38,773 nt of DNA from Candidatus Brocadia sp. Lineage in GTDB: Bacteria; Planctomycetota; Brocadiia; Brocadiales; Brocadiaceae. This document shows positions 1 to 38,773 of the stretch, piece by piece (position 1 is the stretch's first letter; the number at the start of each line of letters is the position of its first letter). The stretch spans positions 1 through 38,773 of the forward strand of contig JAUQXU010000466.1 in NCBI GenBank assembly GCA_030837935.1, written 5' to 3'. The notes beneath the pieces are model-generated. The model was given only the letters and a program-made list of their open reading frames with translations. It did not search any database and was not told the DNA's origin. The position numbers and the translations under genes are program-made.

Positions 1-14
1 AGCTTATGTATTGC

Positions 15-884
15 TTATTGTATATTCAAAATCTCTTCGTGTGTTTGCTCGCTCACCTTCTGAAAGGCATGTTTTGAGCCCATAAAGAAGGTTCCAATAA
101 AAGTAAAAAGCACGAGGCAAAAACCCGCAATAGTCAAACATGCGATTTTCGTACCATGGAACGATGACACAAGCCTCATGTGCAACAGGGCTGCATAAAT
201 AAGCCACGTGGCCAAACCAAGAACAACCTTATAATCCAGGTACCACTGCTCACCTAAAATATTTTGAGTTTTGACCCAGAATGTGCCAAATACAAGCCCA
301 AGTGTGAGCAGAGGAAAGCCAAGAGAGATCGTCTTCCACATCAGCCTGTCAATTCCTTCCAATGAGGGTAACTTATTAAAAAGCGGACCAAACAGTTTGT
401 GCTTTAGTTGCCTTTGTTGCGTGAGATACATAATACTCAGGCTAAAGGATATGGTAAAGGCAGCATAGCCTACAAATATAGGAATGATATGCGCTATGAG
501 CCAAAAATTCTGAAGGCTCACGGTAATAAACAAATCTCCTCCATCAAACGTAAGCGCCCAGATAGAGAGCGCAGTAACGACTGGAATTAAAAACGTATCT
601 AAAGACGGCAACTTGTAAAGATAATCCAGATTGATATAAACAAACAGAATACACCATATTAGCGATACGAAAGACTCATAGATGTTTGTTATTGGGATAT
701 TACTGGATTCAAGTCCCAGGAATACCAAAAACCCGCTGTGGACGAAGAAACCCATCATCATTGACCACTTGGCTACTTTTTTATTGAAGACAAACGGTTT
801 TACAATGTAGCCAATCGACCAAATGGAAGAAATAAAATACAAGACTATCGTGACAATAAAAGGGATATGAGATAGTTTAATCAT
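15..884 (-). CDS. CcsA/HemX-like cytochrome c assembly membrane protein
   Basis: 289 aa, about 8 predicted TM segments, CcsA/ResC-like pattern (NIYESFVSLIW near the N-terminus, late hydrophobic helices with FGTFWVKT). Confidence 0.7.
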   Translation of the reverse strand: MIKLSHIPFIVTIVLYFISSIWSIGYIVKPFVFNKKVAKWSMMMGFFVHSGFLVFLGLESSNIPITNIYESFVSLIWCILFVYINLDYLYKLPSLDTFLIPVVTALSIWALTFDGGDLFITVSLQNFWLIAHIIPIFVGYAAFTISFSLSIMYLTQQRQLKHKLFGPLFNKLPSLEGIDRLMWKTISLGFPLLTLGLVFGTFWVKTQNILGEQWYLDYKVVLGLATWLIYAALLHMRLVSSFHGTKIACLTIAGFCLVLFTFIGTFFMGSKHAFQKVSEQTHEEILNIQ

Positions 885-1162
885 AGGTAAATAAGTGTAA
901 AAGATAAATATTCATTAATCAATCAAATTCTTAAAACATCATCTCCCAAAAACATGAGAGGCCTTTGTTATATTTTTTTGATTGACAAAAACTCCATTGT
1001 CCGATACCCTAAACTTTGTCGTAATGATTACAGATTACGATACCTGTGGAAATCATGAAAGTTTTGCATACGATTTCCCTTGTTGTAATAGTTGAGACCA
1101 GGTGTTACTTCTTTGAATTATTGCTCTAATCCCCAAGATTTTTTACAAGGAATTATAAACGT

Positions 1163-1387
1163 ATGTCAGAAGGCATAATAAAAATAACAAAAAAGACCAG
1201 CATAGGTGATGTAATTAAACAATATCCTGAAGCAGAGGCCGTTGTAAAAAAATATTTTGGAGCCGGTTGTTTTACATGTCCGGGTTCAAAGACAGAAGAT
1301 ATTGCCTTTGGTGCCGCCATGCATAATATCGATCCGGAAGTAATTATTAAGGAACTGAACGACGTTATTCAAAAGAAAAAAGACTAA
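1163..1387 (+). CDS. DUF1858 domain protein (redox-disulfide / hybrid-cluster-protein-associated type)
   Basis: 74 aa; ITKKTSIGDVIKQYPEAEAVVKKYFGAGCFTCPGSKTEDIAFGAAMHNID with CxxC, matches the DUF1858 pattern. Confidence 0.8.
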   Translation: MSEGIIKITKKTSIGDVIKQYPEAEAVVKKYFGAGCFTCPGSKTEDIAFGAAMHNIDPEVIIKELNDVIQKKKD

Positions 1388-1412
1388 CCACTTATAAGAA
1401 AGGAGCATTGAC

Positions 1413-1631
1413 ATGAAAGAAAAAATAGAAGAAGCACTGAAACATATCAGACCGGCATTACAAGCAGATGGCGGAGATATAGAACTTGTAGATGTACAGG
1501 GCGGCGTTGTAAAGGTGCGTTTAAAGGGGGCATGCGGATCCTGCCCGAGTGCACTTATGACACTAAAATACGGCGTAGAGGAACGTCTCAAAGAAGAGAT
1601 TCCTGAAGTCGAATCCGTGGAGCTTGCATAA
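1413..1631 (+). CDS. NifU-like C-terminal domain Fe-S scaffold protein
   Basis: 72 aa; IRPALQADGGDIELVDV...GACGSCPSALMTLKYGVEERLKEEIPEV, classic NifU-C with CxxC; RBS aaaggag upstream. Confidence 0.92.
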   Translation: MKEKIEEALKHIRPALQADGGDIELVDVQGGVVKVRLKGACGSCPSALMTLKYGVEERLKEEIPEVESVELA

Positions 1632-1778
1632 CAATTGGATAGCTTTATTTAAGGCACCTATTTATTGTACAAGAGTATTACAGATAACCTGTGTTGTTTT
1701 TACGATAGAATTTTTATAATCTTGGTGGTTTTGCGGCAAGCGTAATATTTTTCAAATTTCACACTGAGGAGATTCTGG

Positions 1779-2456
1779 ATGAGTTTAGTATTAGGACCGA
1801 TCCATCATTGGATGTACGGCAAGATTAAAACCTCGGAGGCGAGGGAATCTGCCATTGTTTCTGCATTTAAAACAAAATATGGAGCAGAGGCAGATAAAAT
1901 CCTTGAACAGGTATACAAAAAACATCCTAAACCGAATACAAACAAACCCCTTGAAGAATTGTTAGCCAATAAACCCATTCATCAAGGCATTCAGAGTCTC
2001 ATTATCGAGGCAGAAACACGAGAAGCCGCTACGATTGCTGCCTTCTGTGCAAAATACAGCGATGCTGCAAAAGTAGCGGCAGAAGCGGCACATGGACATG
2101 GCATTATGTGCGGAAAAGAAGCTATCAAGAACAAGGGATTATCACCAGCAGATTGCAACAATACAGCAAAAGCCTTTGAAGTAATGGGAGACTACCTCTG
2201 CGATGGAATGCCTTGTGACCGTGGTGCACAGGTAGTCGGAGAGTCTGAAAAAAGCACCTCATGGGACCACGAAAGCTGTGTTCACGAGGTTTATTGGCGC
2301 AATGGTGGAGCAGACTTTTTAACGATGTGTAGTATCGTTAATGAATGGATTGCAGGGTTTGGTGAAGGAATAAATTCTCAAATCGGATACAAGAGAGAAA
2401 AAGCCCTTGCAGCAGGAGACGCCTCCTGTCTGAGTAATTTCAAAATAAAAAGTTAG
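1779..2456 (+). CDS. Cys-rich protein resembling the L-2-amino-thiazoline-4-carboxylic acid (ATC) hydrolase family
   Basis: 225 aa; C-terminal pattern CVHEVYWRNGGADFLTMCSIVNEWIAGFGEGINSQIGYKREKALAAGDASC resembles the ATC hydrolase family C-terminus; RBS gaggag. Confidence 0.45.
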   Translation: MSLVLGPIHHWMYGKIKTSEARESAIVSAFKTKYGAEADKILEQVYKKHPKPNTNKPLEELLANKPIHQGIQSLIIEAETREAATIAAFCAKYSDAAKVAAEAAHGHGIMCGKEAIKNKGLSPADCNNTAKAFEVMGDYLCDGMPCDRGAQVVGESEKSTSWDHESCVHEVYWRNGGADFLTMCSIVNEWIAGFGEGINSQIGYKREKALAAGDASCLSNFKIKS

Positions 2457-2457
2457 C

Positions 2458-3483
2458 ATGTCAGAGCGTTATGCACGGCAGGCATTGTTCTACGGGATAG
2501 GTAGACAAGGGCAACAAAGGCTTATGGAGAAGACCGCCGTGCTTGTGGGTTGCGGTGCATTAGGATGCACGTCAGCGAATCTTCTCGTTCGAAGTGGGAT
2601 AAAGTGTCTAAAGATTATAGACCGTGATTATATCGAAGAAAGCAACCTGCAACGCCAATCCTTATTCGACGAAGAAGATATTGAAAAAAACCTCCCAAAA
2701 GCTATTGCCGCACATAAAAAACTTCAAAAAGTCAATTCTCACATTCAGATTGAATCTGCCATTGTTGACCTTAACCCATCGAATATCGAAACTCTCCTGC
2801 ACAATGCAAATATTGTCATTGATGGAACCGATAACTTTGAGACACGATTTCTGATTAATGATTATTGTGTGAAAAGCAGGATACCATGGATTTACGGTGC
2901 ATGCATCGGGAGTACGGGTCTCACGATGAACATTGTCCCAACAAAGACCCCTTGTCTCCGATGTATACTTGAAAACGTTCCACCGTTTGGTACTACCGAA
3001 ACATGCGATACGGAAGGGATTATCGCACCCATCGCCAGCATGATCGCCTCTATTCAGATAGCGGAGGCGTTAAAAATATTAACGGATAATTTCGATACGT
3101 TGAGCAAAGGACTTGTAAAGATTGACCTTTGGCGTAACGAAATAAAAAGAATGCATGTAGAAGACATCAAAGAGAAGGCTGATTGCGTAACATGCAAACA
3201 GCAAAAATATGAATTTTTGTCCAGAAACACCTATGGAACAACAACCTCATTGTGTGGCAGGAATGCCGTACAAATTTTACATCCTCATGGATCAAATTTA
3301 GACATGGCCAGACTTGCAGCACGACTGGAAAAGGTGGGAAATGTGTCCTTTAATAGTTTTTTATTACGCTTTAAGACAGACAAATATGAATTAACGGTGT
3401 TTCCGGATGGGAGATCAATTATTTCAGGCACAAATGATGCATCGCTGGCGAAGGGCCTTTACGCAAAATATATAGGGATGTAA
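2458..3483 (+). CDS. ThiF/MoeB/HesA-family adenylyltransferase (E1-like)
   Basis: Nucleotide-binding VGCGALGCTSANLLVRSG, IDRDYIEESNLQRQ, Zn-binding CLRC...CVTC; starts 1 nt after the preceding stop, so likely translationally coupled. Confidence 0.9.
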   Translation: MSERYARQALFYGIGRQGQQRLMEKTAVLVGCGALGCTSANLLVRSGIKCLKIIDRDYIEESNLQRQSLFDEEDIEKNLPKAIAAHKKLQKVNSHIQIESAIVDLNPSNIETLLHNANIVIDGTDNFETRFLINDYCVKSRIPWIYGACIGSTGLTMNIVPTKTPCLRCILENVPPFGTTETCDTEGIIAPIASMIASIQIAEALKILTDNFDTLSKGLVKIDLWRNEIKRMHVEDIKEKADCVTCKQQKYEFLSRNTYGTTTSLCGRNAVQILHPHGSNLDMARLAARLEKVGNVSFNSFLLRFKTDKYELTVFPDGRSIISGTNDASLAKGLYAKYIGM

Positions 3484-3535
3484 TCGATAGACCAGGATAA
3501 CTGATCCACGACTTCTTTACCCTCATGCCACTCTT

Positions 3536-4261
3536 TTATTTAAATACTTCCTTGAGGAGGTCGGTTACCCGCGCTGCAGGATCTTTACGAATTTTACGTT
3601 CTTCCTCACCTAAAACGCAAAACAATCCATCGAGCGCCTTAGTTATGACATATTGGTCTGGATCAAAAACTCCAAGTTTACTCGCAAAGGGAATAGATTG
3701 ATACCGTTCAACAATTTCTTTGTATTTGCGGGTAGAATCATTCTCATCCATTTTTTTCTCTACTACCGGCTGATATGCTTTCACGAGATTATGATACGTC
3801 TTTTCTTTGAAATAGTCAGTGATGGCCGTATCAGCGCCTTCAAGAATTTTCCTTGCGTCATCGAATGTCATATCAAAAATCGCATTGATAAAGATATCTT
3901 CAGCAAATGGAGCAGCTTGCTCTGCAGCCCTGTTCATGCTTAACACAAACGCATCGAGTTTTTCCCCAAATCCAGCCACGCGCAGTGTCTTATCAATCAT
4001 TTTCAGGTTCTCTGGCATCAGGATTTTAATCGCTTCATTGCCAAAGTATCCATCAATCTTACCAGTCGATTTCACGGTGTTCTCAATGCCTACTTTGAGT
4101 GCTTCTTTCAGTCCGGAAACAATCTGTGTATCACTCAGTTTTGTATCTCTTAACGGCTTCGTTTTCTTAAAAAACCATTCGAACTGCGCTGATGCACTGT
4201 ACATACTAAAAAACGAAATACATACAACCGGAAAAAACCAAAGAAACATTTTTCTTTTCAT
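3536..4261 (-). CDS. DUF4197 domain-containing exported protein
   Basis: Signal peptide MKRKMFLWFFPVVCISFFSMYSASAQ; DUF4197-like LSDTQIVSGLKEALKVGIENTV...GYFGNEAIKILMPENL. Internal Met at 4261 preferred over ORF start 4297. Confidence 0.8.
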   Translation of the reverse strand: MKRKMFLWFFPVVCISFFSMYSASAQFEWFFKKTKPLRDTKLSDTQIVSGLKEALKVGIENTVKSTGKIDGYFGNEAIKILMPENLKMIDKTLRVAGFGEKLDAFVLSMNRAAEQAAPFAEDIFINAIFDMTFDDARKILEGADTAITDYFKEKTYHNLVKAYQPVVEKKMDENDSTRKYKEIVERYQSIPFASKLGVFDPDQYVITKALDGLFCVLGEEERKIRKDPAARVTDLLKEVFK

Positions 4262-4375
4262 GCTGTTAACCTTTCTCATTTCTTTCTTTTCTTGCATTTT
4301 TTATCCTGGTCAGACATCCTTTTTCCACACAATAACAGATAAGAAGGCAATGTCAAGTTTTTTTAAAGAATCTGT

Positions 4376-4404
4376 TTGACAAGTTATCAAATATTTACTA
4401 TAAA
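4376..4404 (+). promoter_or_regulatory. Sigma-70-type promoter of enolase gene
   Basis: TTGACA (4376-4381), 17-nt spacer, TATAAA (4399-4404), about 70 nt upstream of the eno start. Confidence 0.7.
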
Positions 4405-4412
4405 ACACATAA

Positions 4413-5759
<1,347 letters not shown>

Positions 5760-5845
5760 ACACCGGTGATAGTGGAAATTGCACCGCTCCCTTTCTTAAT
5801 TCTCCTGAAACACAATGTAGTCAGGGTGAAAATGAAGGGTACTCC

Positions 5846-6313
5846 ATGAGAAATAAATATTTTGGTAAATTTGTCTTAATGGTATTTATAACATCGTGCG
5901 TGGTTATTTTATTTTCCTCTATTATCAGTAAAACACGGCAAGAGAGAATCAGTATGCTGGAAACAAAAAAATCACTCGAGAATCATGCATCACGGTTAGA
6001 GGCGGAAAATTTTAAACTCGGAAATGAATACTCTGCTTTAAAGAACGACCCTGTCCGCATAGAAAAAGAAGCCCGGGAACTTCTGGGATATACTGGGACA
6101 GATGAAGTTTTTTATAAAAAATATAATTTCCGCATTAAAAGCATCGCAAAGAAGGAACCGGTAAAGACAATATCACAAAACAGATGGAAGATTTTCCTTT
6201 TTGATGGACTATTTCCATGGCAGTTTCCCGCTACAATTATTCTTGTAGCGACGGCTTATTATTTAATTTCCTATCACCATGAATATAGAAAACTACGTCA
6301 GTCAAATTGTTAA
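5846..6313 (+). CDS. FtsB/DivIC-like septum formation initiator protein
   Basis: Single N-terminal TM followed by coiled coil and KNDPVRIEKEARELLGYTGTDEVFYK. ORF is open from 5741, but ATG 5846 (MRNKYFGK) precedes the TM and avoids overlapping eno. Confidence 0.75.
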   Translation: MRNKYFGKFVLMVFITSCVVILFSSIISKTRQERISMLETKKSLENHASRLEAENFKLGNEYSALKNDPVRIEKEARELLGYTGTDEVFYKKYNFRIKSIAKKEPVKTISQNRWKIFLFDGLFPWQFPATIILVATAYYLISYHHEYRKLRQSNC

Positions 6314-7535
6314 AAATGCAAAGGCGTCTTCACGAGTTATCGCCTCAGCAACCACTGCCGGAAAAAATACAGCTCTTCATCATATCGCCGAAGGCATCAT
6401 CTCCTCTGCTGCCATGCTTAAAGCGGAAAATGAAAAGGATATTATAGCCGCGCAAAAAGCAGGACTCCCTGAACCCATGATAGATCGTCTCCGTCTTACT
6501 GATAGTCGCATCAGGGGCATGGCTGAAGGTGTCAGACAAATCATTCATCTTGCAGACCCAATCGGGGAAGTCATACGGGGGCATACCCGCCCAAATGGTT
6601 TACAAATTCAAAAAATTCGGGTACCCATTGGTGTTATTGTCATTATTTATGAATCCAGGCCCAACGTAACTGCCGATGCCGCAGCATTGTGCCTGAAGGC
6701 CGGCAATGCCGTCATTCTCCGCGGCGGAAAGGAATCCATCCACTCGAATATTGCTATATACAGGATACTTACCTCCGCCCTGGAAAAAGCAGGATTGGAC
6801 ACACGGTGCATTCAACTGATAGAGGTTATTGAACGTGAAGCCATCGACTATCTGCTCAGGGCCGATCAATATGTAGACGTCGTTATCCCCCGCGGTGGTG
6901 AGGCACTTATTCGCACCGTGGTAGAGAAATCAACCATCCCTGTCATCAAGCATTACAAAGGCGTATGCCACACCTATATAGACGAATTTGCCAATCTCAA
7001 GATGGCTGAAGAGATTTGTTTTAATGCCAAGGTACAACGCCCTGCAACCTGCAATGCCATGGAAACTATGTTGGTACATGAAAAGGTTGCGCCTGTTTTT
7101 TTACCGCCTATAGCGAAGAAATTACAAGACAAAGGTGTAGAGATGAGAGGTTGTAATGTGACATGCAATATTTTACGTAATATAAAACAAGCCACCGATG
7201 AAGATTATTATAACGAGTACCTCGACCTGATCTTAAATATAAAGGTTGTAAAAATCCTTGATGACGCAATTAATCATATTGCAAAGTATGGATCTAATCA
7301 TTCCGATGCAATTGTCACAGACAATATCAACAATGCCATGAAATTTACCAAAGAGGTAGACTCGGCAGCCGTGTACATCAACGCCTCTACCCGTTTTACT
7401 GACGGCTATGAATTTGGTATGGGTGCAGAGATTGGCATCAGCACAGACAAACTCCACGCCCGTGGCCCTATGGGGATTGAGGAACTCACCTCATACAAAT
7501 TCGTGGTATACGGAAATGGGCAGATGAGAAATTAA
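6279..7535 (+). CDS. proA: Gamma-glutamyl phosphate reductase
   Basis: 418 aa; VPIGVIVIIYESRPNVTADAAALCLKAGNAVILRGGKE, STRFTDGYEFGMGAEIGISTDKLHARGPMG. Confidence 0.96.
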   Translation: MNIENYVSQIVKNAKASSRVIASATTAGKNTALHHIAEGIISSAAMLKAENEKDIIAAQKAGLPEPMIDRLRLTDSRIRGMAEGVRQIIHLADPIGEVIRGHTRPNGLQIQKIRVPIGVIVIIYESRPNVTADAAALCLKAGNAVILRGGKESIHSNIAIYRILTSALEKAGLDTRCIQLIEVIEREAIDYLLRADQYVDVVIPRGGEALIRTVVEKSTIPVIKHYKGVCHTYIDEFANLKMAEEICFNAKVQRPATCNAMETMLVHEKVAPVFLPPIAKKLQDKGVEMRGCNVTCNILRNIKQATDEDYYNEYLDLILNIKVVKILDDAINHIAKYGSNHSDAIVTDNINNAMKFTKEVDSAAVYINASTRFTDGYEFGMGAEIGISTDKLHARGPMGIEELTSYKFVVYGNGQMRN

Positions 7536-7556
7536 TCATTCACCAAGATTACTAAA

Positions 7557-8588
7557 ATGACACATAAGAAAAATGGATTTACCAATCGCAGGGATTTTCT
7601 TAAAGGTACCTTTGCCATTGCTCTGGGTCTCGGTTTTTCTAAGAATTCGCAAAGTGATTTTCAAGGAGACCTTGTTTCCTTTAGCACAACACATGGAAAA
7701 AAAGGAGGAATGCCTCAACGTCGTTTGGGCAAAACAGACAAGATGGTTTCCATGCTCAGCGTAGGAGGTTACCACATGGGGCGGATGCAAGATGAACATT
7801 ATGCTGTTAGAATGATTCATACTGCGATTGACGAGGGTGTTAATTTTTTCGATTCGGCATGGAGTTACAATAAGGGTGACAGCGAGAGGCGTCTTGGAAA
7901 AGCGTTAAAAGATCGGCGGGATAAGGCGTTTATTATGACGAAGAGTCGCGGACGGGATATGGCTACAGCTTCAAATGAACTGCATGAAAGTCTGAGACGA
8001 TTGCAAACAGATCATATCGATTTATGGCAATTCCATGATGTTCAAACGATTGAGGATATGGATGCCATTTTTAGGAAGGGAGGTGCCATTGAGGCAGCCC
8101 TCCTGGCTAAAAAAGCGGGAAAGATACTTCACGTTGGATTTACAGGGCACAGGAACCCGGAAGTACATGTAAAGACCATTCAAAAATATCATCAGCTCAT
8201 TGAAACGGTTCAAATACCCGTGAATCTTATTGATCCACATTATTTGAGTTTTGTTCGACAAGTCATCCCGGAAGCAGTAAAATTTGATATTGGAATTCTT
8301 GCAATGAAGACGGTAGCAAACGGAATATTGTTGGAAGATAACGTGGCTACGATAAAAGAGTGCTTATGTTTTGCCTGGAATCAGCCCGTTAGCACTTTGG
8401 TTTCAGGCATGGACAGTATTGAACAGCTTAAAGAGAATGTAACTTATGCACAACAGTTTACAAATCTTTCTGAAACAGACCAATCTCAGCTACTCGCCCG
8501 AACAGAGCCTTTTGGAGGAATCAAAAAAGAGTTTTACAAACACCCCTCCGATAATTGGCGTATTTATCCTACCCACCCCTTGCATTAA
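7557..8588 (+). CDS. Aldo/keto reductase with N-terminal twin-arginine signal
   Basis: Twin-Arg TNRRDFLKGTFAIALGLGF; AKR core MPQRRLGKTDKMVSMLSVGGYHMG, DSAWSYNKGDSERRLGKALK, HIDLWQFHDV. Confidence 0.88.
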   Translation: MTHKKNGFTNRRDFLKGTFAIALGLGFSKNSQSDFQGDLVSFSTTHGKKGGMPQRRLGKTDKMVSMLSVGGYHMGRMQDEHYAVRMIHTAIDEGVNFFDSAWSYNKGDSERRLGKALKDRRDKAFIMTKSRGRDMATASNELHESLRRLQTDHIDLWQFHDVQTIEDMDAIFRKGGAIEAALLAKKAGKILHVGFTGHRNPEVHVKTIQKYHQLIETVQIPVNLIDPHYLSFVRQVIPEAVKFDIGILAMKTVANGILLEDNVATIKECLCFAWNQPVSTLVSGMDSIEQLKENVTYAQQFTNLSETDQSQLLARTEPFGGIKKEFYKHPSDNWRIYPTHPLH

Positions 8589-8691
8589 TGCCAGTTTCTC
8601 CTTAGCATTCACAAAAATTTATGGTAAAATTTTGTTTCCGTTGTGAAAAACGGTAAGGATAAAATAACCGTAAGGAAAATCTAAAAACTCA

Positions 8692-10773
8692 TTGAGTAAA
8701 GTATCTGCAATGGAAGAACACATCATGCCTTTAGGTGAATTAACCCTCAGCAAACAGGAACGGCAGACACGGAAAGATTATTTAGATTTTACAGAGCGAG
8801 ACATAACCTTGCTCAAAGAATTAAACGGGCTTATTCACCAGCATGCCGATGAAATAATAAACAAGTTCTATGGTCATCTCCTCAGATTTAAGGAAACCCG
8901 ATCTTTTCTATCCGATGAGGAAACGATTAAAAAAGTCAGACGCACACAGAAGGAATATCTCCTGATGCTTACGGAGGGAATTTATGACGAGAAATACTTT
9001 GAGCATCGGTTAAATGTCGGTAAGACTCATGATCGCATAGACCTGCACCCCAATTGGTATATTGGGGCATATTGCTTATATCACCGACTCATCTTTCCAC
9101 TTATCATTACGACATACAAAGATCAACCTGACAAGGTAACTGACTATATCCTGGTCATTGATAAGATTATGAATCTTGATATGCAATTGGCCATTGATAC
9201 CTATATACACAGTTACCACGCAGCACTCGAGGAAAAAGTCCGTCTTACCGAAATACAAAACAAAAAGATAGAGGCCGCCAATAAGGCAAAGAGTGAATTT
9301 CTTGCCAATATGTCGCATGAATTGCGTACTCCATTAAATGCAATCATCGGTTTTTCCGAGGTACTTCGGGATAAGTTGTGCGGTGATTTAAACGATGACC
9401 AGATGGAGTTTGTTATGGACATTCACAGCAGCGGCCACCATCTCTTACAGATGATCAATGATATATTAGATCTCTCAAAGGTAGAATCGGGCAAGCTGGA
9501 ATTAAAATATGAACAATTTGAGATTGGCAAGGCTATAGAAGCCGTCTTAATAACCCTAAAAGGCCTCGCCGATAAGAAGTCGTTGGCAATTGAAACAATT
9601 CTCCACAACTTCGCTGACCGAATCTTCGCAGATCCTGTCAAGTTTAAACAAATTTTGTATAACCTGCTTTCCAATGCCATTAAATTTACCCCAGAAAACG
9701 GGAAGATCACTGTCCACTCAACAACCCTTGGGAAAGAAAAAGATTTCATTGAAATTAAAGTTACCGATACAGGCATTGGAATAGACCCCGAAGATTATCC
9801 AAAAATATTTGTGGAGTTTTCACAAGCCGACAGTTCTTACTCACGCAACTATGAGGGAACAGGACTAGGTCTGGCCCTCACAAAGAAATTAGTTGAGATG
9901 CATGGTGGCAAGATAGGGTTTGAGAGTAAGGTGAAAGCCGGCAGCACCTTTCAGTTTACATTGCCTGTAAATATGCCTGCGCATGCAGGTAAGGGAAAGG
10001 AAGGTATCAGTCTATCTGAAGGTCTGGCAAGTCAAAAGACTATTCTGGTAGTAGAAGACGACCCGAAAACCAGCGAATTGCTGTGCGTCTTTTTAAACAA
10101 ATCAGGATATCAAACAATCACTGCCTTCGATGGCGAAGAGGCGCTGCACAAGGCACGGACAATTAAGCCATTTGCCATTACTCTGGACGTAATGCTTCCC
10201 AAGAAAGATGGTTGGGAGGTCTTGAAAGAGCTTAAAATGGATAAGGAGGTTAAAGATATTCCTGTGCTTGTAATTTCTATTGTAGACAATAAGGATATTG
10301 GCTTTGGACTGGGTGCAACAGATTATCTTTGTAAACCGGTGAACAGGAACGATCTCCTGTCAAAACTTGCCGCATACGGACTTTTTCCCCCTGCCAATAA
10401 AGCACGTTCAAAAGTGCTGATTATTGACGATGATCCAAAATCGGTAGAACTGCTCAGCACATTCCTCGCCTCTGAAGGATATGAGATTTTAAAGGCATAC
10501 GGAGGAAAAGAAGGAATTGATAAAACATTTCTCTGGAAACCAGACTTGATCCTTTTAGACTTGATGATGCCAGAGGTAAGTGGATTTGATGTAGTGGACA
10601 AATTAAAAACAACGCCGGAGACGAATAGCATTCCCATTATCGTGGTTACATCGAAGGATTTGACACAGGCAGATAAAGAAAAGTTAAATCATGATGTTTC
10701 ACTGATAATAAAAAAGGGACAGTATTCCAGAGAACGTTTTCTGAATGACATCGCATCCTTAAACAAACACTAA
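8692..10773 (+). CDS. Protoglobin-coupled hybrid histidine kinase (globin sensor - HisKA - HATPase - REC - REC)
   Basis: Protoglobin-like N-terminus with NVGKTHDRIDLHPNWYIGAY; H-box SEFLANMSHELRTPLNAIIGFSE; N/G boxes; two receiver domains with VVEDD and IIDDD. TTG start. Confidence 0.88.
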   Translation: MSKVSAMEEHIMPLGELTLSKQERQTRKDYLDFTERDITLLKELNGLIHQHADEIINKFYGHLLRFKETRSFLSDEETIKKVRRTQKEYLLMLTEGIYDEKYFEHRLNVGKTHDRIDLHPNWYIGAYCLYHRLIFPLIITTYKDQPDKVTDYILVIDKIMNLDMQLAIDTYIHSYHAALEEKVRLTEIQNKKIEAANKAKSEFLANMSHELRTPLNAIIGFSEVLRDKLCGDLNDDQMEFVMDIHSSGHHLLQMINDILDLSKVESGKLELKYEQFEIGKAIEAVLITLKGLADKKSLAIETILHNFADRIFADPVKFKQILYNLLSNAIKFTPENGKITVHSTTLGKEKDFIEIKVTDTGIGIDPEDYPKIFVEFSQADSSYSRNYEGTGLGLALTKKLVEMHGGKIGFESKVKAGSTFQFTLPVNMPAHAGKGKEGISLSEGLASQKTILVVEDDPKTSELLCVFLNKSGYQTITAFDGEEALHKARTIKPFAITLDVMLPKKDGWEVLKELKMDKEVKDIPVLVISIVDNKDIGFGLGATDYLCKPVNRNDLLSKLAAYGLFPPANKARSKVLIIDDDPKSVELLSTFLASEGYEILKAYGGKEGIDKTFLWKPDLILLDLMMPEVSGFDVVDKLKTTPETNSIPIIVVTSKDLTQADKEKLNHDVSLIIKKGQYSRERFLNDIASLNKH

Positions 10774-10854
10774 AAATAATTTTAAGAATAAACCATCAAT
10801 GCCAATGCTCCAGAAAAGTTGTATTATGAAAAAAGGAGATGGATTCCCCTCTGG

Positions 10855-13440
10855 TTATAAAACTGACGGAGTTTCTGTAGCTTTTGGTTCGAAGTTACTC
10901 ATGTCAGGAGTATTTCTACTATTTATTGGCAGGCTAATATAAAAATCAGTTCCTGCCCCTTCTTTACTCTCTACGTAGATACATCCTTCATGGTCCTTCA
11001 TAATTCTAAATACAATAGCCAGGCCAAGACCAGTTCCTTTGTCTTTATCAGTAAAAAATGGTTCGAAGATATCGCCAAGCTTTTCAGCAGGAATTCCCAT
11101 ACCATTATCGGTGACCTTTATAACGAAATATTGCCTGTTTAATTCGCCTAAGAGAGGTGAAGCAAACGAAAAGAATACCCTGCCAGGGCGTTCTTTTGCC
11201 CTTCTTCTGAATTCGGAAATATTATCGATTAAGCTTGTGCTCACATGAATACACCCATTTCTCGGCAACGCATCAAGGCTGTTTTGCAGAATGTTTATAA
11301 GCACCTGCTTTACCTTATCTTCGTCGGCAGCAAGCTGGCAACTCATTTCTTCTAAAGCCGTAGTTATCTCAACACCCTTTTCGGCAGCATCATTCTTTAG
11401 CAAGTTTATGGTATCCATGATTGCACAATGAGGATCTATGTGCCGCATAACTGGTTTGGAAGGTTTTGCCAGATTCAGCATATCCTCAATGATTCTATTA
11501 ATCCTCCCTATTTCCTTTAAGGCAATCCCCCTGAAGTTACTGTGAAAATCCACATCATCTTTCTTATAGGGAAGAAGCTGAAAATATGTGTTTATGGCCA
11601 CCAGTGGATTTTTTATTTCATGGGCAATATTAGATGCAAGTACACCAAGATATGCGAGACGATCGGCATGTTGTTTCTCTGCCTGAAGCAATTTTAATTC
11701 TGTTAGATCTGTCAGAATCATTAATGTCCCGAGTTTCTCGCCGGCTTCAGTTTTGAGTTGAGTCAGGGTTACACCACAGGGAACTTTCTTATTGCCTCTT
11801 TCAATGAAAGTTTCAACGTCACGGTAATCTCTGTTACTCCTGAGCGTATATCGCAGTAATTTGTGAGTGTCCCTATCAAGGGCATTTAGTATTGTTCCGC
11901 TTGAACTTGCGTTATTCAGTCCAAGGATACTTTTGGCCTCATTATTAACAAGAGTAACTTCTTCATTAATATCTACAGCAATCACGCCACACTTTAAACT
12001 CTGGAGGATGTTGTCCCTATACGTCTTGGCCTCTTCCAAACCAGAATACAGGCGGGCATTATGAGTTGCCATAGCCAATTGACCAGAAAATGCAAGAAAC
12101 ATCTGGACGTCTTCTTGCGTAAAGACCTTTTTGTCAATTTTCTTACCCAAAAGAATTATGCCAAAGAGGTCATTTTCCTGAAGGACGGGAACACAACTGT
12201 CTATGTCCAAAGATGTCAATGTTTCTTCCAATACGTGATCAAGTTTGCTATGCGCAAAACGGTTCAGTTGTTCTTTAGAGAGAATCTTTTTATTTTGGCA
12301 GAGCCAGGTAACAACTGCGTCATCGCTGGGAAGAAATAACTTATCCTCGAATGAATCGGATGAGAATGGGAGATTTATAGCTGCTTTTAGACTGTAACGC
12401 TTTGTTTTTTCATCCTTTATCAGTATCCCTATCTTCTCAATACCAACGGAATCATATAAATATTGAATGGCAAAACGGAGAAGTCTATTCAAATCGTGGA
12501 TAGAAGAAAACATTACGGTAGAGTTACTGAGTATCTTTGGGTGGCTATACTTGGTACGGAATAGACTATTCTCAATAAAATGTTGAATCGATTCCCGAAT
12601 AGTCACAAAAGTTAAAATCATCACTATGATAGAAACTATATTCATAACGGTTTCTCTGTACTCTGATACAGGAAGTATGGTACTCATGATGAGTCCGGCC
12701 GTGAAATAGATTACGCTGAGGATAATGGATAGAATAGCGTAAACAGTGCTCTTCTTTATTACGACACTGATATCCATGAGATGGTACTTTACAATAGCGT
12801 AAGCCACTGCTACGGGGATGGGGACGGTAACCAGGGGCACAAAGCTTTCAACTTGCCATATACCCATTGCTGGTAAGAGAAAGTTTGTGATGGCCCCCAG
12901 GAGTACGGATACTGCTACCCCAAAGTATAAATATTGAATTTGTAGTCTTTTTACTCCATAGAAACGTATGCTTTTTTTATACAGGATATATAAAGAATAT
13001 CCCATACAGAGCATAAAGTAAGACCAAAATACCGGAAATAATGGACCATAATTCGCTTGTGGTAATTGGTTAACATATGATAAAGACTGAACAATATTGG
13101 ATGAAGAGCATGTCAATATGATACTTATGATAAAGAAAAATATACTTAAGTATCGATCGATAGACCTTTCCGCCCGATCAGGAAAGATGGAGGTAAAAAA
13201 GAAAAAGGCAGAAGGGATAAAAGCAGCTGCGCAAAAGACTAATCTCAGCCTGAAGACAGCCAACACCGGATCTGTGGTCTGAAGTATATAAAAAATAAAA
13301 AATGCCCAGACGCAAAATGTATTCGCAAGGATACAAAATCTTTTATTGATGCTGTCAGCTGGCTTCCTCAAGAGCACAAAGAACCCAAGCCCTGCATACA
13401 GCAAAGATATAAAAATACTCTCAATATGTGTTGGAAACAT
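10855..13440 (-). CDS. Sensor histidine kinase (7TM N-terminus, GAF, PAS, HisKA, HATPase)
   Basis: 861 aa; multi-TM N-terminus, GAF-like region, PAS ([24 protein letters not shown]), H-box [28 protein letters not shown]...[12 protein letters not shown]. Confidence 0.88.
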
Positions 13441-13443
13441 AAC

Positions 13444-14697
13444 CTAATTTACCTGAGGATATTTTTTTAACACGAGAACAGCATGTGTCCCACCAACGCT
13501 ATGGGTATTTATCAGGGCAGTATCCATACTACAATACCTGGCGCTGTGTGGAACATAGTCCAGATCGCAGAGTGGGTCAGGCACATCAAGATTAATTGTG
13601 GGAGGAATAATCCCGTTCTTTAGACCAAGGCTTGCAGCCACTACCTGGAAACCACCGGCAGCAGCGAAGGCATGGCCTGTCATGGACTTAATTGAACTTA
13701 TTGGAATGTTGTATGCATGATCACCAAAAAAAGTTTTAAAGGCATTTGTTTCTGCCAAGTCATAACTAGGAATAGCATTCCCGTGGGCACAAATATAGTC
13801 TATTTCCTCTCCTCTGATTTTACCGTTGATTAATGCCTGTTTCAGTGCAGTAAACAGCGTTTTTCCATTTAATTCAACATGAAAAACATCCTGAGCCTCA
13901 CATGCAGTGGCATACGATACAATCTCAGCATATATATTTGCATCTCTTTCCAAGGCATGGTTCAGATCCTCAACCACGATTGATACACCACCTTCGCTAG
14001 CCACTAAACCATCACGGTCATTGTCATACGGCCTCGATGCCTTCTCAGGCTCTTCGTTTCTTTTTGAGAGTATTCCCAGGGAGGAAAAGGTTGACATTGC
14101 AAAGGGAAATATCATAGAATCTGCGCAACCCACGACGGCCATGTCTACATCTCCCCCCTTTATCATGCTATATCCCCAGTTTACAATATCAAGCCCGCTT
14201 GAGCATCCCGAAGATAAGGTCGAATTTGGTCCGGTAATTTTTAATTCTGAACATATATAGCCGGTTGCTACATGCGGTGTAACCTCAGGAGCAGTATAAC
14301 GGCCAACCGCCTTCGGGCCAAACTCTAAGAATCTCCTGTGCTGATGCTCATAGATATCATTTTCAGCGCCTATCGTAGTTCCAAAACATACGCCACATCT
14401 GCTACTCTTCTCTCTGCTGATATCGATATCAGCGTCTTTTACAGCCATCTTAGCCGTAGCAACACCAAAATGGCAGAACCTTGCGCTTCTTTTGACCAAT
14501 CTTGGATCAAAATAATCGCCAGGATCAAAGCATTTCACCTCACCGGCAAACTGTGTGCTAAATGGAGAAGGATCGAATGACGTGATCCTTTTTATGCCCG
14601 ATCGCCCGTTGATTAAGGCATCCCAATAAGCATCCTTTCCATTACCGTTAGGAGCTAATATCCCCAGGCCCGTGATAACGACACGCCTTTTTACCAT
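13444..14697 (-). CDS. FabF/KAS-II-type beta-ketoacyl synthase (KS1)
   Basis: 417 aa; VVITGLGILAPNG, nucleophile SSGCSSGLD, His motifs ICAHGNAIPSYDLAET and KSMTGHAFAAAGG. Confidence 0.92.
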   Translation of the reverse strand: MVKRRVVITGLGILAPNGNGKDAYWDALINGRSGIKRITSFDPSPFSTQFAGEVKCFDPGDYFDPRLVKRSARFCHFGVATAKMAVKDADIDISREKSSRCGVCFGTTIGAENDIYEHQHRRFLEFGPKAVGRYTAPEVTPHVATGYICSELKITGPNSTLSSGCSSGLDIVNWGYSMIKGGDVDMAVVGCADSMIFPFAMSTFSSLGILSKRNEEPEKASRPYDNDRDGLVASEGGVSIVVEDLNHALERDANIYAEIVSYATACEAQDVFHVELNGKTLFTALKQALINGKIRGEEIDYICAHGNAIPSYDLAETNAFKTFFGDHAYNIPISSIKSMTGHAFAAAGGFQVVAASLGLKNGIIPPTINLDVPDPLCDLDYVPHSARYCSMDTALINTHSVGGTHAVLVLKKYPQVN

Positions 14698-14724
14698 GGA
14701 ACTTTTCCTCCTGATAAAATATCG

Positions 14725-16515
14725 TTATTTTTTAAAAACATTTTTTTCTGCCAGTCCGCGGCTGTAAGTGTTTATCTTTTGGTAAACCTCTCCCAGGAAG
14801 CTGTAGTCTGTTGTCAATAAAGACAAATCGCTTCTCATCTTGAATTCTTCCAAGCCCTTCTGTCCTATAAATCCTGCACTTCTTGCCGCCAGACAATGTT
14901 CGTCAGAAACATTTACGGTGTAACCCATTCCTCTGACCTTTTTCTCCATGATCCCGGACATCTTAAGCATATCCAGGAACTTAATGCCGTGTAAAAAAAT
15001 ATCCAGTTCAGGCCATGTGCTTGGATCTTTTGTCAGTTCATACTCGTAGCGCAGGAGCGTCTGGACATAATCGGCAGGCAGATCGAAACCGAATCGCTCC
15101 GGCTCTAATTGCCACGTTGTTGCAGGTAACGGTGCGCCAGGCGTTATAAGAACGGAGTCTGGTTTGTAATTCTCATTTTTTAATTTTCGAAGAAAACACA
15201 AATTCTCTTCCAAAATCTGCTCATGGGTTATACCACTGTCAGGAGGTATTGGACAAGGATAAATAAAACTAACGCCTACATCAAGATGTTTTTTTTGGTT
15301 GTAGGACGCCTGCTTTATGGCCTTCACGGTAAAATACATATCCTCTACAGAACCGCCTTTGTCCATAATCTTTGAAAGAATAACGTTATTCGCTGCTTCA
15401 ACACCCAGGAAAACAGCCCTAAGTCCTGACCGTATTATTTCCTCATAACACTCAACAAGCTCGGCCAACCGTTCCCGCGCCTTAGGTTCTGCCCGAATGA
15501 ACATTGAATACTCAATATTCAAGCCTTCTGCTAATAAGGCCTCTGCGATCCGTCTGCTCAGTGAAACAGGCGTTGTAGAACCTGCGAACCTAAAGAGTCC
15601 AATACCCGTTTTCTCAATAGTTTCCTTCACCTCCTGAATTGTTATACTAATATCTCGGGTCTGGTATTTGCCGGTAATATTTGGATGTGTACAAAAACTA
15701 CACTTCCCATAATAACAACCAGACGATTCGTTTATTACTGCTATATTTACCTTTCCATCCTCCTTTTCATATAAGGGGAAAGGTTTTAAGTTTAAGGGAA
15801 GTCTCTTAACAATTGTTTCGTTTATCTTGCCACTACCGTCCTTATATATCAGATTAAAAATCTTCCCCGTTTCGGCAAGCTTAACGACTCGTTGTACCAC
15901 CGCGGATTTTGTGGCTCCCCGGGCATACATTTCTCTTACGGTATTAATAATCTGCACCAGGGTTACTTCGCCTTCAACATCGACACAAAAATCGAAGGGG
16001 CTTTTTTCCAGTGCATGTGCCTTGAATTGATTAACCTGGGGTCCACCGGCAATTACTATGGTATGCGGGCTTATTTCGCGGACTCTTTGCGCAAGCTTCT
16101 CGGAATATACGAATCTATCACCAAGCCAAGTCTTGATTCCGAGTACTTTTGTCTGGTTTTCCCGCACCTTATGAGCAAGATCATCTATGTATTTCTCCAT
16201 TTTTTCTCTCATAACATCCGCAAGATTATCCTGGAGAAGGTGCCACTCCTTTCTTAAGGATGCAGTATCTTCATTATGCTGAACACCAAAGATCTGCGAC
16301 GAAAGTTCGGATAGTCTTGGCGTAAGATCGTTCTTTGTGAATGCAGTATAAAATTCGATCCCCGCCGGGTCTTCAATGGCAATGTTAAAACCCGCATCCT
16401 TACATGCCCTGGCAAGCACCCCAATACCATTTTCCCTAAAGCAATCACTAACGGAATAGGCCTTTCCCATGAATGAATTCCATACCATAAGGTCTACGCT
16501 GCGAGAATCATGCAT
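14725..16515 (-). CDS. B12-binding-type radical SAM protein
   Basis: 596 aa; Rossmann-like HTIVIAGGPQVNQF...FDFCVDVEGEVTLV followed by SSGCYYGKCSFCTHP, a Cys-rich radical SAM motif with CX4CX2C spacing. Confidence 0.85.
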   Translation of the reverse strand: MHDSRSVDLMVWNSFMGKAYSVSDCFRENGIGVLARACKDAGFNIAIEDPAGIEFYTAFTKNDLTPRLSELSSQIFGVQHNEDTASLRKEWHLLQDNLADVMREKMEKYIDDLAHKVRENQTKVLGIKTWLGDRFVYSEKLAQRVREISPHTIVIAGGPQVNQFKAHALEKSPFDFCVDVEGEVTLVQIINTVREMYARGATKSAVVQRVVKLAETGKIFNLIYKDGSGKINETIVKRLPLNLKPFPLYEKEDGKVNIAVINESSGCYYGKCSFCTHPNITGKYQTRDISITIQEVKETIEKTGIGLFRFAGSTTPVSLSRRIAEALLAEGLNIEYSMFIRAEPKARERLAELVECYEEIIRSGLRAVFLGVEAANNVILSKIMDKGGSVEDMYFTVKAIKQASYNQKKHLDVGVSFIYPCPIPPDSGITHEQILEENLCFLRKLKNENYKPDSVLITPGAPLPATTWQLEPERFGFDLPADYVQTLLRYEYELTKDPSTWPELDIFLHGIKFLDMLKMSGIMEKKVRGMGYTVNVSDEHCLAARSAGFIGQKGLEEFKMRSDLSLLTTDYSFLGEVYQKINTYSRGLAEKNVFKK

Positions 16516-16612
16516 AAAAAGCCTCCTGGAAACTTAAAGTCTATTTGATGTGGCAGGCAAATAATAGTTAACGATCTCATGTAAACACGTAAAAATCAAA
16601 ATGCAAGTAACT

Positions 16613-16882
16613 CTATTTTATAGATTTCATGTTAATTTTTTCTTTCACAAGATTCGCCATATTTTTCAGTATCAAATTCTTACTTGCTTCTTCATTAGAA
16701 ATTTCTACATCAAACTCTGTTTCAATATTATATAATAAATTTATCATTTCCGCAGATTCAACACCGATATCATTCACAATATGTGAATCAGCGGTAATAT
16801 CTTCAACTTCTATCTTGAGTTCTTTCGCTAATATTTTTTTTAGTCCTTCTTCAATCGAATTTTCTGTCAAAGATTCCATCAT
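16613..16882 (-). CDS. Acyl carrier protein
   Basis: 89 aa; IEEGLKKILAKELKIEVEDITADSHIVNDIGVESAEMINLLYNIETEFDVEI with the probable phosphopantetheinyl Ser in GVES. Confidence 0.88.
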   Translation of the reverse strand: MMESLTENSIEEGLKKILAKELKIEVEDITADSHIVNDIGVESAEMINLLYNIETEFDVEISNEEASKNLILKNMANLVKEKINMKSIK

Positions 16883-16939
16883 TTTACCCTCCCAATATTG
16901 TCTCTAATCAATTAATTTATTGACGACTTATAAAAACCT

Positions 16940-18184
16940 TCAGATTTTGGACCTTTTTATCACAAGCGTTGAATTATTTCCTCCAAAGCCAAAGGAGTTT
17001 GAAAGGACAGCATTAAGTTCTTTCTTTCTCGCTCCATTTGTCACATAATCCAGGTCACATTCGGGATCTGCATGTTCTAGATTAATGGTCGGCGGGATTA
17101 CACCTTCTTGTAGCGCTAAAATACATGTTATCAGTTCAACCGCACCGGCCGCTCCCATTAAATGTCCCGTCATCGACTTGGTTGAACTTATTGGTATTTC
17201 GTATGCATTATTCTCAAAAACCGTTTTTATCGCCTTCGTTTCTCCACGATCATTTGCTATTGTGGATGTTCCATGTGCATTAATATAATCAATATTGCTG
17301 ATATCCAGCTGGGCATCCTCTATTGCCAAACTCATCGCCTTGCATATTTGCATCCTGTCCTGAGATGGCATGGTCATATGAAAGGCGTCACTGGTGGCTC
17401 CATAACCGGCGATTTCACCATAGATATGAGCCCCCCTTTCGCACGCCTTTTCTTCTCTTTCAAGAACCAAGATGCCGGCACCCTCCCCCATTACAAATCC
17501 ATCCCTATCTTTATCAAAAGGCCTACTAGCTTTTGTCGGCTGGTCATTTCTTTTCGACATTATTCTCAGTGAACAAAAGGCCGCGAGATTAAGCGGGAAA
17601 ATAGGCGCCTCAACTCCACCTGTCAAAACGATGTCCGCCTGACCTGATTTAATCATATCTCTCGCAACTCCTATGGCTTGATTTCCACTTGAACAAGCTG
17701 TCGCTACGACTAAATTTTGACCTGAAAAATGAAAATAATCTGAAATTACGTTTGCTATATTCCTGTTTTCAAGGGGAGGTTTGGTTCGTAGGGTATAGTT
17801 GTTATTTTCAATTGCCGTTTTTTCATCGTAGTATAATAACGTTTCAGCTCCTACACCAATTGATATCCCGACTTTATCCTTATTTAAGCTGCTTAATTTT
17901 AAATTTGCATCCCGCACTGCCATTTGCGCTGCTGCTAACCCCAATTGAGAATATCTGCACAAGGCGTTGGCTAAATCATCAGGCATGTATTTTTCAGGAT
18001 GAAAATTCTTTATTTCACCAGCAATCTTGGTAGGGTAACCTTCTACATTAAATCTTGAAATCATTGATATACCTGACTTCCCATGAATTGCAGATTCCCA
18101 GAACGCATCCACTCCGATTCCAATTGGTGTAATAATTCCTATTCCTGTTACAACGATTCTATCTTTCCCACCGTATCTGTCCAT
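16940..18184 (-). CDS. FabF/KAS-II-type beta-ketoacyl synthase (KS2), canonical active site
   Basis: 414 aa; ATACSSGNQAI, NAHGTSTIANDRGET, SSTKSMTGHLMGAAG, SNSFGFGGNNSTLV. Confidence 0.95.
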   Translation of the reverse strand: MDRYGGKDRIVVTGIGIITPIGIGVDAFWESAIHGKSGISMISRFNVEGYPTKIAGEIKNFHPEKYMPDDLANALCRYSQLGLAAAQMAVRDANLKLSSLNKDKVGISIGVGAETLLYYDEKTAIENNNYTLRTKPPLENRNIANVISDYFHFSGQNLVVATACSSGNQAIGVARDMIKSGQADIVLTGGVEAPIFPLNLAAFCSLRIMSKRNDQPTKASRPFDKDRDGFVMGEGAGILVLEREEKACERGAHIYGEIAGYGATSDAFHMTMPSQDRMQICKAMSLAIEDAQLDISNIDYINAHGTSTIANDRGETKAIKTVFENNAYEIPISSTKSMTGHLMGAAGAVELITCILALQEGVIPPTINLEHADPECDLDYVTNGARKKELNAVLSNSFGFGGNNSTLVIKRSKI

Positions 18185-18298
18185 TTTCTATGAGTACCGT
18201 TCCTCTTTGTTTAGTGGGCAAACGCCTTTTATCACAGAATAAGCAGGCAAAAATTACCCTCCGGAATATTGTCCACAACCTTCCTACTACCGATACTA

Positions 18299-19528
18299 TC
18301 AAAATCTCTTAAACAGCAGGGATACATTATTACCGGCGTAATCAAAGTTGTTTGATAGTATTATGTTTACAGGCTTGAAATCTGGCTTTTTTAGGATAAA
18401 TAATGAACTGCATTTTGGATCAATATTTTCAAGGTTATTTGTTTGCGGCAGAACCTTGTTTTTCAAAGACAGGAGTGAAAAGATTGCATCAATTGGACCA
18501 GATGCACCAACTGAGAATCCCAAACTACCCTTAGTTGAACTTACGGGAATCTTATAAGTATTTTCACTGAAGACCGACTTTATTACCTCTGATTCTTCTA
18601 TATCTTCTCTTATTCCAGATATACCACTTGCATTGATATAATCAACATCAGATGCATCAATGGCAGCAGACTCTAATGCCTGTTTTATACAAAACACTTT
18701 AGAATAAAAAGGAGAGTTTTTCTGATCTGCATCACTCTTATTACAATAAGAGGCCCCAAATCCAGCAAGTTCACCATAAATCTCAGCGCCCCTCTTCTCT
18801 GCACTACTCAGTGTCTCCAAAACAATAACACCAGCTCCCTCGCTCAAAACAAAGCCTTTTCTTTCAATATCAAATGGACAACTCGCTCGAGTTAAACCAG
18901 GGTCATTTGAGTAAAACAAACCTTTATGTCTCAATTCTTCAAAAACTCTCTGACAAAGTGGCGCTTCGGTCCCGCCAGCAACTACTGCATCGATATCATG
19001 CTGCTGGATTGTATTAAATGCATGAATTATGCTATAACTTCCTGAGCATGCACCGCATGAAAATCCTATATTAGGACCTTTAAGAGTAAATTCTATTGCA
19101 ATCTCACCAGATGGGGCATTCGTAAGATTCTTTTGCATTAAAAGAGGATGAACTCTTCTTGGGCCATCTGCATAAAGCATTTTAATTTGCTCTTCGATGA
19201 TGTTAAGCCCGCTAAAAGCGCTACCCATAAAAACCCCAATCTTTTCCTTGTCAAATTCGTTACCAATTTTTGCATCGGTTAATGCAATCTTTGTAGCAAC
19301 TAAGGCAAAACGGCTAAATTTATCTATTTTATCTTTTTTGGCTTCGGGAATACATGCCTCTAGTTCAACGTCAGACACCTTGCCAGCATATGTTTTTGTG
19401 TCCACACCTTCCGGTGCAATTTCCTTAATTCCTGATGTACCAGATAGGTATCTTTCCCAGTTTTCACGTATGCCAATGCCAAGTGGACTAACAACACCTA
19501 TACCGGTTACGACTACTCGTTTTTTCAT
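18299..19528 (-). CDS. FabF-like ketosynthase homologue lacking both catalytic His (KS3, chain-length-factor-like)
   Basis: 409 aa KAS fold; Cys kept (SCGACSGSYS), but NAHGTST is NASGISG and MTGHTLGAAG is SLGFSVGASG. Confidence 0.9.
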   Translation of the reverse strand: MKKRVVVTGIGVVSPLGIGIRENWERYLSGTSGIKEIAPEGVDTKTYAGKVSDVELEACIPEAKKDKIDKFSRFALVATKIALTDAKIGNEFDKEKIGVFMGSAFSGLNIIEEQIKMLYADGPRRVHPLLMQKNLTNAPSGEIAIEFTLKGPNIGFSCGACSGSYSIIHAFNTIQQHDIDAVVAGGTEAPLCQRVFEELRHKGLFYSNDPGLTRASCPFDIERKGFVLSEGAGVIVLETLSSAEKRGAEIYGELAGFGASYCNKSDADQKNSPFYSKVFCIKQALESAAIDASDVDYINASGISGIREDIEESEVIKSVFSENTYKIPVSSTKGSLGFSVGASGPIDAIFSLLSLKNKVLPQTNNLENIDPKCSSLFILKKPDFKPVNIILSNNFDYAGNNVSLLFKRF

Positions 19529-19731
19529 AAATTAACATCCATGTTTTTATCACACATATACAGGTTGAAATATCAATGCGTGGAATTGCCCTCTTCAGGC
19601 TCTGATTATACTATTATTAACGCGTATTACTAGTTTTTTAAACAAGTTAAGGCACGGACATGGACAAACAAAGCTTGTCCATTCCACCCTGAAATCCTCT
19701 TCATTAAAATGAAAATTCCTATACCATCAAG

Positions 19732-21111
19732 TTAGTTCCCAGAATCTGCAATTCCATACTTTTGCATCTTATAATTGATAATGCGGCGAGTGGTTCCAAG
19801 GAGCTTTGCTGCTTTCGATTTCACACCTCCGGATTCCTGAAGAGCCTGTTCGATGAGCTGCTTTTCTACGTGCGCCACTTCGTCTTCCATGGAGATTCGC
19901 CAGTTTTTATTTGATTTTGCCCTTTGAAGATTACAGGAAGAAATACCTGTGATCTCAATAGGAAGGTGTTCTGGTAGAAGAGTAGACTCGTTACCGTAGA
20001 GTGCAATAGTTCTTTCCATTATGTTTTTCAACTCTCTTACATTTCCTGGCCAATGATACTTTAATAATGCCTCCATAGCTTCTTTTGAAATAAATTCTGT
20101 TTTTGCATGGCACTCTTTTCGAAAGATGTTATAGAAGTGTTCTACTAATTGTGGAATATCCTCCGGCCTTTCACGAAGCGGCGGGAGATAAATGGGGACA
20201 ACATTAATACGATAATAAAGATCTTCACGGAATTGGCCGGCTTTGATCATTCCTTCCAGATCTTTATTTGTCGCAGCAATTATGCGTACATCAGTTTTTA
20301 TAACAGAATGACTTCCTAAACGAGAGAATTCCCTTTCCTGGAGAACACGTAATAGTTTTGCCTGCAAAGGAAGGTTTATCTCGCTGATTTCATCAAGAAA
20401 TATGGTACCACCTTCAGCTATCTCAAACTTACCTGATCTTCTTTCATATGCACCGGTAAACGATCCCTTCTCATGACCAAAGAGTTCTGTTTCCAGCAAG
20501 TCCCCTGCTAGATTTGGACAACTTACGACAACAAAGGGATTCTCGCGCCGATTACTATCAAAATGGATTGCACGTGCAACTAATTCCTTACCCGTTCCAC
20601 TCTCCCCCCGCAAAAGAACGGTTGAATCCACCCGAGAAACCCTGGAAATAATATCAATTATTTCCTCCATCATCCGACTATGTCCATGAATTAATTTGTC
20701 GATAGAATGGTATTTATATTCGGAACGAAGATATCGAACCTCCCTGGTTAAACTTTTAAACTGCAATGCCTTTTCAACCGTTATCTTAATCTCTTCAATT
20801 TCAAACGGCTTGACAATATAATCCAAAGCACCCAGCTTAACAGCCTCTACAATTGACTTAACGTCATTTACCGCAGTTAATACTATTATACCGATCTCTT
20901 GCCAAGAGGGTTGTAACCTTCTCAGCAATTCTAAGCCATCCATCTCATGCATTTTCAAATCAAGCAATATGAGATCCACACGCTCTTTATCTAATATCTT
21001 TAAGGCTTCCTTCCCACTATGAGTACCTAATACTCTATAGCTATCCTTTAAGACAAGACGGAGAGACTCTACTACACTGAATTCATCGTCTACCAATAAT
21101 ATAGTTTTCAT
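19732..21111 (-). CDS. NtrC-family sigma-54-dependent response regulator
   Basis: REC with LLDLKMHEMDG; AAA+ GESGTGKELVARAIH, HEKGSFTGAYERR, GGTIFLDEI; C-terminal Fis-type HTH (AAKLLGTTRRIINYKMQKYGI). Confidence 0.95.
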   Translation of the reverse strand: MKTILLVDDEFSVVESLRLVLKDSYRVLGTHSGKEALKILDKERVDLILLDLKMHEMDGLELLRRLQPSWQEIGIIVLTAVNDVKSIVEAVKLGALDYIVKPFEIEEIKITVEKALQFKSLTREVRYLRSEYKYHSIDKLIHGHSRMMEEIIDIISRVSRVDSTVLLRGESGTGKELVARAIHFDSNRRENPFVVVSCPNLAGDLLETELFGHEKGSFTGAYERRSGKFEIAEGGTIFLDEISEINLPLQAKLLRVLQEREFSRLGSHSVIKTDVRIIAATNKDLEGMIKAGQFREDLYYRINVVPIYLPPLRERPEDIPQLVEHFYNIFRKECHAKTEFISKEAMEALLKYHWPGNVRELKNIMERTIALYGNESTLLPEHLPIEITGISSCNLQRAKSNKNWRISMEDEVAHVEKQLIEQALQESGGVKSKAAKLLGTTRRIINYKMQKYGIADSGN

Positions 21112-21218
21112 AGCCAGTTATAAATAGATAGAGGATATAAAACACTGCTTCAAAGCTACACAATCAAACATCCGCATCTTTATTGCCACAGGGTCCCAAA
21201 GATTTACAAGTTTTTTTA

Positions 21219-22679
21219 TCAAGCCGATTGTGTGACAAGCTCGCCACATAACATATTAGAAATACCAGGTGAGAGTGTTTTGGTTTCTAAATTCTTTATT
21301 TTTGTCTCTAATTTCTCAACTTCGATTAAACTCGATTGTAATCTCTTAATTTCACTTATATCTGAAAATATTATAACCGCACCTAATTCGCCCTCACTAT
21401 CTAATAAAGAAGTACTTACCGTATATACAGAATGAGTAGCAGGATGCACAATCTCAATCATCTTATAAATTTTTTTATCTTTTAATGTCCTCAAGATAAT
21501 ATTAGCAAATACAGAACCAACATGCTTGATATCTTTTCCTAATATGTCGTTTGATGAAATATTTAACATCTTTGCAGCACTTTTATTTAAGGTATTAATC
21601 TTACAGTTGTTGTTTATGGCAATTACACCACAAGGGATGTTTTCTAATATATTCTCATTTCGAACTTTCCTAAGATTCACCTCACGGTAAAGAAAAGCAT
21701 TCTCTACTGCCATACCTATATATCCTGCCAGCATGGATAGCAATTCGATATCCTCATCAAAGAACGCCTTTCCGGTAATCTTGTTCCCTAAAGCTATTAC
21801 ACAGCTAAGATTCCCATGAGTAAAGACAGGAATGCATAGTTGCGATTGCAATAGATTTATTTCCCTCTGCATGTTTATCGCTTCACGCCTGGATAATTTG
21901 TTAGTTGCAACCTCCCTATCTATAACATCCTTACTTAATATCTGGTGATTTTTGGCCAGCCACAGCATAGTTCCATGCTCACGATTGAAGCAAATATTCT
22001 TAGCGGCGACCTCATCTAAACCGAAATAACGATATGGCCGACTTAGACCCTCTTTCTTGTATATCAGCATAAACACTACCTTTCCCACCCCGAATATTTC
22101 TTTCATTGCCTCTACAGTCATATCAGCAAGTTTTCCAAGATCGTAAACATGAGTTAATACTTTAGAAAACTTCTGAAATACCTCTTTATAGGTAAGATGT
22201 GTATCGCCGGTATTTGTTTGTTTATTGAAAGCCGATTCCGAAAAACCACTATCCTTACTATTCGGCTGTAAATTTTTAATTTGCGACTGGATAAAACACA
22301 GCTCCTTTTTAAGTTCTTGATTTTCCAGAGCCCTTTTTAAGGTGCGCTGTATCGATTCTTTCGTCAAAGGTTTCTCGAGAAGTTCGTACGCCCCAATTTT
22401 TAGAGCTTCTTCGGATAACGCCGGCTGAGACTCGGGAACTAACACAACAATCGTCGGATCAAATTTGATTTGTTTCAGACTCTCCAGGAGTACACTTGCC
22501 CCATCATTATTCAAGAGAATATCCAAAAATATTATATCAATGTCTTTGTGAATAAATATTTGCAGAGCTTCATCATGAGTCTTTGCATAATGAATTATAT
22601 AATCTCCGTTTAAAGATTTTCTAAAAAGGCCACGAATAGAATCATCGTCTGAGACCATCAAAAAAGTGTACATCACCAT
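21219..22679 (-). CDS. REC-GAF-PAS protein without recognisable kinase or DNA-binding output
   Basis: 486 aa; REC (SDDDS...IIFLDILLNNDG...LEKPL), GAF-like (LCIPVFTHGNLSCVIALGNKITGKAFFDEDIELLSMLAGYIGMAVENA), PAS (ENILENIPCGVIAINNNCKINTLNKSAAKML), ends in a short coiled coil. Confidence 0.8.
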   Translation of the reverse strand: MVMYTFLMVSDDDSIRGLFRKSLNGDYIIHYAKTHDEALQIFIHKDIDIIFLDILLNNDGASVLLESLKQIKFDPTIVVLVPESQPALSEEALKIGAYELLEKPLTKESIQRTLKRALENQELKKELCFIQSQIKNLQPNSKDSGFSESAFNKQTNTGDTHLTYKEVFQKFSKVLTHVYDLGKLADMTVEAMKEIFGVGKVVFMLIYKKEGLSRPYRYFGLDEVAAKNICFNREHGTMLWLAKNHQILSKDVIDREVATNKLSRREAINMQREINLLQSQLCIPVFTHGNLSCVIALGNKITGKAFFDEDIELLSMLAGYIGMAVENAFLYREVNLRKVRNENILENIPCGVIAINNNCKINTLNKSAAKMLNISSNDILGKDIKHVGSVFANIILRTLKDKKIYKMIEIVHPATHSVYTVSTSLLDSEGELGAVIIFSDISEIKRLQSSLIEVEKLETKIKNLETKTLSPGISNMLCGELVTQSA

Positions 22680-23271
22680 CCCCTTTCTAAAAATCGTCGA
22701 TTGATATAGAAAGCATCCGTTGCCGAACAGAATAGAGATTATATAGCGATTATAAACAAACTAAAAAGTAAAATGCTTTTTAAAATTTAAGGCGCTAAGA
22801 TAATAATTGTCATCTGAACAATAATGAGCATTGAGCAATTCTAGTACCAACCATGGACAATATTCTTCTATATGTCGAATGTTGGCTATTTTTAAATACT
22901 TAAGACTATTACAACAACTTGAAGAAGAAGTCTATTTAAAGTATCGAAAGGAAATGTGTACATTTTCTCGTCGTAGCATGTCGCAATTTTTTCCCTTTTC
23001 TGATATATGCCGACAAAATTGGCCACTGTTGTTAAAGGCAAAACGTTACCAAAAAACAACAACAAGCGAACAATTATGAACATATGTGGTTAAAATTGTA
23101 TGATAAATCAGGCGAATAAACAATATTGTACATTAATACCTTAGACACATTTTATTTACAATTAAGAAAAATAGTCGTTAGTCTTGAAATACAAATTAGT
23201 TACATTTTTCATTGAATTTTTCTTTCAGATTTGGTACAAGAAATGTCATGTTACTCTTTAAGGAATAAGGT

Positions 23272-24297
23272 ATGGAACAAAAATTTAAATCAGCAAACAT
23301 ACTTGTAATCGATGATGACTTAGGTGTAAGGGAATCATTAAAGATAATCCTGAGGGATAAATACTATGTTTCCACTACATCAAACATAGATGAAGCCCTT
23401 AATACCTTGGATAGTATGAGACCAGAGATGATATTCCTTGATATAAAAATGCCCAGGGCAAACGGTCTGGATTTCCTTAAGCATATGCGTTCTGCAAATT
23501 CTACTATTCCCATAATTATGATTACAGCGTATCCTTCCATAGAAACCACAATTGCAGCCTTACGAAATGGCGCATTTGATTATATCGTGAAACCTTTTCA
23601 TCCCTCTGAAATTCTTAATGTGGCTGAAAAGGCATTGCATCACAACATCGAATTATGGGAAAGAAACAAGCTGGTGGACAATCTGAGGTCAGCAGTTAAA
23701 CAAAATTTCTTTGCAACCACAGAAGCTCTTTTGCATGCCATAGATGCAAAAGATTCTTATACGGCAGGTCACTCTAAAAGGGTATCACAACTATTAGCCT
23801 TTGTTGCTAAAGAATTGGGCATGAACGAGTCAAAAATTGAAATCTTGCGATATGGCGCCTACCTTCACGATATAGGAAAGATTGGCGTAGTTGATGCTGT
23901 GCTGGCGAAACCAAGCTACCTCACTGAAGAAGAATTTCTTTTAATGAAACGACATTCCGAGATAGGTTATAAAATTATTGAACCAATAGACTTTTTGAAA
24001 GAATGCTTGCCAATAGTGCGTCATCACCATGAATGGTATAACGGCGCAGGGTATCCTGATCGTCTGCGGGGAGATGAAATTCCTTCTGAGGCTAGTATTC
24101 TCTCAATAGTAGATGCTTATGATGCCCTGACTACCGACAGGCATTACCACAAAAAATATTCTCACCAGAAGGCGTGCGAAATTATTAAACAGGGAATAAA
24201 TACTCAATTTGTCCCTACCTTTGCAGAAAAGGTTCTTGCCATTATTGATCACTACCGTGAAATACACCCGCGGGATGAACAGGGAAAAGAATTCTAA
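23272..24297 (+). CDS. RpfG-like response regulator: REC + HD-GYP (putative c-di-GMP phosphodiesterase)
   Basis: REC VIDDDLGVRESL...FLDIKMP; HD-GYP motifs YLHDIGKIGV and HHHEWYNGAGYPDRLRGDEIP. Confidence 0.95.
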   Translation: MEQKFKSANILVIDDDLGVRESLKIILRDKYYVSTTSNIDEALNTLDSMRPEMIFLDIKMPRANGLDFLKHMRSANSTIPIIMITAYPSIETTIAALRNGAFDYIVKPFHPSEILNVAEKALHHNIELWERNKLVDNLRSAVKQNFFATTEALLHAIDAKDSYTAGHSKRVSQLLAFVAKELGMNESKIEILRYGAYLHDIGKIGVVDAVLAKPSYLTEEEFLLMKRHSEIGYKIIEPIDFLKECLPIVRHHHEWYNGAGYPDRLRGDEIPSEASILSIVDAYDALTTDRHYHKKYSHQKACEIIKQGINTQFVPTFAEKVLAIIDHYREIHPRDEQGKEF

Positions 24298-24351
24298 AAA
24301 CTTTTTGACAACCATGTTGACTAACTCTGTTCTCTCAGAGGGCGCTTACGC

Positions 24352-25617
24352 ATGAAACAATTCGCTGTAATTAGTGTTTTTATTCTTCTCTGTTTTTGTA
24401 AGGCAACAAACGCAGTAGCACAGATAGCTTCCGGCTTACATAATCCTGTCTTTAGCGCCTTAGCTCTTGCACAGGGAAACGCCTTTGTAGCCCGCGCAAA
24501 CGATGCGTCTGCAATTTCTTTTAATCCGGCAGGACTAACACAACTCGAAAGGCCTCAAGTTTCTCTTGGTGCTGGTTTTGTCCTTCCCTCAGTAGAATAT
24601 CACGGTAACGGTATCAGTGAAGATATGGATACCGGCATAAATACCATACCAAATTTATATTTTGCCAGTCCAATCATCGGAAATAAATTAGCTGCTGGTC
24701 TGGGAATAACAGTACCTTACGGCCTCAAAGGTAAATGGGACGAAAATGGATTTTCACGATTTGTAATTACGGATTTCGATTTGAGTATCATTAATATTAA
24801 CCCAACCATCACTTTTCAACCGTTTCCTTTTGTTTCGATCGGCGCAGGATTTGATTACTACTATGCCGACTCCAATCAGGAAAGTCGTATTCCTTCATTT
24901 GTATCAGGCACGCCTGAGGGATTTCGTGATCTCGAAATGCATGGCGATGCCTATGGGTACAATGCAGGAGTACTCTGTAATATTACTCCGCAACACAGCA
25001 TTGGCATTTCATTCCGGAGCAAGGCAGATATAGACTTTGATGGTAAACTGAAACTGAGCGGTTTACCCCGTGCAATAGCTGGCTCTGATCGGTTCGCTTC
25101 AGACACCAACACCACCGCCACAATACCGGAGATGCTCTCCTTTGGTTATGCGTATAAACAGGGGAATCTCTGGAGCATAGAAGCGGACTTCCAGTGGACT
25201 AACTGGTCGCGATTTGATGTTCTTGAAATTGATCTTGAATCACCAAATCCCCTCGTAGGAGCTGAAGTTAATGACGTCCGGGAATGGCACGATACGTTTG
25301 GCTTTGCCCTGGGCGGGGAATATAAATTGTATGAAGCCGTAAAACTGAGAGGCGGGTACACCTTTCACGAATCGCCAGTTCCTGGAGAAACTTTTGAGCC
25401 CTCTGTTCCTCAGAGCAGCCGGCATGCGTTATTTACAGGACTTGGATACGGTTGGGGAAAAAGTTTGAATACATGGATAGACCTTGCTTACGGTGTTGTT
25501 TTTTACGAAAACAGAAATGTAAATAATACCGTAGGAGATGCGCTGGGTACGCCCATAGATGGTCACTATGACAGCATTACTCATATCTTTGCCCTAAATT
25601 TCAATTATAGGTTTTAA
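24352..25617 (+). CDS. OmpP1/FadL-family outer membrane protein (hydrophobic compound transport)
   Basis: Signal peptide; NAFVARANDASAISFNPAGLTQLERPQVSLG; aromatic beta-strand C-terminus HIFALNFNYRF. Confidence 0.92.
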   Translation: MKQFAVISVFILLCFCKATNAVAQIASGLHNPVFSALALAQGNAFVARANDASAISFNPAGLTQLERPQVSLGAGFVLPSVEYHGNGISEDMDTGINTIPNLYFASPIIGNKLAAGLGITVPYGLKGKWDENGFSRFVITDFDLSIININPTITFQPFPFVSIGAGFDYYYADSNQESRIPSFVSGTPEGFRDLEMHGDAYGYNAGVLCNITPQHSIGISFRSKADIDFDGKLKLSGLPRAIAGSDRFASDTNTTATIPEMLSFGYAYKQGNLWSIEADFQWTNWSRFDVLEIDLESPNPLVGAEVNDVREWHDTFGFALGGEYKLYEAVKLRGGYTFHESPVPGETFEPSVPQSSRHALFTGLGYGWGKSLNTWIDLAYGVVFYENRNVNNTVGDALGTPIDGHYDSITHIFALNFNYRF

Positions 25618-25646
25618 AAACGAGGTGCAATCCATGAGCTGTCTCA

Positions 25647-26915
25647 TTAATCTGCTTGCCCATGTAATTTACAATCGTTTATTAGTTTAAGACGTATCAT
25701 GTTTAATGCGGTGTTTGCAGAAAAATTTTTGATGTCTATCCTGGAACCTCTAAACCGGCATTCTTTTACTTCCGCAAACCCATTTCCTACTACAGCAATA
25801 TAGACCAACCCCACAGGTTTTTCCTTTGTTTCACCTGCAGGGCCGGCAATTCCTGTAATACCAACGCCAATATCTGATAAAGCCCTCTTTTGTATACCTT
25901 CAGCCATAGCCTTTGCCACCTGTGGACTTACGGCGCCATGCTTCAGAATAAGCTCCTCCGGAATATCTAATATATCAACCTTCATCTTATTACTATAGGC
26001 GACAACACCTCCCAAAAAAAACTCAGAGATACCTGGAATATTGGTGAGTTTGTCCGAAACTAATCCTCCGGTACAGGATTCTGCAACGGCAACCGTTTTA
26101 TTACTTTTATGCAGAAGCATAGCAACTGCGTATTCAAGCGTTTCATCACCTGCTCCAAATACTGCATGACCACACTTATTTCGAATGTACTGCTCTACCT
26201 TGTCTAGTATTTTTACAGCATATCCTCTTTCTATCGTAGTAGTAAGGATATTTATCGTTACAATGCCATCGAGCACTAATGTCATAGCCTTCATTTGCCC
26301 TTCTTTTACCAAGGAATCCTTTACTATATCTTCTACAGCACGTTCAGAAATACCAAAGGCGTGCAAATATCTTGTCAATGTACATCCTTCATCTGCGGTA
26401 TGTTGCTCTGTATAAATCTTCAAATACTTATCCAGCATGGACTGCATCTCTCTGGGAACTCCTGGCAAACAGACAATTTCTCTCTTATCATTCCGAATGA
26501 CGAATCCAGTTGCAGTTCCATTGTCATTGTGGAGAACGCGCGCGCCTTCAGGGATGAGCGCCTGTTTCTTATATTCATCCTGCATGTTCACATGCCGATC
26601 CATCAGATGTCTCTGAATACGGTTCTGCGCTTCTTGATCAGTCACGAGAGTAACGCTGAACAAGTCTGCTATAGCCTCGCGTGTTATGTCATTTACCGTA
26701 GGACCTAACCCTCCAGTGGTAATGATCAGATCCACCCTCTCTCTACCAAGGCTCAAAGCATTTTTCAACAATTCCTTATCGTCGCCGACAGATGTTTGGA
26801 ATAGCACCTGAATCCCCTTTCCGGTTAATATTTTTGCAATACACCGGGCATTGGTATCCACGATCTGCCCTAACATGATTTCAGTTCCTATCGTAATAAT
26901 TTCCGCCGTTATCAT
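25647..26915 (-). CDS. cinA: CinA-like protein (competence/damage-inducible; nicotinamide-nucleotide amidohydrolase domain)
   Basis: 422 aa; MITAEIITIGTEIMLGQIVDTNA, TTGGLGPTVNDITREA, AVAESCTGGLVSDKLTNIPG, GVGITGIAGP. Confidence 0.93.
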   Translation of the reverse strand: MITAEIITIGTEIMLGQIVDTNARCIAKILTGKGIQVLFQTSVGDDKELLKNALSLGRERVDLIITTGGLGPTVNDITREAIADLFSVTLVTDQEAQNRIQRHLMDRHVNMQDEYKKQALIPEGARVLHNDNGTATGFVIRNDKREIVCLPGVPREMQSMLDKYLKIYTEQHTADEGCTLTRYLHAFGISERAVEDIVKDSLVKEGQMKAMTLVLDGIVTINILTTTIERGYAVKILDKVEQYIRNKCGHAVFGAGDETLEYAVAMLLHKSNKTVAVAESCTGGLVSDKLTNIPGISEFFLGGVVAYSNKMKVDILDIPEELILKHGAVSPQVAKAMAEGIQKRALSDIGVGITGIAGPAGETKEKPVGLVYIAVVGNGFAEVKECRFRGSRIDIKNFSANTALNMIRLKLINDCKLHGQAD

Positions 26916-26967
26916 ATGAGTATTTCCAATATCTTATTTAGCCCCGAATGGGCACGAATGAAATTTG

Positions 26968-26992
26968 GAAGTTTGAAATTATTTCAAACTTC
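26968..26992. repeat. 25-bp perfect inverted repeat spanning the uvrC stop codon
   Basis: GAAGTTTGAAAT-T-ATTTCAAACTTC: 12-bp arms around one base; the UvrC stop lies at the centre. Confidence 0.85.
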
Positions 26993-28829
26993 TGATTTCG
27001 TGCTTCGGATTTATATGAAAGTAATTAAATATCTCGGTTGCTTGCTTTGGCGGCAGCTTACTGATTTCAGTTAATTGTTCGACTGTCGCACTTCGTATAC
27101 CTTCAATGCTGCCGAAACACTTGAAAAGTTTCTTTTTTCGCGCAATCCCAATCCCCGGAATTCCATCAAGAGGAGACTTGTAATACTCGTTATCACGGAG
27201 TTTTCTATGATAGGATATGGCAAACCGATGGGCCTCATCTCGTACCTTGTCAAGAAATAAGAGCTCTGGTGAAGATGGGGCGAGCATGACAGCGTCTGGC
27301 ATAGACGGGACGAATATCTGTTCACCACTCTTTTCACCGGCACCATTGTTTTCCTTCCTGCCTTTGGCCAATGCAATCAAATCTACGTTACCAATCGCCA
27401 ACTCCTCAAATACTTTTAAGGCTATACCCAACTGACCTTTGCCACCATCTACCATAATCAAGTTTGGCAAATCACCTTCTTCCACTGCCCGCTTATATCT
27501 CCGTGTTAGGACTTCATGCATCATAGCATAATCATCGATTTGTCCTACGGTTTTAATCCTGAATCTTTTATATCCGGACTTATCAGGTTTTCCCTGTGTA
27601 AAAGTGACCATTGACCCGACTGCCTGTTTGCCGAAAATATTGGATATATCAAAACACTCGATACGTTCCGGTGTTTGTCTTAGACTCAGGGTTTCTTTTA
27701 GGGCTTTTAATGTTCTTGTAAAATCATCCTCATGGTTCCTGGACATCCGGTAAACATTTTCAGCATTCCTTTGCGCCATTTCAATAAGCCGCGCCTTGTC
27801 TCCGCGTTGGGGATGTATTATTTCAACCTTTTTGCCCTTCTTTTCCGTAAGCCATTCTTCAAGCAACTTTGCATCTACAGACTCCACAGGAATAATCAAC
27901 TCGGCTGGTATAAATCTTGTCTGACTGTAAAATTGGTTTAAAAAGGATCGGAATATCTCCTCAATGGTATTATGATTTGTAGGAAAATGATACGAGGCAA
28001 CGTCTTCCATGTTCCCTGCCCGGATAAACATGACTGTAATATATACTTCATTTCCCACCACATAATAACCAAAGACATCGCGGTCTACAAAAGCCAAGGA
28101 ATGGATTCTCTGCTTTTCTACCGTTTCTTCAATAGCGCGAATACAATCTCTGATTTTAGCAGCCTTTTCATACCGCATTGCTTTTGATTCCTCACGCATC
28201 TGTTGTTTCAGCATGTCAATGAGGTCTTCCTGTTTACCTTTTAAAATCAGCACCACTTGGTCAATGAGCTTTTGATACGTAACCTCATCAACAAGACTAC
28301 AACATGGTCCCAAGCACTTTTGGATTTGGTAATAAAGACAGGGTTTTACTCTTTTTTTAAATACGTTGTCGGGACATTTGCGGATGGGAATGATGTCGTG
28401 AATGTACCGCAATGTCCGTCGTACAGCCCTGGAAGAGGCATAAGGACCAAAATACATCGCGCCATCATCCTCAATTTGCCGTACCACCCTCGGATAAGGG
28501 AATTTTTTGTTGACCTCTAGTTTGATACATATAAAGGTCTTATCATCACGGAGGTTAATATTAAATTTTGGCTTAAACTGTTTGATCAGGTTATTTTCAA
28601 GAATGAGTGCCTCTTTCTCTGTTTCGGTAAGCACAAAATCAATATCGGAGATATGTCGTACCAGATATTCCGTGTAGAGCCTGTCATCTGTGTTCCTTTG
28701 AAAATAGCTTCTTACCCTGTTTTTGAGATTCTTGGCCTTGCCAACATAGATTACCTTATGCTTAGCATCTTTCATAAGATAGACACCTGGTGAATACGGA
28801 AGATTTTTTAGTTTATTTTCCAATTTCAT
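26979..28829 (-). CDS. uvrC: Excinuclease ABC subunit C
   Basis: GIY-YIG domain LPYSPGVYLMKDAKHKVIYVGKAKNLKNRVRSYF, ECFDISNIFGKQAVGSMV, C-terminal HhH. ATG 28829 (MKLENKL) chosen over the 72-aa longer ORF start at 29045, which overlaps murQ. Confidence 0.95.
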   Translation of the reverse strand: MKLENKLKNLPYSPGVYLMKDAKHKVIYVGKAKNLKNRVRSYFQRNTDDRLYTEYLVRHISDIDFVLTETEKEALILENNLIKQFKPKFNINLRDDKTFICIKLEVNKKFPYPRVVRQIEDDGAMYFGPYASSRAVRRTLRYIHDIIPIRKCPDNVFKKRVKPCLYYQIQKCLGPCCSLVDEVTYQKLIDQVVLILKGKQEDLIDMLKQQMREESKAMRYEKAAKIRDCIRAIEETVEKQRIHSLAFVDRDVFGYYVVGNEVYITVMFIRAGNMEDVASYHFPTNHNTIEEIFRSFLNQFYSQTRFIPAELIIPVESVDAKLLEEWLTEKKGKKVEIIHPQRGDKARLIEMAQRNAENVYRMSRNHEDDFTRTLKALKETLSLRQTPERIECFDISNIFGKQAVGSMVTFTQGKPDKSGYKRFRIKTVGQIDDYAMMHEVLTRRYKRAVEEGDLPNLIMVDGGKGQLGIALKVFEELAIGNVDLIALAKGRKENNGAGEKSGEQIFVPSMPDAVMLAPSSPELLFLDKVRDEAHRFAISYHRKLRDNEYYKSPLDGIPGIGIARKKKLFKCFGSIEGIRSATVEQLTEISKLPPKQATEIFNYFHINPKHEIRSLK

Positions 28830-28898
28830 ATCATACCTTATAACACGCAACCCTTCTTTTGTAAATATCCTTTGACAATCTTTAGAGACGATGTTACC

Positions 28899-29816
28899 AT
28901 GCAACTCATTATGGAGATTAGAGACCGTTCTCAACTGCTGACCGAACAACGCAATCCAGACACCATCACTATTGACTGCAAAACCACACTGGAAATTATT
29001 GACATTATTAATGCCGAGGATGCGAACGTCATTACGGCCGTTCATAGAGAAAGAGAACCTATTGCAAAAGCAGCCGACATGATCGTTGATACTTTTAAAG
29101 AAGGCGGCAGACTTATCTATGTTGGCGCAGGAACCAGTGGCAGGCTGGGGATACTAGATGCCGCGGAATGCCCCCCTACTTACGGTACTGATCCAAAAAT
29201 GATAATTGGAATCATCGCCGGTGGTCAAAAGGCTGTATTTCAATCGGCAGAAGATGCAGAGGATTTCCCAGAAAGTGGCGCAAAGGACATTCAGCAAACA
29301 GAGGTAAATCACCGGGACGTCGTTATGGGTATCACCACTGGCGGAACAACTCCATATGTTATGGGCGCCCTCTTTGAGGCAAAAAAGCGTAATGCGAAAA
29401 CAATCTTTCTTTGCTGTAATAGAGAAACCATGCCGCTTTTTAATGTCGACATCATCATCCGACCAATCGTAGGTCCAGAAGTCATAACCGGGTCTACCCG
29501 CATGAAGGCAGGCACGGCTACCAAACTTATATTAAACATGCTGACCACAACCACGATGATCAAGATGGGTAAGGTCTATGAGAATCTCATGGTAGATCTG
29601 CGGGCTACAAATGTAAAGCTTACCGAGCGTGCAGAGCGGATTATAATGACCGTTACAGGTATCAGCCGGGATGATGCAAAAAAATTGCTGGAATCCGCTT
29701 TTGGAAATGCAAAAGTTGCGATAGTCATGCAGAAGCTGGGCATTGATTACACTAAGGCAAAAAAAAGACTTGATGTGCACGACGGATTTGTAAGGAAAGT
29801 TTTGAATAACTCTTAA
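28899..29816 (+). CDS. murQ: N-acetylmuramic acid 6-phosphate etherase
   Basis: LLTEQRNPDTITID, IYVGAGTSGRLGILDAAECPPTYGT, GITTGGTTPYV, GSTRMKAGTATKLILNM. The exact Met is uncertain (28872-28911). Confidence 0.93.
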   Translation: MQLIMEIRDRSQLLTEQRNPDTITIDCKTTLEIIDIINAEDANVITAVHREREPIAKAADMIVDTFKEGGRLIYVGAGTSGRLGILDAAECPPTYGTDPKMIIGIIAGGQKAVFQSAEDAEDFPESGAKDIQQTEVNHRDVVMGITTGGTTPYVMGALFEAKKRNAKTIFLCCNRETMPLFNVDIIIRPIVGPEVITGSTRMKAGTATKLILNMLTTTTMIKMGKVYENLMVDLRATNVKLTERAERIIMTVTGISRDDAKKLLESAFGNAKVAIVMQKLGIDYTKAKKRLDVHDGFVRKVLNNS

Positions 29817-29825
29817 CTACTAAAT

Positions 29826-30050
29826 CTAAGATAACATACAACAATAAGATATTTTACACTTCGTACCTGAATCGTACCCTACGCTTGTATCGCCATAAGT
29901 AAAACATTCGCTTTGCCCATACCTAAGATGTTCCGTCATCCGTTCAATGGCATCACGGTTAACATTCAATTGCTTATGGCCGTACCTCATGGTCATGGAA
30001 ATATCGGAATGACCAAGTAGCTCTTTGGTGGTTACAATATCGGCTCCTGT
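29826..30050 (-). pseudogene. C-terminal remnant of a tyrosine recombinase/integrase
   Basis: Reverse-strand translation TGADIVTTKELLGHSDISMTMRYGHKQLNVNRDAIERMTEHLRYGQSECF..., typical integrase C-terminal LLGHSxxxMTxRYxH with Tyr; no start and no upstream catalytic region. Confidence 0.85.
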
Positions 30051-31601
30051 TTATATTTGAGACATTAACTGTTTTTCCTCAGCATATAACGTAACTGTGT
30101 TGCGTCCTTTCTTCTTGGACGCAAAAAGAGCTTTATCCGCAAAGTCAATAAGTTCATTTTTCGTGAAAGCACTTACAGCTGGCCATATCTCAGCTATCCC
30201 AATACTTACCGTAACGTTATATTTTTTGTTATTGATAATAAATGCATGCATAGCGATTGATTCTCGTAATTTTTCAGCCACAATTTGAGCCTCTTGTCCA
30301 GTTATTTCTGGAAGAATAATTGTAAATTCTTCACCACCATAACGAAAAAGCATATCATAATCCCTGAGTGATTTTCTCATTAACTTGCACAATTCTTTTA
30401 AAACAAAATCACCAGCCTGATGCCCGTAATTGTCATTAAAACTTTTGAAATAATCAACATCTACCATAACTAAACTGAGAATCAAATTTTTGCGGGCTGC
30501 TATGCTCATTTGGTTTTCAAGAATACTTTGAAAGCAACCATGGTTATATACCTCTGTTAAGCTATCCAATAGTGCTAGTTTTTCAAGGCGTTTATTATTT
30601 TCTTCAAGTTCTTTGGTAAGCTGTTGCAATTGTACCGTGGCATCAATGAGTTCTCTGTTCACGTGATCATACGTTAAGTTTATGTTGCGAAGAGCCTCAT
30701 TTGCCTCTTGCAGGATTTCCTCAATTGGCTTTTGATTTTTGATATAAAAACCAAACAAATCGGCAGTATGTGCTATTTCAGAGACAACAAGATCCAGTAT
30801 TTTGCCGATTATTTTATCATCGAAGCCGAGAATCGACTTAGATTCGTTCAGAAATATTTGATGGTATTTCTGAGGCTTATTCGAGTAAAGAATGTTAGTA
30901 ATTATTCCTGATAAATAGACAACGTTAATGGTAAGCTTGAGCTTATTGTCATTACCTTTATAGCCTTCCGGACAATGATGATATTGAATTGGAGTCAATA
31001 ACTGTGTGGGAAACCCCCAATATTTGGTAACTTCGTATCCGATAAATGTGTGATCTGCTCCAATAATTTGATCTTCCAGTACAACGACATCTTTTTCACC
31101 CTTGGATGTCTCTAGCAATACCTGCTCATACTGATCTGAAAAGGAGAGGGCTAAAATCAGTTTTCCGATATTTTGCAAAAGTCCCACAACGAAAATCTCT
31201 TCCAAATTGGATTTATCAATCTCAGCCATGATAAGTTTAGCCGCAACAGCGCTCGACAAGGATTGTTCCCAAAATTTCTCATAATTAAAACCGTCCTTAT
31301 TGTTCTTTGCTTTCATTGAAAAAAAAGAAATGGAAAGAACAAGACTTCGAATTGCATTTAATCCAATTCTCGAAGCAGCCTGATGTATCGTGCTTATTTT
31401 AATAGGAAAATTGTAAAAGGCCGAATTAGCAATTTTTAATACCTTTGCAGACAGGGCGGCGTCTTTCGAGACTAGACTTGCAATTTCCTTCATCCCGATT
31501 CCTTCTTGCGAAGAGATTGAGATGAGTTTACATGCAACATTTGGTAAAGTAGGCAGTGACGCTGATTCCAATACACCTTTTAAGATTTCATTTTTTGTCA
31601 T
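30051..31601 (-). CDS. HDOD + GGDEF protein (putative diguanylate cyclase)
   Basis: N-terminal HDOD (LPTLPNVACKLISISSQEGIGMKEIASLVSKDAALSAKVLKIANSAFY), C-terminal GGDEF with FRYGGEEFTIILP. Internal ATG 31601 preferred over ORF start 31652. Confidence 0.92.
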   Translation of the reverse strand: MTKNEILKGVLESASLPTLPNVACKLISISSQEGIGMKEIASLVSKDAALSAKVLKIANSAFYNFPIKISTIHQAASRIGLNAIRSLVLSISFFSMKAKNNKDGFNYEKFWEQSLSSAVAAKLIMAEIDKSNLEEIFVVGLLQNIGKLILALSFSDQYEQVLLETSKGEKDVVVLEDQIIGADHTFIGYEVTKYWGFPTQLLTPIQYHHCPEGYKGNDNKLKLTINVVYLSGIITNILYSNKPQKYHQIFLNESKSILGFDDKIIGKILDLVVSEIAHTADLFGFYIKNQKPIEEILQEANEALRNINLTYDHVNRELIDATVQLQQLTKELEENNKRLEKLALLDSLTEVYNHGCFQSILENQMSIAARKNLILSLVMVDVDYFKSFNDNYGHQAGDFVLKELCKLMRKSLRDYDMLFRYGGEEFTIILPEITGQEAQIVAEKLRESIAMHAFIINNKKYNVTVSIGIAEIWPAVSAFTKNELIDFADKALFASKKKGRNTVTLYAEEKQLMSQI

Positions 31602-31698
31602 AGTTTTATTCCTGCGTAAAGCTAAACATAACGTTATTTGAGTTTGTGACATTCCATAACTAACAGCGGGTTTATTTTTTAACCAATTATGTATAAAT

Positions 31699-31899
31699 TC
31701 ATATGCATTTTGACTTCGGCCGAATTGCTTTTCTGAAAGAGCTTATTGATTCAATTATTATTACGCTGCCAAGAAGGATGACGGTTATTAAGAATATGGT
31801 AAATGCCTCAATTTCGTGAAAGGAACTTTTACCCCTTTTTAATCTTCCAGCACCCAGTAAAAGCACCAAAATATCTATTACAAATAGAACTATTTTCAT
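31699..31899 (-). CDS. Small putative membrane protein
   Basis: 66 aa with two hydrophobic segments; no family recognised. Confidence 0.45.
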   Translation of the reverse strand: MKIVLFVIDILVLLLGAGRLKRGKSSFHEIEAFTIFLITVILLGSVIIIESISSFRKAIRPKSKCI

Positions 31900-32157
31900 T
31901 GTAATAGACTCCTTTAATTTTATATATTTATTTGGGATTTTATTCTTTATCAGAATTTATTGTATACAATACCAATAACGGGCGGAACATACTCCATGTT
32001 TTTTGATCAAGGTTAAGCATTTATATGAGAATAATTACTATATCGGCATATTCAAAACCAACATTAAACAAAAATACCTATTAGTTGACTCAATAGCCAT
32101 TAAGTAATTTATAAAATATCTGGCATGCAATTAAATCGATGAGCAAGGCGGACGACT

Positions 32158-32250
32158 ATGAGTACCTGGAATTCTTTCAAAATATTATATGGCGTGGACT
32201 TTATAGCAACTTTATTTATAATCGCTTGCAAAGTGTTGCTAGCGAAATGA
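32158..32250 (+). CDS. Possible 30-aa single-TM microprotein
   Basis: ATG...TGA encoding MSTWNSFKILYGVDFIATLFIIACKVLLAK, preceded by an AAGGCGG purine-rich stretch about 6-8 nt upstream. Below the ORF-track cutoff. Confidence 0.3.
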   Translation: MSTWNSFKILYGVDFIATLFIIACKVLLAK

Positions 32251-32352
32251 TGTAGGATAAGAAATATTGGATAACGGGCACAGTTATCATTTATCCAGAA
32301 ACTGAGTTTTGCCCCAAAAGGTTTGCAGCTTCCGCTGTTTTTAAGATTCTAT

Positions 32353-32736
32353 TTATTCCCGAATGAGTGGTTTTATGGTCTGAGAAATAATATACCTGTT
32401 GCTGGAAACCCATCGGTAGACAGCATACAAACATGCTCTACTTATGGGCAACTTAAACAATGAGTATAACCACCGGAATCCCCTTAACCGAATAAGTATC
32501 TCTGGCAATGCTTTATCACTCCCTAGAATTGTATTATGAGAAAGCACTAATTGAAAGGACTGCAGGCAGGTTTCATCCGTCATCTCCGGAAATCTGCGTC
32601 TGCGATCTTCTGATTGACACGGAATAAATTCAAACACATCCTTACTAACTGCGTGCAATTCAATCCATCTCATACATCCGCGGCATAAACTGCACTTGTC
32701 GTCATAAATAAGGATAGCAGTCCCCAGTTTACTCAT
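32353..32736 (-). CDS. DCC-family thiol-disulfide oxidoreductase-like protein (DUF393)
   Basis: ILIYDDKCSLCRGCMRWIELHA, the DxxCxLC motif of DUF393. Confidence 0.85.
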   Translation of the reverse strand: MSKLGTAILIYDDKCSLCRGCMRWIELHAVSKDVFEFIPCQSEDRRRRFPEMTDETCLQSFQLVLSHNTILGSDKALPEILIRLRGFRWLYSLFKLPISRACLYAVYRWVSSNRYIISQTIKPLIRE

Positions 32737-32751
32737 ACCATTTTAAATTAA

Positions 32752-33267
32752 TTAACGAATATCAACCTCGCAAAGTTCAATTCCCGCTAAATTAGAGATG
32801 TCCTTCACCGGTTGACTACCATCATACCTGCTTTCCAGGACGGTATTGCCGTTGTTGTAAATTGAAACGGGCACGTTTTGAATATTTCTTTGAAGCATAA
32901 ATTTATAATGAAACAGGGTACGGTCTCCAGAATTCCTGGTAATGACGGATACAACCCTATTTTTCCCCGGTAATAACTTATCTCTCACATCACAGAACCC
33001 CCTTTGTTTCATCTTCTCAAACGTCTGGGTTTCTAAGAAAACTATGGCTACTTCATCACCCTCCGTTAATTCAGTAAGGTTAAATCCCAATCCCTCTAAT
33101 CCATCTGGAATAAAAACTTTTGTCGGAGTCTTATGAATAATTTTCTTTGTGTCGTCCCAGGCATCCGGATTTTTTAGAAAATAATCAACAATATTTCCAT
33201 GGGCAAAACTCAAAGTATCCATGAAAAGTAGAAAAGGTATTACAACTAGATATCGAACATATTTCAT
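32752..33267 (-). CDS. Hypothetical exported protein
   Basis: 171 aa with signal peptide MKYVRYLVVIPFLLFMDTLSFA; no family recognised. Confidence 0.65.
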   Translation of the reverse strand: MKYVRYLVVIPFLLFMDTLSFAHGNIVDYFLKNPDAWDDTKKIIHKTPTKVFIPDGLEGLGFNLTELTEGDEVAIVFLETQTFEKMKQRGFCDVRDKLLPGKNRVVSVITRNSGDRTLFHYKFMLQRNIQNVPVSIYNNGNTVLESRYDGSQPVKDISNLAGIELCEVDIR

Positions 33268-33307
33268 TTATTAACCTCGCGCTATGAGATGTTTTAGAAT
33301 TTCCATA

Positions 33308-33952
33308 TTAGCTTTTTCTATACAAATTATGAGACTTGATATAATCTTCCACACACCGGGGGACCAAATATCGTATACTGCGCCCACTTCGTAACCTTGT
33401 CCTAATTTCAGTTGACGATATACCAATGGCCGGTATCGTAACTTTCAATCGTTCAATCTCTGATTTTTTTTCACTGGAAAACACCGTAATCTCACATAAA
33501 TCCCTCTTCAGAAAAGATGTTTGAGAGTTATTGCCATGTATTGAAACGGGAAAACGATTGACGACAACAAAGTGGCACATGGTAGAAAGTACATCAATAG
33601 CCTTCCAGGTACTTATTTCATTGATCATATCTGTACCCATAATCAAAAATAAATTATGATATTTTCCATACATTTCCTTTAAGGTACTGATAGTATCTAT
33701 GGTGTATGATTTTCCGGACCGTTTAATTTCTAAATCAGAAACCTCAAAATGTTCATTGTCGCGTATCGCATCTTTCACCATCTGATACCTGTGAAAAGAG
33801 GCCAGCAAATCCGTTAATTCTTTATGAGGAGATATTCCTGTGGGCATAAAAATCACCTTTGATAATGCCCGTTGCTGATAAACCTCTTCGGCAACAATAA
33901 GATGGCCTATGTGAATTGGATTAAACGACCCACCAAATATTCCAATATTCAT
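33308..33952 (-). CDS. nadD: Nicotinate-nucleotide adenylyltransferase
   Basis: MNIGIFGGSFNPIHIGHLIVAEEVYQQ, FLIMGTDMINEISTWK, ISSTEIRTRLRSGRSIRYLVP. Confidence 0.95.
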   Translation of the reverse strand: MNIGIFGGSFNPIHIGHLIVAEEVYQQRALSKVIFMPTGISPHKELTDLLASFHRYQMVKDAIRDNEHFEVSDLEIKRSGKSYTIDTISTLKEMYGKYHNLFLIMGTDMINEISTWKAIDVLSTMCHFVVVNRFPVSIHGNNSQTSFLKRDLCEITVFSSEKKSEIERLKVTIPAIGISSTEIRTRLRSGRSIRYLVPRCVEDYIKSHNLYRKS

Positions 33953-34155
33953 TTTACATTATAACCATTTGGTCACTAAGACACAAAGGCTCGTGAGATG
34001 AAATATTACGTTTCAAAAATTTGAATTATATAGCCGATTGAGTATATGTCAACCAAAATGGGCTCATTTTTCATTGACTCATTCGATAACGTGTGCTAGC
34101 ATTTGAAATACTTAACGGCACTTTCAAGTATTCTCTAAAGATGGAAAGAATTTGA

Positions 34156-35373
34156 TTGAAGATTGCATATTTTGATTGTTTTTCAGGTATTAGCGGAGAT
34201 ATGACCCTTGGAGCCTTTGTAGACGCTGGACTTGATGTCCGCATAGTAAAGGACCAACTTGCACAACTTCACTTACATGGCTATGAAATATCTGCAGAAA
34301 AGGTAAAACGTGCCGGAGTAACCGGCACAAAGGTTCACGTAATAATCTTCCCAGCAGATAACCATATACATGCATCCCACCATGACCACCATCATAATTC
34401 GCACTTAAAATTTTCTGACATTCAATCCATTATAGAAAAGAGTACCCTCCATAATGATATTAAAGGTGACAGCATTAAAATTTTTCAAAGACTTGCATCG
34501 GTTGAGGCAAAAATCCACGATACTGCGATAGAGGAAGTCCATTTCCATGAAGTTGGTGCAATTGACGCAATAGTCGATATCGTTGGTTCTGTGATTGCAA
34601 TCAGGCATTTGGGAATTGAAAAGATATATTTTTCACCTATCCCCACCGGATACGGATATACAAAATGTGAACATGGCACATTTCCTGTTCCTGCCCCTGC
34701 GACAATAGAACTTCTGAAGAATCAATTAATAAAATCTGCCAATATAGAAAAAGAAATAACCACACCCACGGGCGCCGCAATAATAACTACACTCGGAGAA
34801 GGTCTGCTTACAAACCCAAAAATGAAAATCCTTCAGGTTGGCTATGGCGCCGGAAGTAATGATAATCCGAACATCCCTAATTTATTACGTATCTTTATTG
34901 GAGAAACATCAGACCAAGAATCCGATGAAATGTGGATTGTAGAAACAAACATCGATAACATGTCGGGTGAAATATTAGGCTATGTTATGGATAAATTATT
35001 TGATGCGGGCGCAGTGGATGTGTATTTCACATCAGTTCAGATGAAAAAAGGACGGCCAGGAGTAATTGTTAGCTCCATAGTGTCTGAATTAAATCTCCCT
35101 TCTGTTGAATCGGTCTTATTCAGTCAAACGACTACCTTCGGTATCAGAAAACACAAAGTAGTCCGTCAGATACTTGCACGGGAATTGAGAGAATTCGATA
35201 GCCAGTTGGGGAAGGTCAAAATTAAGATCGGAAAATTTAACGGCACTACGAAAAACATTTCTCCTGAATATGAGGATTGTAAACGAATTGCCGAAGAAAC
35301 AAATATCCCTCTCAAACAAGTCTATACTATTATTTCGAAAGAATTGTGGCAAAATTCTGAATTTTTGAAATAA
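34156..35373 (+). CDS. larC: Nickel-pincer cofactor biosynthesis protein LarC (DUF111 family)
   Basis: 405 aa, TTG start; AYFDCFSGISGDMTLGAFVDAGLD, His-rich ASHHDHHHNSH, FHEVGAIDAIVDIVGS, TPTGAAIITTL, ETNIDNMSGEILGYVMDKLFDAGAVDVYFT. Single uninterrupted frame. Confidence 0.93.
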   Translation: MKIAYFDCFSGISGDMTLGAFVDAGLDVRIVKDQLAQLHLHGYEISAEKVKRAGVTGTKVHVIIFPADNHIHASHHDHHHNSHLKFSDIQSIIEKSTLHNDIKGDSIKIFQRLASVEAKIHDTAIEEVHFHEVGAIDAIVDIVGSVIAIRHLGIEKIYFSPIPTGYGYTKCEHGTFPVPAPATIELLKNQLIKSANIEKEITTPTGAAIITTLGEGLLTNPKMKILQVGYGAGSNDNPNIPNLLRIFIGETSDQESDEMWIVETNIDNMSGEILGYVMDKLFDAGAVDVYFTSVQMKKGRPGVIVSSIVSELNLPSVESVLFSQTTTFGIRKHKVVRQILARELREFDSQLGKVKIKIGKFNGTTKNISPEYEDCKRIAEETNIPLKQVYTIISKELWQNSEFLK

Positions 35374-35457
35374 TATACTGCCTTTTCTCCCTGCCCCAAT
35401 AAGTATTTTGTACTTACGCAACAGTAACGTTTCATGTACGCATGAAACAATAGAATT

Positions 35458-37404
35458 ATGAGAATAATCGATAAACTAAACCGCTACAGTCTCCTGTTAA
35501 TCCTTGTAACCACATCCCACCTCGTTTATGTAAATTCTCTATCAAATCAATTTACGTATGACGACGAGTTCACAATCGTAAGTAATTATTTCATAAAATC
35601 TTGGAGCCATTTGCCGTCACTTTTTACCAAGGAATATTTTGAGTATTCCGGAGAATTGAGTTATCGTCCTGTAGTTACACTATCATATTTTATAGATTAT
35701 ACCCTGTGGCAACTAAATCCTTTTGGATTTCATCTCACCAATTTAGTTTTACATACACTCAACACGGTTCTTCTTTTTTTCTTGTTCATGCAGTTTTTCA
35801 ACCGCCGTACTGCCTCTTTTATAGCCGCTCTTATATTTTGTTGTCACCCTGTCCTCTCTGAAGCAGTTAATGCTATTAGCTACCGCGAAGATTTGCTCGG
35901 AGCTACATTTTTTATAGCAGCTTTCTTTCTGTACCTCAATGTAAATATGGAGCAACGGCGGTACACCCCTGTTTATTTTGCCTCTATTGTATGTTATCTT
36001 TTTAGTGTGTTTTCAAAGGAAATGGCGATTACCCTGCCACTCTTCATCTTTTTGTATGATCTGATATTCACGGGAAAAACAAACCGCAGTTCCAAACTTA
36101 TCCATTATTATCCGGGCTATATTTTTGTGAGTGCTTTTTATTTCGTGATAAGATTTTTAATTCTTCACAACCCTATAGAATCACATGTCTCCTACCCTGG
36201 AGATAGTATCTTTGTTAACTTTCTGACTATGTCTAAGGTCCTCGCCTCTTACATCAAACTCTTTTTTTTCCCTTTTAACCTTTGTGCCGATTATGTAATA
36301 CCCAATTCTCATTCTCTCTTAGACCCTTCCTTCATCTTATCGTCCCTTTTACTTTCCTCCGTTATTATCATTGCCTACCGATTGTTTTTTTACTCGAAAA
36401 TAGCATTCTTTTCTGTGGTATGGCCTTTTATCAGCCTGTTACCGGTATTAAACATTGTACCTATTGAGAACATTATGGCAGAGAGATATCTCTATCTATC
36501 AATCGTGGGGTTTTGTATGGTAGGTAGCACCGTCCTGACTCATCGTAACACATTTAGGTTTTTTAATGAACCTTACAAAGCACATGATGGTTGCAACCAG
36601 ATGCAAAATAAGGATCAGGGGAGTGAGGACAGAGGGCAGGGCGTTAGAAATCCTGCCGCTGACCAATGGATCCCGAGTTTTACAAAAATACTTGTTAGAA
36701 ATAGGAGATTTTTATTATGGAACGCTGTAGCCATCATCGTATTAATCCTTGCATTGATAATTTTTTCGATCACAACAATAAGAAGAAACTTTATCTGGAT
36801 AAATCAAACCATTTTGTGGACAAGCACTGCAAAAGCATCACAAAATAGTTTTAAAGCCCACAATAATCTGGGGAATATATATAGAGATGCCGGGAGATTA
36901 GATGAAGCTATAGCTGAGTTAAAGCATGCATTAAAACTATATGATAATTATATCGATGCACATAACAATCTTGGGGTTACTTACAGAAAAAAGGGCATGC
37001 GCATTGAGGCCATTTCTGAATATCAAAGGGCATTGCGTTTAAATCCGCGTTATCCCTATGCTCATAACAACCTTGGTGTCTTGTATGCAAAATCCGATCT
37101 TTTGGATTTGGCTATCACTGAATTTAAGAACGCCATTTCAAACAAGCCTGATTATTTTGATGCTCATAACAATCTTGGAGCTACTTATATGAAAAAAGGA
37201 TTTTATGAAAAGGCGATAGATGAATGTCTAGAGGCCATCAAATATCATGATCGCTATAAAGACGCATATTATAACTTGAGCGTTGCCTATTTTAACAACA
37301 GGCAACTCGATAAAGCGCTCGAAGCATGTAAAATGGTTTTATCGATAGACCCCAACCACCATAATGCTCGTGAGATATATAATTTAATTTGCGAACAAAA
37401 ATAA
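35458..37404 (+). CDS. Polytopic membrane protein with C-terminal TPR repeats (TMTC/GT-C-like, DUF1736-type)
   Basis: N-terminal YDDEFTIVSNYFIKSW and multiple TMs typical of TMTC/GT-C-like proteins; about 5 C-terminal TPRs with repeated AHNNLG. Confidence 0.85.
   Translation: MRIIDKLNRYSLLLILVTTSHLVYVNSLSNQFTYDDEFTIVSNYFIKSWSHLPSLFTKEYFEYSGELSYRPVVTLSYFIDYTLWQLNPFGFHLTNLVLHTLNTVLLFFLFMQFFNRRTASFIAALIFCCHPVLSEAVNAISYREDLLGATFFIAAFFLYLNVNMEQRRYTPVYFASIVCYLFSVFSKEMAITLPLFIFLYDLIFTGKTNRSSKLIHYYPGYIFVSAFYFVIRFLILHNPIESHVSYPGDSIFVNFLTMSKVLASYIKLFFFPFNLCADYVIPNSHSLLDPSFILSSLLLSSVIIIAYRLFFYSKIAFFSVVWPFISLLPVLNIVPIENIMAERYLYLSIVGFCMVGSTVLTHRNTFRFFNEPYKAHDGCNQMQNKDQGSEDRGQGVRNPAADQWIPSFTKILVRNRRFLLWNAVAIIVLILALIIFSITTIRRNFIWINQTILWTSTAKASQNSFKAHNNLGNIYRDAGRLDEAIAELKHALKLYDNYIDAHNNLGVTYRKKGMRIEAISEYQRALRLNPRYPYAHNNLGVLYAKSDLLDLAITEFKNAISNKPDYFDAHNNLGATYMKKGFYEKAIDECLEAIKYHDRYKDAYYNLSVAYFNNRQLDKALEACKMVLSIDPNHHNAREIYNLICEQK
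36850..37380 (+). repeat. TPR-encoding tandem repeat region
   Basis: Repeated AHNNLGxxYxxxGxxxEAIxExxxAL units at 34-aa periodicity. Confidence 0.85.
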
Positions 37405-37412
37405 GTTTGTCT

Positions 37413-37907
37413 TTATTTGTAATTAATAAATTGCATGGCAAAATCATAATTTTGATCCTTAACGATCTTTATAATCGCTTGTAAATCATCTATCTTCTGC
37501 CCTGTTACCCGAATCTTATCTTCCTGTATTTGTGACTGTACTTTAAGTTTTAAACCTTTTATAAATTTAACGAGTTCCTTGGCCTTTTCCATCGGAATGC
37601 CCGACTGAAAGGTAATGACCTGCCTGACAGTGCCTCCTAATGCCTTCTCTTCTTTTCCAAAATTAAGCGCTTTCAGAGGGATGCTTCTCTTTTCAAGTTT
37701 CTCTTTTAAGATATCCGCCAAGCATCCCATCTTGTAATCGTCGTCAGCGATTAATGTTATAGAGTTATCATTATTTAAAGTAATAGACGATTTACTCCCT
37801 TTAAAATCATATCTAACAGCGAGTTGTTTCTTAGCCTGGTCAACGGCATTAGCAACCTCATGCATTTCTACTTTACAGACAATGTCAAATGAATGCGTTT
37901 CTGCCAT
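37413..37907 (-). CDS. YajQ family protein (cyclic-di-GMP-binding family)
   Basis: 164 aa; HSFDIVCKVEMHEVANAVDQAKKQLAVRYDFKGSKSSI, EDKIRVTGQKIDDLQAIIKIVK. Confidence 0.93.
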   Translation of the reverse strand: MAETHSFDIVCKVEMHEVANAVDQAKKQLAVRYDFKGSKSSITLNNDNSITLIADDDYKMGCLADILKEKLEKRSIPLKALNFGKEEKALGGTVRQVITFQSGIPMEKAKELVKFIKGLKLKVQSQIQEDKIRVTGQKIDDLQAIIKIVKDQNYDFAMQFINYK

Positions 37908-37988
37908 AACAGGTATCTCCTTACGATATAAAAATGAACCTTGATATTCTTGTAATCAAAGACCGTTACTTACAAATTTTTATCCCTT

Positions 37989-38720
37989 TCAATAACCCAA
38001 TTTTTTTACTTCTTCCTCTGTAAAACCAACAAAATGTGCCACTTCGTGTCGTATCACTTCCTTTATTTTTTGCTTAATCTCGTCGTCAGAACGACATACT
38101 CTTTCAATATTTTTTTGAAATAAGGTAATCCTTTCAGGCATGGTAACAGACTGCCAGACACTCTTCTTGTTTAGCGGCACACCCTGAAATAAACCGAGCA
38201 ATGTTGTATTTGACATGAGCCTCAATTTTTCTAATATATGACTATTTGGTTTATCTTCCACAACAATTGATACATTTGACAAACGATCCCTTAACCTTTG
38301 AGGCATTTCATTAATCGCATCAACCACCAATTGGTCAAAAACTGTTACAGGATTTACACCGAAATCTTCTGGAGCCAATTCTCCCGATACATGTTTATCG
38401 ATTTCGATAATCGTATACTTACCTGTAAAAATTTTAGCTATTAAATAGGTCATTCCGCCTATCATGGCAAAAGTTACCCAGAAATTCCAGCCGTGTACCA
38501 GCATAACACCACCAAGGGCTCCCAAAAAAGCAATAACCGTGAAAAATCCTGCTAATACACCAAACTCTTTTGTGTTCCCTGAGATTTTTTTGTCAGCAAC
38601 AAGAGGAACCAACTCCATACCGCAGCCAACGCATGTCATACTCTTATGCAGGCTGTATTCACCGGGCGGATATGCCTTACTACAATGAAAGCATTTTAAT
38701 ACCTCCAAGTCTTTCTCCAT
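37989..38720 (-). CDS. Zinc-ribbon/TM protein fused to a minimal zincin-type metallopeptidase domain
   Basis: N-terminal CFHC...CVGC zinc ribbon, two TMs, C-terminal IRHEVAHFVGFTEEEVKKLGY (HExxHxxG) characteristic of the PF06262-type family. Confidence 0.75.
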   Translation of the reverse strand: MEKDLEVLKCFHCSKAYPPGEYSLHKSMTCVGCGMELVPLVADKKISGNTKEFGVLAGFFTVIAFLGALGGVMLVHGWNFWVTFAMIGGMTYLIAKIFTGKYTIIEIDKHVSGELAPEDFGVNPVTVFDQLVVDAINEMPQRLRDRLSNVSIVVEDKPNSHILEKLRLMSNTTLLGLFQGVPLNKKSVWQSVTMPERITLFQKNIERVCRSDDEIKQKIKEVIRHEVAHFVGFTEEEVKKLGY

Positions 38721-38773
38721 AAATTTTACATAGGTAATTAGAAATTGTACCCCACGCTACCAATTACCGCCCT

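Follow-up and report, generated by a model that had tools for sequence, protein, structure and literature searches.

Gene Content of the Locus

The window, i.e., the whole stretch of Candidatus Brocadia sp. DNA that was analysed (38,773 nucleotides), carries ketosynthase (KS) genes on its minus strand within the order NtrC, KS3, KS2, ACP, B12-radical-SAM, KS1, sensor kinase:

19732..21111, minus strand: NtrC-type response regulator, bordering the KS3-KS2-ACP cassette upstream
18299..19528, minus strand: KS3, a FabF-fold protein (409 aa ORF) with the triad lost (Ala160, Ser301, Phe338) and Lys333 present
16940..18184, minus strand: KS2, an active FabF-type ketosynthase (C164, H304, K336, H341), proposed catalytic partner of KS3
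16613..16882, minus strand: acyl carrier protein (ACP), third gene of the cassette
14725..16515, minus strand: B12-binding radical SAM protein, of the locus hosting the cassette
13444..14697, minus strand: KS1, a further ketosynthase (the second of this locus), with Cys-His-His in the window copy and Cys-His-Gln in most relatives
10855..13440, minus strand: 7TM-GAF-PAS sensor histidine kinase, directly after KS1

The genome is of anammox type. Orthologues of the KS3 locus come from the same genus, some recorded as Candidatus Brocadia carolinensis or Candidatus Brocadia sp. AMX1. A Pfam search for hydrazine synthase, intended to check for anammox, gave no hit, but the controls gave none either, so that it carries no information. 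Signalling genes are unusually dense around this lipid locus (window positions 8692-13440 and 19732-24297), and include a hybrid kinase, a 7TM kinase, an NtrC regulator, a REC-GAF-PAS protein, and a REC-HD protein. A scan for sigma-54 promoters gave 19 matches, against 17.3 expected, and was uninformative.

Active-Site Residues of KS3

KS3 is a real ORF, and KS2 has the canonical triad (C164, H304, and H341, with K336), both as given in a preliminary description of this DNA made from the sequence. The relevant positions in KS3 are:

19214..19216, minus strand: codon of Phe105, at the FabF Ile108 acyl-pocket position
19049..19051, minus strand: codon of Ala160, in the catalytic Cys column (alignment, HMM, AF2 register)
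19046..19048, minus strand: codon of Cys161, one residue past the catalytic position and previously taken for the nucleophile
18626..18628, minus strand: codon of Ser301, in the first catalytic His column (NASGISG)
18530..18532, minus strand: codon of Lys333, the conserved KS lysine, kept
18515..18517, minus strand: codon of Phe338, in the second catalytic His column (GFSVGASG); Tyr in the orthologue from genome G019
18338..18346, minus strand: FDY in place of FGF, in the C-terminal loop NNFDYAGNN

Both histidine losses described earlier are genuine, with Ser301 and Phe338 at the catalytic His columns in alignment and HMM, as is the NFDYAGNN of the C-terminal loop. The nucleophile is another matter: the letters SCGACSGS are indeed there, but the Cys that was read as the nucleophile, Cys161, is off by one. 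When KS3 is aligned to KS1, KS2, and solved FabFs, Ala160 is the residue matched to the catalytic Cys, with no gap between Gly151 and Gly163, KS3 anchors common to KS1 and KS2; the canonical A-C-S-S-G is met by G-A-C-S-G in KS3, placing Ala160 in the Cys column, and in the column of Cys161 active enzymes carry Ser, Ala, or Thr. A profile HMM built from 57 active KSs gave the Ala160 register in six of seven KS3 orthologues, with posteriors of at least 0.95 for most, the sole ambiguous alignment being that of the most distant one (G019; GGCSAG). In AF2 models of moderate quality (mean pLDDT 71.5 and 77.9, and approximately 77-92 around the motif), KS3 keeps the FabF fold, and the strand-helix spacing is the same in the two proteins: the strand spans residues 153-156 in KS3 and 157-160 in KS2, and the helix starts at 159 and 163, respectively, the second helix residue being Cys164 in KS2 and Ala160 in KS3.

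Alignment, HMM posterior, and AF2 register together reject a retained catalytic Cys: the whole Cys-His-His triad is gone from KS3, and the lysine alone is left. Because Ala160 fills the Cys column, KS3 is triad-less like a classical chain-length factor (CLF), rather than the opposite of one as had been proposed. The other role then proposed, a Cys-only acyltransferase or acyl shuttle, is unsupported, since Cys161 does not occupy the nucleophile position; the Cys-retained reading would also have led to mutation of the wrong residue.

Orthologues, Selection, and the Acyl Pocket

KS3 is present in seven of the 12 genomes of the Brocadia genus (one copy, in G004, is frame-broken) and in one further genus of the family (G019), with a truncated piece in G042; a draw of 393 genomes from the phylum yielded no KS3 beyond these copies. 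It had been suggested that orthologues might retain the histidines, with the window copy simply decaying, but both histidines are absent from every KS3 orthologue and the gene is under purifying selection: approximately 50% of positions are invariant across the seven orthologues, and dN/dS relative to the window copy is 0.12-0.15, as compared with 0.09-0.13 for KS2 and similar values for the radical SAM gene. In G004 the neighboring cinA, RR, and NtrC genes are split as well as KS3, so the frame break there is likely to be a sequencing error. Genome G042, which belongs to a different family of the order, has truncated pieces of KS2 and KS3 adjoining a transposase-like ORF (L058, 1-2757), and the KS3 piece has Thr in the Cys column and Leu instead of Phe338; these pieces are possibly the remnant of a transferred cassette.

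The conservation of KS3 and KS2 is distributed differently, with invariant fractions of 0.70-0.80 at KS3 residues 101-160 vs. 0.25-0.45 at KS2 residues 101-160, the KS2 peaks being its catalytic motifs. Residues of the 105-140 region line both the acyl pocket and the dimer interface in KAS enzymes. At the position of Bacillus subtilis FabF Ile108, Phe is invariant in KS3, while KS2 has Ala, or Asp in three of eight copies; among the core anammox pairs described below, both active KSs have Ala at this position, and across dead partners it is Phe, Leu, or Tyr. The corresponding I108F mutant of B. subtilis FabF has been solved (4ls6), and in it the acyl pocket is obstructed and acyl binding hampered (PMC3996569).

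The KS3-KS2-ACP Cassette

Wherever KS3 occurs, KS2 adjoins it. The KS1 and radical SAM genes are more widespread, occurring in about half of 60 relatives; at the 17 loci that have both but no KS3, KS2 and the ACP are missing as well, and KS3, KS2, and ACP therefore constitute one unit. In seven of these 17 cassette-less loci, NtrC lies 57-234 bp from the radical SAM gene. The make-up of the cassette is that of a minimal type II PKS (KS, inactive KS, ACP). Its absence from the closed Brocadia genomes G001 and G003 suggests that it is not required for core anammox lipids.

A side observation concerns KS1, whose second catalytic His is present in six of eight cassette-bearing loci (Gln in G002 and G019) and replaced by Gln in all 17 cassette-less loci. 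Gln likewise occupies this position in the outlying KS1 copy of G040, so the His may be a re-gain, but shared ancestry alone could explain the pattern.

Other Active/Dead Ketosynthase Pairs

This genome has two more tandem active/dead KS pairs, on contigs C61 (L005) and C291 (L004), and pairs of both types also occur in the five other anammox genomes checked. The dead KSs have Phe/Asn/Glu (C61) and Val/Asn/Glu (C291) in the triad columns and match Kuste2805 and Kuste3606, respectively, which were described in 2009 as odd FabFs with Val or Phe/Asn/Glu at the triad (Rattray, 2009; PMC2649909, Table 2). At the Ile108 position the active members of these two pairs have Ala and the dead members Leu or Tyr. 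In a fourth type of pair (L105-L107; genomes G021, G016, and G001), an active KS precedes a Kuste3348-like protein that resembles KSs but is very divergent, with Ser/Asp/Asn in G021.

The PDB entries 9s5h/9s5i, known here from chain names and sequence matches rather than as a described assembly, contain both halves of a Kuste3606-type pair: chain C is identical at 411 of 411 residues to the dead KS of G001, a genome of the same genus, and the C-terminal 138 residues of chain B are identical to the adjacent active KS.

In a phylogenetic tree KS3 formed a separate clade (support 96/92), apart from the Kuste3606 and Kuste2805 types, and the dead state may thus have arisen more than once. Placement of KS3 within the Kuste3606/2805 clades was unsupported by the tree, though a joint clade was not rejected by the AU test (p 0.188); a sister relation between KS3 and KS2 was likewise not recovered in the tree, nor was it rejected by the AU test (p 0.309).

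A Possible Role for KS3

The most probable explanation, and one in which we have considerable confidence, is that KS3 is a non-catalytic, CLF-like ketosynthase subunit acting as the partner of KS2. A CLF-like subunit had been one of the options raised at the outset, and it is now well supported by the adjacency of the genes, the KS-KS-ACP cassette, the complementary conservation of the two proteins, the blocked pocket position, and a solved active/dead KS pair from anammox bacteria. All of the chemistry would then take place on KS2 (Cys164, His304, Lys336, and His341), with KS3 taking the place of the second protomer of a FabF homodimer. In this arrangement the acyl tunnel would have KS3 as its facing wall, and the ACP would dock partly on KS3, which would therefore, we propose, decide which chain is accepted by KS2 and how long it becomes; a single tunnel across the putative KS2-KS3 heterodimer, shaped by KS3, would serve the KS2 active site while the growing chain is held by the neighboring ACP. 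The product would probably be passed on to KS1 and the B12-radical-SAM protein encoded alongside, yielding a putative lipid or polyketide dispensable for anammox growth. The KS2-KS3 complex, the tunnel, and the product are all inferred. Two points weigh against the proposal: by sequence KS3 is nearer to FabF than to known CLFs, and the invariance of Cys161 in full-length KS3 is left unexplained by a CLF role.

Other possibilities are considerably less probable. One is that KS3 forms a homodimer independent of KS2 and merely binds or sequesters acyl-ACP, in a regulatory or scaffolding capacity. The retained FabF fold would allow this, and the sensor kinases and response regulators flanking the locus could be taken as pointing in the same direction. 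The strict KS2-KS3-ACP linkage and the complementary conservation argue against it, as does the occurrence of active and dead anammox KSs together in a single PDB entry, and we regard it as improbable. Marginally less probable again is that Cys161 is a relocated nucleophile, with the loop shifted by one residue, making KS3 an acyltransferase or shuttle incapable of decarboxylative condensation. All seven full-length KS3 orthologues have Cys161, which is also found in the G004 and G042 copies, and in G019 the HMM prefers to place the Cys of GGCSAG on the catalytic Cys by way of a gap pair. Against this stand the gapless, high-posterior alignment in six of seven orthologues, the unchanged Gly151-Gly163 spacing, the position of Ala160 rather than Cys161 in models with shared strand-helix spacing, the loss of both histidines, and a Phe at the Ile108 position of KS3's own acyl pocket. 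That KS3 is a functionless, decaying duplicate might be argued from the loss of all its catalytic residues, the frame-broken G004 copy, and the truncated G042 pieces beside a transposase-like ORF, but this is ruled out, as nearly as such an idea can be, by the dN/dS values and by the intact, conserved orthologues, the split neighbors in G004 again pointing to sequencing error.

A broader and more tentative suggestion can be made, which we put forward as less likely than not: that FabF has been made into active/dead heterodimers more than once in anammox bacteria, and that KS3-KS2-ACP is a transferable, minimal-PKS-like cassette feeding a B12-radical-SAM enzyme in the synthesis of a lipid that does not belong to the core ladderane set and is restricted to certain Brocadia species. 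The synthesis of ladderanes and related anammox lipids is an unsolved problem, and heterologous expression of candidate genes in E. coli has been unsuccessful (PMC4790861). If anammox condensing enzymes act as active/dead pairs, co-expression of both halves would be needed. As even close relatives differ in whether they carry the cassette, its product could be sought through a lipid comparison between Brocadia species that have it and those that lack it.

Comparison with Known Systems

Bacterial FabFs (KAS II) share whole-length homology and fold with KS3, and the best-matching solved FabFs are 35-37% identical to it; unlike them, KS3 lacks the catalytic Cys and His, and its score against the NCBIfam FabF equivalog TIGR03150 is 354.3 bits, under the cut-off of 493.75 bits.

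In type II PKSs the KS/CLF is an obligate heterodimer of active and inactive KS, with an ACP in the minimal PKS (PMC12664062). KS2 and KS3 resemble such systems (ActI ORF1/ORF2, Iga11-Iga12, ApeO-ApeC) in that a dedicated ACP accompanies one active and one inactive KS: the KS catalytic residues are lost from KS3, and an active KS and ACP are encoded adjacent to it. The differences are that KS3 is nearest to FabF and is full length, whereas ApeC is not, and that no KR or cyclase genes accompany it, the locus containing a third KS along with the B12-radical-SAM protein. The best KS3 matches are FabFs; ActI-ORF1 (1tqy_A) scored 161.7 bits, and ActI-ORF2 (1tqy_B) was not among the best 60 matches. 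KS3 would work like a CLF, yet by sequence falls outside the CLF family.

Within the anammox bacteria, the Kuste2805-type pair on C61 shares with KS2/KS3 the tandem active/dead arrangement and, in its dead member, a DYxGNN C-terminal loop. Its dead KS is approximately 33% identical to KS3 and has Phe/Asn/Glu at the triad; it counts among the ladderane candidate loci and occurs in every anammox genome checked, whereas KS3 is missing from several closed anammox genomes. The Kuste3606-type dead chain (Val/Asn/Glu vs. Ala/Ser/Phe in KS3) is approximately 31% identical to KS3 and is placed by the tree in a separate clade, and its core pair is present in all six anammox genomes checked, while KS3 is found in a minority; KS3 follows neither version of the Val-or-Phe/Asn/Glu pattern. 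The Kuste3606-type pair of 9s5h/9s5i is nonetheless like KS2/KS3 in being a tandem active KS and triad-less FabF paralogue from the same genus, in which the dead partner retains the lysine and the two differ as Ala and bulky residue at the Ile108 position. Dead anammox FabFs were thus already reported in 2009, and KS3 adds a further member.
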